DNA of 64,000 bases from Marine Group III euryarchaeote CG-Bathy1. GTDB lineage: Archaea > Thermoplasmatota > Poseidoniia > MGIII > CG-Epi1. Within the stretch, counting starts at the first letter, position 1. Every line of letters begins with the position of its first letter. Under the pieces are notes generated by a model. It had not been told where the DNA came from. It ran no database searches and saw only the letters and a list, made by a program, of their open reading frames with translations. This document shows, piece by piece, positions 1 to 64,000 of this stretch. The translations under genes and the position numbers were made by a program. The DNA is taken from positions 1-64,000 of the forward strand of contig MIYU01000017.1 in the NCBI GenBank assembly GCA_001875425.1, read 5' to 3'.

Positions 1-218
1 CTAAAGTGAACTTTCCAATTATCACGAGAATCGACATGACCCAGGGAAGCTGCGATACCCCCTTCTGCCATCACTGTATGCGCCTTACCTAGTAATGATT
101 TAGAAACGACTGAAACGGACATGCCGGCATCTGCTGCTGCTATAGCAGCGCGCAACCCTGCACCACCAGCGCCGACGATTAAAATGTCACAAGATTCTTT
201 TCTGATATCTTCACTCAT
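1..218 (-). CDS. sdhA: Succinate dehydrogenase/fumarate reductase flavoprotein subunit, N-terminal part (cut by window edge)
   Basis: I translated this from the ATG at 216-218; it runs off the left edge after about 72 residues. The N-terminus begins MSEDIRKESCDILIVGAGG, a Rossmann FAD-binding GxGxxG motif. A KAHTVMAEGG segment follows near residue 45-55, where SdhA/FrdA proteins carry the histidine that binds FAD covalently. The subunit oxidises succinate to fumarate at the cytoplasmic face of the membrane. It lies 7 nt downstream of the membrane anchor gene on the same strand. Anchor followed by SdhA is the order of the mycobacterial Sdh1 operon (Rv0249c-Rv0248c). The SdhB gene should lie to the left of the window. 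Confidence 0.93.
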   Translation of the reverse strand, partial: MSEDIRKESCDILIVGAGGAGLRAAIAAADAGMSVSVVSKSLLGKAHTVMAEGGIAASLGHVDSRDNWKVHF

Positions 219-225
219 AATCCAA

Positions 226-1059
226 TTAGCCCCCCAGTAATACAAAATCTAATTTGTCAGCGAGAAAACGTATGTAAACATCAGTAAAGCAAACCCAGAA
301 AAGAGAAAACCATGCCCATTTCATATGACTTTTATTGAGGCAACTTACACAGTCGTAAGCCTTTTGCTGAATCTTTGGTTTTTTGACTATTCTATCTGCA
401 TACCCTCCGATTAAATGTCTTAAAGAATGACAACCGAATGTATATCCCCCTAGTAAAATCACATTCAAAGTGAGAACGATAGTTCCGACACCTATGCCGA
501 AATCACCTTCGAATGGTTTACCGTTAAACCACATTGAAAGCCATGCATCATAAGCTAAAATAAAAATAATAATAATTGCGAAATATAACGTATATCTATG
601 AAGATTTTGAAGAATGAGGGGCATGGAATTTTCACCCCAATAACTATTCCTAGGTTCGCCAACGGAGCAGGCAGGTGGATCTGCCCAGAAAGCCTTGTAG
701 TAAGTACCTCTGTAATAGTAGCAAGTAAGTCTGAAACCGGCAGGCGCCCACAATATTAGAAAAGCTGGAGAAAAGGGAAGCTGGTCTGGCCAAAATGTTG
801 GTTTTTCAATACCGAAAATAGGCTCATGTGTACCATAAAATTCCGGAGAATAAAGTGGTGAAAGATAGTTGGCACCGTTACCATCATAGTAATAATTAGT
901 TCCTTGAAATGCTGCCAAGGTCATATAGATTATAGCAGTACCTAAACCGAGAGCCACGAGTAACGGTTGAACCCACCACCAATCAGTTCTACGTGTTGCG
1001 AAAATGCCTTCATCGCCAGGGATAGCACAAGGTGCATTATTGGACATTTCATCTTCCAT
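226..1059 (-). CDS. Succinate dehydrogenase membrane anchor, mycobacterial Sdh1 (Rv0249c) type
   Basis: This is a 277-residue membrane protein with about five predicted helices, near residues 27-51, 94-112, 155-177, 186-207 and 247-266. The signature segments TCYYYRG, HRYTLYFA and GCHSLRHLIGG match, as I recall them, the long single-subunit anchor of actinobacterial Sdh1 rather than classical SdhC/SdhD pairs. It should hold the SdhAB dimer at the membrane and pass electrons to quinone; conserved histidines in the HRYT and CHSLRH segments could bind heme. It sits 7 nt upstream of sdhA. The start at 1059 has a TATA-like box 25 nt upstream and no Shine-Dalgarno, so a leaderless mRNA is likely. 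A second in-frame ATG lies at residue 5. Confidence 0.82.
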   Translation of the reverse strand: MEDEMSNNAPCAIPGDEGIFATRRTDWWWVQPLLVALGLGTAIIYMTLAAFQGTNYYYDGNGANYLSPLYSPEFYGTHEPIFGIEKPTFWPDQLPFSPAFLILWAPAGFRLTCYYYRGTYYKAFWADPPACSVGEPRNSYWGENSMPLILQNLHRYTLYFAIIIIFILAYDAWLSMWFNGKPFEGDFGIGVGTIVLTLNVILLGGYTFGCHSLRHLIGGYADRIVKKPKIQQKAYDCVSCLNKSHMKWAWFSLFWVCFTDVYIRFLADKLDFVLLGG

Positions 1060-1080
1060 AATAGTTCATAATAAAGGCAC

Positions 1081-1088
1081 TATATATC
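1081..1088 (-). promoter_or_regulatory. TATA box (box A) for the sdh operon
   Basis: On the minus strand the sequence reads GATATATA, centred 25 nt before the ATG at 1059. That is the spacing expected if transcription starts at or next to the start codon. No Shine-Dalgarno motif precedes the gene. Confidence 0.55.
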
Positions 1089-1108
1089 AAGAATGCATAG
1101 AAAAATAA

Positions 1109-1765
1109 TTATTGAGAAATAATTTCATTCAAGCGTTGATAACCATTCCGTATTGTTAATTCAGAAACACCCACTATCTTTGCGATGATTGATTGACTTC
1201 TCCTATCTTTTTCAAGTTTTGAAGCGAGGTAGATAATTGTGCCTATGACAGTATTGGGAGAAAGACCGTCACTAAAATTATGTTTATTTGCAAGATTCAA
1301 AATATCTTCACATCTTTCAAGGGTACGACGTTCCAATCTCAAATCGGAGCTAAAACGATTTAAGAAAACGGACAAATCATGTGGGGGAAGTTGGAAATTT
1401 AAAGATTTAGAATAAATTTTTTGAAGTCTAATTATTTCTTTTTTGGAAACGTCCGAGGCTTTCGAAATATCATCTAAAGTAATTGCAAGATTGTGGATTC
1501 TACAAACAATACAGACCATAGTTGTAGAAACTTTTTCAGTGTCTCTGCCTTTGATAAGACCTTTTTTGTGAACGTCATAAAATAAATCCATTGAAGAAGT
1601 GACGAGTTCTTTTTGAATTCGAGAAGGGAGTGGAAGGGATTTGGAAATATTCCTTATAGTTTCATGAGCTTTTGAAGTAGTTTGGTTTTTTGGTTTTTTT
1701 GGAGTGATTGAGATATCTGATTTTGGTTTATAATTTTTCCATTCTGGCCCCCCGTGAAAGTTCAT
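1109..1765 (-). CDS. Transcription initiation factor TFB paralogue lacking the N-terminal zinc ribbon
   Basis: A 218-residue TFIIB-like protein. It opens at the GPEW motif (residues 6-9), which in ordinary TFBs follows the zinc ribbon (residues 74-77 of the full-length TFB at 38342-39349). There is no CxxC pair anywhere. Two cyclin-fold repeats follow, about residues 30-115 and 120-215. The C-terminal helix-turn-helix SELTIRNGYQRL parallels TEVTIRSRYKEM of the full TFB, so BRE/TBP contact is probably kept. Without the ribbon, docking to the polymerase should be weak, so a modulator or competitor role is possible (inference). Its ATG overlaps the gar1 stop as ATGA. gar1-tfb adjacency is common in archaea, so this sits at the ancestral tfb locus. 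Confidence 0.85.
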   Translation of the reverse strand: MNFHGGPEWKNYKPKSDISITPKKPKNQTTSKAHETIRNISKSLPLPSRIQKELVTSSMDLFYDVHKKGLIKGRDTEKVSTTMVCIVCRIHNLAITLDDISKASDVSKKEIIRLQKIYSKSLNFQLPPHDLSVFLNRFSSDLRLERRTLERCEDILNLANKHNFSDGLSPNTVIGTIIYLASKLEKDRRSQSIIAKIVGVSELTIRNGYQRLNEIISQ

Positions 1766-1986
1766 TTGCCGTAGATCTCCTTGCCGATTAATTCAGTGAT
1801 ACGTACACCTTTTTTGGGAGCGATTAATAGATAAGGTTTTTTGACAGACCCGAAAACGTCTATTACTTTTCCAAGTTCCCTACCTTTGTAATTGTAAACT
1901 CGTGAATGTACAGCCACCATACTGGCAGCAGGAACGACTACTGTGTTTTTTTCAGTGGCATGTAATACAGTTCCTAAATTTTTCAT
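1762..1986 (-). CDS. gar1: H/ACA ribonucleoprotein subunit Gar1
   Basis: A 74-residue small beta-barrel protein, the usual size for archaeal Gar1. The pattern VYNYKGRELGKVIDVFGSV followed by a KKPYLLIAP strand is typical of the Gar1/Naf1 fold. Gar1 joins Cbf5, Nop10 and L7Ae in H/ACA guide RNPs that make pseudouridine in rRNA. An AGGA motif lies about 7 nt before the ATG. It is 8 nt downstream of sucD and overlaps the TFB paralogue by 4 nt, so sucC-sucD-gar1-tfb looks like one transcription unit. Confidence 0.85.
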   Translation of the reverse strand: MKNLGTVLHATEKNTVVVPAASMVAVHSRVYNYKGRELGKVIDVFGSVKKPYLLIAPKKGVRITELIGKEIYGK

Positions 1987-1994
1987 AATTTTTC

Positions 1995-2861
1995 CTAATT
2001 GAGTATTTTGGATAAAGTCTCACCTATTAAAGCGGGATTTTCTGCAACATGGATACCGGCACCCCTCATGGCTTCGACTTTGGCATCTGCAGTCCCCATA
2101 CCTCCTGAGATGATAGCGCCTGCGTGACCCATGCGTTTACCAGGAGGTGCAGTTCTACCAGCAATAAAACCTACAATTGGTTTTGTAACAGAGGATTTTA
2201 CATATGATGAAGCTTTTTCCTCTGCATTACCACCTATTTCTCCAATCATGATTATAGCGTCTGTTTCTGAATCGTTTTCAAATGCTTCTAAGCAATCTAT
2301 GAAAGTAGTTCCTATTACTGGATCACCTCCTATTCCTAAACAAGTAGATTGACCTAGACCTATTTCACTGACCTGATTGACAGCCTCATATGTTAATGTT
2401 CCAGAACGTGACACAATACCTATTCTACCTTTTTTGTGAATATGGCCTGGCATGATTCCTACTTTACCAACTCCTGGAGTTATAATTCCTGGACAATTCG
2501 GCCCAATTATGCGTACGTCTTTATCTTTAGAATAATCTTTCAACTTAACCATATCTAATGCCGGGATTCCTTCTGTTATTACTATAATTAATTCGATATC
2601 AGAATCTATACTCTCTTTGATTGCGGAATAAGCAAATGCTGGTGGAACAAAAATACAGGAAACGTTTGCCCCTAATGTTTTGGCATCTGAAATAGTATTG
2701 AATACTGGTACACCGAAAACATCAGAACCTCCTTTCCCTGGTGTAACGCCTGCTACGATGTTCGTTCCATAATCGAGCATATGTTCAGTGTGGAATTGGC
2801 CATTTTTTCCAGTTATACCTTGAATTAGGATTTTACTTTCTTCATTGAGCCAGATACTCAT
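1995..2861 (-). CDS. sucD: Succinyl-CoA synthetase (ADP/GDP-forming) alpha subunit
   Basis: A 288-residue protein with the family's usual length and order. An N-terminal CoA-binding Rossmann domain begins with [18 protein letters not shown]. The catalytic phosphohistidine lies in [10 protein letters not shown] near residue 246. With SucC it interconverts succinyl-CoA and succinate with nucleotide triphosphate formation, the TCA step just before succinate dehydrogenase. Its ATG overlaps the sucC stop by 4 nt. The sdh operon lies just beyond gar1-tfb on the same strand, so two consecutive TCA steps are encoded within about 4 kb. Confidence 0.96.
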
Positions 2862-4027
2862 TCAGAACCCTCCAAAGAAGAGATAGCCACCCGAGCGCCT
2901 TCGTCCATATCAGATACGGCAGTTAATTGTAAACCCGATTGATTTAGTAAATCCCTGCCCAATTCTGAATTTGTTCCAGATAGACGGACTATGAGTGGTA
3001 TAGTCAAATCTACATCTTGGGCTGCTGAAATGATACCTTCAGCTACGAAATCACATCTCATTATTCCTCCGAAAATATTAACAAAAATTGCTTTTACTTC
3101 TGGATCTGAAAGTATCACTCTGAAACCTTCAGATATTTGATCCGGTGTAGCTCCACCTCCAACGTCCAAAAAATTAGCTGGTTCTCCACCATGTAATTTA
3201 ATTATATCCATAGTAGCCATTGCTAGGCCAGCTCCGTTTACCATACAGCCGATTTCACCATCTAATTTGATATAATTCAACCCCGCTGAAATAGCTCTGA
3301 CTTCTAGGGGGTTATCTTCTGATGAATCCCTAAGTTCGAAAACATCCGGATGTCTGAATAAAGCTGAATCATCAAAATTGACTTTGGCATCTAAAGCTAT
3401 AATATCATTAGATTTAGTGACTACTAATGGATTGATTTCTACCAAGGAGCAATCCAGATCGTAAGCCATTTTTGAGAGGCTTTGCATCAATTTTATCATT
3501 ACAGATATTTGATTTTCTGTTAGACCTAACTTGATAGAAATACGTTCAGCTTCTTTCAAATCAATTGTACCATCTGACTCAATATATAATTTCAAAATTT
3601 TATCAGGTGTGTCTTTTGCAACTTCTTCTATCTCTACGCCCCCTTCGGTAGAAATCATAAAAACAAATTTTTCTGATTCCCTGTCCAAAACTAAGCCTAA
3701 GTATAATTCATTTGAAATTTCACAACCTTCTTCTAAGTAAATTTTACGAACTAAAACTCCTTCTTTTTCTGTTTGAGGAGTGATTAATCTGGAACCTAAT
3801 AATTTATCACAAGCAGATGATACTTCATCTTGACTTTTACAAACGACAATGCCTCCCCCCTTGCCTCGCCCCCCTGCGTGTACTTGGGCTTTAACGACCC
3901 ACAAATCACCACCTAGAGAATTGCAAGCAGATGAGTAATCTGTATTTTTATCAATTAGAACCCCTTGAAGTGTTGGAATTTCATACTTTCTGAATATTTC
4001 TTTTGCTTGATATTCGTGAATATTCAT
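2858..4027 (-). CDS. sucC: Succinyl-CoA synthetase beta subunit
   Basis: A 389-residue protein starting [15 protein letters not shown], the classic SucC N-terminus. An ATP-grasp domain fills the first 240 residues ([13 protein letters not shown] loop, then LVEINPLVV). The C-terminal CoA-ligase domain contains [13 protein letters not shown] and [12 protein letters not shown]. It supplies the nucleotide and succinate sites of the SucCD heteromer. It leads the sucCD-gar1-tfb operon. A TATA-like box 24-25 nt before the ATG and the absence of a Shine-Dalgarno suggest a leaderless transcript. It is divergent from the L10e gene. Confidence 0.96.
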
Positions 4028-4047
4028 ACAAGACTAATTGTAAGACC

Positions 4048-4055
4048 GTATAAGA
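4048..4055 (-). promoter_or_regulatory. TATA box for sucCD-gar1-tfb
   Basis: The minus strand reads TCTTATAC, centred about 24 nt upstream of the sucC ATG at 4027. This is consistent with a leaderless start. Confidence 0.5.
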
Positions 4056-4085
4056 GAAATCGCATCAACAAAATATAAGTAAAAA

Positions 4086-4093
4086 CTTAAATA
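4086..4093 (+). promoter_or_regulatory. TATA box for the L10e operon
   Basis: The plus strand reads CTTAAATA, a good archaeal box A, centred 36 nt before the L10e ATG at 4126. It predicts a short leader of about 10 nt. It shares the 98-nt divergent intergenic region with the sucC promoter. Confidence 0.5.
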
Positions 4094-4125
4094 CACGAGG
4101 GCTACCCGCGTGTCTGTCGATAGTT

Positions 4126-4629
4126 ATGGCAAAGAAAACCAATGCGAATATGTATCGCAATATCAAAATGGCATACACCCGTAGAAAGTATATGGGCGGT
4201 GTACCGGCCAGTAGAATAACTAATTTCGATATAGGTAATACTTCAGAAAATTTTCCAGTAACAGTACACTTAGTTTGTAAAGAAAATTGCTATATCAGAC
4301 ACGTAGCACTTGAAGCGGCTCGATTGACTGCCAATAGAAGAATATCTGGAGCAGCTGGAAAAGACGGATATCATCTAAAGGTACGATTATATCCTCATCA
4401 TGTTTTGAGACATAATAAAATTGCTCAAGGAGCTGGAGCTGATCGTATTTCAACAGGTATGAGATTATCATTTGGTAAAATTGTTGGATCTGCAGCCCGT
4501 GTAAAACCCAATCAAAAATTAATGACATTAAGAACTACAGAAGATATGTTAGATGTAGCAAAAGATGCTCTACGAAAATCATATCATAAAATTCCCACGC
4601 CTTGTAAAATAATAGTAGAATCTAATTAA
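4126..4629 (+). CDS. rpl10e: Large ribosomal subunit protein L10e (uL16)
   Basis: A 167-residue protein with characteristic L10e segments: YTRRKYMGGVP near the N-terminus, HVALEAARLTANRR, and LRLYPHHVLR-like KVRLYPHHVLRHNK, ending in a lysine-rich tail. It occupies the uL16 position of the large subunit, near the A-site tRNA and the 5S rRNA/GTPase region. It leads a three-gene unit. Its stop overlaps the next ATG by one base (TAATG), and that gene overlaps a Nudix gene. Confidence 0.95.
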   Translation: MAKKTNANMYRNIKMAYTRRKYMGGVPASRITNFDIGNTSENFPVTVHLVCKENCYIRHVALEAARLTANRRISGAAGKDGYHLKVRLYPHHVLRHNKIAQGAGADRISTGMRLSFGKIVGSAARVKPNQKLMTLRTTEDMLDVAKDALRKSYHKIPTPCKIIVESN

Positions 4630-4883
4630 TGAGTGAAGTGGTTACCAAGATAGGATTGCCGAAACCAGAAGGATTTCTTTATTTTGTTGAGATGGATGGC
4701 ACAGTGTGGAAACACGTAGGTGGGGAAAAAGAACTAGTTTATGATAAGAAATTTGAACGAGAATCTGGATACTTATATTTTATTGATTTAAATGGAGATT
4801 TAGCTAGATTGCCGAACCTCCAAATGAGAGATCCTGAAACTAATGAACTTTACAAACCTGGATCTCAGGTTATAGAAAAGTGA
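4629..4883 (+). CDS. Small conserved-looking protein with an internal duplication, function unknown
   Basis: An 84-residue protein I cannot assign. It contains two tandem copies of one motif. Residues about 15-28 read GFLYFVEMDGTVWK and residues about 46-59 read GYLYFIDLNGDLAR, which share G-[FY]-L-Y-F-x-[ED]-x-[DN]-G. The pattern suggests two beta-hairpins or propeller-blade-like units. There is no signal peptide or membrane segment. It overlaps the L10e stop by one base and the Nudix start by four, so it should be co-translated with a ribosomal protein. A role linked to translation is possible but is inference from position only. Confidence 0.7.
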   Translation: MSEVVTKIGLPKPEGFLYFVEMDGTVWKHVGGEKELVYDKKFERESGYLYFIDLNGDLARLPNLQMRDPETNELYKPGSQVIEK

Positions 4884-5296
4884 AAGGCAGAGAAGAGATA
4901 TCGGTTGCAACCAGTATACTAAAGAATAAAGATAAAATATTGATCCTTAAAAGATCGAAAAAGGTAGGTTCATTTCAAGGATATTGGTCTGGATGTTCCG
5001 GATATATAGAAAAGAATGAAACGCCTAAAGAAACTTCTTTGAAAGAAATAAAGGAAGAAACGGGAATAACCAAAGAACATCTAACATTACTAGTTGATGA
5101 GAATATACATAGAATTGAGAAAAAAACGGGTATATGGGTAGTACACTCATATCTTTATGAAACTGATATTGAAAAAATTGAATTGGATTGGGAAAATGAT
5201 GAATATGCATGGATAAAGATAGACGAATTAAAAAAATATAAATTTGTACCGGCCTTAGATAAAATAGTAGATACTTTATTTCAAAAAATAATTTAG
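4880..5296 (+). CDS. Nudix hydrolase
   Basis: A 138-residue protein with a GTG start that overlaps the previous stop (GTGA). The Nudix box spans residues 41-63 with perfect spacing: G41, E47, E56, E59, E60, G62. The usual arginine before the first catalytic glutamate is lysine (K55), a conservative change. Nudix enzymes hydrolyse nucleoside diphosphates linked to another moiety; the substrate cannot be read from sequence. MutT-like, NUDT and IPP-isomerase-like families share this fold, and the neighbouring IPK gene does not settle which applies. The 3' end overlaps the convergent IPK gene by 4 nt. Confidence 0.88.
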   Translation: MKGREEISVATSILKNKDKILILKRSKKVGSFQGYWSGCSGYIEKNETPKETSLKEIKEETGITKEHLTLLVDENIHRIEKKTGIWVVHSYLYETDIEKIELDWENDEYAWIKIDELKKYKFVPALDKIVDTLFQKII

Positions 5297-6075
5297 TCGT
5301 TAGTAATTCTAGTACCGATGATTTTTTCATCCAAGGAAGAAGGGAAACCTGATTGACCTAAAATCCAACATTCAGAGTATTTTGAAATCTCAGCAGCAGA
5401 TTCCAATTTGAATTTCATACCTCCTGTGACGTCGCGTCCGAAAAGTCTCCATTTACGTCTGAGCATTTTCTTTCGCATTTTGCGATCAATTAAAGGTACC
5501 AATTCAGCACCTTCTTCTTCGGGATCTCGGTCCATAACACCTGGATGATTGACTACAAATATGGTTTTTGCAGGTTTGAAATATCGAGCGAATTCTACCA
5601 TTAAAGTATCTCCACTTAGGATAGAGAATCCCTTAGTACTATCACCAACAACGTCACCGCAAGAAACTGGCAATTTATTTTCATCGAGAAGAGATTGAAA
5701 ACCTTCTTCTGGCCAATCAATTAAATTATCATTCATTGTAATCATAGTTTTTGAAGGTAAAATCGGCTTAGGTTCCAAACCTGCAAGACTCAACCGATTG
5801 CAGACTATTTTGTTCAGTTGTTTTATCCTATCTATTGTTTCGGATACTGCTTCCATTTGACGCCTGGATCTAGTTTGACCATCAGCCAGAGAATGCTCGC
5901 TAGCAAGAGGGTGTCCGAATGAGCCTGCACCATGTATTAGAATTGTTTTCATCCGTAAACTAGACAATTTTTTTGCTAAATCTGTAATTACAGACATACG
6001 TGGAGTTGGATCTGGAGAATCTTTGACAGTTATTAGAGAACCGCCCCATTTAACAAGAACTAAATTGTTTTTCAT
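5293..6075 (-). CDS. Isopentenyl phosphate kinase
   Basis: A 260-residue amino-acid-kinase-fold protein. The ATP-binding KWGGSLIT lies near residue 9, the HGAGSFGH motif near 49-56 carries the catalytic histidine typical of IPK, and RDVTGGMKFK lies near 215. It phosphorylates isopentenyl phosphate to isopentenyl diphosphate in the archaeal variants of the mevalonate pathway, feeding ether-lipid and isoprenoid synthesis. HMG-CoA reductase (16054-17325) and a squalene synthase are encoded in the same window. It starts 3 nt after the DUF711 stop, and the two are probably co-transcribed. Confidence 0.9.
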   Translation of the reverse strand: MKNNLVLVKWGGSLITVKDSPDPTPRMSVITDLAKKLSSLRMKTILIHGAGSFGHPLASEHSLADGQTRSRRQMEAVSETIDRIKQLNKIVCNRLSLAGLEPKPILPSKTMITMNDNLIDWPEEGFQSLLDENKLPVSCGDVVGDSTKGFSILSGDTLMVEFARYFKPAKTIFVVNHPGVMDRDPEEEGAELVPLIDRKMRKKMLRRKWRLFGRDVTGGMKFKLESAAEISKYSECWILGQSGFPSSLDEKIIGTRITND

Positions 6076-6078
6076 ATT

Positions 6079-7113
6079 TTATGACTCCGGATCCATAGCA
6101 GAACAATCCAATAAATACGGAGATTCTGAACGCACCGTATCACCTATTCGGCATCCGGGCATCGGGAATAATCTTGCACTTAAGGGCTTGTTCTTCTCAA
6201 TGGAGATATCTGTGACCTTTTTTAGTAACTGCGCTAGAGTGATTTTACTTATATTTCCAGGCAATGGGACGGTGTCCAATCCTGTACCGCACCGACCTGC
6301 ATATTCCAATAAATGACTTATTTTTAACAAATTATTATTAACTAAATCGACTAATTTTTTGTCTTCCATGATAGCAAACATGACGCCGCGATACCCTATT
6401 TGTGAAACCGGAAGAGAACGTATTTTATGAGTTAATGATTGTATTGTTAATTCTGCACCTTCTGAACCTAACGATGAACCATTTAGTTCAACTACATCTG
6501 CCACGGAACTTTGATAATCTAAAGGAGGAGCAATACTTGGATCCATGCCGAAATAATTCCAACTAGACTCCTGACATAGGGATTCTAAATTTAACAAATC
6601 CTCCGTTAATTCATTTGGATCGCCATTATTTTCTACGAGATCGCCCGTAATTTCTAAAGCTAAAGAAACTCCTTCTTCGTTTGCAAAAGCTGCAGGAAAA
6701 AAGGGATTAGAAGGTAAAACATTAGAGATTCCCGCAAAGCGTAAATTATTCATTGGATTCGTATTTGAAATATCGATGATGGCTGTTGCAACTGCAGCAT
6801 GATCATAATCCATCCACGAACTGAAAAATGAGCGTTCAGTCATATTTATTGCTTTAACGACAGTCGAGAGTGATGCAGGAATACAGGGTCCGAAACTTAT
6901 GAAATCTACTTGAGATGCGAGAGTTATCTTTTCAATTTCTAGCGCCCTAGAGGGGAAATCTTCTTGGGAGCACCAAGATTCCCATGGATGAGTAGCGATA
7001 CGGACAAATTGAATATCATAATTATTGTTTCGGAGTTTCTCAGCAGCTTCGGTTGCTAAAGATATAGCTTTCATAAAATCAGCGGAAAACCCCGTTACTG
7101 CTCTAATCTTCAC
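6079..7113 (-). CDS. DUF711 family (UPF0210-like) protein
   Basis: A 344-residue protein carrying DUF711 hallmarks: GTGLDTVPLPGN near residue 282 and a C-terminal KPLSARLFPMPGCRIGDTV segment. Bacterial DUF711 proteins usually sit beside an ACT-domain protein; none is seen here. The family is structurally glycyl-radical-like and its function is not settled. This copy is shorter than the roughly 450-residue bacterial form. It starts with GTG at 7113 behind a TATA-like box about 25 nt upstream (7134-7141), so it is probably leaderless, and it heads a two-gene unit with IPK. Confidence 0.75.
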   Translation of the reverse strand: MKIRAVTGFSADFMKAISLATEAAEKLRNNNYDIQFVRIATHPWESWCSQEDFPSRALEIEKITLASQVDFISFGPCIPASLSTVVKAINMTERSFFSSWMDYDHAAVATAIIDISNTNPMNNLRFAGISNVLPSNPFFPAAFANEEGVSLALEITGDLVENNGDPNELTEDLLNLESLCQESSWNYFGMDPSIAPPLDYQSSVADVVELNGSSLGSEGAELTIQSLTHKIRSLPVSQIGYRGVMFAIMEDKKLVDLVNNNLLKISHLLEYAGRCGTGLDTVPLPGNISKITLAQLLKKVTDISIEKNKPLSARLFPMPGCRIGDTVRSESPYLLDCSAMDPES

Positions 7114-7148
7114 AATAATACAACGCAGGCGACTTAATATCTTGAACG

Positions 7149-8222
7149 TTACTTATTCGAAAGTGAAGAAGAAAGTAAACGATGAAAATGGTGGACGCCC
7201 GTTTCTTTAGTTGGAGAATAGCGACCACTGACATATATCTCTGATTGAATGCCTCTTTGTACTTTTTCAACGATATCCTGATCTTCTGCTTCGACCTTAT
7301 CTAAATCGGCACCTGCACCCTTATGAAGTAAATCTTTATTCCAAACATAACCGTAGTAAACTATCTTAGTTTTATCAGCGCTAATAGGGACAACTATGTT
7401 TACAGAAAGCCCCCATGGATAGAAATTTAACATAATATTTGGAAATAGCCAAAAGTAGTAAGCTGCAACTTTCAAACCATAATCAGGAGATGAAGATGGT
7501 AAAACGAAATGGGATTCGTTTTCTCTGGCGATCCCTATTTGTAAAACTCCGTTATCAAATAACTCTGTTCGATATTCATCGTAATCTAATGTATCGTGTA
7601 AATCAGTATGAACGAAGGGGATGTGGAAACCTTCGAGATAATTATCTACATACAATGCCCAATTAGCATTGACATCATAACTTCGATAACTAGATTGATT
7701 TTCTGAGAATTTTTCTATAGGCATCCAACTTAATTTGTAATCTAAATAAGAGACATAATTTTCAAAATCTGATACGTTAAGACCTGTGAATAAAAGCCCT
7801 TTCCAATCTTTGAGAGGAAATGATTTAAGATTGTCATCTGAAGAAGGGAAATCTTTCACTCCTTCAAATTCTGGCATATTTGAAAAATGGCCATCTAATG
7901 AAAAAGTACGACCATGATAACCACATCTCAAAACAGAAGTGGAACATGCTTCATCACAGATTAACATCCCTCTGTGCGTACAAATATTAGAAAGGCAAGA
8001 GTAGCTTTCATCGTTTTTGGTAAGAATCATAGATTCGTTTAAAATTTGTTCTAGATAATGTAATGGTATAACATTGTTATTTGTGAAGCTGGAAGTATGT
8101 GTTGCAAAAAGCCACTGATTTTTGAAAGAAGAAATGACTTTTTTAAAAATTCTTGTATCTTTGTAAATGGAAGAAGGAAGTGTCTTAGCCTTTCGAATGT
8201 CTTTATCGACGTTGTAATCCAT
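7149..8222 (-). CDS. Rieske [2Fe-2S] oxygenase, alpha-subunit-like
   Basis: A Rieske non-heme iron oxygenase. The cluster ligands are C96-x-H98 and C115-x2-H118 (numbered from an upstream TTG/ATG frame at 8267). The mononuclear iron segment NWALYVDNYLEGFHIPFVH supplies the N-D-ExxH-type residues. I prefer the ATG at 8222, residue 16 of the longer frame. A GGTG motif is just upstream, and the protein then begins MDYNVDKDIRKAKTLP, the usual N-terminus of this family. The substrate is unknown: quaternary-ammonium, aromatic and lipid substrates are all known for the family. No reductase gene is nearby. It is divergent from an MFS transporter that could move its substrate. Confidence 0.85.
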   Translation of the reverse strand: MDYNVDKDIRKAKTLPSSIYKDTRIFKKVISSFKNQWLFATHTSSFTNNNVIPLHYLEQILNESMILTKNDESYSCLSNICTHRGMLICDEACSTSVLRCGYHGRTFSLDGHFSNMPEFEGVKDFPSSDDNLKSFPLKDWKGLLFTGLNVSDFENYVSYLDYKLSWMPIEKFSENQSSYRSYDVNANWALYVDNYLEGFHIPFVHTDLHDTLDYDEYRTELFDNGVLQIGIARENESHFVLPSSSPDYGLKVAAYYFWLFPNIMLNFYPWGLSVNIVVPISADKTKIVYYGYVWNKDLLHKGAGADLDKVEAEDQDIVEKVQRGIQSEIYVSGRYSPTKETGVHHFHRLLSSSLSNK

Positions 8223-8300
8223 ATACACCGAGTAACTAGAATCTAATGCTGTAAATAAAGAATACATTAGACTTAATACTACAAAGATAAGATATGTGAT

Positions 8301-9437
8301 GTGCGTTCGGACGTGAAAATACCTCTTCTTGCTGCTATGTTATACTACATAACAGTAGGTATGGCTCACACAATGATAATACTTCAAGCCGAAGCTTTAG
8401 GCGGTAAAAATATTGTTGGAATTGTAGTAGGCGTTCCTCTTTTAGTTGTTGTAATTAGTAGTAGTTTATGGGGATATATTGCAGATTATTACAAAAATAG
8501 AAAACGAGTTGTTATCGTTTCCGTATCAATCATAGCATTACTGTACATACCTCAACCGTGGGTTGGATCATGGGGTTTAGTTGGGATTAGAACAATACAA
8601 GCATTATTTTTGGGCGGTGTAGTACATTTGACCACTCTTTTTGCAGAATTAGAACCTAAGCAAAGAGGTGCTTATTTGGGATTATTACAATCAACATCCG
8701 GTTTTGGATGGGGGTTTGGAAGTCTTATTGCTGGTTTGTTGATTTCGATTGAAAAATACGGTGAAGGAAGTTCAGATGTTGTATTGGGTTTTAGCATATG
8801 TTCTGTTTTAGCATTTGCATCCGCAATAGGGATGATAAGCTTGCCAAACACGTACGAAAATGTTAAACCTGGAATGATTAAAGAGGAACTATTTACTCTT
8901 AGAAATCTATGGATTTGTGCAACCATGGTATTTGCAGGATATTATTTCTTCTTATCCTTTGCACCCAGTTATTTTTCAGAAGTAATGGGCTCTAGTAAGG
9001 GGATGGGATATGTTATGTTTGCAAGCGGGGCAGTTCATGCTATTTCTGCACCATATCTTGGTAAATACATAGATAAAATACCTAGAGAAAAATCACTGAA
9101 AATAACGATTATTTGTTTTATTATTTGTATGGCTGTTTATACAATGACAGAAAATAAAATATTGACCATACTGGCATTCATGCCGCCAGTATGGATGTTA
9201 TTTCAAGTCAGTGCAACCTCTCTTGTGGCAGATAGAGTGTCCTATGCAAATCGTGCCAGAGCCGTGGGTTTGTTGAATTCCTGTATGTTTTTCGGAGCAG
9301 GGATGGGAGGAATATTATCTGGACAATTATATGATTCATATAAAAATACTGAGATTTTTGGAATAGGGACTCTCGTAATCATAATAGGATTAATGTTTGC
9401 ATTTCTATTACCAAAAAAACTAGAAACGATTGATTGA
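8301..9437 (+). CDS. Major facilitator superfamily transporter
   Basis: A 378-residue integral membrane protein with about 11-12 hydrophobic helices and the MFS inter-helix basic motif GYIADYYKNRKRVV between helices 2 and 3. It starts with GTG. A CTTAATACT box about 25 nt upstream suggests a leaderless transcript. It is divergent from the Rieske oxygenase, so uptake or export of that enzyme's substrate is a reasonable guess, but no specificity can be read. The 3' end overlaps the convergent dehydrogenase gene by 18 nt. Confidence 0.88.
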   Translation: MRSDVKIPLLAAMLYYITVGMAHTMIILQAEALGGKNIVGIVVGVPLLVVVISSSLWGYIADYYKNRKRVVIVSVSIIALLYIPQPWVGSWGLVGIRTIQALFLGGVVHLTTLFAELEPKQRGAYLGLLQSTSGFGWGFGSLIAGLLISIEKYGEGSSDVVLGFSICSVLAFASAIGMISLPNTYENVKPGMIKEELFTLRNLWICATMVFAGYYFFLSFAPSYFSEVMGSSKGMGYVMFASGAVHAISAPYLGKYIDKIPREKSLKITIICFIICMAVYTMTENKILTILAFMPPVWMLFQVSATSLVADRVSYANRARAVGLLNSCMFFGAGMGGILSGQLYDSYKNTEIFGIGTLVIIIGLMFAFLLPKKLETID

Positions 9438-10556
9438 AATTCCTTTAGCTTTAAAATCATCAATAATGCGATTGATTATAGATGAATTTGTGCCGAAATA
9501 TTCCGGCATAAAAACGCCGGTACCTTGGATAGTTTTATCTAATAACATTTTACAAAAAGATACTGTTGAAAGGCCGGTCGTTCTAGACATGCTAGACCAA
9601 CCATCTGCACCTTCATCATGTACCTTCCAACCTTTAGTGTTACCATGGATATCGATGCTGGAAATAATTAAATGTGTGAATTCCGGTTCACCTGGTATGA
9701 GTTTCCATTGTTCGAAAAGTTCAAGAGAGGTTAGTTCCAATCTAGTCATCGAAACGCCATCTATCTGAATGACTTCATCTGAAAAAAGATTAGCATCTTT
9801 AAGCATCAATATCTTTTCAGCATAACCTGGATACCTAAGAGTGTATTCTTTCATATTTGGTATTTGTAAATCTAAAAGTGAACGGAGACCGTCAGTAAGA
9901 AACGCTTCCAATGTACCTATTTTATCTATTTCCAGTTGTCGTAAATCAGACAATGCAGATCTGGATTTTATTTTATTATCAATTTTTATTCTTGCAGGTC
10001 TGACATATTCTGCTATTACATCGATGGGCGAAAATGTAGCCGCATATTCCCAAGGGGGTGTTCTGCGAAAAGGAAGGCCGCCTACAAAAATTTCTAAATT
10101 TTGAATGTTGTGTTTTGAAGCTAATTCAGCGGCGAAAATATTACTAATACCGGGAGCAATCCCTGTATCTGAAACAACTAATGACCCGCTAGATTTTGCT
10201 TTATTATTAAAAATTCTTGGATCCTCGAAAGTGAAGGAAACGTCCACACAAGAAATACCTAAATTTACTATATTTTGTAAAGCTAAATGACCAATAGGAC
10301 CTGGCAATGCATTCACAACCAATGTAGCATTAGACATTTTGGATTTATAATCTTCTAAATTAGTTGCATCGAAGGTAGAAATCGAACTGTTAGGAACTAG
10401 AGATTTACATACTTCCAAACGTTCAAAAGATGAATCTAAAATAGTTACAGAGTAATCTTCATCTGCAAGCTCTTTGGCTACGAAAGAGCCGATATTACCC
10501 CCTCCTAAAATTACAACTTGTGAAGAGCTCAAAGAACTAAAGTTTTTGTCGTGCAA
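9420..10556 (-). CDS. Saccharopine dehydrogenase family oxidoreductase (lysine 6-dehydrogenase-like)
   Basis: A 378-residue protein. Residues about 13-45 form an NAD(P)-binding Rossmann fold (VVILGGGNIGSFVAKEL). Later come the family segments NALPGPIGHLAL, SDTGIAPGISN and GGLPFRRTPPWEY. The last two resemble lysine 6-dehydrogenase and related saccharopine-dehydrogenase-like enzymes. It may act in lysine degradation or another amino-acid dehydrogenation (inference). The TTG at 10556 overlaps sepF by 20 nt. A second in-frame TTG at 10532, just after the sepF stop, is an alternative start. Confidence 0.8.
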   Translation of the reverse strand: MHDKNFSSLSSSQVVILGGGNIGSFVAKELADEDYSVTILDSSFERLEVCKSLVPNSSISTFDATNLEDYKSKMSNATLVVNALPGPIGHLALQNIVNLGISCVDVSFTFEDPRIFNNKAKSSGSLVVSDTGIAPGISNIFAAELASKHNIQNLEIFVGGLPFRRTPPWEYAATFSPIDVIAEYVRPARIKIDNKIKSRSALSDLRQLEIDKIGTLEAFLTDGLRSLLDLQIPNMKEYTLRYPGYAEKILMLKDANLFSDEVIQIDGVSMTRLELTSLELFEQWKLIPGEPEFTHLIISSIDIHGNTKGWKVHDEGADGWSSMSRTTGLSTVSFCKMLLDKTIQGTGVFMPEYFGTNSSIINRIIDDFKAKGISINRF

Positions 10557-10887
10557 TTCTGATATTTGTAGGAGATACGACTATCCATTTATTGCTTATA
10601 CCTACTAAATCACCATCGATATCGGCTACAGCTCTTTCCAAATCGGCAATCACTTTATTGAGAGTTTGCTGATCTGATGCCATTGGTGTAAAATCCACTA
10701 ATACTATATTTCCTTCATAGAGTTGGTTTGAAATTTTTCCTACCTGTTCGGGATTTTTCAGTATTATAGTTTGAACTTGCATTTTGGGTTTACCACCATA
10801 ATCTTCAGATCTATCAGAAGCCCAACGTCTTAAATCCAGAAAATTCTCATCTGAAACGCGGCGCATAGAAGGTTGTTCGGGACTCAT
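10537..10887 (-). CDS. sepF: Cell division protein SepF
   Basis: A 116-residue protein. After a roughly 35-residue linker, the core MQVQTIILKNPEQVGKISNQ, then LYEGNIVLVDF, and the DLERAVADIDGDLVGISNKW segment match the SepF (DUF552) fold. Archaeal SepF tethers FtsZ to the membrane. Archaeal SepF normally carries an N-terminal amphipathic membrane-targeting helix. Here the N-terminus (MSPEQPSMRRVSDENFLDLRR) could form one only weakly. FtsZ is not in this window. The gene lies 16 nt after the M6 protease stop, but that gene is upstream on the same strand and may be a separate unit. Confidence 0.85.
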   Translation of the reverse strand: MSPEQPSMRRVSDENFLDLRRWASDRSEDYGGKPKMQVQTIILKNPEQVGKISNQLYEGNIVLVDFTPMASDQQTLNKVIADLERAVADIDGDLVGISNKWIVVSPTNIRIARQKL

Positions 10888-10903
10888 TGAATAAAGCCAC
10901 TAA

Positions 10904-13900
10904 CTAAGGCTTAATTAGCTTTCTTGAGCCAGATAAAGCAACTAAAATAATTAAAGAAACTGAAGCTAGTAGAGAAAGAGAAGGCAATCCTTTCTTTTGT
11001 ATTTCAAAGGTGAGTTCTGCGTTGTTATTAGTCAAATCAGATTCACCTACTCTTCCATTTATTGCATCCAGTGTTATTAATTCAGCTTGGAAAGTATGAA
11101 AACCCACTTCAGAAATCCATTCATAAGAGAATGTTGAATCTGATGAGGGCGATAAAGTCACATTCCATTCTGATACTTGTCTGCCATTTTGTGTTAAGTA
11201 CAATTTACCTTCAAAAACCCCTGCACCCCTATTTGCTACAGAAATTTGAACCACACCTGACTCGTCTTCCGTATCACTTCCATACCAATTCATATTACCA
11301 ACTTCACCATCTGGCCATTCGGTGACAGAATATTCGAAAGTATTTTGCAGAGTATTGCCGTGACTATCGTGGAATGTTACAGTTACTTCTCCGTCACCAG
11401 CAGTATCGCGATATAGACTTAGAGATAAACTCGAATCCCCGATATTACCGTTAGAATATCCTAGATTCTCGAAACCAGATACTTCGATATGTGATATTGT
11501 TGCTGATACATCTTCAAAATCACTTGCAAGGAAATTGAGTACAAACGTTTCTCCAACTCGCGGATTAGGAGTATCTATTGTGACCTCGAGAGTAGGTAAC
11601 CAATCAATATAGAAAGTTTCTTCAGACGTACTCTCGCCAATTGGGTTTTGTGTGACAGTCAGTGTAACGTAGTGATTACCTCCTGCTTCCATAATCTTCG
11701 AAAATGAAACGGTGTTGTATTCTTGACCGTCTAAGTTCCATGAATATGATAAGTCTGAGCCAGTGGAAGTAGAGCCGTCGAAAAGGAGAGTCTTCCCCTC
11801 AACATAAAGTCCTGCAATATCCATTTTAGATACTGGTGGATCATAAACAGTAATAGTTATTTCATGAGTAGCTGTGGTCAAACCTGAAGAATGATGACCT
11901 GTAACGGTTATTAGATACTCTCCTGCTTCAGATGGAGTAAAATCTATAGTTTCTATTGACGTTCCGATGATATCTCCATTAAGGGTCCAACTGTAACTAT
12001 CGATATCAGTAGTAGTACTATTGGAAGCTGTGATTGATAATGAATCTCCAACTAAGATATTAGTGAATGCTGCATTCAAAGAAGTCGTTGGTCTATCTAC
12101 TACTTCGATAGTACGCGAAATAGAGGCTTCAGCACCGTGATAATCTGTAACTGATAGTTCCAAAATATAAGAGCCTGAATCTAATATAATATCTACTGTG
12201 ATGCCTTCATAAGATTCTTCATTGATGTACCAACTGTATTCCATAGACAACCCTTCTTGATCTGTACTTCCCTCAGCAGATATGAGTGCTTCTTCTCCCG
12301 AAGGTATCGTCCAACCATCATCAATAGAGATGCCGTTAGGAACATCTATACTGGCTATTGGTAATGAATTATCTACTGTAAATTGTTTTTCTGTTGTATT
12401 TGACCCGTCATGTTCATCTTCAACTATCAAAATTATATCATATGTGTCGGGCATACTGTATGTGTGGTAAACGATAGAATCTGTAGTTGTAAGTGAGTTG
12501 CCATCACCGAAATCCCATGTTCTTGTTAGATCCTCATAATCTGTTTCAAAGTCAGTAGAAAGGTCTTCGAATTGGAAAGAGATAGAAGTGTTACCTGATT
12601 CTGGAACGATTGTGAAATCAACTTCAGGATCTTCATTCCGTACTAGAATATCTATAATTACTTCTGAAACTGCACCCCAGGTATCTGTTACGATTAATGT
12701 TGCACTACAATTTCCTATCTCCTCATAGCTGAAAGTCCAATTCGTAATCTCTGAAAAATCGAAATTTTGGCTGATAACGCCGCAATCTAGGTTCTTATAT
12801 CTCCAGAAATCTACAACGTCCTCCCATCCGTCATCATCATCATGTGAATAACTAACATCTATTGTTATCTCTTCATCCATAGAAACTTCGGTTTTAGTAA
12901 TAGTGTAATCTATTAGTGGTCTGCCATGAACAATAATACTTACAGAAGTTGTATGAGTCATATCATCCGTGTCTTCAACTGTCAAAATTACATCACATTC
13001 TTGATAACTGTTAAAACTCAAAGTAAATGATTCTTGAGAAAGCGAAGTACCACAAACATCCCAATCAAAAGTTAAATCATCACCATCCTGATCTACAGAA
13101 GAACTGGCATCGAAATAAACATCATCTCCTTTCAAGACCTTGATAGGGAAATTTGGATCTGTTTCTGTACCATCTATAGAAATAATTGCAGTAGGTTCGC
13201 CGACCATATTTATGTCTAAATTTATGGCACTGCCGACCTGTTTTATGTTCAATAACCTCCATAAAGAATCGTCACCGTCATAAGAATTTGAACTAGGGTA
13301 GCTTGAATTTGTAAAATCTATATCTCCAAACCAAGGATCTCCAGATTGGCCTCCTGAACCTCCATCTGTATCTAATTCATCATTACCGTCGGCTTCTTCG
13401 ACTGCTACGCACCTATGACTAGCATCGTTTTGGACGGTATTAGAATTCCATTTTTGATGACAAACAGACATGTCAATGTGCCAAATCACCAAGCCATCCC
13501 CAGGCAATGCGGAATCGTATGATTGTTTTTGTCGATTTTCAATTAAGAAATATTCATCGGAATCTGGATCTGAAGCAGGTATCGGTAATTTGTAAACAAC
13601 GCCATTAGAATAAATTGGCTGTATATCTAAATTTTCTTCACCACTAGTAAGTAGGACCATCTCGCCCTCATCATCTAACCAATCTGCCATCTCCCTTACC
13701 CAAGCTGAAAAATACGCAGGAGTTTCGCCACAATCGTTCCAGGAACCTCCAGCCATTACTCCCCAAGCACCTATCCCATCATTGGAATAATCTGTTGAAT
13801 ACAAATCGGGAATAAATTTATCGCCATCACCATCGCCATCGGTATCCAAATCGATCATGTGACCAAATTCGTGAACAGCAACGCCTAATGGACTAGCCCG

Positions 13901-14416
13901 TCCACCACAATTCTGATATTCAGGAAAGGTTTCAGATTGGTAAAAAGTTCTTTCATTGGTATGCCAATTACCTCCGCGCTGATGTGACCAGATGTCACAA
14001 CCATCCCCTCCGCTTTCATATCCTTGTCCTGCGTGAATAACAACGAAAGCATCGTAAGGACCGAAATTGACACTGGGATCTGCTTCATCTATCGTATCAT
14101 CAAAAACATCCATATTACCAGACTCACCATAATCGCACCTATCTCCTGGTAAAGTAAAGGGCCCATACACATCCCCTTGGAGATTTAAATCTCCTCCGGA
14201 GTTTTCATAAAAAAAGTCATACATAGAATTTTGAGACCCAAAAACTAAGTCCTCAACTTCTGTGTTATCTAATTCTTGAAAACTGTAATCATCATATTGT
14301 GCCATCAATACTGCCACTTCTATCGTTCCGTGCGATTCTACTGCTTCTGCATTATCAGGAACTATTGAAACAATCGCAATGAATATTGGAATTGCTAAAA
14401 GGAGATGTTTCTTCAT
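10904..14416 (-). CDS. Large secreted M6-family metalloprotease with PKD-like repeats and a C-terminal membrane anchor
   Basis: A 1,170-residue protein. A signal peptide covers residues 1-25. An M6 (immune-inhibitor-A-like) peptidase domain covers about 30-400, with the zinc motif HEFGH at 182-186, a calcium-type DGDGDGD stretch just after it, and the Met-turn WGVMAGGSW near 220. About six to seven PKD-like beta-sandwich repeats follow (about 405-1020), each with patterns such as WDFGDG or YSWNLDG. A CARDB-like domain covers about 1030-1135. A single hydrophobic helix plus a basic tail (GSRKLIKP) ends the protein. It should be exported and membrane-tethered, digesting extracellular protein. 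It stands alone, 57 nt after the next upstream gene. Confidence 0.9.
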   Translation of the reverse strand: MKKHLLLAIPIFIAIVSIVPDNAEAVESHGTIEVAVLMAQYDDYSFQELDNTEVEDLVFGSQNSMYDFFYENSGGDLNLQGDVYGPFTLPGDRCDYGESGNMDVFDDTIDEADPSVNFGPYDAFVVIHAGQGYESGGDGCDIWSHQRGGNWHTNERTFYQSETFPEYQNCGGRASPLGVAVHEFGHMIDLDTDGDGDGDKFIPDLYSTDYSNDGIGAWGVMAGGSWNDCGETPAYFSAWVREMADWLDDEGEMVLLTSGEENLDIQPIYSNGVVYKLPIPASDPDSDEYFLIENRQKQSYDSALPGDGLVIWHIDMSVCHQKWNSNTVQNDASHRCVAVEEADGNDELDTDGGSGGQSGDPWFGDIDFTNSSYPSSNSYDGDDSLWRLLNIKQVGSAINLDINMVGEPTAIISIDGTETDPNFPIKVLKGDDVYFDASSSVDQDGDDLTFDWDVCGTSLSQESFTLSFNSYQECDVILTVEDTDDMTHTTSVSIIVHGRPLIDYTITKTEVSMDEEITIDVSYSHDDDDGWEDVVDFWRYKNLDCGVISQNFDFSEITNWTFSYEEIGNCSATLIVTDTWGAVSEVIIDILVRNEDPEVDFTIVPESGNTSISFQFEDLSTDFETDYEDLTRTWDFGDGNSLTTTDSIVYHTYSMPDTYDIILIVEDEHDGSNTTEKQFTVDNSLPIASIDVPNGISIDDGWTIPSGEEALISAEGSTDQEGLSMEYSWYINEESYEGITVDIILDSGSYILELSVTDYHGAEASISRTIEVVDRPTTSLNAAFTNILVGDSLSITASNSTTTDIDSYSWTLNGDIIGTSIETIDFTPSEAGEYLITVTGHHSSGLTTATHEITITVYDPPVSKMDIAGLYVEGKTLLFDGSTSTGSDLSYSWNLDGQEYNTVSFSKIMEAGGNHYVTLTVTQNPIGESTSEETFYIDWLPTLEVTIDTPNPRVGETFVLNFLASDFEDVSATISHIEVSGFENLGYSNGNIGDSSLSLSLYRDTAGDGEVTVTFHDSHGNTLQNTFEYSVTEWPDGEVGNMNWYGSDTEDESGVVQISVANRGAGVFEGKLYLTQNGRQVSEWNVTLSPSSDSTFSYEWISEVGFHTFQAELITLDAINGRVGESDLTNNNAELTFEIQKKGLPSLSLLASVSLIILVALSGSRKLIKP

Positions 14417-14473
14417 AGATACATTCAGAAAGATGATATTTTAAGTGTTTTTCAAGAAATTTTTTTGATTGAA

Positions 14474-15487
14474 CTACACATAACCTAGTGGATCTTCAAG
14501 GATTTCATCACGAACTGCGTGTGTGATTTTAACTGGTGCATCGCCGTAAAACAGATCGGGATTGCCGCTTACCGCACTTAATGTAGCGACACCCATTGAG
14601 AAATTTATTGCAGCTCCAGTTCTGTAACCAGAATATTCATCAGGAATTGCGTGCAGGTAATCTTTTACTGGTTTTACATGCTTGGTTGCATTATCTAACA
14701 TAGCATCCAAAATAATCATTGCTGCACTTTTGTTACCTTTATCTAATAATTCTACCGGACGTAGTTCATGTTCATCAAAGAGATTACGCGGCCAGAATAT
14801 TTTTTCATGTTGTAAGATATCTTCTCTGAAATCACGAATGATATTGACTTTTTGTAGAAATAAACCGAAATCCCTTTCATTTTTAGTAAGGATTTCATTC
14901 TGTTCTGATGAGATTTTTTCGGATTTTGTTCTTATTAATTCTGTAAGAAAACCAGAAGGTGTACCTGCAACATAGTAACAATATTCATCTAAATCATCGA
15001 AGGAATTGACTGGTTGTCTCAAGAATTTTTGCATTCCATCATTCATTTCATGTAACCAACGCACCATTGATTCTCGAGTTTGTTCATCGAGACTTCTGTG
15101 AACTGTAAGGACTCTGTCTATGTTTTGACAAAGTTCACGGTAATGGTCATTTTTAACGAAATAGCTTGCTGTTTTGGCTATTTCTTTTGCTTTTTCATCT
15201 GATTCTGAATCGTACGGTTTTTCTAGAATTTCCATTATAAGATTCATACTTCTGATTCTATCTTCGATATTTATTTTTCTTTTACCTTTATCATCTTCGA
15301 ATGTATCTAAAATTCTAGCTTCGAGATAGCCGACCATGATTGGGGCCAAAATACTCTCTTCTACTAGAGGGATTGTTAACGAAAAGGACCTAGAAACTGA
15401 TTGTAAAGCGCCTTTGCAATAATCTAAACTATCGTTGAGAACTTTACTCGTCTTGCTTTTGACTGACCCGTACAATGATGGCGTCAC
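14474..15487 (-). CDS. Squalene/phytoene synthase family protein, squalene-synthase-like
   Basis: A trans-isoprenyl diphosphate synthase of the head-to-head class. SRSFSLTIPLV is followed by the first aspartate motif ARILDTFEDD. YCYYVAGTPSG matches the squalene synthase YCxYVAG element. The second aspartate motif NIIRDFRED runs into EKIFWPRNLF, again closer to squalene synthase than CrtB. It should condense two farnesyl (or longer) diphosphates. The frame is open up to a TTG at 15559, but the GTG at 15487 is preceded by GGGGTGA and gives a normal N-terminus. It is the last gene of an HMG-CoA reductase/dUTPase-like/squalene synthase run. Confidence 0.82.
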   Translation of the reverse strand: MTPSLYGSVKSKTSKVLNDSLDYCKGALQSVSRSFSLTIPLVEESILAPIMVGYLEARILDTFEDDKGKRKINIEDRIRSMNLIMEILEKPYDSESDEKAKEIAKTASYFVKNDHYRELCQNIDRVLTVHRSLDEQTRESMVRWLHEMNDGMQKFLRQPVNSFDDLDEYCYYVAGTPSGFLTELIRTKSEKISSEQNEILTKNERDFGLFLQKVNIIRDFREDILQHEKIFWPRNLFDEHELRPVELLDKGNKSAAMIILDAMLDNATKHVKPVKDYLHAIPDEYSGYRTGAAINFSMGVATLSAVSGNPDLFYGDAPVKITHAVRDEILEDPLGYV

Positions 15488-15568
15488 CTTTTCACCCCTT
15501 CCTGCAAAGCAGGAGCGGACCGACCTAATGCAGCCTATAATAAAGTCTCGTTTAAGCAAAAAAACGAT

Positions 15569-16051
15569 TTATTTATCTTTAGACCAAGTAATGCCACTTT
15601 GATTTTGATAATTGCCGCTTCTTTCTCCATATACCTTTTCTGCTTTTTCTGATAGAGTTTCAAACACGATTTGAGCATATGTTTCTCCAATAGAAATTAT
15701 GATTTCTTCCGTATCTGCATTGAATGAAGCGATAGTCAACGTACCGTCAAAACCGGCATCAACTTTGCCGAAAGTAGCCATAACGCCTTTACGAGCCCAT
15801 GAAGTTCTTAGCCAAAGTTGTGCCGTAATGTTAGAAGCACAGACTATATTTTCTAAAGTTGAAACTGCGAAACGCGTATTGGGTTGAATTGAAAGAGAGC
15901 CTGTAGTAATGGCTGAAGTATTTGGAAGTGCGATTTCGGAAATGGTCAAATCATAGCCATTTGGTGTTAAATTATCTTGATTAAATGGATCTATTTTGAG
16001 AATGCCTGAATCCAACGCCGTCAGTATATTTTTATCTGATAAGACTGCCAT
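15569..16051 (-). CDS. dCTP deaminase/dUTPase superfamily protein, probably a dUTPase
   Basis: A 160-residue protein with the Dcd layout. LTPNGYDLTI lies near residue 29, the RTSWARKG phosphate-binding segment near 82, VDAGFDGTLTIASFN near 97, and a C-terminal YGERSGNYQNQSG arm follows. In E. coli dCTP deaminase the catalytic Glu138 follows the DPGWxG element (VLEFYN). By my hand alignment that position here is alanine (TIASFN), as in enzymes that act only as dUTPases. It therefore probably removes dUTP and makes dUMP rather than deaminating dCTP. It lies 2 nt after the HMG-CoA reductase stop. Confidence 0.75.
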   Translation of the reverse strand: MAVLSDKNILTALDSGILKIDPFNQDNLTPNGYDLTISEIALPNTSAITTGSLSIQPNTRFAVSTLENIVCASNITAQLWLRTSWARKGVMATFGKVDAGFDGTLTIASFNADTEEIIISIGETYAQIVFETLSEKAEKVYGERSGNYQNQSGITWSKDK

Positions 16052-16053
16052 TA

Positions 16054-17325
16054 TTATTCACGTAATTCTTTCAAATATTTTTCTGCAATGTCTGCACGTA
16101 CTTTACCATCACGTTTCATTCTTTCTGAAACTTTGTTTATCTCTTCGCCCTCTGCACCGACCTGAATAGCTAGATTTCTCGCATGTAGGCCCATGTGACC
16201 TCTTTGTATTCCTTCTGAAGCTAAGGCCCTCAACGCGCCCAGATTTTGACATAAGCCAACAGCACAGATAATTTGAGATAATTTCTCTGCACCTCCTGGG
16301 ATTTCTAATCCTAAAATTTTAACGCAAGCTTTTGCTGTAGGGTGTGTAGCAGTTGCACCGCCAACTAACCCGACTGCCATGGGAATTTCTATTTCACCTA
16401 ATAAATCTCCATTTTCTGATTTACTCCAAGTAGTGAATGAACTATGGCCATCTTTGTATGCCCCATAGGAATGAGCCCCTGCTTCTATGGCCCTCCAATC
16501 ATTTCCTGTAGCTATAACTACTGGATCTATGCCATTCATGATTCCTTTGTTGTGTGTGGCAGTTCTAAATGGATCAGCTGCTGCAAATGCAAACGCTTCT
16601 AAAATTCCATCGACCACTTCTTCACCACCTAAAAAATCTTTAGGCCAACATGCTTTTGCTTTAGTCATTCTATGAATTGCTAAATTGGAAATGATTCTGA
16701 GATACACTCTACCGCCAGTTATCGTTTCTAATCTTGGAGCAACTGCCTCGGCCATTGTATTAACTGCATTAGCACCCATGGCATCACGGCAATCTACCAA
16801 GAGATGGGTGATTACCATTGGACCTCTTTCAGTTTCAATAACTCTTGGTTTTACTCCCTTACAGCCGCCTCCGAATTTTACTAGTATTGGATCTTGTTCA
16901 TTTGCTAAATCGATGATTTCTTGTTCTTTTTCTAAGATTTGTTGTTTTGCCTTAAACGGATCTTTAAGATTTACTAATTGTATCTGTCCTATCATTACAG
17001 GGTCCATCGATTCTGCAATGATTCCTTCAGGTAAGGTCCCTTTAGCCATATTTGATGCGGCAGCAACTACAGATGGCTCTTCCAAGGCCATAGGAACTAC
17101 AAAGGATTCATTATTGACTTTGAAATTGACAGCGAACCCTAATGGCATAGGAAAAGTGCCGGCAACGTTTTCTATCATTCTATTTGCAGTATCTTCACCG
17201 AGTGCTCCATAATTTCCGATTGCCTTCGTTTCATCGTCAGAAAGGTTGGCGAAATTTTTGATTAAATCTAATCTTTCAGAAGGACGTAATTTATAGAAAC
17301 CGGGAAATTCGGAAGTTTTACTCAT
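16054..17325 (-). CDS. hmgA: Hydroxymethylglutaryl-CoA reductase, class II
   Basis: A 423-residue protein of the class II (degradative-type, bacterial) HMG-CoA reductase lineage. The N-terminus has GFYKLRPSERLDLIKNFA. The catalytic ENVAGTFPMPLGFA follows near residue 52. There is no membrane domain. It reduces HMG-CoA to mevalonate, the committed step to archaeal lipids. Thermoplasmatales and Archaeoglobus are known to use class II enzymes of bacterial origin, which supports a Thermoplasmatota affiliation. It is the first gene of a run with the dUTPase-like gene and squalene synthase, and is divergent from an RND exporter. Confidence 0.94.
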   Translation of the reverse strand: MSKTSEFPGFYKLRPSERLDLIKNFANLSDDETKAIGNYGALGEDTANRMIENVAGTFPMPLGFAVNFKVNNESFVVPMALEEPSVVAAASNMAKGTLPEGIIAESMDPVMIGQIQLVNLKDPFKAKQQILEKEQEIIDLANEQDPILVKFGGGCKGVKPRVIETERGPMVITHLLVDCRDAMGANAVNTMAEAVAPRLETITGGRVYLRIISNLAIHRMTKAKACWPKDFLGGEEVVDGILEAFAFAAADPFRTATHNKGIMNGIDPVVIATGNDWRAIEAGAHSYGAYKDGHSSFTTWSKSENGDLLGEIEIPMAVGLVGGATATHPTAKACVKILGLEIPGGAEKLSQIICAVGLCQNLGALRALASEGIQRGHMGLHARNLAIQVGAEGEEINKVSERMKRDGKVRADIAEKYLKELRE

Positions 17326-17430
17326 AGATAACTTATAGAAGGGGACTCAAAAACAATTAGGTCCTCGAATTGAAGAAATATAGTCACCAAAAATATAAAC
17401 CCACTTCTCACTAAGCGGTTGGAGTCATAC

Positions 17431-21590
<4,160 letters not shown>

Positions 21591-22061
21591 TTAATCTACA
21601 TTCTTTTTTTTGATCTCTTTTGAAACGTTGTCGATAAATTCATCGCCTTTTTCTCTAAGATCTGCGCCTGCTTTCTTGCCCTTTTCTGCAGTTGCTTTGG
21701 CAGCTTCACCTACAGCTCCTATGACGCTACCACCTGCGGAAACCGCAGAACTTGCCGCTTCTACAGCAGCACCACTTGCTGACACGCCCATACCTATGGC
21801 CGTTTCTACTCCTGCTTTGGTTTTTGAGCCGAGTTTAGTACCTGTAGTTTGATCTGTAAAATCTGCAGCAGAGGTGGCAGACTGAGAAGCGAGTTCTCCT
21901 GCTTTTTCAGTAGCAGATGTGGCAGTTTTTTTGGCCATATCTGCAGCAACTTTAGCAGATGCAGAAGCGATGCCTACAATTGTATCGGCAGCACTTTTGA
22001 TATCATCGGCAACTTCATCTAAACCGAGGCTGTCGATTTTATCCTTTTTTTTATCGCCCAT
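21591..22061 (-). CDS. Alanine-rich, LEA-like low-complexity protein, function unknown
   Basis: About 156 residues from the ATG at 22061, which has AGGAG 7 nt upstream. An earlier in-frame codon exists at 22103. The composition is dominated by Ala, Ser, Gly, Lys, Thr and Asp, in short amphipathic-helix runs such as ASASAKVAADMAKKTATSAT and EAAKATAEKGKKAGADLREK. The N-terminus is lysine-rich. There is no signal peptide. The pattern resembles group 3 LEA or phasin-like proteins, which suggests a stress-protection or surface-coating role (inference). A short glycine-alanine stretch in the middle could be weakly membrane-associated. It abuts purA tail to tail. Confidence 0.75.
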   Translation of the reverse strand: MGDKKKDKIDSLGLDEVADDIKSAADTIVGIASASAKVAADMAKKTATSATEKAGELASQSATSAADFTDQTTGTKLGSKTKAGVETAIGMGVSASGAAVEAASSAVSAGGSVIGAVGEAAKATAEKGKKAGADLREKGDEFIDNVSKEIKKKNVD

Positions 22062-22142
22062 TGATGAACTCCTACAGTATAGTCTATTTATTTCTATCTT
22101 CAAATAGTGTTATTTAATCTTTCGAGATATGTGTATTGAAAA

Positions 22143-22838
22143 ATGAATATTAAATCTATTAAAGCAATAGCATTCGATGCAGTAGGAACGTTGATCTATC
22201 CGACCCCAGCAGTTACTGAAAGTTATTATTTATTTGGGAAAAAACATGGGAGTTTGTTAGGCAGAAATGAGGTAAAAAGAAGATTTAAGGAAGCGAATAT
22301 AATACAGAAAAGAATAGATGTAGAAAATGAGTTTTTAACTAGTGAAAAGAGGGAAATGGAAAGATGGAGGGGGATTGTGACTCATGTTTTTGATGATGTG
22401 GAAAACTTTGAAGAATGTTTTAATGAATTACACGAATATTTTTCTGTTCCAGAATCTTGGCCAATGTACTCAGGAGCTAAAGAACTGTTAGAATACTTGA
22501 ACGAAGAAGGAATTAGGATGATAGTGGCCTCGAACTTTGATTATAGGTTAGAAAATATTGTGAAGAAAACAGATATTGGGAAAATGTGTGAAACAATATT
22601 GGTGTCGTCAAAACTTGGATACAGAAAACCCAATTCTGAGTTTTTTATCTCGATATGTAATGAATTAGAAATGTCGAAAGAAAATATCCTATATGTAGGG
22701 GACGATTTAGAAAATGACTACCAGGGTGCTCGGGCGATTGGAATGCCTGCTGTATTATTAGATAAGAATAATGATGGAGAAAACGTTTTTGAATCATTAG
22801 AAGCTTTGAGCGAAGAGATAAAAACAGCGTATAACTAA
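22143..22838 (+). CDS. HAD superfamily hydrolase, HDHD3/YjjG-like
   Basis: A 231-residue haloacid dehalogenase fold protein. Motif I is FDAVGTL (D12, V14) instead of DxD; FDAVGTL is typical of the HDHD3-like subgroup. Motif II lies in IVASNFD, motif III is the lysine in SSKLGYRKPN, and motif IV is GDDLENDYQGA. It probably dephosphorylates a small metabolite, though loss of the second aspartate may alter activity. A TTATTTAA box lies about 27 nt before the ATG with no Shine-Dalgarno, suggesting a leaderless start. DUF5654 follows after 11 nt. Confidence 0.86.
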   Translation: MNIKSIKAIAFDAVGTLIYPTPAVTESYYLFGKKHGSLLGRNEVKRRFKEANIIQKRIDVENEFLTSEKREMERWRGIVTHVFDDVENFEECFNELHEYFSVPESWPMYSGAKELLEYLNEEGIRMIVASNFDYRLENIVKKTDIGKMCETILVSSKLGYRKPNSEFFISICNELEMSKENILYVGDDLENDYQGARAIGMPAVLLDKNNDGENVFESLEALSEEIKTAYN

Positions 22839-22849
22839 AGAGAATAAGT

Positions 22850-23179
22850 ATGGCTGACTTCGAAGAACAGATTCAAAATTTAAACATCAGAGCGATAATT
22901 CTTTCATCTGTGATGACGGCGTTCGGTTTAGTTATCGCATTAGTTTGGAAAGAGGCAATAATAGAAATGGTTGATTACGTTATACGAGAGACAGGCGTAG
23001 TGTCAGAAAGTTCAGCTGGATTAACGAGTACTTTCATTTCTGCTGTGGCAGTGACGATAGCAGTGACAGTATTAGCTTATTTAGTTATTAAAGCAAATCA
23101 ACAATTTGACCAACAGATGATAATGGTAAATGAGAAGATGAAACAGATACGAGATGCTTTTGATGATGAAGAAGAATGA
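22850..23179 (+). CDS. Small membrane protein, DUF5654-like
   Basis: A 109-residue protein with two predicted helices, near residues 14-32 (AIILSSVMTAFGLVIALVW) and 62-83, and a charged C-terminal coiled tail. The layout and the FGLVIALVWKEAI element look like the archaeal DUF5654 family, whose function is unknown. This is a family guess from memory and could be wrong. It lies between a HAD hydrolase and a PAP2 membrane phosphatase, overlapping the latter. Confidence 0.55.
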   Translation: MADFEEQIQNLNIRAIILSSVMTAFGLVIALVWKEAIIEMVDYVIRETGVVSESSAGLTSTFISAVAVTIAVTVLAYLVIKANQQFDQQMIMVNEKMKQIRDAFDDEEE

Positions 23180-23819
23180 TTTTTTATTGAAGGATAAAAG
23201 TGGTTTGCGTTTACGTGTTCAGGCGTTTTTTACAGTTGCAATGATAGAATACACTGGATATCTAATAATCAATCATTTTAGTGAATGGCGCGGAGAAAAA
23301 TATGGACATTATTTTGAACCCTGGACTGGGATAGATTATGCAATACCTTTTGTGCCTTTTTTTGTAATTCCGTATCTTATACTGTTGACACTGTTAGTCG
23401 TTCCACTTATTGTTGTAAAATCGGATGAACGGATAAAAATAGGTGTTGAGGCATATTTTGGAGTGATACTAACTTCATTTGCTATGTTCATTTTGATACC
23501 TATGAAGATGGATCGAGGAGAATATATTACAGAGGTTCCAGAATCAGGAATAATTGGAAGTGTAGTTGAATGGTTATGGAGTGTTGATCCACCCTACAAT
23601 ACTTTTCCAAGTTTACATGTTTCATTAGTGTGTATGGCAACGATGATAATATACAATGAAAATAAAAGATATGGAATATTGATGATACTTGGTGCGACAT
23701 TGCTTACTCTTTCTACTTTTCTAGCTAAGCAACATTTCATTGTGGATGCAATTGGAGGTTGTATTCTTGCATGGTTGTGGTTTAAGTATTATTTTTTAAA
23801 TAAAATAGAAAGCATCTAA
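23154..23819 (+). CDS. PAP2 superfamily membrane phosphatase/transferase
   Basis: Up to 221 residues, about five to six membrane helices. The PAP2 signature is present as FPSLHVSLV (PSxH) and KQHFIVDAIGG (the downstream His-x3-Asp), with an acidic loop region between helices. The arrangement resembles the AUR1/inositol-phosphotransferase branch as well as lipid phosphatases. It may remove or exchange phosphate on polyprenyl or phospholipid head groups. In-frame ATGs at 23163 and 23166 are equally plausible starts. The start region overlaps the end of the DUF5654-like gene. Confidence 0.82.
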   Translation: MLLMMKKNDFLLKDKSGLRLRVQAFFTVAMIEYTGYLIINHFSEWRGEKYGHYFEPWTGIDYAIPFVPFFVIPYLILLTLLVVPLIVVKSDERIKIGVEAYFGVILTSFAMFILIPMKMDRGEYITEVPESGIIGSVVEWLWSVDPPYNTFPSLHVSLVCMATMIIYNENKRYGILMILGATLLTLSTFLAKQHFIVDAIGGCILAWLWFKYYFLNKIESI

Positions 23820-23842
23820 AATAGATATCCACATACACTAGT

Positions 23843-25564
23843 ATGAATCGGGATTCTATAATTGGGATTGATATCGGACTTCCTACTGATTTAATAGAGG
23901 TTGAGAAATGGAAATGGACAGAATATGAGCAGTATTTTAGTAAATTAAATGATATAGAAATTGATAAAATGAATGTGGCTGAATGGTTAAAAACTTGGTC
24001 ATCATTAAATGAAATAATAGGGGAACTTGGAACTGATTTGTATATTGGAACCACGATAGATACTACCAATAAAAAAATAAGAGATAGGTATTATGAATTC
24101 TTAGAAGATATAAGTGAACCTGCCAGTACATATAATCAAAAACTTAAAAAGAAATTTCTAGAAACTGGTTTAAGTCCTGAGGAGTTTGAAGTTCCGCTTC
24201 GTGCTATTAAATCTGAAGTTGAGCTTTTTGAAGAGGAAAATTTATCATTAATTACAAAGGATAAAAAACTTGCAAAAGAGTATGATGAGATAATAGGAAA
24301 TCAAACAGTCACGTGGGAAGGCAAAGAAGTAACGTTGACACAATTACAACCTATAATGTTGGAAACTGATAGAAATAGGCGTGAAGAAGTCTTTAGATTA
24401 GTAACGAGTAGAAGATTGGAAGATAGAGAAGCAATAAACCGAGTATGGGTAAAGATGATGGAAGTGAGAGAAAGAATTGCAAAGAATGCGGGATATGAAA
24501 ATTATCGTGATTGGAGATGGGAATATTTGCAAAGATTTGATTACAGTCCAGAAGATTGTTTAGAATTTCATGAAGCAATAAGAGAAACAGTAGTGCCTGC
24601 CTGTGCAAGTTTGTTAGAAAATAGAAAGAAAGAAATGAAAATAGAAAAATTAATGCCATGGGACATCAGTGTAGATCCTTTGGGAAGAGAAGCATTGAAA
24701 CCATTTTCTACGATAAACGAATTGGAGAACGGATGTCAAAATATTTTTAATAAAGTTGATGAAAAATTAGGAGAATATTTTAATCAAATGAGAGAGAAGG
24801 AACTTTTAGATTTAGAAAATAGAAAGGGGAAAGCACCTGGTGCATATTGTGCAGAATATAGTTATAGAAGACTACCGTTTATTTTTCATAATGCAGTAGG
24901 AACGCATAATGATGTACAAACTCTATTACATGAAGGTGGACACGCATTTCATTGTTATGAATCTGCACACCTCCCATACTCTCAACAACGTGAAGTAGGT
25001 ATGGAATTTGCAGAAGTTGCTTCTATGTCTATGGAATTGCTTGGAGCTCCTTACTTTGAAGAGAAAAACGGAGGATTTTACGATGAAAAAAATGCTAAAA
25101 GAGCCATTTCTGAACATCTTGAAAAATTGATTCTTTTTTGGCCTTATATGGCAGTTGTGGATGCATTTCAACACTGGACATATATGAATATAAATGATGC
25201 TAAAGAGCCATCGAAATGTGATGAAAAATGGTCTGAATTATGGCACCAATATAATCCGACTGTAGACTGGAATGAGTTTCAAGAGGTAGTAGCGACCGGT
25301 TGGCATAATAAATTGCATTTGTACCATGTTCCGTTTTATTATGTTGAATACGGCATTGCACAATTAGGCGCCATACAGATATGGGAACAGGCGATAGAAA
25401 ACCAAGAAGAAGCTGTTAGGAAATATAGGAATGCTTTGAGTTTAGGTGGTAATAAACCGTTGCCTCAATTGTTTTCTGCAACGGGCGGTAGATTTGCATT
25501 TGACAAAGAGATATTAGGACATGCAGTTAATCTCGTACTAGAAAAAATAGAGGAATATAAATGA
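23843..25564 (+). CDS. pepF: M3 family oligoendopeptidase (PepF-like)
   Basis: A 573-residue zinc peptidase. HEGGH at residues 363-367 is the M3 HExxH motif, with the downstream glutamate in EFAEVASMSMELL. There is no signal peptide, so it should act in the cytoplasm on imported or proteasome-derived peptides. It heads a tightly packed run with a hotdog thioesterase (ATGA overlap) and a DUF309 protein (10-nt overlap). Confidence 0.9.
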   Translation: MNRDSIIGIDIGLPTDLIEVEKWKWTEYEQYFSKLNDIEIDKMNVAEWLKTWSSLNEIIGELGTDLYIGTTIDTTNKKIRDRYYEFLEDISEPASTYNQKLKKKFLETGLSPEEFEVPLRAIKSEVELFEEENLSLITKDKKLAKEYDEIIGNQTVTWEGKEVTLTQLQPIMLETDRNRREEVFRLVTSRRLEDREAINRVWVKMMEVRERIAKNAGYENYRDWRWEYLQRFDYSPEDCLEFHEAIRETVVPACASLLENRKKEMKIEKLMPWDISVDPLGREALKPFSTINELENGCQNIFNKVDEKLGEYFNQMREKELLDLENRKGKAPGAYCAEYSYRRLPFIFHNAVGTHNDVQTLLHEGGHAFHCYESAHLPYSQQREVGMEFAEVASMSMELLGAPYFEEKNGGFYDEKNAKRAISEHLEKLILFWPYMAVVDAFQHWTYMNINDAKEPSKCDEKWSELWHQYNPTVDWNEFQEVVATGWHNKLHLYHVPFYYVEYGIAQLGAIQIWEQAIENQEEAVRKYRNALSLGGNKPLPQLFSATGGRFAFDKEILGHAVNLVLEKIEEYK

Positions 25565-26028
25565 AAAAAAATGCTGTACAAGAAGAATATGCTCCAAAAT
25601 CGATATGTTTTGGATGTGGTCCGGCTAATGAAAAAGGTTTGAGAATAAAATCATATAGAAATGAAGAAGGTCTTGAAATGGAATTCGAAACTAGCAAAGA
25701 GCATCTGGCATTTGAAGGAGTAATAAATGGAGGGATTATTGGAACGTTAATTGATTGCCATGGTAATTGGACAGCGGCCATAGCCTTAATGGATAAACTG
25801 AAGCTCAAAGAAGTACCCTGTACTGTTACCGCTCAATACGAAGTAAAATTAAAACGCCCCACCCCGTATGATGCAACTTTATTTTTGAACAGTAGAGTTC
25901 TTGTTATTGGAGAAGATAGAGCAGAAATAATTATAGAATTGAAAGCGAACGAAAAAACTTGTGCCACAGGTAGAGGTTTGTTTGTAATTGTTAAAGAGGG
26001 GCATCCTGCCTATCATAGATGGAAATAG
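25561..26028 (+). CDS. Hotdog-fold thioesterase (PaaI/4HBT-like)
   Basis: A 155-residue protein. The N-terminal CFGCGPANEKGLRIKSY is the cysteine-containing opening of a hotdog subfamily. HLAFEGVINGGIIGTLIDCHGNW provides the helix with the usual glycine-rich catalytic turn and Asp. It probably hydrolyses an acyl-CoA. No CoA-ligase is adjacent. It is translationally coupled to pepF at its 5' end and overlaps the DUF309 gene by 10 nt. Confidence 0.85.
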   Translation: MKKNAVQEEYAPKSICFGCGPANEKGLRIKSYRNEEGLEMEFETSKEHLAFEGVINGGIIGTLIDCHGNWTAAIALMDKLKLKEVPCTVTAQYEVKLKRPTPYDATLFLNSRVLVIGEDRAEIIIELKANEKTCATGRGLFVIVKEGHPAYHRWK

Positions 26029-26372
26029 AAGAAATTTGGGAAGATGCTGTAAAAGAGCATAATGTTGGAGAGTTTCATGAAGCGCATGAATTATTCGAAG
26101 ATTTGTGGATGGAATTGGATGAAAGGAAGGAGAAAGATATAGTACAAACGTTAGCACAAATTGATGCATTAGCTGTACATATCAATACTGGAAACATAAA
26201 AGCAGCACAGAGATTAATGAAACAGTTGCCCGAACTCCTTAGAAATATGCCTAAAGAATATAGAAATGTGAATTTAATGCCTATAAAAAAATGGACTGAG
26301 GAAACTATGGTGAAAATAATAGGTGACGACGTTGATAATCTTAAAAAAAATATACCACCCAGATTAATTTAA
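26019..26372 (+). CDS. DUF309 domain protein
   Basis: A 117-residue helical protein. EFHEAHELFEDLWMELDER matches the conserved HExxExxW-like core of DUF309, a small family of unknown function found in archaea, cyanobacteria and plastids. It is predicted cytoplasmic. It is the last gene of the pepF run and overlaps the convergent tyrS gene by 9 nt. Confidence 0.8.
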   Translation: MEIEEIWEDAVKEHNVGEFHEAHELFEDLWMELDERKEKDIVQTLAQIDALAVHINTGNIKAAQRLMKQLPELLRNMPKEYRNVNLMPIKKWTEETMVKIIGDDVDNLKKNIPPRLI

Positions 26373-27392
26373 TGCTTCTAAGAGTTTAGAATATGGTTCT
26401 GGATTTTCTTCACAAACCATTCTAAGTGGTTCGAAAAAATTGTAAAGAGCTGCAGCAGTTCCGTTTTTGAGATCAAGAGGATGTAGATTTCCTGCAATAA
26501 AATCGGCCTCCAAGGCATTGTAATCTTTGAATTCTAGATTTCCGCCAAATTTTTCAGGCCTTTCTATTGTTATTTTGCCAATACCTGGAAATAATAAATA
26601 TTCCCATAAATCTAGAATAGGATTGCCCTTTCTTTCTGGAGGGCAATAAGCTTTACTTAATTTCTTTTGAAGTTGTTTTGAAGTATCGTGAACCAATAAA
26701 GCACCTACTGGATCAGATTTAGACATTTTTACATCTGTTTCCATTCTACCCGGCCCACCTAAAGACGCCAAAAGAGGAGTGTGTAAAGCGACAGGTTTGC
26801 GCCAGTTTAATTTATCTGCTGCATCACGAGCCAACATATGGGCGTGTCTTTGATCTAAGCCGCCGAGTGCTAAATCTGCTTTGAGATGATAAATATCAAC
26901 GACCTGCATGGCTGGGTAAATGAATTTTGAAGTGTCACCATCTCCATCTTTCTCATCTCTTCCCATTATTGCTAAAGCTCTTCGCATTCTAGCTAGGGTT
27001 GTAACTTTAGAAACTTTGAGAACATCTTCCCAATAATTTTCACTTTTGACTAAGTCACTGGCCGTAGTAAATTTGACTCCAGGTGCAAAAGCACTAAAAA
27101 GAAGTTGTTGATATTCAACTCCGGCTTTTAGATTATCCCAGGAACCTCCTAATTTATCATTGATATAACCGTGCCAATCTGCAAGAAGGATAGTTACTTC
27201 AAAACCGGCCTCAATTAAATCCCTAACTTTTAGCATAGGAACTAGAGAACCTGCGTGCAGTAGTCCAGATGGTTCATAACCTATGTAGGCTTTGAGTGTT
27301 CTTTTTTTGTTCAATAATTCAGTTAAATCAGACTCTGTCACACATTCTGACACGCCTTTCAGAACTAATGATGTAGTATCACTCACTAACAA
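26364..27392 (-). CDS. tyrS: Tyrosyl-tRNA synthetase
   Basis: A 342-residue class I synthetase of archaeal/eukaryotic type. The HIGH-like motif is HAGS within GYEPSGLLHAGS, and the KMSKS loop is intact (DVKMSKSDPVG). YPAMQVVDIYHLKADLALGG and DQRHAHMLARD are typical TyrRS active-site segments. There is no C-terminal S4 domain, as expected for archaea. The frame opens with TTG at 27392. A GTG two codons later (27386) lies about 25 nt after an AT-rich box and could be a leaderless start. It is divergent from the acidic-tail gene. Confidence 0.95.
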   Translation of the reverse strand: MLVSDTTSLVLKGVSECVTESDLTELLNKKRTLKAYIGYEPSGLLHAGSLVPMLKVRDLIEAGFEVTILLADWHGYINDKLGGSWDNLKAGVEYQQLLFSAFAPGVKFTTASDLVKSENYWEDVLKVSKVTTLARMRRALAIMGRDEKDGDGDTSKFIYPAMQVVDIYHLKADLALGGLDQRHAHMLARDAADKLNWRKPVALHTPLLASLGGPGRMETDVKMSKSDPVGALLVHDTSKQLQKKLSKAYCPPERKGNPILDLWEYLLFPGIGKITIERPEKFGGNLEFKDYNALEADFIAGNLHPLDLKNGTAAALYNFFEPLRMVCEENPEPYSKLLEALN

Positions 27393-27480
27393 CTAATGAG
27401 CGAAGCATAAAAAAATATTGTGTTGAAGGATATTAAGCAATTATTTAAATACCGTTCGAGGTAGACCGAAGTGAACGCAT

Positions 27481-27822
27481 ATGCCAGGAAGCACTGACGT
27501 TGATAAAGCGCTTGAGTTACTCATGGGCGATTTTATTCGCAAAAAACCATACATGATGATGTCTTCAAACCCAGATGAAGGAGATACCGTTATACGTCGT
27601 TTTAGAACTATAACGGATGCACGAAGATATGCAAAAATGAATGGGATAGAAGATTATACATTATGGTCTGAATTGAAATTAAAAAGAAAAACTATTAGAG
27701 AGAAAGAAACATCATCTGAGAAAGAACTAGATGAAGAGATTGAAGAGGATGATGATTTAGATGAAGAATTAGATGATGATTTAGATGAAGAAGATGAAGA
27801 ATTAGATGATGAATTAGTATGA
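27481..27822 (+). CDS. Hypothetical protein with a long acidic tail
   Basis: A 113-residue protein I cannot name. Residues 1-70 form a compact basic/hydrophobic domain (VIRRFRTITDARRYAKMNGI). From about residue 83 the chain is almost purely Asp, Glu and Leu. A GTGA motif precedes the ATG, and a TTATTTAAATA box lies about 33 nt upstream. It ends 7 nt before the PAC2-family gene on the same strand, so the two are likely co-expressed. The acidic tail could mimic nucleic acid or bind a basic partner (inference). Confidence 0.72.
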   Translation: MPGSTDVDKALELLMGDFIRKKPYMMMSSNPDEGDTVIRRFRTITDARRYAKMNGIEDYTLWSELKLKRKTIREKETSSEKELDEEIEEDDDLDEELDDDLDEEDEELDDELV

Positions 27823-27829
27823 GGGTCGG

Positions 27830-28648
27830 ATGACTGATAAAGAAAAAACAGAATCTAATGTAAGTGAGAATTTTGGATACAAGATGGAAGATGTTAGCAT
27901 TGTTGAGCTAAAACAGGAAGATTTAGAAGGCGCGACAGTTATTGATGGGTTTCCTGGTGTCGGATTAGTAGGAAGTATTACTGCAAATTATTTGATTAAT
28001 ACACTTAAGTTAGAACAGATAGGCGTGATGAGAAGTCGGCACTTTCCACCCTTGACCGTGGTACATCGTGGAGTTCCAATGAGCCCTGTCAGAATATATG
28101 CAGGTCAGCAAGTTTGTAAAGGCGACATATGTGACCAAATAGTTGTTTTCGTTAGTGAGTTTTCACCTCAAGAAAAATTGATTAGGCCGATGGCATCTAC
28201 AATGCTTGATTGGGTTAAAAAACAAAAATGTGCACGTATAATATCTGTAGAAGGATTTAGATCAGCAGAAGAAACTGAAAAAGAAAAGGAACCTGAAGTA
28301 TATGCTATAGCATCTACGGACTCCTCAAGAAAACTTATAACAGAAAATAAAGATACTGTACCTTTTGAATACGGAACAGTGAGTGGGATATCTGGAGTAT
28401 TGCTTAATGAAGGAAGTCGAGATGGAATAGATGTAATTTCATTATTAACTGCTAGTCGTGAAGGAATGCCTGATGCAGGAGCAGGTGCGCGAGTTGTCAA
28501 AGCTATAGATAACATGATTTTACAAATAGATTTAGACCCTGAACCTCTAAAAAAGGAAGCTAGAGAATTAGAGAAATATGTGCAATCAATGAGAGCGCAA
28601 GCACCTAAGGATATGCAGGCGTCGAGTACTCAATCATACATAGGTTAA
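27830..28648 (+). CDS. PAC2 family protein (proteasome assembly chaperone PbaA/PbaB-like)
   Basis: A 272-residue protein. GATVIDGFPGVGLVGSITANYL is the PAC2 signature and GTVSGISGVLLNEG the second conserved block. Archaeal PAC2 homologues (PbaA/PbaB) help assemble proteasome rings or bind proteasomes through a C-terminal tail. This tail ends SYIG, which is not the classic HbYX motif. A proteasome beta subunit gene lies 4 kb downstream on the other strand. The start follows a GAGGGT motif, 7 nt after the acidic-tail gene. Confidence 0.85.
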   Translation: MTDKEKTESNVSENFGYKMEDVSIVELKQEDLEGATVIDGFPGVGLVGSITANYLINTLKLEQIGVMRSRHFPPLTVVHRGVPMSPVRIYAGQQVCKGDICDQIVVFVSEFSPQEKLIRPMASTMLDWVKKQKCARIISVEGFRSAEETEKEKEPEVYAIASTDSSRKLITENKDTVPFEYGTVSGISGVLLNEGSRDGIDVISLLTASREGMPDAGAGARVVKAIDNMILQIDLDPEPLKKEARELEKYVQSMRAQAPKDMQASSTQSYIG

Positions 28649-28686
28649 GACCATCAAGCTTTTTTGAGGTCCCCCTATGATGAAAT

Positions 28687-30372
28687 GTGACAAACGTATT
28701 AGAAAAAGCGCGTGCTGAACTGAAAGAAATAATAATAGAGGAACTCTCTAAATTGAATTGGCCAGAACTCCCCATAAATAGTGATCCTATCGAAGGAGAT
28801 TTGTCAATTATATGCTTTCCAGCAGCTAAAAAAATGAATAAGGCACCTGAAGAGGTGGCCAATGAATTAGCTGAGCATTTATTGAAAACGACATCCATTA
28901 AAAAAATAGAAATTGTGAATGGATATTGCAATATAACGATAGATTGGATTAATTTGATGCCAAAAATAATAGACGAGTTGAATACAGATGATTTTGGCAA
29001 AGGAAATAAAAAGAATAAAAAAATATTAATTGAACACACGTCTGCAAATGCAACTGGACCTTTACACATAGGAAGGGCTAGGAATCCAATTATTGGAGAC
29101 ACAATGGCAAGATTACTGGATTTTTCTGGATATCAAGTTGAAACAGAATACTATGTGAATGATATGGGTAGACAAGCATGCACTTTGGCATATGGAATAG
29201 AAAAACATCCAAATAAAGGGGAAGGGAAAATAGACTATCAACTTGTTGAATGTTACAAAAAAGGAACGGTAGATTTAGAAGAAAGTAAAGAAGCAAAAAA
29301 AGATATTTATGATTTAATGGAAGAATGCGAAAGTGGAGATGTTGAATCACTAACAAAAGTTAATGGCGCATCAAAGAAAGTATTAGAAGGGATGAAAATA
29401 AGTTTAGATAGACTGGGCGTTACACCTAGAATATTTACTTATGAATCGGAATTAATAACTTCAGGAGCCGTGCAGAAAGTGATTTCTCTTTTACAGAATA
29501 GCCCACTATGTAATGAAGAAGGGGGTGCATTATATCTAGATTTAGAAGAGAAGGGGATCGCCGGTAGAAATCAAAAATTCTTTTTTACTCGTAAAAACGG
29601 ACTAAGTCTATACACCACGCGTGATGTTGCTTATCATATGAATAAATTTGAAAGGTGTGATGAAGCTCTCAATATCTTAGGTGAAGATCATAAACTACAG
29701 GGCAAATTATTGACTATTGCATTGCAAGAAATATCTCAACCGGTGCCGAAAAGTATGTTTTATTCATTTGTAAGTTTACCTGGTGGGAAAATGTCCACTA
29801 GAGCAGGACGAGTTGTCTACTTAGATGAAATGATGGACGAAGCGGTTTTACTAGCGAAAAGGGAAATAGAGAAAAGAAGAAAGGATATAGTAGGTAAATC
29901 ATTAGAAGAACTTTCTGAAAAAATTGGAATTGGTGCAATAAGATACAATATAATTAGGATTCAGAGTGATAAAGGTTTTAAATTTAAATGGGAAGAAGCT
30001 TTGAATTTTGAAGGGGATTCTGCTCCATTTGTTATGTATTCGCATGCGAGAGCATCTTCTATACTTAAAAAAATAAAACGGGAAAATAATGAAGGAGTAA
30101 TACCGAAAGAATTGCATCTTTCTGAATTAAAATTAATCAGAACGTTAATGAAGTTTCCATCTATTGTAGCAGAAGCTACTGAAAGAATGAAACCTCATAA
30201 GATGCCATATTATTTACAAACTCTTTCTTCTAATTTTAATAAATTTTATAGAGATTGCCCAGTAGTTGATGCAGAATATGAATGGTTTAGAAAAGAATTA
30301 GTCATATCAACAAAAAAAGTTTTATTTGAGGGATTGGGAATTTTAGGAATAGACGCCCCTGAGATCATGTAA
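28687..30372 (+). CDS. argS: Arginyl-tRNA synthetase
   Basis: A 561-residue class I synthetase starting with GTG. An N-terminal Arg-N domain covers about residues 1-95. HTSANATGPLHIGRARN carries the HIGH motif (HIGR), and KMSTRAGRVVYLD carries the KMSKS equivalent. The C-terminal DALR anticodon-binding domain is present from about residue 440. It charges tRNA-Arg. It is followed after 8 nt by the tRNA-Cys gene on the opposite strand, so the transcripts converge. Confidence 0.95.
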   Translation: MTNVLEKARAELKEIIIEELSKLNWPELPINSDPIEGDLSIICFPAAKKMNKAPEEVANELAEHLLKTTSIKKIEIVNGYCNITIDWINLMPKIIDELNTDDFGKGNKKNKKILIEHTSANATGPLHIGRARNPIIGDTMARLLDFSGYQVETEYYVNDMGRQACTLAYGIEKHPNKGEGKIDYQLVECYKKGTVDLEESKEAKKDIYDLMEECESGDVESLTKVNGASKKVLEGMKISLDRLGVTPRIFTYESELITSGAVQKVISLLQNSPLCNEEGGALYLDLEEKGIAGRNQKFFFTRKNGLSLYTTRDVAYHMNKFERCDEALNILGEDHKLQGKLLTIALQEISQPVPKSMFYSFVSLPGGKMSTRAGRVVYLDEMMDEAVLLAKREIEKRRKDIVGKSLEELSEKIGIGAIRYNIIRIQSDKGFKFKWEEALNFEGDSAPFVMYSHARASSILKKIKRENNEGVIPKELHLSELKLIRTLMKFPSIVAEATERMKPHKMPYYLQTLSSNFNKFYRDCPVVDAEYEWFRKELVISTKKVLFEGLGILGIDAPEIM

Positions 30373-30380
30373 GAAAGAAA

Positions 30381-30455
30381 TGGTGGTGAGGGAGAGATTC
30401 GAACTCCCGTATATGCGGTTTGCAGCCGCACGCATTACCGCTCTGCCACCTCACC
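30381..30455 (-). tRNA. tRNA-Cys (GCA), with encoded CCA
   Basis: The minus strand folds as a complete cloverleaf. The acceptor is GGTGAGG/CCTCACC (7 perfect pairs), the anticodon stem TGCGG/CCGCA closes the loop CTGCAAA with anticodon GCA, and the T-arm is GGGAG/CTCTC with loop TTCGAAT. No intron is seen. The 3' end reads A then CCA in the DNA. The discriminator is therefore A73 by this fold, whereas tRNA-Cys normally carries U73. Confidence 0.93.
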
Positions 30456-30459
30456 TAAA

Positions 30460-32382
30460 TTACAATAATCTTAATGTTTCTAGATTATAAGGTACTAAAG
30501 CATCCATTTTTAATTTTCTGTTGATATCATTTGCTAATTGTAATGATTTTTTTTCATCACCGTGATTCAAAATAACTTGTTTTGGACGAGGTTTGATAGT
30601 GCGGAGATACCTCATCAATTGTCTTTTATCACTATGACCTGAAAAACCTTCGCAGGTTTCTATATTCATATTAACTTTTACTTGTACAGAGCCTCCTTTT
30701 TCTCTATCATTCAAAGAGATTTCTTTTGCACCTTGTTGAAGTCTGTGACCCATAGTTCCAACTGCCTGATAACCAACGAAAACCATACTGTTATTACTAT
30801 CTGGGGCCCAATGTCTTAGATATTCTAAAACGGGACCGCCATTTACCATACCTGCAGTTGCTAAAACTATAACGGGTTCATCCCTATTACATACTTCTTG
30901 GCGCATTTCAACAGATTCTATTTTATGGAACATTTCGGAATTAAAAGGATTTTCATTTTGTTGATAAATTTTGTTTCTAAGATTGTTGTTTAGATATTCA
31001 GGATAGGCTGAATGTAACGCAGTTGCTTCCCAAATCATTCCATCTAGGTAAACTGGCATGTTGTCTAATTTACCATCCATGCAAGCCTTCTCCAAAACTA
31101 ACATAACTTCTTGAGATCTACCGACAGCGAAAACGGGAATCAATATTTTTCCTTTTCTTGCTACAGTTCTTTTAATGATTTCAGTTAACCCTCTCATACC
31201 CTCTTCTCGTGAAGGTTGGTAATCATTGTAACCTCCATACGTTGACTCCATTACAAGCGTCTCCATTCTAGGGAATTTGTTTACTGCTTTATCAAAAAGC
31301 CATGTATTTTCATATTTTATATCGCCAGAAAAAACTACATTATGTTGACCATCGCCTACATGAAAATGAGCACTGGCTGAGCCAAGAATGTGGCCAGAAT
31401 TATGAAAAGTTAATTTAATGTCAGGAGCTATGTCTGTAGTTTCACCAAAATTTATAGGAATGGTGTGTGTAATTGAAGTTCTGATATGCTCACTACTATA
31501 AGGTGTACGATTTGATTCTGCGTTTTGGATTTTAATATAATCCATTTGAAGCATCATAGCTAAATCTCGTGTAGGTGGTGTACAATACACCGGACCATCA
31601 TAACCGTACAGAAATAACATAGGAAGTAGTGCAGAATGATCCAAATGAGCATGAGTAAGGACGACTGCATCGATGCCCTCTAAAGGTGTAACTTCTGGAA
31701 CTTGAAGAAATGGACTTGGTGCTTTATCATTACCTGGATTGACGCCACAGTCTATCAAAATTTTACTATCTTTAGTAGAGAGTAAGTGACAAGAACGGCC
31801 CACTTCCCTGTAACCGCCTAATGCAGTTATTCTGACATACTGTTCCCCTTCTGTAGTATCTCTAAAAACTTTTTTACCAACGTGTTTCAAAAAATCCTTT
31901 CTTTTTGAGGCGGTTTTTGGTTCTAATAAAAATTTTCGAATTTCGGTTAATTTTTGAGACTTCATAGGAGGGTGCCTAATTACAACTGGATTCCAACCTA
32001 TTTGCTTTCTTATTTCGTTTAGAACGCTGCCTTGTTTACCTATAGCTTTACCAGGATTAATAGCCTCTATAATTACATCCCCATTTACTTCATCAAAAAT
32101 TATATCTTGAACTTCCGCTTCTTCGGGGATAATGTCAGATATTTTTGGCTTAGCACTTATAATTGGAGATCTTGCACTAGAATCTGCTCTAACTATAATT
32201 CTTTTACGGACTTTTTGTGCGAGAGTTCTTACGGAATCGTTGTTTCCTGAAATAAAATCAGTATCTTTAGTATATAGAATAACATTAGAGGATTCAACTG
32301 CTATTTTGGAAATACTAATATGAGAAGGTATGATTTCCTTCGCTGCTACTTTGACTTCTTTGATTACATCTTCTACAGACAT
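30460..32382 (-). CDS. fttA: FttA/aCPSF1 transcription termination ribonuclease
   Basis: A 640-residue archaeal CPSF-like protein. N-terminal KH-type domains cover about residues 1-140 (GKAIGKQG, GxxG at 115-118). A metallo-beta-lactamase domain follows with the zinc motif HAHLDH at 244-249. A beta-CASP insert and the final HSD/HGDE motifs (GFSGHSDKRQ, LNHGDEKKS) complete the family. In other archaea this enzyme cleaves the nascent RNA at U-rich sites and ends transcription. That is relevant here because convergent genes leave no room for ordinary terminators. Confidence 0.95.
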   Translation of the reverse strand: MSVEDVIKEVKVAAKEIIPSHISISKIAVESSNVILYTKDTDFISGNNDSVRTLAQKVRKRIIVRADSSARSPIISAKPKISDIIPEEAEVQDIIFDEVNGDVIIEAINPGKAIGKQGSVLNEIRKQIGWNPVVIRHPPMKSQKLTEIRKFLLEPKTASKRKDFLKHVGKKVFRDTTEGEQYVRITALGGYREVGRSCHLLSTKDSKILIDCGVNPGNDKAPSPFLQVPEVTPLEGIDAVVLTHAHLDHSALLPMLFLYGYDGPVYCTPPTRDLAMMLQMDYIKIQNAESNRTPYSSEHIRTSITHTIPINFGETTDIAPDIKLTFHNSGHILGSASAHFHVGDGQHNVVFSGDIKYENTWLFDKAVNKFPRMETLVMESTYGGYNDYQPSREEGMRGLTEIIKRTVARKGKILIPVFAVGRSQEVMLVLEKACMDGKLDNMPVYLDGMIWEATALHSAYPEYLNNNLRNKIYQQNENPFNSEMFHKIESVEMRQEVCNRDEPVIVLATAGMVNGGPVLEYLRHWAPDSNNSMVFVGYQAVGTMGHRLQQGAKEISLNDREKGGSVQVKVNMNIETCEGFSGHSDKRQLMRYLRTIKPRPKQVILNHGDEKKSLQLANDINRKLKMDALVPYNLETLRLL

Positions 32383-32416
32383 GTGTACTCGCGTTTTGGC
32401 AAATGCAGCTGCAAAT

Positions 32417-33052
32417 TTATGCAGCTAATTTGGTTTGGATAGCGTCTATTTCATCTTTATTGAAATTGCGATATCCGTTAGAATCAATGGTGCAGAGAGA
32501 AATTCCATCACCCGAAGCGGCATCTCTCTTCATTGCTGCAGTCATAGCTCTGACTGCTAGCACAACGCCGTCTTCAAGATTCATATTTTCTTTGAAATGA
32601 TCTTCTAAAACACCATATACAAAAGGAGAACCTGAACCGGTTGTATTGAAGTTATCAGGAATAGCACCTCCTGCTGCATCGATAGAATAAATGTGACCAC
32701 CATCTCGATCAACGCCACCTACTAGAAGTTGAACCCAGAATGGCATGTGTTTTCTTCCATTCATTATATTCGATAGTAAAATACTAGCCGCCTTGATAGA
32801 CATGTCCTGATCTCTTTTTAATTCAAAAAGACTAACTTCGGCAGATAACCATCTAGCAAGCATTTGAGCATCGCCAACTAACCCTGCTATTGTTAATCCC
32901 ATGGTATCTGATATTTGGAATAATTTCTTCGTATTTTTATGACCTATGAGATGACCCATAGTGGCTCTTTTGTCCGTTGCCATAACGACACCTTCTTTGC
33001 AAACTAATCCTAATGTAGTTGTTCCCTTCTTAAATGATTGGTCTTTGTCCAC
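32417..33052 (-). CDS. psmB: Proteasome beta subunit
   Basis: A 211-residue protein starting with GTG behind an AGGAG motif 6-7 nt upstream. The propeptide is short. Cleavage at G10/T11 in FKKGTTTLG would expose the catalytic threonine, with the conserved lysine in ATDKRATMG. SGSGSP-like GSGSPFVYGVLE is also present. It forms the proteolytic inner rings of the 20S proteasome with the alpha subunit (not in this window). It is divergent from PCNA across a 113-nt intergenic region. Confidence 0.95.
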   Translation of the reverse strand: MDKDQSFKKGTTTLGLVCKEGVVMATDKRATMGHLIGHKNTKKLFQISDTMGLTIAGLVGDAQMLARWLSAEVSLFELKRDQDMSIKAASILLSNIMNGRKHMPFWVQLLVGGVDRDGGHIYSIDAAGGAIPDNFNTTGSGSPFVYGVLEDHFKENMNLEDGVVLAVRAMTAAMKRDAASGDGISLCTIDSNGYRNFNKDEIDAIQTKLAA

Positions 33053-33127
33053 TTATAACTCCTGACTAAACAAGACAATCCTCACCTGAATTGCTAGTAT
33101 TTAGGATTATGCTTTGGGCTTATACAG

Positions 33128-33135
33128 TTATATAT
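33128..33135 (+). promoter_or_regulatory. TATA box for the PCNA-argF-hbd operon
   Basis: TTATATAT lies about 34 nt before the TTG start of PCNA at 33166. It falls inside the open frame upstream of that TTG, which argues against the longer ATG start at 33091. Confidence 0.5.
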
Positions 33136-33165
33136 GTGACTTCTAATCTTGACAAGGGTGTAAGA

Positions 33166-33921
33166 TTGTTTAAGGCACAGATAGTTTCAGACAATATTAA
33201 AGAATTCATAGGAACGATAGCGCCTATTGTTGATGAAGCTAAAATGAAGATAGGGCCTACAGGAATTACTATCAAAGCAGTAGACCCTTCACATGTTGCA
33301 ATGATTGAAACTACTTTGACTAGTGGTGCGTTCAACAATTTAGAAGCAGAGGAAGCAGAACTGGGTGTTGATGTAACGAAATTTAAATCAGTTATCGGAG
33401 TAGCCAAGCCCGGAGAACTTGTAGATATAGAAAGAAACACTGAAATGAATAGTTTAATTGTATCTATAGGGAATTTAGTTCGTGCTATGCCTTTATTGGA
33501 TATGACAGGAATGGCAGATCCTAAAGTTCCAAATTTAGATTTACCGACTGTTGTTAAGGTTAAAGCTGAAGAAGTGTCACAAGGATTAAAAGCTTCAAAA
33601 ATGGTTTCGGATCATATAGAATTATCTGCAAATGAAGAATCGTTTAGACTTGTGTGTAAAGGAGAAAATCAGAATAGAGTTGATTTAACTATGAATAGAT
33701 CTCAACTTGATGAACTAAAAGCTCCGAATGATACGTCGTCGTTATTTTCACTAGATTATTTCTCATTAATGGTCAATTCAGTTAAACAAGATAGAATTAT
33801 AACAATTAGTTTGGGTAATGATCTTCCCGTGAAGATAGAAGCAGAATTAGCCATGAATGGAAATACCGGCGCTCACGGATCGGTACGATTCTTATTGGCA
33901 CCGAGAATAGACAGAGATTAA
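33166..33921 (+). CDS. pcn: DNA polymerase sliding clamp (PCNA)
   Basis: A 251-residue clamp. I place the start at the TTG at 33166 (MFKAQIVSDNIKEF once decoded), with a GGTG motif 5 nt upstream. This gives the normal PCNA N-terminus and length. An ATG 25 codons upstream adds a non-homologous extension that contains the TATA box. IKAVDPSHVAMIET and the later ELDELKAPND-like linker are typical. It is the processivity factor for replicative polymerases. argF follows after 4 nt. Confidence 0.93.
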   Translation: MFKAQIVSDNIKEFIGTIAPIVDEAKMKIGPTGITIKAVDPSHVAMIETTLTSGAFNNLEAEEAELGVDVTKFKSVIGVAKPGELVDIERNTEMNSLIVSIGNLVRAMPLLDMTGMADPKVPNLDLPTVVKVKAEEVSQGLKASKMVSDHIELSANEESFRLVCKGENQNRVDLTMNRSQLDELKAPNDTSSLFSLDYFSLMVNSVKQDRIITISLGNDLPVKIEAELAMNGNTGAHGSVRFLLAPRIDRD

Positions 33922-33925
33922 ACAA

Positions 33926-34843
33926 ATGGTTAGGCATTTAGTTTCAATAATGGACATAGAAAATTGCCTAGATGATATAATAGATTCTGGAATAGATATC
34001 AAAACCAATCCGGCTAAATATAAAAATAGTATGGATTCTTGTTCTTTGGGTATGATTTTTGAAAAATCATCAACCAGAACTAGAGTGAGTTTTGAAGTTG
34101 CTATGACGCAATTAGGCGGTCATGCTTTATTCCTGAGTCCGAAAGATTTACAAATTGGAAGAGGTGAAACTATCGCAGATACTGCGAGAGTTTTGAGTCG
34201 GTATTTAGATTGTATAATGTATAGGGCATTTGATTACAAAAATGTTGAAGAATTGGCTTTGTATTCTGAAATTCCAGTCATTAATGGTCTTGATAATAGA
34301 GAACATCCTTGTCAGATAGTAGCTGATTTGATGACAATTAAAGAAAAATTCTCTGATTTGAAAGGATTGAAAATGGTCTATGTGGGAGATGGCAACAATG
34401 TATGCCACTCGTTATTGTTAGGAGGGGCTATGCAAGGTATGAATGTTGTAGCATCTTGTCCGGAAAATTATCATCCGTGGAAAAAAATAGTAGACAAAGC
34501 AGAATCGGTGGCAGAACAGACTGGAGGTAGTGTGAAGATTATTGAAGATCCTTTTGAAGCCTGCAAAGATGCCGATGTCATATACACTGATGTTTGGGTT
34601 TCTATGGGGGATGAAAAAGAAGAAGAAGAAAGAGAAAGTGCATTTATGAAATATCAAGTTAATGAGAAATTAATAGAAGTTGCTTCTAAAGAATGTATAG
34701 TGTTGCATTGCTTACCGGCACATAGAGGTGTAGAAATTACAGATGGAGTGATTGACGGAGTTCATTCAGCTGCTTGGGATCAAGCTGAAAATAGAATGCA
34801 TGCTCAAAAAGCCATTATATTAGAATTATACAAAAATGAGTGA
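33926..34843 (+). CDS. argF: Ornithine carbamoyltransferase
   Basis: A 305-residue protein. The carbamoyl-phosphate motif is EKSSTRTRVSFEV, HPCQIVADL follows, the ornithine-side DVWVSMG is present, and the catalytic HCLPAHRG lies near residue 260. It makes citrulline from ornithine and carbamoyl phosphate in arginine synthesis. It overlaps hbd by 8 nt and follows PCNA by 4 nt. The mix of replication, arginine and acyl-CoA genes looks like compaction rather than a shared pathway. Confidence 0.95.
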   Translation: MVRHLVSIMDIENCLDDIIDSGIDIKTNPAKYKNSMDSCSLGMIFEKSSTRTRVSFEVAMTQLGGHALFLSPKDLQIGRGETIADTARVLSRYLDCIMYRAFDYKNVEELALYSEIPVINGLDNREHPCQIVADLMTIKEKFSDLKGLKMVYVGDGNNVCHSLLLGGAMQGMNVVASCPENYHPWKKIVDKAESVAEQTGGSVKIIEDPFEACKDADVIYTDVWVSMGDEKEEEERESAFMKYQVNEKLIEVASKECIVLHCLPAHRGVEITDGVIDGVHSAAWDQAENRMHAQKAIILELYKNE

Positions 34844-35687
34844 TATACAGAAACTAACCGTGATAGGTTCTGGTCAAATGGGAGCAGGGATAGCCCAAGT
34901 AGCAGCGACGTCTGGTTTAGACGTTATAATGATAGACATAAAATCAGAATTTATTGATAATGGAATGACAATTATAGAGAAGAGTTTAAAGAAATTTGTA
35001 GAGAAAGGAAAACTAGAGGAGAATAAAGCAGAAGCCATTTTAGAAAGAATAGGGACGTCTCTAAATTTGGAGTCCGCAGCTACATCAGACATTGTAATAG
35101 AAGCTGTACCTGAAATAGAAGAAATAAAATTTGAAACTTTTAAGAATCTTGACAAGATTTGTAAAAAAGATACGATATTAGCAAGCAATACCTCCAGTAT
35201 AAGTATAACGAAAATAGGAGATGAAACTAAAAGACCTGAAAAGGTCATTGGAATGCATTTCATGAATCCAGTACCTATGATGAAATTAGTAGAAATTATA
35301 AATGGGAAGAAAACTACGAATGAAACTACGAATGAAACTGTAGAACTAGCTGAAAAAATGGGTAAAGTGGCCTTAACTGCAAATGATTATCCTGGATTTG
35401 TATCTAATCGAATATTATGTCCGATGATAAATGAGGCCATAATATGCTTAGAAACTGGTGTGGCATCTAAAACCTCAATAGATGGAATAATGCAATTAGG
35501 AATGCACCACCCAATGGGCCCACTCGCATTAGCAGATTTAATTGGTTTAGATACTGTGCTGCACATCATGAATACGCTGTATGATGGATTTAAAGATGAA
35601 AAATATAAAGCATCAAAGATGTTAGAAGAGATGGTAGAAAAAGGAGAACTTGGTAAAAAAACGGGTAAGGGATTTTACGAATATTAA
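34836..35687 (+). CDS. hbd: 3-hydroxyacyl-CoA (3-hydroxybutyryl-CoA) dehydrogenase
   Basis: A 283-residue single-function enzyme. An N-terminal Rossmann fold (VIGSGQMGAGIAQVAA) is followed by the catalytic MHFMNPVPMMKLVEI segment. The C-terminal domain ends GKKTGKGFYEY. It oxidises 3-hydroxyacyl-CoA with NAD in beta-oxidation or runs the reverse step. A perfect tandem 12-nt repeat at about 35313-35336 encodes TNETTNET in a surface loop. The gene overlaps the convergent elp3 by 4 nt. Confidence 0.94.
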   Translation: MSDIQKLTVIGSGQMGAGIAQVAATSGLDVIMIDIKSEFIDNGMTIIEKSLKKFVEKGKLEENKAEAILERIGTSLNLESAATSDIVIEAVPEIEEIKFETFKNLDKICKKDTILASNTSSISITKIGDETKRPEKVIGMHFMNPVPMMKLVEIINGKKTTNETTNETVELAEKMGKVALTANDYPGFVSNRILCPMINEAIICLETGVASKTSIDGIMQLGMHHPMGPLALADLIGLDTVLHIMNTLYDGFKDEKYKASKMLEEMVEKGELGKKTGKGFYEY

Positions 35688-37183
35688 ATATTTTTGACCA
35701 TATAATAATCGTCTAAGTGATAACCTAATTTCTCATAGTAACCCATAGTACCTGCGCCGTGTGTTACACGTATACTGGAGTACTCAGATGCATGTTCTTC
35801 TGCAATTTGCATAAGTTTTGAACCTAAACCCATATGCTGCACGCCAGTACCTATTTTACCAATCTCTGCAGCTTGACCTGTGACCTTTAATTCTCTAACA
35901 GTGGCCTTTTCATCCAATCTCAATCTAAGATATCCTAACAATTTATCACCTACTTCAAATGAAATAAATTTTTCTTCACCGCCGCTAGCAGAATAAGAGA
36001 TTTCTTTTAATTCGGCATCAGAAGGGTCCATATACTTTCTCCAAAGTTCACGACAATTTATACATAAACATTTAGTTCCTCTTTCTTTCATTTCACGACG
36101 TGCATATTGACGAAGATTAGAATTCATAACACCATCAATTATCTGATTTTTAGGGATATCACGTTGTATACGTTGAATTCGAACATAAGGCGGTGTGCGC
36201 TCTTTGAAATCAGCTACAACTTTTGCAGCTGTGTTAGTATCATAAGGCACAAAATTGCCCGGATTTTTAGATAAAGGTGACCCCTTTACCAATAATGTTG
36301 GATACATTTTCAACATATCTGGCTGAAAATCCGGATCGGAAAAAAGCCGTTCAAAATCCCGTACATCAGTTTCTGGAGTCATGCCCGGTAAACCTGGCAT
36401 CATATGATAAACGACTTTCAAACCCGCTTCTTTGAGATATCTTGTAGCATTTATAACATCTGTAACTTTCTGTTGACGATTCATTTTATCCAGAACTGAA
36501 TCTGTTAAACATTGTACTCCGATTTCAACTCTAGTAGCGCCTGCTTTTCTCATTTGAAAGACAGAAAATTCATTACATTCTGTTGGACGGGTTTCCATTG
36601 TCAATGCTACACAACGATGATTAGAATTTGCATTTTCTAAGAGATATTGATTAGTATTGTCGGATTCTTTATTATTTAGAGCTCGGAACATTCCATGTAT
36701 AAAATTTTCTTGATAATCTAAACTTCTGGAAGTGAAAGTTCCACCCATCACAATCAGTTCGACTTTATCAGTAGGGTGGCCATTTCTTTTGTATTGTTCT
36801 AATCTAGCGCGTACTTGTGATTCTGGATTGTAATCGTGTCTACGGCCTCTTCGTGCTGCTGGTTCAAAACCAGTGTATGATTGAGGACTATCATTTGTAG
36901 GACCTCCTGGACAAAATGTACAGGTACCGTGAGGGCAAGGTGCTGGTGACGTCATTACAGCGACTGGTGCAACACCTGCACTAGTTCTCATTGGTTTGAC
37001 GCGCAAAAGTTTTGCTAGCTCTGGTTCTTGTTGTGGATCAATAAATGGTATTATTTCATTATTTTTTGGAACGACCTTGGCGCGTAATTCTTTAGCAACT
37101 TGTAATTTGATTTTCTGTAGGGTGCCTCTATCTCTTGGTTTTTTGTCAAGAATCCTATTTGCAGTTAATTGTGCTATATTCAC
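35684..37183 (-). CDS. elp3: Elp3 tRNA wobble-uridine modifying enzyme (radical SAM/acetyltransferase)
   Basis: A 499-residue protein. An N-terminal basic tRNA-binding segment precedes the radical-SAM cluster cysteines C83, C88 and C91 in CPHGTCTFC. The C-terminal GNAT domain covers about 350-499 (QHMGLGSKLMQIAEEHA). Archaeal Elp3 alone makes cm5U at U34 from acetyl-CoA and SAM. The start is GTG at 37183. It is followed on the same strand, upstream, by an M24 peptidase gene, with a 21-nt gap. Confidence 0.95.
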   Translation of the reverse strand: MNIAQLTANRILDKKPRDRGTLQKIKLQVAKELRAKVVPKNNEIIPFIDPQQEPELAKLLRVKPMRTSAGVAPVAVMTSPAPCPHGTCTFCPGGPTNDSPQSYTGFEPAARRGRRHDYNPESQVRARLEQYKRNGHPTDKVELIVMGGTFTSRSLDYQENFIHGMFRALNNKESDNTNQYLLENANSNHRCVALTMETRPTECNEFSVFQMRKAGATRVEIGVQCLTDSVLDKMNRQQKVTDVINATRYLKEAGLKVVYHMMPGLPGMTPETDVRDFERLFSDPDFQPDMLKMYPTLLVKGSPLSKNPGNFVPYDTNTAAKVVADFKERTPPYVRIQRIQRDIPKNQIIDGVMNSNLRQYARREMKERGTKCLCINCRELWRKYMDPSDAELKEISYSASGGEEKFISFEVGDKLLGYLRLRLDEKATVRELKVTGQAAEIGKIGTGVQHMGLGSKLMQIAEEHASEYSSIRVTHGAGTMGYYEKLGYHLDDYYMVKNI

Positions 37184-37204
37184 GGAACATTAATTAGACG
37201 GCAT

Positions 37205-38311
37205 TCAAAATAAATTTCGTGCTGCTTTTGTCAAAGTTGTTGCATGGTCTTTAGTGACCAAAACATCATCTTCGATTCTAATTCCTCCTTTTTTGGGAAT
37301 ATAAATTCCTGGTTCAATAGTTATAGTCATATTTGTACGAAGTGTGTCTTTACTTTTGAAGGTCATAGAGGGGGCTTCGTGAATTTCTAAACCGAAACCG
37401 TGACCGGTTCCGTGTACAAAGTATTTTGCAAAATCTAATTTTCTCAAATAATCCCTGCCGGCAGAATCAACATCATGCCCTGATTGTCCGTTTGAAACTC
37501 TGTTGAATGATCTTTGTTGAGCTTCAAGAACTGCGTTATATCGTTTTTGCCAGTAATCAGATGTTTCACCGCCAACGAAGTAGGTACGTGTTATGTCAGA
37601 ACAGTAACCATTCATAAATACTCCAAAATCACAAATAACCGGTTCGCCGTTTTTTAATCTTTTATTGGAATTATTATGATGAGGAAATGCCGAATTATAA
37701 CCTGAAGCAATAATAGTACCAAAAGAATTTTCTTGTATATTTTTTCTTCTCATAAAATAATCGATTTCAGATGCTACTTCTTTTTCAGTTAAACCTTCAC
37801 CACATTCAACGAGATGCCGAGTAAAGCGTTGAGCTTTATCAGATATGGCAATAGAACGTTTTATTCGTTTCAATTCTTCTTGATCTTTGACCATGCGCAG
37901 TTTTTCAATTTCTGCAACTTGTTTGGATTTTATTCCTCTGAATTTAGCAGGGAGTGTATCAAAACATATTGAAGACCAGGCATTTTCTTTGGCGAGATTT
38001 TTTAATGCGATATCGGAAGAAATTGCATCTCTTGATACATCCTCATAAGGGCCGAAAACTTTTAGATTTGAAATTGCATTGAATTTTCTAACCCGTTCTC
38101 GTTCCAAGGTTGATGAAAGACCTATCGGTTTTCCTTTTTTCGGTATAATAGCATACGCTAAACTTGCAGAAGGGGGTGAACCTGGAGCTGAATTACTATC
38201 AGATAGCCAACGAATATTTGCTGGTCGAGAAACTAAATAAGCATCGTAATTGTTATTAGATAAAAATCTCTTTACTGCTCTCCAGCGCCTTCTATAATCT
38301 ATATTGCCCAT
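37205..38311 (-). CDS. M24 family metallopeptidase (Xaa-Pro dipeptidase/aminopeptidase-like)
   Basis: A 368-residue pita-bread peptidase. A creatinase-like N-terminal domain covers about residues 1-120. Metal ligands are in the catalytic domain: DFGVFMNGYCSDITRTY (two aspartates), HGTGHGFGLEIHEAP, and TIEPGIYIP. It probably removes residues N-terminal to proline or cleaves Xaa-Pro dipeptides. An in-frame TTG sits directly before the ATG at 38311; the ATG is preferred. Confidence 0.9.
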   Translation of the reverse strand: MGNIDYRRRWRAVKRFLSNNNYDAYLVSRPANIRWLSDSNSAPGSPPSASLAYAIIPKKGKPIGLSSTLERERVRKFNAISNLKVFGPYEDVSRDAISSDIALKNLAKENAWSSICFDTLPAKFRGIKSKQVAEIEKLRMVKDQEELKRIKRSIAISDKAQRFTRHLVECGEGLTEKEVASEIDYFMRRKNIQENSFGTIIASGYNSAFPHHNNSNKRLKNGEPVICDFGVFMNGYCSDITRTYFVGGETSDYWQKRYNAVLEAQQRSFNRVSNGQSGHDVDSAGRDYLRKLDFAKYFVHGTGHGFGLEIHEAPSMTFKSKDTLRTNMTITIEPGIYIPKKGGIRIEDDVLVTKDHATTLTKAARNLF

Positions 38312-38341
38312 CAAATCTTCGATAGCGAATAGGATAAAGAA

Positions 38342-39349
38342 CTATACGTGAATATCTATATTCAAAAACTTAGCCATCTCTTTGTATCTACTTCTGATAG
38401 TGACTTCAGTTAAATCTGCAGCTTTTGCAACATCTTTCTGTTTTCTTCTTTCATTGTTGATGATAGAAGCGATGTAAATCGCTGCAGCAGCTAATGAAAT
38501 TGGAACAGAATTGGTTAGTGGGACGTCCTGTGCTGCTCTTAACAAATCACGTGCAGCAGTTTCAACTTTAGGAGTTAATTCCAATTTAGAACAGATTCGT
38601 GGTAAATAATCTTCTGGCATAGGTGGCATTGAATGCATTTTCAAGGCCTTTACCATTACTTGATAAGTACGTGAAATTTCCTTTCTGGAATATCTGCTGT
38701 GACGACTTATTTCAGTTAATGTTCTAGGAATACCTTCTTGTCTGCATGCAGCATACAATGCAGCACATGCAACCATTTCAATTGCTCTACCACTTAGAGA
38801 CTGTTGCTGTATTGCTTTTCTGTAAATAAATGCTGCAGCTTCCTGAATTCTTCTAGGAAGTTTTAGATTAGTAGCTACGGCCTGCATTTCTCTCATTGCA
38901 ACTGCCATATTTCTTTCAGCCGATTTAGATGCTCTAGCTCTTCTCTGCCATTTTCTCATTCTGAAAAGCATAGATTGATTCTTATTGGAAATCGCTCGAC
39001 CGTAATAATCTCTATTAGTTGGAGATATTTCAGTAGATAATCCTTTATCTGGCAAAGTTGCAGACATTGGTGGACCTCCTCTAGCTAAAGCGTTTTCTTG
39101 CTGCATATCGAAAGCTCTCCATTCTGGACCTTGATCTACAATATTATCTTCTAAAACAAGACCGCAATCTGCGCAAATAACTTCTGCGTGACTGTAATCT
39201 CTTTTCAATCGGCTACTAGAACACTCTGGGCATGATAGTGTTGTTTCTACATTTTCTTGATTTTTCTTTGGTTTAGCGACCGATTCATTCCAACCTCTTT
39301 TGGTTTTTTCTGGCGAATCCTTACTAGAATCTTTTGATTTTTTCGGCAT
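38342..39349 (-). CDS. tfb: Transcription initiation factor B (full-length TFB)
   Basis: A 335-residue factor. A lysine-rich 35-residue leader precedes the zinc ribbon (C40, C43, C59, C62). The B-reader motif GPEWRAFD starts at 74, and two cyclin repeats follow (about 135-230 and 235-335). The C-terminal helix-turn-helix TEVTIRSRYKEM contacts the BRE. It recruits RNA polymerase to TBP-bound promoters. A GGAG motif 5 nt before the ATG and a TATA box at 39399-39406 imply a leader of about 28 nt. It is the canonical counterpart of the ribbon-less paralogue at 1109-1765. Confidence 0.96.
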   Translation of the reverse strand: MPKKSKDSSKDSPEKTKRGWNESVAKPKKNQENVETTLSCPECSSSRLKRDYSHAEVICADCGLVLEDNIVDQGPEWRAFDMQQENALARGGPPMSATLPDKGLSTEISPTNRDYYGRAISNKNQSMLFRMRKWQRRARASKSAERNMAVAMREMQAVATNLKLPRRIQEAAAFIYRKAIQQQSLSGRAIEMVACAALYAACRQEGIPRTLTEISRHSRYSRKEISRTYQVMVKALKMHSMPPMPEDYLPRICSKLELTPKVETAARDLLRAAQDVPLTNSVPISLAAAAIYIASIINNERRKQKDVAKAADLTEVTIRSRYKEMAKFLNIDIHV

Positions 39350-39398
39350 AAATTCTCCGTAATCCTTTTATAGCGGGAAGAACGCGGGATTATGCCAG

Positions 39399-39406
39399 TA
39401 TATAAG
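39399..39406 (-). promoter_or_regulatory. TATA box for the full-length tfb
   Basis: The minus strand reads GCTTATATAC around here, about 53 nt upstream of the tfb ATG. It gives a leader long enough to hold the GGAG at 39355-39358. A second TATA-like element (CTATAAAA) at 39366-39373 is too close to the start to drive it. Confidence 0.45.
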
Positions 39407-39429
39407 CTTTATGGATTAAATTCGTCCCA

Positions 39430-39864
39430 TTATAGCTCTTTTTCCATCACTATAGCATCAGTTCCGTCTTGATAATAACATGGAATATAATCTACTTTTG
39501 AAAAATGTAATTTTGTATAAAATGCAATAGCTCTAGACTCGTTTCTAACCTCTAAAGAAACTCTTTTACAGTCTTTAGATCGAGCAACTTTTGACAAATC
39601 ATCCATAAGCTGTTTGCCATAACCTTGTAGCCGATATTCGGAAGAAACTACGACCAATAATATACGGAGTTTTTTAGAATGTGAAACTATTGCTCCACAG
39701 ATTAAAGATTTGATTTCATTATTTATAGTTCCAATTATGAAACCCTCTGGCCATAAATTATGGATTTTAGAGAATATTTGAGGACTATATCTTTCAGTTA
39801 TATTTTTATCTAAAAAAGCTATAACATCATCCAACATTTCGGGTTGAAACAAAATATATTGCAT
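39430..39864 (-). CDS. GNAT N-acetyltransferase (RimI-like)
   Basis: A 144-residue GCN5-related acetyltransferase. The acetyl-CoA loop is YRLQGYGKQLM, VSLEVRNESRAIAFYTKLHF is the typical RimI/NAA-type helix, and the end is DAIVMEKEL. It probably acetylates protein N-termini; a small-molecule substrate cannot be excluded. It lies between a Sec61-beta-like gene and tfb on the same strand, with 80 nt before tfb. Confidence 0.86.
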   Translation of the reverse strand: MQYILFQPEMLDDVIAFLDKNITERYSPQIFSKIHNLWPEGFIIGTINNEIKSLICGAIVSHSKKLRILLVVVSSEYRLQGYGKQLMDDLSKVARSKDCKRVSLEVRNESRAIAFYTKLHFSKVDYIPCYYQDGTDAIVMEKEL

Positions 39865-39889
39865 ATTTTAACTCATTGAACGGGTGAAA

Positions 39890-40135
39890 TTAGTAAAATT
39901 TACTTCTGTATATTTGATATTCTATAACTATTAATGTTAAAAGACCGATTAATAGAACATAGCCGCTCGTTTCTCTACCCCATGCACTAGCAGATTCGAC
40001 AACGAGTATTGCAACTAAACCTGCCATGAAAACCCCCCATTTAGAGATTGTAAATGCCTTAGAATCTTCAACGTCGAAATACCTTATCAATCCAGCTGCT
40101 GACTGGAAACCTTGTGTTTTCTTCTCCTTAGCCAT
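39890..40135 (-). CDS. Preprotein translocase Sec61-beta (SecG)-like protein with an extra membrane helix
   Basis: About 81 residues from the ATG at 40135. An in-frame ATG three codons earlier exists, but a TTAAATAAA box lies about 25 nt before 40135. The segment QSAAGLIRYFDVEDSKAFTI is the hallmark of archaeal Sec61-beta, which precedes its one membrane helix (here WGVFMAGLVAILVVESASAW). Unusually, a second hydrophobic helix follows (YVLLIGLLTLIVIEYQIYR). Archaeal Sec61-beta is usually about 50-60 residues with one helix. It should associate with SecY/SecE. Confidence 0.78.
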   Translation of the reverse strand: MAKEKKTQGFQSAAGLIRYFDVEDSKAFTISKWGVFMAGLVAILVVESASAWGRETSGYVLLIGLLTLIVIEYQIYRSKFY

Positions 40136-40154
40136 TAAACTCAACTCTGTAACT

Positions 40155-40163
40155 GTTTTATTT
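40155..40163 (-). promoter_or_regulatory. TATA box for the Sec61-beta-like gene
   Basis: The minus strand reads about TTAAATAAA, centred near 25 nt upstream of the ATG at 40135. This favours that codon, in a leaderless mRNA, over the ATG at 40144. Confidence 0.45.
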
Positions 40164-40215
40164 AAGGGTTTGTTATTAAACCTAAATAACCGAATACAAT
40201 CACTGAAAGAGGACG

Positions 40216-40446
40216 ATGTATTGTAGAATGTGTATTGATGTTCACGGTTTAACGCCTACTAAGTTAAATGATCCGAATGAAGCAGAATATTTGGTGTCAC
40301 ATTGTTATCAAGGCGATTTGAAATGGAAAAGGGATGAGAATCAGGGATTGATTCAGACTATGTGTGAAGATTGTGTTAAAAGATTAAAGAAAAATCCAGA
40401 CATACACTTCTTTTCCCTATACGAAATCAAAAAAGTAGAAGAATAG
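40216..40446 (+). CDS. Small protein with two CxxC pairs, function unknown
   Basis: A 76-residue protein I do not recognise. C3-C6 and C50-C53 form two CxxC knuckles, with H29 and C30 between them, consistent with a zinc-ribbon-like fold. The rest is charged and cytoplasmic. It is divergent from the Sec61-beta-like gene and convergent, with a 3-nt gap, on a thioredoxin-fold gene. A nucleic-acid or protein-binding adaptor role is possible, but there is no direct evidence. Confidence 0.65.
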   Translation: MYCRMCIDVHGLTPTKLNDPNEAEYLVSHCYQGDLKWKRDENQGLIQTMCEDCVKRLKKNPDIHFFSLYEIKKVEE

Positions 40447-40449
40447 ATA

Positions 40450-40992
40450 TTATTTCCATTTGATATTACAGCCCATAGAAGGATGTTGAACGTGATCCAC
40501 TGCTTTAGAATCTAAAATTGCATCGATTGCACATCTTAAATCCTCAGAAGTAACTTCATGTTCATTTTGCCAATTGTCGTCTAAACGCCCCCTATATGCT
40601 AATTTTTGATCAGAATTAAAAAGAAAAATATCTGGAGTACATACTGCTCCATAGCTTCTTGCCACTTCTTGAGTATTATCGAGTAAATACGGAAATGGAT
40701 ATTGATTGTCTTTAGCCCTTTTCCTCATATTTTCCATTGAATCTTCTGGATAATTGATAACGTCATTAGAATTTATTGCAACGAAGAATACAGAATCCCG
40801 GTAATCAGAAGCTAAATGAATCAAACGAGATTCTATCGCCTGAGCATATGGGCAATGATTGCATGTAAAAATAACGACTAAAGGTTTCTTTTCAAAATCA
40901 TTTAAACTGTGCATTTTGTAATCAGTACCTTCTAAAGAAAAGTCTGGAGCGCTTTTTCCTAGACTTACCATAGTAGATTCGGTTAAGGCCAT
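40450..40992 (-). CDS. Thioredoxin-fold (AhpC/TSA-like) redox protein
   Basis: A 180-residue protein. APDFSLEGTDYKMHSLNDF is the AhpC/TSA-type opening. FTCNHCPYAQ carries a CxxC active site, and the C-terminal PSMGCNIKWK contains a third conserved cysteine. This matches a family of peroxiredoxin/thioredoxin-like proteins annotated as thioredoxin family protein. It probably reduces disulfides or peroxides. An ATATATTTTAAT box lies about 26 nt before the ATG, suggesting a leaderless transcript. Confidence 0.85.
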   Translation of the reverse strand: MALTESTMVSLGKSAPDFSLEGTDYKMHSLNDFEKKPLVVIFTCNHCPYAQAIESRLIHLASDYRDSVFFVAINSNDVINYPEDSMENMRKRAKDNQYPFPYLLDNTQEVARSYGAVCTPDIFLFNSDQKLAYRGRLDDNWQNEHEVTSEDLRCAIDAILDSKAVDHVQHPSMGCNIKWK

Positions 40993-41073
40993 GTAACCGG
41001 AGAAGCTCGTGGATTAAAATATATAGTATAGATAAACGATTAAGTTAAAATAGCGTCTTCTGTCCACAAAGAT

Positions 41074-42462
41074 ATGAATGCCAGTCCAGAGATATTCCGT
41101 GCATATGACATAAGAGGTATTGCTAATCGAGAATTAACAACCGAAATTGCTGTTAGAGTTGGTATGGCTTATGGAACTTACTTGAATCGCAATAATATTC
41201 GTGGACGTATTTCTATTGGACGTGATATAAGATTGAGTTCACCTCACTTAGAAAGGGCTGTTGCATCGGGTTTAGCATCTACCGGATATGATGTAGAAAT
41301 GATTGGTTTAGTGCCAATACCTGTTGCAAATTATTGGACGTGGAAAGGGGATTTTTGTGGCGGAGTATACATCACTGCCAGCCATAACCCTGCAGAATAT
41401 AACGGAATAAGATTTCGTCATGGAGATGGAACTGGATATACTGAAGGCAATATAGAAATTAAAGATATTTTCTTTGGTGAAGAAATACATACACCGTCTT
41501 GGGATGAGTTTGGAAAAATTGATAGAATATCATCAGAAAGGGTCCTAGAAGAATATCAAGAATTTGTTCTACCTAAATTTTCAAAAATGGAAGGGATGAA
41601 AATTGCTATCGATCCAGGAAATGGCGCAGCAGCAGGTGTGGCATCATTATTATTTGAAAAAATGGGTGCTGAGGTGAAGACGATAAATAATGAACCTGAT
41701 GGAAGATTCCCAAATAGGCCTTCTGAACCATCTGCTAAAAATCTAAAAGGATTATCCGAAATGATTGAAAATGGAGATTTCGATTTTGGAATAGGATTTG
41801 ATGGTGATGCAGATAGATGTGTTTTTGTAGATAATAAAGGAAAGGTAGTCAAAACCGAAAAATCTGGATTAATAATGGCTAAGAATATTTTAAGGAAAGA
41901 TAAGGGGCCAGTTTTAGTCGGAGTTCCATGTTCTAAAATAGTAGAAGAAGAATTAAAGAAAGATGGAGCAGAAGTAATATGGATTAGAGTGGGTGATGTA
42001 TTTGTTTGTGAACTGCTCAAAAAACATAATGCCGTATTTGCCATGGAGAGTTCTGCACATTTCTTTGCACCGACCCTTACTGAATATTTCTTCGATGATC
42101 CATTCGTTATGAGTTTAAGTCTAGCTGAAGTTGTTTGTAAAGGCGAAATAAAACTTTCAGATATAACTGAGAAAATGAAAGAATACCCATATGAAGAGAT
42201 AAAATTTGAATGTCCCGATGAAATAAAATTTAAAATAAATGAAGAACTGGAAAGAAAATTTATTGAAAATGGATATAGGGTTGAAACTATTGATGGTGTG
42301 AAAATTTGGCTTGAGAATGGATGGGTTTTACTTAGACCTTCGAATACACAGCCTGTAATTAGAATGTTTGTAGAAGCCGATAATGAAAAGGAAATGGAAC
42401 AGATAAAAAATAAATTTACAAAGGAATTAAAAGACGTTATGAAGACTTACCTGAAGGAATAA
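41074..42462 (+). CDS. Phosphomannomutase/phosphoglucomutase family phosphohexomutase
   Basis: A 462-residue alpha-D-phosphohexomutase with four domains. FRAYDIRGIAN is at the N-terminus. The phosphoserine loop is TASHNPAEYNGIRF, the metal-binding loop is GFDGDADRC, the sugar-binding loop lies near AMESSAHFFAP, and the phosphate-binding RPSNTQPVIRMFVE is C-terminal. It interconverts hexose 1- and 6-phosphates for glycan synthesis. A TTAAAATA box lies about 27 nt before the ATG. DUF92 follows after 3 nt. Confidence 0.93.
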   Translation: MNASPEIFRAYDIRGIANRELTTEIAVRVGMAYGTYLNRNNIRGRISIGRDIRLSSPHLERAVASGLASTGYDVEMIGLVPIPVANYWTWKGDFCGGVYITASHNPAEYNGIRFRHGDGTGYTEGNIEIKDIFFGEEIHTPSWDEFGKIDRISSERVLEEYQEFVLPKFSKMEGMKIAIDPGNGAAAGVASLLFEKMGAEVKTINNEPDGRFPNRPSEPSAKNLKGLSEMIENGDFDFGIGFDGDADRCVFVDNKGKVVKTEKSGLIMAKNILRKDKGPVLVGVPCSKIVEEELKKDGAEVIWIRVGDVFVCELLKKHNAVFAMESSAHFFAPTLTEYFFDDPFVMSLSLAEVVCKGEIKLSDITEKMKEYPYEEIKFECPDEIKFKINEELERKFIENGYRVETIDGVKIWLENGWVLLRPSNTQPVIRMFVEADNEKEMEQIKNKFTKELKDVMKTYLKE

Positions 42463-42465
42463 AAA

Positions 42466-43230
42466 ATGCAAGAATTTGGAAGTATTACGGAAATTGCTGT
42501 AGTCGCTATAGCTAGTATGATGATAGCCATAGTTGCTAGTAGACAAAAAATATTAGATTTGGGAGGTGCGCTCCTGTCTTTTGTAATTTGTTTTGTTATA
42601 GGCACATTAGCACATTGGAGTTGGTTTGTATTACTGTTAATATTTGTAGCAGGATCTTACTTAGCTACGCGTTTTGCATTTAGATATAAAATATACATAG
42701 GAGTGCAGGAAGGGTTAGAAGGAACTAGGAGTGAAACAAATGTTATCTCCAATGGTTCAGTACCGTCACTAGTGGCGATATTTTACTTTTTTGAAATAAT
42801 TACAGTAGAAGAGGCGATTGTTGGTTTTACGACGTCGCTGGCAGTTGCGGCTGCAGACACTATTGCTAGTGAAATAGGCGTTTTGAGCGGGGAGGCTGTG
42901 CTTATCACGGCTCCAAGTAAGCGTGTAGCGCCTGGAACAAATGGAGGAATAACCATTATTGGTACTGTTTCTGCTCTTTTATCTTCAATTTGTATGACGT
43001 TTATTTCTCTAATTGTAATATTTGCTGTAGATTTTGGTAATTTTTCAAACACATTTGAAGGACTTTTTGTAATAATACCAGCTATTCTTGGATTTATTGG
43101 GTGTCAAATTGATTCGATATTAGGTGCAACGTTGGAAAATCGTGGAATTATTGGAAAAGGTGGTGTTAATTTTGTATCTATTGGCATATCTACAGTTCTT
43201 TCTATTGGAATTTTTAATTATTTATACTAA
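42466..43230 (+). CDS. DUF92 membrane protein (VTE6/phytyl-phosphate-kinase-like)
   Basis: A 254-residue membrane protein with about six to seven helices and DUF92 elements: KILDLGGALLSFVICF, TRSETNVISNGSVPSLVA, ADTIASEIGVLSG and the GTNGGITIIGT loop. The plant member VTE6 phosphorylates phytyl phosphate. A polyprenyl-phosphate kinase role in archaeal lipid recycling is therefore plausible but not shown. It lies 3 nt after the phosphohexomutase, hinting at a shared glycan or lipid-carrier pathway. Confidence 0.85.
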   Translation: MQEFGSITEIAVVAIASMMIAIVASRQKILDLGGALLSFVICFVIGTLAHWSWFVLLLIFVAGSYLATRFAFRYKIYIGVQEGLEGTRSETNVISNGSVPSLVAIFYFFEIITVEEAIVGFTTSLAVAAADTIASEIGVLSGEAVLITAPSKRVAPGTNGGITIIGTVSALLSSICMTFISLIVIFAVDFGNFSNTFEGLFVIIPAILGFIGCQIDSILGATLENRGIIGKGGVNFVSIGISTVLSIGIFNYLY

Positions 43231-43245
43231 AAAAATAGAAAAATA

Positions 43246-43255
43246 GCTATAATTT
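43246..43255 (+). promoter_or_regulatory. TATA region for the thermosome operon
   Basis: GCTATAATTTTAAAAC around here lies about 50-55 nt upstream of the thermosome ATG. That leaves a leader holding a good GGAG motif at 43293-43296, 8 nt before the ATG. No inverted repeat that would mark a heat-shock operator was evident to me. Confidence 0.4.
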
Positions 43256-43304
43256 TAAAACAAGGTTCTTCGTTGTATTAAATCTCAAAACAGGAGAAAT
43301 AATA

Positions 43305-44948
43305 ATGATTCAAGGAAATACACCGGTAGTAATACTAAAAGATGGAACAAAACGAGATTCTGGACGCTTAGCTACGAAAAATAATATTGCTGCAGCTTCG
43401 GCGATTGCAGAGGCAGTTAGATCTACCTTAGGTCCAAAGGGAATGGATAAAATGCTTGTCGATTCGATGGGAGATGTAGTAATAACAAATGATGGAGTGA
43501 CAATTCTAAAAGAGATAGAAATAGAACATCCTGCAGCTAAAATGATAGTAGAAGTAGCTAAAACTCAAGATTCAGAGTGTGGTGACGGTACGACTACTGC
43601 AGTAATATTTGCTGGAGAGTTATTAAAAAATGCAGAGGAATTAATAGATCGTGGAGTTCATGCAACGGCGATTGCGAATGGATACAGAATGGGTTCGAAC
43701 GAAGCAATGAAACAACTTAAGAAAATGGGAAGGATAGTAAGGAGAAACGAAACTGCGGTTTTGAAAGCAATAGCGAAAACATCGATGACTGGAAAATCAT
43801 CGGAAGCGAATGGTGAATTTCTAGCAGGTTTAACTGTTAAAGCAGTTAGAGCCATTGCAGAGGGAAGAGGAAAGAAAACGGTAGTTGAACGAAAAAATAT
43901 TAAAATACAGAAAAAACAAGGAGGTCACATTGGAGATACTGAATTGATAGAAGGTATCATACTAGATAAAGAACCTGTTCACAATAATATGCCCCGTAGT
44001 GTTAGCAGTCCCAGAATAGCTCTTGTAGATGCGCCGTTTGAAATAAAGAAAACTGAAATTGAATCTAAAATACAGATTACAGACCCCACACAGATACAGG
44101 CATTCCTAAGTCAAGAAGAAGAAAGTATAAAAAAAATGGTAGAAACTGTTATTGAAACTGAGGCAAATGTATTGATTTGTCAAAAAGGGATAGATGACCT
44201 TGCGCAGCATTTCTTGGCAAAGGCTGGAATCACTGCCATAAGAAGAGCTAAGAAATCAGATATGGAAGCCTTAGCAAAAGCAACGGGCGGTCGAGTTGTA
44301 TCCAATATAGAATCTCTTTCGAAGAATGATTTAGGAATAGCTGGTTTAGTTGAAACTAGGAAAATAGGAAATGATGAGATGACTTTTGTAACAGAATGTA
44401 ACGATCCAAAATCTGTATCTATATTGATAAGGGGTGGAACTGAACATGTTATAGATGAAATAGATCGAAACTTAGAAGATGCAATAGGTGTAGTTTCTTC
44501 TGTGATAGAAGATGGACAAGTTGTTACAGGGGGTGGAGCTATTGAAATAGAAATAGCTTTGAAAATAAGAAAATTCGCACCTAGAATTGGAGGTAGGGAA
44601 CAAATGGCAATTGAGTCGTTTGCTGATGCTATTGAAATAGTACCGAAAACTCTTGCAGAAAATGCTGGTTTGGATGTAATAGATACTTTGATGGGATTAA
44701 GAAAAGCGCATACTAAAAAAGGAAAAAACACACATGCTGGTTTGGATGTACGTAGTGGGAAGGTAATGAATATGAAAACGAAAAATGTTGTAGAACCTTT
44801 GAGAGTAAAAATACAAGCAATAAGTAGTGCTACAGAAGTATCTAATATGATTTTAAGAATTGATGATATTATAGCATCTAAGCAACCTGAGCAGAGTGCT
44901 GCTCCAGATATGCCACCCGGCGGTATGGGTGGTATGGGTGGTTTCTAG
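43305..44948 (+). CDS. thsA: Thermosome (group II chaperonin) subunit
   Basis: A 547-residue Cpn60/TCP-1 protein. [17 protein letters not shown] and the ATPase [15 protein letters not shown] motif lie near residues 40-105, [11 protein letters not shown] is C-terminal, and the tail is the Gly/Met-rich [11 protein letters not shown] typical of archaeal subunits. It forms the double-ring ATP-driven folding chamber. It is translated from a leadered mRNA (GGAG). A PPC-domain gene begins on the base after its stop codon. Confidence 0.96.
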
Positions 44949-45392
44949 ATGAAACGTTTAGTGAATCGGGAAAATGCTTTTTTAGTTTTTGAAGAAGGAG
45001 AAGAACTGATGTCTGGATTAACAGAGTTTGCAAATGAGTATGGTGATTTTCTGATTACAGGGGGGATTGGGAGTATTGAAAACATTAATTTAGGATTTTA
45101 TGATGGTACAAAATACAAGAGAGAAGAGATAGTCGAACCTCAAGAACTTCTTAATGCATCTGGAAATGGAATATCGGAACCTTTTGTACATTGTCATGTA
45201 ACAATTTCAGATAATGAATACAGAGCGAGAGGGGGGCATCTATTCTCTGCAAAAATTGCAGTTATTGCAGAAATAAATGTAACATTACTTCGACATCGTC
45301 ATCCTGTATTCAATCTCTTTAAGAAAGGATTGAAAAGAAAAGACGTTCCTGGTAAAGAATTAAGATTACTTACGAACTGTGGATTTGTCTAG
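44949..45392 (+). CDS. PPC (DUF296) domain protein
   Basis: A 147-residue protein. GDFLITGGIGSIENINLGFYD and then PFVHCHVTISDNEYRARGGH fit the PPC/DUF296 trimeric fold, with histidines that often bind metal. Plant AT-hook proteins use this domain for DNA contact; stand-alone prokaryotic forms have no settled role. Its ATG directly follows the thermosome stop, so it should be translationally coupled. Its last 23 nt overlap the convergent aceE gene. Confidence 0.82.
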   Translation: MKRLVNRENAFLVFEEGEELMSGLTEFANEYGDFLITGGIGSIENINLGFYDGTKYKREEIVEPQELLNASGNGISEPFVHCHVTISDNEYRARGGHLFSAKIAVIAEINVTLLRHRHPVFNLFKKGLKRKDVPGKELRLLTNCGFV

Positions 45393-48033
45393 ATCTGTCA
45401 AGTTTGTATTTTACTATTGTTTTCTCTACTAATTCAGGATCTACTTCCCCTTTACGGCTCAAAGAAGATAATGTTGCTATGACTATGTTTTCTGCATCAA
45501 TCTGGAAATGGCGGCGTAGATTTTCTCGCGTATCGCTCATACCGAAACCGTCAGTACCTAGAATTGTATAATTATCGACCCAACGGGCTATCATTTCTGG
45601 AACTGCTTTCATAAAATCTGAAGCCGCGATTGTAGGCATTTCTGAATCACCTAGTGTGTTAACAACATAAGGGATTCTTGGATCTTCTTTAGGATTTAAT
45701 CTATTCCAATCTTCACATTCTAAGGCTTCTCTTCTTAGACCGACATAACTAGGTACGCTCCATATTTCAATCGGAATTTTGAAATCTTTTTCTAATATCT
45801 CTGCTGCTTGAATGACTTGTCTCATGATAGAACCGCTACCAAAAAGACGTGCTTTAGCTTGAGTTTTAGATGATACGGGTTTGAAAAGATAAAGACCTTT
45901 TAGAATGCCTTTCTTAGAATCCTTAGGCATAGGGGGCATTTCATAATTTTCATTATACAGCGTAATATAGTAAATTCTATCATTGTTTAATTCGTACATT
46001 TGTCTTAGTCCTTCTTCAACTATTACTGCAGTTTCATAGGCAAATGCTGGATCATATGCTAAACAGGAAGGAACTGTTGAAGCTAAGAGAAGGCTGTGGC
46101 CATCTTGATGTTGCAGACCTTCACCATTCAATGTAGTTCGGCCCGCAGTTGCACCTAACAAAAATCCTCTAGCGCGAGCATCGGCTGCACACCAGATTAA
46201 ATCTCCAACGCGTTGGAAACCGAACATAGAATAAAATGTATAAAATGGAATTAATGGTTCCCTGTGTACAGAATAAGACATTCCTGCTGCTGTAAAACTG
46301 CTCATAGCTCCTGCTTCGCTAATACCTTCTTCTAAAATTTGTCCATCAACGGCTTCCTTGTAACTAAGTAATAGTTCTTGATCGACTGGCGTATATTGCT
46401 GCCCTTCTGAATTATATATTTTAAATTCTGTAAACAGTGCATCCATACCAAAGGTACGAGCTTCATCTGGAATGATTGGAACTATTCTATCACCTATATT
46501 CTTATCTTTCATCAAATTTCGTAATAATCGAACGAAAGCCATAGTGGTAGAAACTTGAGTAGTGCTCCCTTCGTAAAACTCCTCGTATAATTTACTCTTA
46601 GGTAATAATATTTGTGAATAATCTGTAACTCTCTTTGGAAGAAAGCCCCCTAATTCTTTCCTTCTAGATGTGATATAATCTAATTCTTCGCTATTATCGG
46701 AGGGCATATAATATGGCATATTTTTTAACTCCGAATCCGGAATTTCTAAATGTAATTCATCTCTTAGATGTTTCAAATCAGAAATATCTAATTTCTTTTT
46801 CTGATGTGTGCTGTTTCTTGCTTCAAAACCTTTTCCTAATGCCCAGCCTTTTACAGTTTTAGCTAAAATAACTGTTGGAGCGCCTTTTGTTTCAGTAGCT
46901 AAACTGTAAGCAGCATTGATTTTCTTCAAATCGTGACCACCCCTTCGCATACGCAAAAGATCATCATCACTAAGATGTTCGACTAATTTACTCAATTCGT
47001 CTTCAGGACCAAAGAATTTTTGCCTTATTGCATCTCCAGATTCTATAGTTATTCTTTGATAATCTCCATCCAACGTTCGTTCCATTTTACGTAAAAGAGT
47101 TCCCGTTTTATCACTCTGTAAAAGTTGATCCCATTTACTCCCCCAGATAACTTTGATTACATTCCAACCTGCACCACGGAAAACTGCTTCGAATTCTTGG
47201 ATTATTTTTCCATTACCTCTAACAGGCCCGTCTAAACGTTGTAGATTACAATTAATGACAAAAGTTAAGTTATCTAATTTTTCTCTTGCAGCCAAACGTA
47301 AAGAAGCGAAAGTTTCCGGCTCATCGCATTCACCATCACCTAGAAAGGCCCAAACATGAGAATCACTTTTGTCTGCGATACCTCTAGAAGTCATGTATTT
47401 ATTGAATCTTGCAAGATGAATAGCATTTATTGGTCCAAGACCCATTGAAACTGTAGGAAATTCCCAAAAATCCTCCATTAAACGAGGATGAGGATAACTA
47501 GAAAGGCCGTTACCATTGATTTCTCTTCTAAAATTGTCTAAATTTTCTTCAGATAAACGTCCTTCTAAAAAAGCTCTAGCATAGATTCCTGGTGATGCGT
47601 GGCCTTGAAAAAAAATCTGATCTCCTGAACCGTTATTTTTTCCTTTAAAAAAATGATTCAACCCGACTTCGAATAGTGATGCTGCAGAAGCATACGTAGA
47701 AATGTGACCTCCTATCCCATCAAATTGTTTATTAGCACGACTGACCAACATGGCCGCATTCCAACGTATCAATCGACGTATATTTTTTTCGATTTTTTCA
47801 TCGCCAGGGTATTCTGGTTCTTGGTCTGGAGAAATCGTGTTCAAATATGGAGTAACTGAAGGGGGAAGAATATCGACACCAGAATTTCGAGCTCTTCTGA
47901 TTAATTCTGTTAAAATATATTTAGCCCTATCCGGACCGAAATGTTCTATCACTGAATCGATAGACTCAATCCACTCTGAAGTTTCTTGAGGGTCCAAATC
48001 GGGAACTTGAATTTTAAATTTATCAAATATCAT
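45370..48033 (-). CDS. aceE: Pyruvate dehydrogenase E1 component, homodimeric AceE type
   Basis: An 887-residue thiamine-diphosphate enzyme with the full AceE architecture. GHASPGIYARAFLEGRL and the AFLGDGECDEPET TPP/Mg segment lie in the N-terminal half, followed by the transketolase-like middle (GLQHQDGHSLLLAS) and C-terminal domains. It decarboxylates pyruvate and loads acetyl groups on an E2 lipoyl domain. Most archaea use ferredoxin-dependent POR, so a bacterial-type AceE is notable and suggests transfer. An AAGGA motif precedes the ATG, 9 nt after the deoxyhypusine synthase stop. No E2 or E3 gene is seen here. Confidence 0.94.
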   Translation of the reverse strand: MIFDKFKIQVPDLDPQETSEWIESIDSVIEHFGPDRAKYILTELIRRARNSGVDILPPSVTPYLNTISPDQEPEYPGDEKIEKNIRRLIRWNAAMLVSRANKQFDGIGGHISTYASAASLFEVGLNHFFKGKNNGSGDQIFFQGHASPGIYARAFLEGRLSEENLDNFRREINGNGLSSYPHPRLMEDFWEFPTVSMGLGPINAIHLARFNKYMTSRGIADKSDSHVWAFLGDGECDEPETFASLRLAAREKLDNLTFVINCNLQRLDGPVRGNGKIIQEFEAVFRGAGWNVIKVIWGSKWDQLLQSDKTGTLLRKMERTLDGDYQRITIESGDAIRQKFFGPEDELSKLVEHLSDDDLLRMRRGGHDLKKINAAYSLATETKGAPTVILAKTVKGWALGKGFEARNSTHQKKKLDISDLKHLRDELHLEIPDSELKNMPYYMPSDNSEELDYITSRRKELGGFLPKRVTDYSQILLPKSKLYEEFYEGSTTQVSTTMAFVRLLRNLMKDKNIGDRIVPIIPDEARTFGMDALFTEFKIYNSEGQQYTPVDQELLLSYKEAVDGQILEEGISEAGAMSSFTAAGMSYSVHREPLIPFYTFYSMFGFQRVGDLIWCAADARARGFLLGATAGRTTLNGEGLQHQDGHSLLLASTVPSCLAYDPAFAYETAVIVEEGLRQMYELNNDRIYYITLYNENYEMPPMPKDSKKGILKGLYLFKPVSSKTQAKARLFGSGSIMRQVIQAAEILEKDFKIPIEIWSVPSYVGLRREALECEDWNRLNPKEDPRIPYVVNTLGDSEMPTIAASDFMKAVPEMIARWVDNYTILGTDGFGMSDTRENLRRHFQIDAENIVIATLSSLSRKGEVDPELVEKTIVKYKLDRSRQIHSS

Positions 48034-48042
48034 CTAATTTCC

Positions 48043-49125
48043 TTAATCTAAATTTTTGGTTAGGCATTGAGCCTTTCTGGGATTTTCAAGACGGGCTTGA
48101 TATACATAGGTTACGAGCAGTGGTAGCGAGATGCTAGCTTCGCCCCAGACCATAATATCTTCTATTTCAATATCATTTTTTCCCCAAGAAACCGCCTCTT
48201 GTAATGTTGAACCGGATAGCCCACCGTCCCGAACATCTGCAACGCTTAATTGAATGCCGAAAAGATGTCTTTTTGGTTCATTACCCAACATTTCAGACAT
48301 AACGACAATATCTTGAGAATAATTTTTTGGAGTTCCGCCGCCGACTATGAATAGACCTGTATCGCCACAGCTAGCTTTTAGATTAGCTAATTCTTTGAAA
48401 TCCAAAATAGAATCTATGCCTAATGTATCGGACAATTGTTTTTTTCCTTGATGTAATACTAAACCTATTCCCACTGATGAATCATTCAAGGCGGGAGAAA
48501 AAATAGGAAGGTTTTTTTCATAGGCCGTTTGAAGAATACTTTCATGACCAAAATTACAATCACTGAGCCATTTTCCAACATTTTGTAAAAATGTACGACT
48601 TGAATACCTGCCTGGAGGTAAATCATCAGCTATCTCTTTGAATGTTAAATCCACTTGTTGCATTGCCATTTCATCTACTAAGTGATCATAAACCCTATCT
48701 ATACCTAAACTTTGTAAATCACCATCATTGAGATTAGGAGTACATTTGTAATGTGTATGTCCTAATGCAAACAACATATCTTGTTCAATAAGTGCCCCTG
48801 TACAAACAATAATATCTACTAAATTATTCTTGATTGCATCCACTGCTACTTGATGCATTCCGGCTCCAAATAGACTACCTGAAAGGGACCAAATAATAGA
48901 TAAATCATCATGGCTCTTTGTCAAATATAAATCAGAAGCCTCGCCTAAATTCCTAGCTTGGAAACTGCTATTTTTGTAGCTAGAAATCAGAGTACTTACA
49001 TCAGACTGATCACCCATAATGAATTGATTTACAGGTCTACTGAGTAAATTATTTTTGATTTCATTTTGTTCTTTTGTTAAAACCATATTTGGCATTTGAG
49101 GAGGTTGTTTATTCTTCCAAATCAT
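48043..49125 (-). CDS. Deoxyhypusine synthase family protein
   Basis: About 360 residues from the ATG at 49125, which overlaps the PIN gene stop as ATGA and has GGTG 7 nt upstream. A TTG at 49143 also opens the frame. The NAD-binding SLSGSLFGAGMHQV region and LFIVGGGTPKN are present. The catalytic lysine is kept in EAVSWGK near the C-terminus. The family transfers aminobutyl from spermidine to aIF5A lysine, giving hypusine. The adjoining aIF2-gamma gene fits a translation context. Confidence 0.86.
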   Translation of the reverse strand: MIWKNKQPPQMPNMVLTKEQNEIKNNLLSRPVNQFIMGDQSDVSTLISSYKNSSFQARNLGEASDLYLTKSHDDLSIIWSLSGSLFGAGMHQVAVDAIKNNLVDIIVCTGALIEQDMLFALGHTHYKCTPNLNDGDLQSLGIDRVYDHLVDEMAMQQVDLTFKEIADDLPPGRYSSRTFLQNVGKWLSDCNFGHESILQTAYEKNLPIFSPALNDSSVGIGLVLHQGKKQLSDTLGIDSILDFKELANLKASCGDTGLFIVGGGTPKNYSQDIVVMSEMLGNEPKRHLFGIQLSVADVRDGGLSGSTLQEAVSWGKNDIEIEDIMVWGEASISLPLLVTYVYQARLENPRKAQCLTKNLD

Positions 49126-49493
49126 TTTTGAACACCCACCCAACCGATTAGTTCCAATTTATACCTTCCTCGTGGTCTAGCAACTGGAAATTTTGCATCT
49201 TTTAATCTTTTGATTAATTCAGCATCATTAGTGACTATGACTGCACCATTGTTTGCTGCATTGAATAATAAATCATCAGCACTACCTTCTCCGAGATTAT
49301 GAATTGGAAAAGTTTTAAACAAAGAAAGAGCTGCTTTTGCTTCGGGAATTGTCAATAATTTTAATTCTCTTAAAACGCAATCAGCAATTTCTATTTGTGA
49401 TTGAGGTAATAGTTGTGATAATTCTTCAACGATATCAGGACCTCCGTTAAAAGGCCAAAGAAGGATATTGGTATCTGGAAGGATTAATGTCAT
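49122..49493 (-). CDS. PIN domain ribonuclease, Fcf1/Utp24-like archaeal type
   Basis: 123 residues from the ATG at 49493, which overlaps the aIF2-gamma stop as ATGA. The frame extends upstream to 49526 but without support. Acidic active-site residues are visible in LILPDTNILL (D), ADCVLRELKLL (E), GSADDLLF (D) and VTNDAELIKRL (D), the four-acid PIN set. A stand-alone PIN gene next to aIF2-gamma is a recurrent archaeal arrangement. Related proteins process pre-rRNA, so it is more likely a housekeeping nuclease than a toxin; no antitoxin gene is adjacent. Confidence 0.85.
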   Translation of the reverse strand: MTLILPDTNILLWPFNGGPDIVEELSQLLPQSQIEIADCVLRELKLLTIPEAKAALSLFKTFPIHNLGEGSADDLLFNAANNGAVIVTNDAELIKRLKDAKFPVARPRGRYKLELIGWVGVQK

Positions 49494-50710
49494 TCTTCCA
49501 GAATGCCGTAGCCTATCAAATGCCACCGGCTTTCGACACGACGACTAATTGCTATGCGTTGTCCTATTGGAGCGCAAACGGTGAGTTTTAGATTTACAGT
49601 GACTGTATTTTTATCTACTTTAGTTGGAATTCCGACAGTGGTGCTTGAACCGACGGAAAGCATCAATGGTTCATTTACTTTTAATTCATCAACATCTTGA
49701 ATACTTTTAGCGCCAACGACCCGATCCAAAAGAGTAACATTCATGCTGAATTTGTCCCAAACAGGTGGTAAAGAACCTAAAGAACCCACTACACCCCCTG
49801 TTAGTGAATCTGCTTTAGTAACGGAAGGATCTAGTGTCGTTCCGATAGCTACTAAACCTCCTGATTCTAATTCTTCTCTCTTGCCCCCTCCGTGTAAACT
49901 TTCTACTTTTGTTACAATATTTTCCCAAGTATCTTTTATTTTCCTTCCTGGTGCTATTTCTATTTCATCACCTATTTTTACATTTCCTTTGGAGATACTA
50001 CCGCCTATAACGCCCCCTTGAAGTTTAGAAGGCTTAGTGCCCGGTTTGTTAATATCAAAAGAACGAGCTATATTCATACTAAATTGTTGATTATCATCTT
50101 TATTTGATTTATCAAAATGAGTTAAAATAAACTCAATAAGAATATCGATATTTCTATTATGGTGTGCAGAAACAGGAATTATAGGTGCGTCTGCGAGGCT
50201 TGATTTTGATAAGAAATCTTTTATTTCTTTGTAAGATTCATTTGCTCTTTCTTGTGAACAGATATCTATTTTATTTTGAACGACTAAAACATCAGTTAGA
50301 CCCATTATTTCTAATGCAGATAAATGCTCACGGGTTTGGGGTTGAGGGCATTTTTCATTTGCTGCTATTATTAGAATAGCATAATCCATAATTGCTGCAC
50401 CGCTCAACATAACGGCCATTAATGTTTCGTGGCCTGGAGCATCTACAAAGCTAACAGACCCCACATATTCTTTGCTAAAATCAGTATACGCTTCATTATC
50501 TGGTTCGGAAGTGTAAAATGAATCTCCTTTATTTGGAGTGACTTTGTAAAAATTTGCGTCAGCATAACCGAGTTTGATACTGATGCCTCGTTTCATTTCC
50601 TCACTGTGTTGATCAGTCCATTTTCCAGTGAGTGCTTGCGTTAATGTCGTTTTACCATGATCTACATGCCCGACCATACCTATGTTCATCATCGGTTGTG
50701 AAACCGTCAT
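49490..50710 (-). CDS. eif2g: Translation initiation factor 2 subunit gamma
   Basis: A 406-residue GTPase. The P-loop GHVDHGKT lies near residues 14-21, switch I RGISIKLGYAD is next, DAPGHE is G3, and QNKIDI is G4. Domains II and III follow. It carries initiator Met-tRNA to the small subunit with aIF2 alpha and beta. It lies 10 nt after S6e and is translationally coupled to the PIN gene. Confidence 0.96.
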   Translation of the reverse strand: MTVSQPMMNIGMVGHVDHGKTTLTQALTGKWTDQHSEEMKRGISIKLGYADANFYKVTPNKGDSFYTSEPDNEAYTDFSKEYVGSVSFVDAPGHETLMAVMLSGAAIMDYAILIIAANEKCPQPQTREHLSALEIMGLTDVLVVQNKIDICSQERANESYKEIKDFLSKSSLADAPIIPVSAHHNRNIDILIEFILTHFDKSNKDDNQQFSMNIARSFDINKPGTKPSKLQGGVIGGSISKGNVKIGDEIEIAPGRKIKDTWENIVTKVESLHGGGKREELESGGLVAIGTTLDPSVTKADSLTGGVVGSLGSLPPVWDKFSMNVTLLDRVVGAKSIQDVDELKVNEPLMLSVGSSTTVGIPTKVDKNTVTVNLKLTVCAPIGQRIAISRRVESRWHLIGYGILEE

Positions 50711-50720
50711 AAAAACTAAC

Positions 50721-51128
50721 TTACTCCTCTTCTGAATCTTTTTCTTCTTTTGGATTAAATGAATCCTCTATAGATTTAGGACCATGTTCTGTAATTTTAA
50801 AATTGATTTGAGAAGTATCTGCACTTATTTGTCGACCTCTTACTAATTTTCTCTTTCGTTGACCTTTAACTGCTGGTATAAAACCTGTTGAATCGCTAAG
50901 AAGTAAACGCCTTCTATTTGAGCCATTAATATCACCCCTCATAGGAACGCCAGAACCATCACTACCACCAGTCACTACTAATTTGTAACCCGGCAAATCG
51001 AGAAAAATACCATCGATTTCATCATTTATACTTTTGCCGATAATAGCATCAGCGTTTGAACCGGAAACAGTTCCCTTGTATGCTTTTCTTGAATTTGGGT
51101 CCGAAATACTTGTTTTGAATTCTGCCAT
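50721..51128 (-). CDS. rps6e: Small ribosomal subunit protein S6e (eS6)
   Basis: A 135-residue protein. The N-terminal MAEFKTSISDPNSRKAYKGT, the GGSDGSGVPMRGDI core and the basic KGQRKRKLVRGRQIS segment are diagnostic of eS6. A short acidic tail (KEEKDSEEE) is added at the C-terminus. It leads the S6e-aIF2gamma-PIN-DHS-AceE unit. A TTAAATATAT box lies about 39 nt upstream of the ATG. Confidence 0.95.
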   Translation of the reverse strand: MAEFKTSISDPNSRKAYKGTVSGSNADAIIGKSINDEIDGIFLDLPGYKLVVTGGSDGSGVPMRGDINGSNRRRLLLSDSTGFIPAVKGQRKRKLVRGRQISADTSQINFKITEHGPKSIEDSFNPKEEKDSEEE

Positions 51129-51162
51129 ATTATACCTAGAATATAGTGAGGTTCATATACTC

Positions 51163-51172
51163 ATATATTTAA
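51163..51172 (-). promoter_or_regulatory. TATA box for the S6e-aIF2gamma operon
   Basis: The minus strand reads TTAAATATAT, about 39 nt before the S6e ATG. It shares a 91-nt divergent spacer with the DUF373 promoter (CATATATAG at 51192-51200, 24 nt before the ATG at 51220). Confidence 0.5.
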
Positions 51173-51191
51173 AAAGTGCGTCAGTAGGGTT

Positions 51192-51200
51192 CATATATAG
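51192..51200 (+). promoter_or_regulatory. TATA box for the DUF373 gene
   Basis: CATATATAG is centred about 24 nt before the DUF373 ATG at 51220. There is no Shine-Dalgarno, so a leaderless mRNA is likely. Confidence 0.5.
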
Positions 51201-51219
51201 TTAAGTAAATGGATGTGAC

Positions 51220-52401
51220 ATGAAAACCTTAGTAATTGCGTTGGATAGAGATGATGACGTGGGACGTAAAACTGGGTTAAAAAGTCCAATTATAGGTCGA
51301 GAAAATAATATTGAGGCTGCAGTTAAACTTGGATTAGCAGATCCGGAAGACAGTGATACTAATGCCATATTCGAAGCAATAAAAACGTACGATAGGATGT
51401 TATCTGATAAAATGGAGGTAGAAGTTGTTACCATTTGTGGAGATACGCGAGTAGGAACTAGATCCGATATAAAAATCGCAAATACGTTGGACAAAGTAAT
51501 AGAACTCACGGGTGCTACAAGAGCTATTTTGGTAACGGACGGTGCAGAAGATAATGAAGTTATACCAATAATCAGATCTCGTTTGAAAATAGATTCTACG
51601 AGAGTTGTAGTAGTTAAACAAGCCAAGCAGATAGAAGATGCAGTATACTTAGTATTGAATAAAATACAGGATCCAAAAATCCAAAGAAAGGTCGTACTTC
51701 CAATCGGATTAGCGATGTTTGTTTGGGGTGCGTTGCATTTAGTTGGTAAAGCAGATATTGCAGAGGGGACTGCTTTAGTTATTTTAGGAGGATATTTATT
51801 AATTAAAGTAGCCGGTTGGGAACAGGCAGTTAGAACGCTATACAATGATGCTTTGACGGGTGGAAGAGCAAGATTCTCACTGTATACGTATTTGACAGGT
51901 ATAGTTTTAATAATTTATGGAATAACGAAAGGATATCGTGGAGTTTACAATAGTATGAAAACATACTATGGAGAAGAACCTGGGTTAAAATATCAAGATA
52001 TGAGTATAGAACAAATGATAGAACATGGATTGATTTTTATATCATCTGGAAATGGATTGTGGGAATCATTCCTATTCCCATTTATTTTTGCAATATTGAT
52101 GGTAGAAACTGGTAGAACTATTGACAAATTTTTATCTACAGGTGAATTTAATATTAATTTTATTCGTTTTGCATTTACCATATTTAGTCTTGGATTAATG
52201 GCAGCCGGTGCAATACAGATTGTTAAAGAGATGCTGGGATTCAGAAATGATGATCCTACCTTTTGGGGAGCAGAGGGTGAAGTGAAGGGAATTTTATACA
52301 TACTATTAGGAGTTGTGTTTTCATTTGTTGGTTTAATTTTACATGATTATTTGAGAGAGAAATTTGAATATTTAGAAGAAAATGAACAAGAGACTGAATA
52401 G
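51220..52401 (+). CDS. DUF373 family membrane protein
   Basis: A 393-residue protein. A soluble N-terminal domain of about 150 residues (MKTLVIALDRDDDVGRKTGL, then VVTICGDTRVGTRSDIKIA) is followed by six to seven membrane helices. This is the archaeal DUF373 layout. The family is widespread in archaea and its function is unknown. The Asp-rich RDDDVG loop suggests metal or nucleotide binding (inference). The Trm56-HD gene follows after 9 nt. Confidence 0.9.
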   Translation: MKTLVIALDRDDDVGRKTGLKSPIIGRENNIEAAVKLGLADPEDSDTNAIFEAIKTYDRMLSDKMEVEVVTICGDTRVGTRSDIKIANTLDKVIELTGATRAILVTDGAEDNEVIPIIRSRLKIDSTRVVVVKQAKQIEDAVYLVLNKIQDPKIQRKVVLPIGLAMFVWGALHLVGKADIAEGTALVILGGYLLIKVAGWEQAVRTLYNDALTGGRARFSLYTYLTGIVLIIYGITKGYRGVYNSMKTYYGEEPGLKYQDMSIEQMIEHGLIFISSGNGLWESFLFPFIFAILMVETGRTIDKFLSTGEFNINFIRFAFTIFSLGLMAAGAIQIVKEMLGFRNDDPTFWGAEGEVKGILYILLGVVFSFVGLILHDYLREKFEYLEENEQETE

Positions 52402-52410
52402 AATATAATA

Positions 52411-53430
52411 ATGTCAAAAATTCATGTTTTAAGGATAGGGCACAGACCGAAAAGAGATAAGCGAATCACCACGCACGTATGTTTGACTGCGAGAGCTTTT
52501 GGAGCAGATGGATTGACTTTGAGTCCTCCAGATAGTCGAATAACTGAAACTATAGAAAAGGTAACTGAAAAATTTGGTGGGAGTTTTGAATTTGAAGATA
52601 CTAGGCAGCCTAAACAGTTTATAGATAATTGGGAGGGGAAAGTTGTACATTTGACTATGTTCGGTATGCCGTTTGTAGAGACTTTTCCATTAATTAAAAA
52701 AATAAAGGAGCCGATATTGGTTGTTGTGGGTGCTGAAAAAGTGCCTGCGTGGACTTTTGAAAAAGCAGATTACAATCTATCTGTAGGAAATCAGCCACAC
52801 TCAGAAGTAGCTGCTCTTGCTGTTTTTCTACAAAATATGAATGAAAATTGGGAAGGGGGAACAAAAGATGGAAAGGTGGCAGTAGTTCCATCATTATACT
52901 ATAGGCATTTAGCGAAAACGCCGACTGAAAGTCAAGCATTGACTTTGCATGCTAAAGCAAAAACACAGAAAAAAATAGTGGAACATTGTAAAGCGGTTGC
53001 AAAATTATCGCGTAAGGTTGCAATAAAAATGGGAGCCAATTCAGATATTGCATACATAGGTGGACTTTTACACGATATAGGAAAGGCAAAAACGAAAGGG
53101 ATTGAACATGCACATGTTGGTGGTTCGATAGCTCGTGAAGAAAGTATACATCCTGGAATAGTGCACATAATAGAATCTCATGTAGGTGCAGGAATAACGA
53201 AAAGTGAAGCAAAGAGGCTGGGTTTTCCTGAAGGAGTGTATATGCCAAAAACAAAAGAAGCGAAAATAGTAGCTGCTTGTGATAATTTATTTAACGGTAC
53301 AAAAAGACAGACAATATCTAAAAGAAATGAGTGGCTTCAAACTAAAAAGTTGACAGATGCAGCATCCAGAATTAAGAGATTACACAAATATATAAGTAAA
53401 GAAATTGGTAAAGATTTGGATCAATTTTAA
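52411..53430 (+). CDS. tRNA C56 2'-O-methyltransferase (Trm56) fused to an HD domain
   Basis: A 339-residue two-domain protein. Residues 1 to about 170 match archaeal Trm56, a SPOUT enzyme: VLRIGHRPKRDKRITTHVCL, VHLTMFGMP, and the knot segment LVVVGAEKVPAWTF / YNLSVGNQPHSEVAAL. Residues about 180-339 form an HDIG-type HD domain with H192, H221-D222 (LLHDIGKAK) and H234/H236. Trm56 methylates C56 in the T-loop. The HD part could be a phosphohydrolase or nuclease; its substrate is unknown. Stand-alone Trm56 is usually about 180 residues. Confidence 0.88.
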   Translation: MSKIHVLRIGHRPKRDKRITTHVCLTARAFGADGLTLSPPDSRITETIEKVTEKFGGSFEFEDTRQPKQFIDNWEGKVVHLTMFGMPFVETFPLIKKIKEPILVVVGAEKVPAWTFEKADYNLSVGNQPHSEVAALAVFLQNMNENWEGGTKDGKVAVVPSLYYRHLAKTPTESQALTLHAKAKTQKKIVEHCKAVAKLSRKVAIKMGANSDIAYIGGLLHDIGKAKTKGIEHAHVGGSIAREESIHPGIVHIIESHVGAGITKSEAKRLGFPEGVYMPKTKEAKIVAACDNLFNGTKRQTISKRNEWLQTKKLTDAASRIKRLHKYISKEIGKDLDQF

Positions 53431-53443
53431 ATTGAAATAAATA

Positions 53444-53832
53444 TTAAAGTTCCCACGGATAGACGACCCAATCGTCTTTTTTTTCCCAAATATACCAAGT
53501 GGGTTTAACGATACTTTGACGATGCCAATGTAAAGTAGCAAAATGAATATAACCTAAAGTTTTAGCATGATTCAGTGTTTTACCTGTATCAGAAATATCA
53601 TCGACAACCAAACAATTTTCCATCAGAGGCATTTTGTCATCTACAACACTCAAATTTTCAATATTTAATAAATGAGATAAACGAGCTGCAACGGGAAAAC
53701 CTCCTCTAGGATACGTAATAATTGATTTGAAAATTAGGCCCGAATCTGATATCTTATTAGCTAAATCTTGGCAACCGTTTTCAAAGGTCTGCCAATCTAA
53801 GATATCTTTTTTCTGATCGTTGATAATATCAC
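53444..53832 (-). pseudogene. Phosphoribosyltransferase, frame interrupted at an A6 run (disrupted gene, programmed slippage or base error)
   Basis: The C-terminal frame (53444-53653 and open up to about 53843) encodes a type I PRTase. TYPRGGFPVAARLSHLLNI is followed by the PRPP loop LVVDDISDTGKTL and a WHRQS segment. That frame has no ATG, GTG or TTG until an internal TTG at 53653, after half the domain. The expected start is the GTG at 53832, overlapping the Alba stop (GTGA) behind GGAG. From there the frame stops after 11 codons. Adding one A to the minus-strand A6 run (plus-strand T6 at 53807-53812) joins the two halves into a 129-residue protein starting MILSTIRKKDILDWQ. A nucleobase PRTase is likely. 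Confidence 0.8.
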
Positions 53833-54356
53833 TCCGAATTAACTACAGATTTGGAATCAGAAGAATTTTCCTTTTCGGGGGTTTCTTCTTGTTGTAATTC
53901 TGGCTCTACTTGTTTAATCATTTCTATATTGATAAATGAAACGCGACGTTTTTTATTATCGAAAGTGACTTCTTCTGTACCGATTTCGACATTTTTAACT
54001 TCAGATTTTACTTCTGAAGAAAATCTATTTCTAATCTGTTCTGCAACATCCACTGCGACATTTATTGCCCTTCCTCTTGATTTTAAAATTACACTATCTA
54101 TATTATCTCTTGAAAGAAAGGAGAGTATATCTGGAAAATATATGAAAGAATCTTCATTACCAATATAGACTATTCCTGTTCTTCCTTCAATTTGTTTATT
54201 GATTCGAACATGCCTCTTAGGTCTTCGTTTATTGAATTTCTTTTTTGTTTGAGTCTTTTTTGATTGGCTTCTACCCTGTGGTTTTGAATTCCTTTTAGAG
54301 TTTTTATTTTTATTTTTAGGAGGCTGTTTCTTGGAATCGGATTTTTTCTCAGCCAT
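53829..54356 (-). CDS. Alba-family nucleic-acid-binding protein with basic and acidic tails
   Basis: A 175-residue protein. A Lys/Arg/Asn/Gln-rich disordered N-terminus covers residues 1 to about 55. The Alba core covers about 58-150 (VYIGNEDSFIYFPDILSFL, SRGRAINVAVDVAEQIRNRF, NVEIGTEEV). A Glu/Ser-rich acidic tail covers about 150-175. Ordinary Alba is about 90 residues. The core should bind DNA or RNA as a dimer. The tails resemble eukaryotic Alba/Rpp20-25 extensions or histone-like tails (comparison only). It precedes the PRTase by a GTGA overlap. Confidence 0.82.
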   Translation of the reverse strand: MAEKKSDSKKQPPKNKNKNSKRNSKPQGRSQSKKTQTKKKFNKRRPKRHVRINKQIEGRTGIVYIGNEDSFIYFPDILSFLSRDNIDSVILKSRGRAINVAVDVAEQIRNRFSSEVKSEVKNVEIGTEEVTFDNKKRRVSFINIEMIKQVEPELQQEETPEKENSSDSKSVVNSE

Positions 54357-54397
54357 GAGTCTTCATCATTGTGATTATTAGCTTATATTTATCGATT

Positions 54398-55834
54398 TCA
54401 GTCGAAGGTTTCGTGAACCCATTTGATTTCTATACGAGAATTGAAAAGAAGACTTAGAATGAGAAGGATTAAACATAGAAAACTTACAGCTATGAGTATT
54501 ATTGATGGGCTATGATGTAATGAAAGGCTTAGAATGGTCATCAAAACCATAGGTGGTACTGAAACGAAAAAGAATTTAATAAAAACAATTGCATCAAATA
54601 AAGCTGAATTAGTCCTCAGACCTGTTGTCCATGCCGTATAATTTACTATGTACAGCCCTACAACTATCATGACTAAAATGCCGAGAGGCAATAACCTTAG
54701 TTCGCCACTAAGGGCTGCGATAATAGAAATAAAGATTAGAGGAATCCACCAAGTAGTCCAAACAAAGAGAAGTAATCTAGCCCTTATTACATCAGGAACT
54801 GTGACTGGCAGAGTACTGTAGAAACCGGGATTATCCATTGAGTTTAGCCAAGAATATATCATAGTTCCGAAAAAACCAACCATTGTACCGTAGAATAATG
54901 TATTAAATTCTAATTCAATAGTAATGCCTTCATCTAAAAACCAATTTACAAGTGTTAAAACAGATAGAGGAACTACAAAAGAGAAGAACATTTTGACGCC
55001 CGTTTTACTTCTCATCAAATCTATTCTTTCTTTGGCTGCAATAGCCGGTATTACTAATCTTGAATGTTTATTGTAGCTTTCTAGAATCTGTAAAAATCTA
55101 TTTTGAAACCCCTGAATTTTTGGCTCCGTTGGTTCGTAAAAATTGCCTATTAAAAGACTCGAAATGGTGGACAAAATTAAAGGCAAAGATATAGCCAGCA
55201 AAAGATAAATGATACCGGCACCTCCGTACCAATCTTGAGCTGGAGAGTTTATGTTTTCAGATAAAGAGAAAGCTAAAATGATAAAACCAGAACAGCCTGC
55301 AATAACAGCTGCTTTGATTGTTATACGATAGAGACTTGATAAAAGAAAAGAGAGTGAGAGGCCTAGGGTAAAAGATAAAAATATAGAAAAGAGAAAATGA
55401 AGTAGAGAAACTGGATTGTGATCTGTGAATACGGAGCCTAAAAGCATCCCCAAACCGAGAGGTATGAAAGTCAAGAAAGAATAGAACACAATTTCTTTTG
55501 CGAAATAGATACTAAGGGCTTTACGATGGCTTAGAGGTTGAGTGTTTGATAACCCAATTATAAGTGCGTAACTTCCTATAATTCTTTCGAGAAAATCATT
55601 ACCGAAAAAGGCTAAACTGCCAGCAAAAAGACCATAAAATAATAGACCAATATGAATGCCTCGAAGCATTTCATTACTGTCTGTATCTCCAATTAAACTA
55701 TCAGAAGTGAGTAAACCCAAAAAACCGGCTAATGCAATTAAAACTGGAAATGCGTAGAAACCCTTTCTATTGGTAAAACTAGTGTTTAGTCTTACTTCTT
55801 CTCTAATCATTAAATTGAGAATTTTATAAATCAT
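54398..55834 (-). CDS. ABC-2 type transporter permease
   Basis: A 478-residue membrane protein with about 12 predicted helices in two halves, separated by a cytoplasmic stretch containing NRFLQILESYNKHSRL and AIAAKERIDLMRSKTGVK. The layout fits a large ABC-2 permease. It overlaps the ATPase gene stop as ATGA, so the pair forms an exporter or a lipid/gliding-type ABC complex. The substrate cannot be inferred. Confidence 0.82.
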   Translation of the reverse strand: MIYKILNLMIREEVRLNTSFTNRKGFYAFPVLIALAGFLGLLTSDSLIGDTDSNEMLRGIHIGLLFYGLFAGSLAFFGNDFLERIIGSYALIIGLSNTQPLSHRKALSIYFAKEIVFYSFLTFIPLGLGMLLGSVFTDHNPVSLLHFLFSIFLSFTLGLSLSFLLSSLYRITIKAAVIAGCSGFIILAFSLSENINSPAQDWYGGAGIIYLLLAISLPLILSTISSLLIGNFYEPTEPKIQGFQNRFLQILESYNKHSRLVIPAIAAKERIDLMRSKTGVKMFFSFVVPLSVLTLVNWFLDEGITIELEFNTLFYGTMVGFFGTMIYSWLNSMDNPGFYSTLPVTVPDVIRARLLLFVWTTWWIPLIFISIIAALSGELRLLPLGILVMIVVGLYIVNYTAWTTGLRTNSALFDAIVFIKFFFVSVPPMVLMTILSLSLHHSPSIILIAVSFLCLILLILSLLFNSRIEIKWVHETFD

Positions 55835-56532
55835 GTAACGATTTCGTGAAACAAGTCTTCAAGAGACAAGTTCTGTTTTTTCAACTCTTCAAGCTCTATA
55901 TTGGCTTGCATGGTTCCGTTGTGAATTATAGCAGCGCGATTACAGAGTCTCTCTGCATTTTCTAATAAGTGAGTATTTAGAAAAACGGTACCACCCTCCT
56001 TGACATATGTTTTGAGATATTCTCTAACTTCGGATTGAACAATAGGATCTAAATTTATGAATGGTTCATCTAAAAACAATATTTCAGGTTTAGCAATGAA
56101 AGCTGCAGCTAACATTACCTTTTGGCGTTGACCTCTGGATAGATTTTTACAGATTCTACCTTCCATAGGACCTAAATCAAAGAAAGATAGCCAATGTTCT
56201 ACTTCACTATTCTTGATACTTCTTATTTCAGAAACCATTTCTAAAACTTCCCTAGGTGTTAGAAAACTTGGAGGAGATTCCTGCTCAGGAACTATACCTG
56301 CTAAATTACGAACTTCGATTGGTTCGTTGTCTGGATTAAAACCTAAAACGGTCGCTTCGCCAGAAGTAGAATTTATTTGACCGGTGAGTACTTTCAAGAG
56401 AGTAGTCTTACCGGCACCATTGGGACCTAACAGACCGTAAAAATCACCCTTGTCTACTGTGAATGTAACATCAGATAACGCTTTGACGTCTTCATAAAAT
56501 TTTGATAGATTGGTAACTGAAATGACTGTCAT
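55831..56532 (-). CDS. ABC transporter ATP-binding protein
   Basis: A 233-residue ATPase. Walker A is GPNGAGKTT near residues 36-44, the ABC signature is LSRGQRQKVMLAAAF, Walker B is EILFLDEPFINLDP, and the switch histidine is in LNTHLLENAERL. It energises the adjacent ABC-2 permease. About 58 nt separate its start from the divergent tRNA-Leu gene. Confidence 0.93.
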   Translation of the reverse strand: MTVISVTNLSKFYEDVKALSDVTFTVDKGDFYGLLGPNGAGKTTLLKVLTGQINSTSGEATVLGFNPDNEPIEVRNLAGIVPEQESPPSFLTPREVLEMVSEIRSIKNSEVEHWLSFFDLGPMEGRICKNLSRGQRQKVMLAAAFIAKPEILFLDEPFINLDPIVQSEVREYLKTYVKEGGTVFLNTHLLENAERLCNRAAIIHNGTMQANIELEELKKQNLSLEDLFHEIVT

Positions 56533-56557
56533 GTCTTAGAAATGAAATATAACCTAA

Positions 56558-56566
56558 TTAATATAG
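56558..56566 (+). promoter_or_regulatory. TATA box for tRNA-Leu
   Basis: TTAATATAG lies about 29 nt before the first base of the tRNA, as expected for an archaeal tRNA promoter. Confidence 0.45.
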
Positions 56567-56590
56567 AGACTGTTACATAATTCAGATTGA

Positions 56591-56677
56591 GCGGGGGTCG
56601 CATAGCCTGGCCAATTGCGCTGGGTTTAGGACCCAGTCCTTAGTGGTTCGCCGGTTCAAATCCGGCCCCCCGCACCA
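56591..56677 (+). tRNA. tRNA-Leu (TAG), with encoded CCA
   Basis: A class II tRNA with a long variable arm. The acceptor is GCGGGGG/CCCCCGC. The anticodon stem CTGGG/CCCAG closes the loop TTTAGGA (anticodon TAG, reading CUA). The variable arm is TCCTTAGTGGTTC-like, and the T-arm is GCCGG/CCGGC with loop TTCAAAT. The discriminator is A74-type (A at 56674), followed by CCA in the DNA. No intron is seen. Confidence 0.95.
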
Positions 56678-56701
56678 CTTATTTTTGCATAGATTTAGAA
56701 A

Positions 56702-56777
56702 TGGTGGGCCTGCCCAGATTTGAACTGGAGTCTGTACTCCCCCAGAGTACAAGGATGCCAAACTACCCCACAGGCCC
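56702..56777 (-). tRNA. tRNA-Pro (GGG), with encoded CCA
   Basis: A minus-strand cloverleaf. The acceptor is GGGCCTG/CAGGCCC. The anticodon stem GTACT/AGTAC closes the loop CTGGGGG (anticodon GGG). The T-arm is TCCAG/CTGGG with loop TTCAAAT. The discriminator is A and the CCA is encoded. It lies 24 nt from tRNA-Leu, tail to tail. Confidence 0.94.
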
Positions 56778-56871
56778 TCTCAACTACAATGGAGAGATAA
56801 CTAAAGGCCTACTGTAAAATATATATTCTATAGGGCGAACCTTTAAGAATAATAATTAGGAATTGGAAAAC

Positions 56872-57711
56872 ATGGACGCACAGACTTTAATTTTTCTGAT
56901 GTCAGGAATAATGTTTATCGCAGCCTTCGGGTTTGGATACTTGCCTCTCAAATTAGATTTATCATCGAAACGTGTAATGCAGTTTACAGCGATTGGAGCT
57001 GGCGTCCTGATTTCTTCAGCATTTCTTGTAGTAATACCAGAAGGAATGGAAATTATAGAAGGGCATGAAGAACATGAAGAAGAAGAGGAGCATGCTGAAG
57101 AAGGGGGAGAAGAAGAGGAGGAGGAAGGGCATGAAGAAGAACATGCAATCGAACCTTCTGTACTCGGTATGGCAATGTTAGTAGGATTTGTAGTGATGCT
57201 TATGTTAGAGGTATTTGGATTGCCTCATGCAGTGCATCATGATGAAGATAAAGATCTATTAGGGATATCTGCAACGATTGGACTGATAATTCACGCTGCT
57301 GCAGATGGTCTTGCAATAGGAGCTTCGGTATCCAGTAGTACTGAAACTGGTTTAATCGTATTCGTTGCAATTATGTTACATAAGGGTCCTGCTGCATTCG
57401 GTCTGGCATCATTCTTAGAACATATCAAACTCGAAAAACAGAAATCACAGTTATACTTGCTCATATTCGCCTTATCTTCACCGATAATGGCTATTGTAAC
57501 ATTCTTTGCCCTTAAAGATACTACATTGGCTACTGATGAAAATATAGGATTAGCATTGATGTTTTCAGCAGGTACATTCATCTATGTTGCAACAGTAGAT
57601 GTTCTACCTCAAGTTCATAGTCATGAACACGAAAAAGATACTACAGTTTGGTATGTTGTTTTAGGAATGGTATTAGTCTATGTAACGACATTACTCAGTC
57701 ATCAACATTAA
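56872..57711 (+). CDS. ZIP family metal transporter (SLC39A9-like)
   Basis: About 279 residues from the ATG at 56872; an in-frame TTG at 56863 is less likely. It has about eight helices. The two metal-site helices read IIHAAADGLAIGAS and MLHKGPAAFGL. A cytosolic or external loop (about residues 58-95) is extremely rich in His and Glu (GHEEHEEEEEHAEE and GHEEEHAIE), a typical ZIP metal-sensing loop. It should import Zn, Fe or Mn. The 3' end overlaps the convergent HAD gene by 21 nt. Confidence 0.9.
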   Translation: MDAQTLIFLMSGIMFIAAFGFGYLPLKLDLSSKRVMQFTAIGAGVLISSAFLVVIPEGMEIIEGHEEHEEEEEHAEEGGEEEEEEGHEEEHAIEPSVLGMAMLVGFVVMLMLEVFGLPHAVHHDEDKDLLGISATIGLIIHAAADGLAIGASVSSSTETGLIVFVAIMLHKGPAAFGLASFLEHIKLEKQKSQLYLLIFALSSPIMAIVTFFALKDTTLATDENIGLALMFSAGTFIYVATVDVLPQVHSHEHEKDTTVWYVVLGMVLVYVTTLLSHQH

Positions 57712-58335
57712 ATCAGATAAATCTTTCAAGCCCCTAATAGGGATTGCACCTGCATTCTGTAAATCGGCAGCTGAATGTAATTTTATCAGTGCATATACTT
57801 TTATTTTTGCACGGACGGCCGCTATGACTCCTGTGATACTGTCTTCAACAACTATACACTCATTAGGTTTGAAGCCCATCTGTTTTGCAGCATAAAGAAA
57901 CAGATCAGGTGCCGGTTTTGGAATGCCGACATCGGAAGCTGTGAATATCCAATCTGTGAAAAAATCATACAGACCAGTTAGCGTTAATGATTCACGAACG
58001 TGGAGAGGTTCTCCATTAGAAGCGACGCAGATTGGAATTGAAAGGCTTTCGAGTAAATCTTGAGCACCTTCTACTGGAACTAATTCTTTTTTCCAAGCTA
58101 GGCTGACATTCTTAATCAATCTTTCAAGCCAACCGTCTGGAACTTCTTTTCCAGATAGTTCTTTCATTTGGTAAAGAACTTCATCAATAGTTTTTCCACC
58201 AAAAATAGCCGTAGCTTCGGCACCCGACATCTTAATGCCGAGCTCTCCTGCCATATCGGCAATAATTCTATTTGTAACATGTTCGCTTTCTACTAAGGTA
58301 CCATCGCAATCAAAGATGACACATTTAGGAATCAT
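57691..58335 (-). CDS. HAD superfamily hydrolase (beta-phosphoglucomutase/phosphatase-like)
   Basis: A 214-residue protein with all HAD motifs: FDCDGTLVESE at the N-terminus, CVASNGE, the lysine in GIPKPAPD and EDSITGVIAAV. The alpha-helical cap between motifs I and II fits the phosphoglycolate phosphatase/beta-phosphoglucomutase group. The exact substrate is unknown. It follows rpoN by 26 nt on the same strand and may be the last gene of the L18e operon. Confidence 0.88.
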   Translation of the reverse strand: MIPKCVIFDCDGTLVESEHVTNRIIADMAGELGIKMSGAEATAIFGGKTIDEVLYQMKELSGKEVPDGWLERLIKNVSLAWKKELVPVEGAQDLLESLSIPICVASNGEPLHVRESLTLTGLYDFFTDWIFTASDVGIPKPAPDLFLYAAKQMGFKPNECIVVEDSITGVIAAVRAKIKVYALIKLHSAADLQNAGAIPIRGLKDLSDLMLMTE

Positions 58336-58361
58336 TGTTAATGATAAAAGAAATAAAGCTA

Positions 58362-58553
58362 TTAATCGTAAGGCATTAACTCATCTATAACATCTTTATG
58401 AGCTAAAAAAACCCTGCGGCAGCAGTATCTTTCTATACCTAAATCATCCATTACTTCGGCAGGATCTTCGCCACTATCTCTACGGGAAACGTATTCCTCA
58501 TAAGAGCCTGCTATTACTTTATTGCATGAAAAACATCGGATTGGAATTAACAT
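58362..58553 (-). CDS. rpoN: DNA-directed RNA polymerase subunit N (Rpo10)
   Basis: 63 residues from the ATG at 58553 (MLIPIRCFSCNKVIAGSY). A longer upstream frame to 58634 overlaps S9 and has no homology. The zinc-binding CxxC (CFSC) and adjacent CC (RYCCRR) are the Rpo10 signature. It is a small assembly subunit that docks with Rpo3 and Rpo11. It starts 4 nt after S9, in the conserved archaeal order L18e-L13-S9-RpoN. Confidence 0.96.
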   Translation of the reverse strand: MLIPIRCFSCNKVIAGSYEEYVSRRDSGEDPAEVMDDLGIERYCCRRVFLAHKDVIDELMPYD

Positions 58554-58557
58554 AATA

Positions 58558-58962
58558 TTACCTGTATGATTTTTGCCTCTTGCTCCTAGCACCCCTACCC
58601 ATTGGGTGTTTAGACTCTTTCCTTCTAGTATCATTGACTAAAAGACTTCTGTCGTATTTTGAATAGAGCTGTTCTAAATCGTCATCATCGAACCATGCGA
58701 CTAGGCCTCTTGCAATAGCAGTTCTGGCTGCTTCTGCTTGACCCATAAAACCTCCTCCTTCAACTTTGACTTTGATATCTAATCTGGAAGTACGTTTACC
58801 TGCTAACTCTAAAGGTTCCCTTATCTTTAATCTAGCTAAATCCGGTTCATAGAGATCAACTGGTTTACTGTTTATCGTAACTTTTCCTTTACCGGAACTG
58901 AAAGTAGCTCTTGCTACTGCTTTTTTTCTCTTTCCGCTTTTGTGCACAATTTTCTTAGCCAT
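58558..58962 (-). CDS. rps9: Small ribosomal subunit protein S9 (uS9)
   Basis: A 134-residue protein. [20 protein letters not shown] is at the N-terminus, [20 protein letters not shown] is the core, and the C-terminus is basic KRQKSYR; the final arginine reaches the P-site tRNA. Its start overlaps the L13 stop by 8 nt. Confidence 0.97.
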
Positions 58963-59371
58963 TTATTTTAGCTCCTAATAATTGAGACACTTCTCCTAAT
59001 GTCATATATTTTCCATCACTATTAGCTTTAGCTGAATCTACTATTTCTATTTTTTTGTCAGTATTTGACGGAACGCCTACGTCGACTTTGAGTCTCTTGA
59101 AAGCGGAACGGCCACTCGGTTTTTGATACGGTATCATTCCTCTAACGGCCCTTTTCAACATCATATGTGGTGCTCTTGGGTATCTAGGACCTTTTCTAGG
59201 ATGATTTAGAGTTCTCTTTTCTACATATTCGGCAGTTATATTTGCTCTGGAACCTGAAATGAGAACTTTCTCCGCATTTACAATATGAATTTCATCGCCA
59301 TTGATTAAACTTTTAGCTACGTGACTTGAGAGACGGCCCATGATACAATCTGTAGCATCGATTGTTCTCAT
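58955..59371 (-). CDS. rpl13: Large ribosomal subunit protein L13 (uL13)
   Basis: A 138-residue protein. [19 protein letters not shown], the [13 protein letters not shown] segment and [18 protein letters not shown] are typical of archaeal L13. It is an early large-subunit assembly protein. It overlaps L18e by one base (TAATG) and S9 by 8 nt. Confidence 0.97.
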
Positions 59372-59736
59372 TATCCCATCAACCTCAAACCTGAACCTTT
59401 TGGATTTTTCTTTGCCATTTCATCTAAACCTACACATTTACCACCAGCAGCCTCTATCTTAACTTTAGCTGCGTTGCTGAAACTGTAAGCTCCGACTGTT
59501 ACTTTCTTAGAGATGTTACCAGAACCCAATAACTTTCCAGGTATTACGATTTTTTCACTACTTTTAACATTATATTCTAAACGGCTAACATTTATTGAAG
59601 GCCAATTTTTAGAAGATTTCTCTAACAATTTAGCCGTTGTTCTCCAGATATTACCCTCTTTTTCTCTTCCTATAGTCTTCAATTCACTGATTAGCCCACT
59701 TAAGTGGAAATTGCTCTTTCGATGTTTTGTTGACAT
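59371..59736 (-). CDS. rpl18e: Large ribosomal subunit protein L18e (eL18)
   Basis: 121 residues from the ATG at 59736 (MSTKHRKSNFHLSGLISEL), preceded by GTGAAG. The frame is open to 59775, but that position lies beside the TATA box and cannot be transcribed. VIPGKLLGSGNISKKVTVGA and the C-terminal GSGLRLMG are diagnostic. It leads the L18e-L13-S9-RpoN operon. Confidence 0.96.
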   Translation of the reverse strand: MSTKHRKSNFHLSGLISELKTIGREKEGNIWRTTAKLLEKSSKNWPSINVSRLEYNVKSSEKIVIPGKLLGSGNISKKVTVGAYSFSNAAKVKIEAAGGKCVGLDEMAKKNPKGSGLRLMG

Positions 59737-59775
59737 AATCTTCACGTGAGATAGAGGTGCACGCAAGATGCCCAC

Positions 59776-59784
59776 TATATAAAG
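59776..59784 (-). promoter_or_regulatory. TATA box for the L18e-L13-S9-rpoN operon
   Basis: The minus strand reads CTTTATATA, centred about 44 nt upstream of the L18e ATG at 59736. It implies a short leader with a GTGA motif and rules out the upstream GTG/ATG options. It lies directly behind the purN stop codon (59787). Confidence 0.55.
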
Positions 59785-59786
59785 AA

Positions 59787-60392
59787 CTAAGGTGGTAGAA
59801 TCTCGACCCCGTTACTTGTAATTTTTAGCCTATTAGAACTGAATAAATGTAACGCTTCAGGGAATGCTATATGTTCTTGAACTAAAATTCGACTGGACAA
59901 TGTTTCCTCTGTATCATCTGGCTTGACGACTACTTCTTTTTGTAATATTATAGAACCGGTGTCAACTCCCTCATCTACAAAATGAACAGTGCAACCGCTC
60001 TTTGTTGCGTTCGCTTCTAAGGCATCCCTATGAGCGTGCGCACCTGGAAAAAGAGGGAGTAAGGATGGGTGAATATTCAAAATACGATTCTTGTAATTAG
60101 ATATGAATTCCTTAGACAGTATTCTCATAAAACCGGCTAAAATTATTCCTTCTACGTTATATTCATCTAATTTGGCCATTACTTCAATATCGAAAGCGAC
60201 CCGCTCCTTATCTGTATGATTGATAAAAATCCAGTCAATGCTATGTTTTTCAGCACGATCTATGGCTTTTGCCTCTTTGTTATTAACTACTAATAAAACT
60301 AAATCAACATTTGGCAAATCCCCCCTCTCTGAAGCATCAATTAGGGATTGAAAATTGCTTCCGCGACCCGAGGCTAAAACTGCTATTCGCAT
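59787..60392 (-). CDS. purN: Phosphoribosylglycinamide formyltransferase
   Basis: A 201-residue protein. VLASGRGSNFQSLIDA is at the N-terminus, ILAGFMRIL is next, and the catalytic NIHPSLLPLFPG and HFVDEGVDTG (Asp) motifs are intact. It uses 10-formyl-tetrahydrofolate to formylate GAR in purine synthesis, so the organism has or uses folate-type carriers. It is followed upstream, after 25 nt, by the riboflavin gene on the same strand. Confidence 0.95.
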   Translation of the reverse strand: MRIAVLASGRGSNFQSLIDASERGDLPNVDLVLLVVNNKEAKAIDRAEKHSIDWIFINHTDKERVAFDIEVMAKLDEYNVEGIILAGFMRILSKEFISNYKNRILNIHPSLLPLFPGAHAHRDALEANATKSGCTVHFVDEGVDTGSIILQKEVVVKPDDTEETLSSRILVQEHIAFPEALHLFSSNRLKITSNGVEILPP

Positions 60393-60417
60393 AATTTATA
60401 ATAGAACGGAGATAAAA

Positions 60418-61053
60418 TTACTTTTTAGTGTAAGTAATGAGTGCTCCATCACCGATTTCCTCAACTTTTTCCATCTTTAACTGAATTAATGATGATTCCT
60501 TATCAAAGCCCCTACCGCCCGCTATAGTTGGTGTTGTTGCACCGCCTATTATCTTACTAGAAACGAAAAGAATGAATTTATCAACTAACCCTTCTCTGAA
60601 AAATGACCAAATAACTTTTGCTCCACCTTCCACTAATAAATTTTCTACACCCATGTCTGAGAGTTTTTTCATTAGTAGATGTAAATCTACTTCATTACTA
60701 CCGCATGATATTATCTCTACATTATTTTTAGGACTTGTAAACCCGTTATTGCCTGTGGCAATGACTGTCTTAGATTCTTCATTCATCACCCTAGCATTAA
60801 GTGGTGTTCGAAATTTTGTATCTAAAACTATTCTGATTAAATTATTATCACTAGATGAATTGTTTCTAATTGTTAAACTTGGATCATCCTGTAAAACTGT
60901 CTCTATACCTACCAATATAGCATCATTTTCAGCTCTCAAAATGTGTAACCTCTCTAAATCTAGCGTATTTGAAAGATTTACTTTACGCCTATTTGAAAGA
61001 GCTATCTTTCCATCTGCAGAAGCTGCACAATTAACAGTCACAAAAGGGGCCAT
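60418..61053 (-). CDS. 2,5-diamino-6-ribosylamino-4(3H)-pyrimidinone 5'-phosphate reductase
   Basis: A 211-residue RibD C-terminal/DHFR-like reductase. VNCAASADGKIALSNRRKV opens the protein, followed by LVGIETVLQDDPSLTIR and LLVEGGAKVIWSFF. The stand-alone reductase without a deaminase domain is the archaeal/fungal type (ArfC, RIB7). It reduces the ribose ring on the way to riboflavin and F420-type deazaflavins. Confidence 0.92.
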   Translation of the reverse strand: MAPFVTVNCAASADGKIALSNRRKVNLSNTLDLERLHILRAENDAILVGIETVLQDDPSLTIRNNSSSDNNLIRIVLDTKFRTPLNARVMNEESKTVIATGNNGFTSPKNNVEIISCGSNEVDLHLLMKKLSDMGVENLLVEGGAKVIWSFFREGLVDKFILFVSSKIIGGATTPTIAGGRGFDKESSLIQLKMEKVEEIGDGALITYTKK

Positions 61054-61095
61054 TGATTTACATATAGCTGTACCTTAAATTAGTTGAGTACCTAC

Positions 61096-61479
61096 TCAAA
61101 AATGAGTATCTATTACCTCTAGAGGAACTGCCTCTCCTTTTTGATTATACGCTTTCCATGAATTTTTAGAGTATGGATATGCTACAATTATGTGAATATG
61201 ACCGAACTTTCCAAAAAGATGTAAATCCTCATCTGACCACCTTGTATCTGGGACTGGGTGTGAATGTATTACTCCACAAATAGACCGATCTGGCGGAAGC
61301 ATATGTAAAGGAAGAATTGCGTGTTCTTCTCCAGAAATAGTTCCTGGAATGGGGATTATTTCAGTTATAGTTCCATTTTCCGCCCTTATTGCAGCAGCAA
61401 ATTCATAGGGATGTTGATCCTTAGAACATTCGAATACTAAATCTAATGTCTCTTTCAGTATTGAAGTTATTTTTTCCAT
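61096..61479 (-). CDS. JAMM/MPN metalloprotease
   Basis: A 127-residue protein with a complete JAMM motif: E26, H72-S-H74-P, S82 and D85. It is a single domain with no fusion. Archaeal JAMM enzymes can remove SAMP ubiquitin-like modifiers or act in sulfur-carrier processing; which applies here is not determined. Its ATG follows the panB stop with no gap, so they are co-transcribed. Confidence 0.9.
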   Translation of the reverse strand: MEKITSILKETLDLVFECSKDQHPYEFAAAIRAENGTITEIIPIPGTISGEEHAILPLHMLPPDRSICGVIHSHPVPDTRWSDEDLHLFGKFGHIHIIVAYPYSKNSWKAYNQKGEAVPLEVIDTHF

Positions 61480-62295
61480 TTAATAAGACTCATCATCACT
61501 AGGGAAATTCACTTCCCTAACATCTTTGATGTAGGATTTTATGGCTTTATCTATATCTTTTTCTAAATTTAAATAACGACGAATAAATCGAGGATTGAAA
61601 TCAACAGTAATACCGAGTAAATCGTGAAGAACTAAAACTTGACCATCGACTCCTGAACCTGCACCTATGCCTATAGTAGGGATATTGATTTGTTCAGTGA
61701 CATTAGTTGCGAGAGCTGATGGTATTTTTTCCAAAACTATTGAAAAGCAACCTGATTCTTCTAGAAGCTTAGCATCTTCTAATAATTTTTGAGCTTCTCT
61801 TTCTTCTTTGGCTCTGACAGTGTAAGTTCCAAATTTATAAATCGATTGAGGTGTTAAACCTAAATGACCCATAACAGGTATTCCTGCAGTTAAAATTCTC
61901 TTGACCGAGTCTATTACTTCAGAGCCTCCTTCTAATTTAACGGCATGAGCTCCTGATTCTTTCATAATTCGAATAGAAGAGTTTAGAGCTTCCTTGGAAT
62001 CTCCCTGGTATGACCCAAATGGGAGGTCGACAACAATCAGCGATCTTTGAGCAGCATTGACGACAGATGTTGCGTGATATATCATTTGATCTAATGTGAT
62101 GGGGACTGTAGTTTCATGTCCTGCCATAACATTTGATGCAGAATCGCCAACTAAGATGACATCTATACCTGCCATATCTACTAATTTAGCTAAGGAATAA
62201 TCATAAGAAGTGAGCATGGCGATTTTTTCGCCCTCTAACTTCATCTTTTGAAGTGTGTTTGTGGTAACTCTGGTAACGCCCTTTGAAGAAGCCAT
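61480..62295 (-). CDS. panB: 3-methyl-2-oxobutanoate hydroxymethyltransferase
   Basis: About 271 residues from the ATG at 62295; an in-frame TTG at 62307 is less likely. [42 protein letters not shown] and [15 protein letters not shown] are the PanB signature blocks. It adds a hydroxymethyl group from methylene-tetrahydrofolate to ketoisovalerate, the first step to pantoate and CoA. A GTAGTATTATTA stretch about 25 nt upstream may be the TATA region. Confidence 0.95.
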
Positions 62296-62413
62296 AAGAA
62301 TACTCAAAGAAGGAGGCTAATAATACTACTTTTGATGTTAAATTTATAAAAAAAGGTACCAGAATTGCGTATAGAAATAGTAAGAGAACAGACCAATTAA
62401 AGCACCCTAATTC

Positions 62414-62422
62414 TTATTAAAT
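62414..62422 (+). promoter_or_regulatory. TATA box for the nuo operon
   Basis: TTATTAAAT is centred 24 nt before the GTG start of nuoA at 62442, with no Shine-Dalgarno between them. This suggests a leaderless mRNA starting on GTG. It lies in the 146-nt divergent region between panB and nuoA, which otherwise holds no feature I can identify. Confidence 0.5.
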
Positions 62423-62441
62423 GGTGCGGGACTTTTAACCC

Positions 62442-62801
62442 GTGCTGGGACACGACTACATACCTATTGCGATATTCACATTGCTAGCTATAAGTTTTCC
62501 AACTTTAACGTTCTTTATGGGACGTTTTTTTAGACCCAATAATGACAATCCACTCAAACGTTCAACTTATGAATGTGGAGAAACACCTATTGGAGATGCC
62601 CATATTCAATTCCATTTTCAATATTATATGTTTGCAATATTGTTCGTTGTTTTTGATATAGTTACAGTGTTTGTACTTCTCTGGATGGTTGCGTACAATG
62701 CTTTAACTATAGAAGCAAAAGCAATAATGGGAGTATTCATGGTTTGCTCGCTTCTTGGATTATGGTATGCTCTAAGTAAAGAGGATGTGATTTGGATATG
62801 A
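62442..62801 (+). CDS. nuoA: NADH-quinone oxidoreductase subunit A (complex I)
   Basis: A 119-residue membrane protein starting with GTG. It has three helices. RSTYECGETPIGDAHIQFHF between helices 1 and 2 is the NuoA signature, and FDIVTVFVLLW carries the conserved acidic residue. It is the first gene of a nuoA-B-C-D run. Its stop overlaps the nuoB ATG (ATGA). Confidence 0.95.
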   Translation: MLGHDYIPIAIFTLLAISFPTLTFFMGRFFRPNNDNPLKRSTYECGETPIGDAHIQFHFQYYMFAILFVVFDIVTVFVLLWMVAYNALTIEAKAIMGVFMVCSLLGLWYALSKEDVIWI

Positions 62802-63439
62802 AAAAGGAAAAGGTACGTGGAGATGCAGAACGTCGACGCTCAGTTGGAGCTATGACTACTGATTCTGATTTAATTATGGAAGATCCGCCAGCTGGAGACT
62901 GGCTTACTTTACGTTCAGATCAATTGTTAGAATGGATAGATGATGCAGTTTACAATGTAAGTGAAGCAACTGGAATTAGAGAAGTGATGAATAAAATAAC
63001 TCGTCCGATTTTTAATTGGGGTATGCGCTTCTCCCCGCATCCGCTTCACTTTGGAATAATGTGTTGCGCTTTAGAAATGGGAGCGGCATCAGGGCCTGAT
63101 TTTGATGCAGAACGTGTTGGCGTGATATACCGATCATCACCAAGACAATGTGATATTTTGATTGTAAACGGACCCGTTTGTGAAAAATTGAGACCGAAAC
63201 TGAAAACGTTATACGAACAGATGCCCGAACCTAAATGGGTCATAGCAATGGGCGAATGTGCAATTTCAGGAGGCCCGTATTGGGACTCTTATTCTGTAGT
63301 AGCCGGTACTGATACTTTCATACCTGTAGATGTCTATATTCCTGGTTGTCCAGTGCGTCCGGAAGCACTAATCCATGGACTTCTTACATTGCAAAAAAAG
63401 ATTAGAGATCACGAACCTGGAATGTTTTTGAGGCGTTAA
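62798..63439 (+). CDS. nuoB: NADH-quinone oxidoreductase subunit B
   Basis: 213 residues from the ATG at 62798. The N2 cluster ligands are visible as MCCALEMGA (tandem cysteines), MGECAISGG and IPGCPVRPEALI. A basic/acidic N-terminal extension of about 60 residues precedes the conserved core, as in many NuoB proteins. It sits at the end of the iron-sulfur chain next to quinone. Confidence 0.96.
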   Translation: MKKEKVRGDAERRRSVGAMTTDSDLIMEDPPAGDWLTLRSDQLLEWIDDAVYNVSEATGIREVMNKITRPIFNWGMRFSPHPLHFGIMCCALEMGAASGPDFDAERVGVIYRSSPRQCDILIVNGPVCEKLRPKLKTLYEQMPEPKWVIAMGECAISGGPYWDSYSVVAGTDTFIPVDVYIPGCPVRPEALIHGLLTLQKKIRDHEPGMFLRR

Positions 63440-63440
63440 A

Positions 63441-63896
63441 TTGAATATTGAAGAAACAATTGAAGCGTTAGCCAATCTTAAAGGTGTAAAAGACACCGGA
63501 ATGATTAGACAACGGACTGGGTATCTTGAAATCGAGAAAGAGGAGATAGTAGGTATTGCAAAAAAAATTAAAAATGAATTTGGATTTGATCATTGCTCCT
63601 GTATATCTGCTGTTGACTATCAAACGGAATTCGAAGTCGTTTATCATTTCTCCCGTATAGATGATGAAGGTGAAATGTTGGAAATGCGGGTTATTTTGCC
63701 TAGAGATTCTCCTGCCATAGATTCGATAACTGAGTTATGGGGTGGAGCTGATTGGCATGAAAGAGAAGCGTATGATTTGATGGGGATTTATTTCATTGGA
63801 CATCCGAATTTGAAGAGAGTATTGTTACCAGATGGATTTGCTGGACATCCATTACGAAAAGATTACGTTTATGAGATACATGAGGAGGAATGGTAA
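63441..63896 (+). CDS. nuoC: NADH-quinone oxidoreductase subunit C
   Basis: A 151-residue protein starting with TTG behind a GAGG motif 7 nt upstream. CSCISAVDY, the ELWGGADWHEREAYDLMGI block and HPLRKDYV are the 30-kDa subunit signature. It is a separate gene, not fused to nuoD. It lies 1 nt after the nuoB stop, and the nuoD ATG follows directly. Confidence 0.95.
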   Translation: MNIEETIEALANLKGVKDTGMIRQRTGYLEIEKEEIVGIAKKIKNEFGFDHCSCISAVDYQTEFEVVYHFSRIDDEGEMLEMRVILPRDSPAIDSITELWGGADWHEREAYDLMGIYFIGHPNLKRVLLPDGFAGHPLRKDYVYEIHEEEW

Positions 63897-64000
63897 ATGA
63901 GTGAGATGTGGATACACATGGGTCCGCAACATCCGATGACTCATGGACTTTGGAACCTGCGTGTAAAAGTAGATGGAGAGACTATAACAGATGCAGAACC
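63897..64000 (+). CDS. nuoD: NADH-quinone oxidoreductase subunit D, N-terminal part (cut by window edge)
   Basis: The first 34 codons only: MSEMWIHMGPQHPMTHGLWN and onward. MGPQHPxTHG is the invariant NuoD N-terminal motif lining the quinone site. The ATG follows the nuoC stop with no gap, behind a GAGGAGG motif 8-9 nt upstream. The rest lies beyond the window. Confidence 0.94.
   Translation, partial: MSEMWIHMGPQHPMTHGLWNLRVKVDGETITDAE

Follow-up and report, generated by a model that had tools for sequence, protein, structure and literature searches.

Why does the TFB gene beside gar1 encode a protein without the part that recruits RNA polymerase, and what could such a protein do? In TFBs the zinc ribbon recruits the polymerase, the linker region enters it, and the BRE is read by the second cyclin repeat (PMC7289017). 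The gene under study lies on the minus strand at positions 1109-1765 of the window, i.e. the whole stretch of 64,000 nucleotides analysed here. It starts with ATG and encodes a TFB3-type protein of 218 aa with two cyclin repeats (Pfam PF00382 twice, E 2.3e-24). The product begins with MNFHGGPEW, five residues preceding GPEW (residues 6-9), and shows no match to Zn_Ribbon_TF (PF08271), which is found in the full-length TFB at 38342-39349 (-) (E 2.7e-18). On all these points the original prediction was right. Its statement that the protein contains no CxxC pair was correct as regards the ribbon, but one literal CxxC (CIVC, residues 85-88) is present within a cyclin helix. The NCBIfam TFB model matched only from position 124 on, with a score of 122 bits, below its cut-off of 384. 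The short N-terminus is not due to a mis-start, because the reading frame extends upstream of the ATG by 9 codons without any Cys and the gene overlaps gar1 by ATGA (1762-1765 (-); gar1 stop TGA plus tfb start ATG).

The neighbourhood of the gene is well conserved. The intact gar1 (H/ACA RNP subunit; 1762-1986 (-)), which overlaps the tfb start, is adjoined by two conserved neighbours named by inspection, a sucD-like succinyl-CoA ligase alpha gene (1995-2861 (-); 67-74 % identical in relatives) and a sucC-like succinyl-CoA ligase beta gene (2858-4027 (-)). The order sucC, sucD, gar1, tfb was recovered in 13/13 named relative contigs examined, all from Marine Group III (MGIII) euryarchaeotes (CG-Epi1, UBA136, UBA169, ALOHA bins and the single-cell genome AG-343-J07), and most relatives also share the overlap between the tfb ATG and the gar1 stop. 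The downstream gene (226-1059 (-)) had no NCBIfam match and by inspection probably encodes a succinate dehydrogenase membrane/CCG-type subunit; its counterpart in relatives is situated ~1.6 kb further on. In one relative (L073) a convergent gene for a 527-aa putative surface protein (5701-7284 (-)), absent from the window, lies between the tfb3 and sdh-like genes. That the gar1-tfb adjacency is old, as had been proposed, was borne out: a TFB adjoins gar1 in 29 of the 30 Thermoplasmatota gar1 loci examined, and nearly all of these TFBs are canonical. One gar1-linked canonical TFB (L120, genome G134) has repeat 2 in another frame, which we regard as a frameshift or sequencing error and not as a ribbonless case. 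At another locus (L169, genome G126) the gar1-linked TFB is followed, ~1 kb downstream, by an ORF of 144 codons (753-1184) that has one TFIIB-like repeat.

The source genome, itself of Marine Group III, is a MAG of 1.04 Mb (79 % complete, 5 % contamination) and the single genome of its genus in our comparison, to which the family adds 20 genomes in two other genera. It has three TFBs. The window contains a second, full-length paralogue, TFB2 (38342-39349 (-), 335 aa), with zinc ribbon and all other parts, and the canonical TFB1, the main TFB of the genome, is encoded outside the window (contig C12, 68.4-69.3 kb). The idea that the ancestral gar1 locus carries the reduced form and another locus the full one therefore needs amending: a reduced TFB does occupy the gar1 locus and a canonical full TFB is found elsewhere, but the canonical gene is the one on C12, the full-length TFB of the window being a second paralogue. 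In the TFB tree, MGIII sequences fall into TFB1 (canonical), TFB2 and the gar1-linked TFB3, and the TFB3 clade including the ribbonless protein received support of 100/99. The terminal branch of this protein measures 4.86 changes per column (0.24 for TFB1 and 0.14 for TFB2 of the same genome) and is 2-3 times longer than those of its sister TFB3s; owing to this long branch, its exact placement in the tree should be taken as unsure. Orthology is nevertheless settled by synteny, and the check by tree and synteny assigned the protein to the MGIII gar1-linked TFB3 group. Searches of collections of genome contigs and viral contigs with the protein itself returned no close relatives.

As regards TBP, genome G000 encodes two divergent second copies besides the canonical one (C2:12764-13273 and C20:2857-3384; L156 and L157), the number in most relatives being one. 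Identity to the copy of another genus reaches 97 % for the C20 gene, compared with 89 % between the canonical TBP and that of G001, and the C20 gene may represent either transfer or MAG contamination.

To see how the N-terminus differs from those of related gar1-linked TFBs, we aligned them and found the CxxC...CxxC ribbon in 14/14 relatives with a complete N-terminus, belonging to two sister genera; a fifteenth, whose tfb N-terminus is cut by the contig end, is not included in this count. The original prediction had held that a ribbon in close relatives would speak against a ribbonless gene. The relatives do have it, but this does not rescue the gene in the window, as a ribbon in another frame can be dismissed: there is neither room nor remnant between gar1 and the ATG. 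In relatives the ATG is followed by 25-28 ribbon codons and then the GPxW codons, and the source genome instead reads ATGAACTTTCACGGGGGGCCAGAATGG. The junction, at 1739-1765 (-), consists of ATGAAC followed by TTTCACGGGGGGCCAGAATGG (MNFHGGPEW), and can also be written ATGAAC-TTTCACGGG. Judging from this alignment, the ribbon was evidently lost in the source lineage by a clean in-frame deletion directly after the ATG, since all 14 complete relatives keep it at the same locus. In the TFB1 group of the tree the source genome branches outside the two other genera, which makes loss in its lineage the simplest reading. A second in-frame loss of ~21 alignment columns removed the B-linker with the near-universal Trp of KWQ (approximately 1664-1678 (-), around residues 30-34); GPEW is kept and the reader/linker region is down to ~20 residues. 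The TFB3s of relatives have ~28-38 residues between GPxW and the linker Trp, far fewer than canonical TFBs, and for this reason the B-reader was already mostly lost when the ribbon went, the ribbonless state being the last step of an older reduction, taken in one lineage.

Is the gene still maintained? Given the base composition of the gene, 7 % of codons would be expected to be stops, and 217 codons without a stop would have P ~1e-7 if the sequence were neutral and saturated, which argues that selection acted on the gene for most of its divergence. A recently disabled TFB3 heading for loss, as the missing ribbon and linker, the accelerated evolution and the restriction to a single lineage might suggest, is thus hard to reconcile with a frame of this length free of stops and frameshifts; both deletions are in frame, third positions are AT-rich (low GC3) as in the neighbouring genes, and the start overlap with gar1 is kept. 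We consider such a remnant improbable. Still far less credible is that an error of assembly or sequencing took out the ribbon. The sequence does come from a partial MAG with some contamination and without a second genome of its genus, but an error would have to comprise at least two independent in-frame deletions at domain boundaries and to leave the flanking gar1 intact. The ribbonless TFB at gar1 is real, well anchored and mildly surprising, although within MGIII this form is known from one MAG.

The predicted structure had an overall pLDDT of 85.5, with residues 1-26 disordered and a confident model from residue 28. Its best PDB match was 1D3U chain B (rmsd 1.9), the TFB core on TBP and BRE+TATA DNA. 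1D3U and 1AIS contain the same two-repeat core, but as laboratory truncations, whereas here it is the product of a natural gene; the general factor TFB/TFIIB shares the two repeats and also has a ribbon, B-reader and B-linker. We defined 33 near-universal columns, each at least 90 % conserved across all other TFBs compared. The ribbonless TFB keeps 18 of these, whereas the other TFB3s in the comparison each keep 28-33, and the columns lost include all four ribbon Cys and the deleted linker Trp. Repeat 1 retains 8/15 near-universal residues and repeat 2 retains 8/10; the numbers are small and the apparently better conservation of repeat 2 is suggestive only. In the helix-turn-helix of the C-terminal repeat (RRSQSIIAKIVGVSELTIRNGYQRLN, 1124-1201 (-)), the BRE-reading element of known TFBs, E202, T204, R206 and Q191 are kept, and within and after the E-V-T-x-R signature V203 is replaced by Leu and K210 by Gln.

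Reduced TFBs of several kinds occur elsewhere. The closest are the MGIII gar1-linked TFB3s (CG-Epi1 MIZA01000020, AG-343-J07), which lie at the same locus, belong to the same clade and have the start overlap and the cyclin core in common with our protein but keep the zinc ribbon and KWQ linker. A parallel to these relatives is the gar1-linked TFB of genome G106 from another family (L109, 1640-2458), which also has a ribbon and no B-reader; a canonical TFB is encoded elsewhere in that genome, and its sibling genomes still have the canonical TFB at gar1. By comparing counts of TFIIB repeats and ribbons across genomes we also came upon genus g50. Counts alone do not show ribbonlessness, as divergent TFB3 ribbons escape PF08271 at a threshold of 1e-7, and the g50 loci (L165, L166 and L167 in G118, G120 and G093) were read directly: all 3/3 genomes have a TFB-like gene with two TFB cyclin repeats, no ribbon and an open frame of 234-241 codons. 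Like the MGIII gene it stands beside full TFBs. In 2/3 genomes it follows a MoaD-like gene; it is not gar1-linked and forms a clade separate from MGIII TFB3, and is therefore of independent origin. The closer g50 pair gave dN 0.056 and dS 1.06 (dN/dS ~0.05), which indicates strong purifying selection. Genus g50 is probably Thermoplasma, two of its genomes presumably being T. volcanium and T. acidophilum. Two further candidates were set aside, a 197-aa core from Nitrosopumilus (L093) that is a frameshifted full TFB, and L096 (G130), which is masked by N. In the literature searched, which covered few subscription papers, we found no account of a ribbonless archaeal TFB, including the Thermoplasma-like gene. 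The well-studied Sulfolobus TFB3 is likewise a reduced paralogue without B-reader/B-finger beside full TFBs, but what remains of it is the other half, with the ribbon present and the BRE-binding C-terminal HTH missing. It competes for polymerase with TFB1 and is capable of activation in trans (PMC2246294, PMC5817253). In Arabidopsis, AtBRF5 is a naturally occurring protein of the TFIIB family that lacks the N-terminal zinc domain (PMC7865254), but it has a single cyclin repeat and belongs to the eukaryotic Brf family.

Additional TFBs are generally interpreted as activators comparable to alternative sigma factors. For the present protein we tentatively favour, at somewhat below an even chance, a different role, that of a TFB3 orthologue reduced to its TBP/BRE-binding core and acting as competitor or repressor of full TFBs at some promoters. 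As the descendant of a third TFB kept at gar1 throughout MGIII, the core would dock on TBP-DNA at some promoters; lacking the ribbon, reader and linker, it could not bring in RNA polymerase, and would therefore act against the full TFBs, competing with TFB1 and TFB2 for the TBP-DNA it occupies, perhaps with some promoter preference. This is consistent with the synteny, the TFB3 clade and the open frame, with the conserved columns of repeat 2 and the match to 1D3U chain B, and with the precedent of a maintained ribbonless TFB in the Thermoplasma-like genus. However, the long branch would fit relaxed constraint too, the signature Val and the following Lys are substituted, TBP binding could be impaired by the 7/15 near-universal residues missing from repeat 1, and the case comes from one genome.

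The same long branch, together with the 18/33 near-universal residues kept, might also point to a cyclin-fold/HTH protein that has left initiation and, no longer a partner of TBP, has taken on a different DNA- or protein-binding role. This we hold to be unlikely, as the fold best matches a TBP-bound TFB core and a good part of the HTH signature survives. The core could instead mark promoters for which the ribbon comes in trans from a full TFB or some other factor, the mirror image of Sulfolobus TFB3, which is an activator acting jointly with TFB1 (PMC2246294, PMC5817253, PMC7289017), and the TFB3s of relatives, already short of most of the B-reader, do resemble that protein. But two TFB cores would need to share one TBP-DNA site, and the source genome, with ~20 % missing, yielded no stand-alone TFB-type ribbon above the family cut-off; the weak PF08271 matches in it look Rpo12-like and S27e-like. 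We give this arrangement little credence.

If the competitor reading is true, a TFB that naturally lacks the polymerase-recruiting part would serve as an inbuilt negative factor acting at the TBP-TFB-DNA stage, an idea that the apparent Thermoplasma case opens to testing in a cultured organism. Core-only TFBs might even form a recurrent, overlooked class of archaeal regulators that at least twice shed their polymerase-binding parts and were kept as TBP-dependent promoter competitors, a generalisation that we regard as doubtful. The MGIII locus itself displays the steps of the reduction, from a canonical TFB to a TFB without B-reader and to the TFB core alone.
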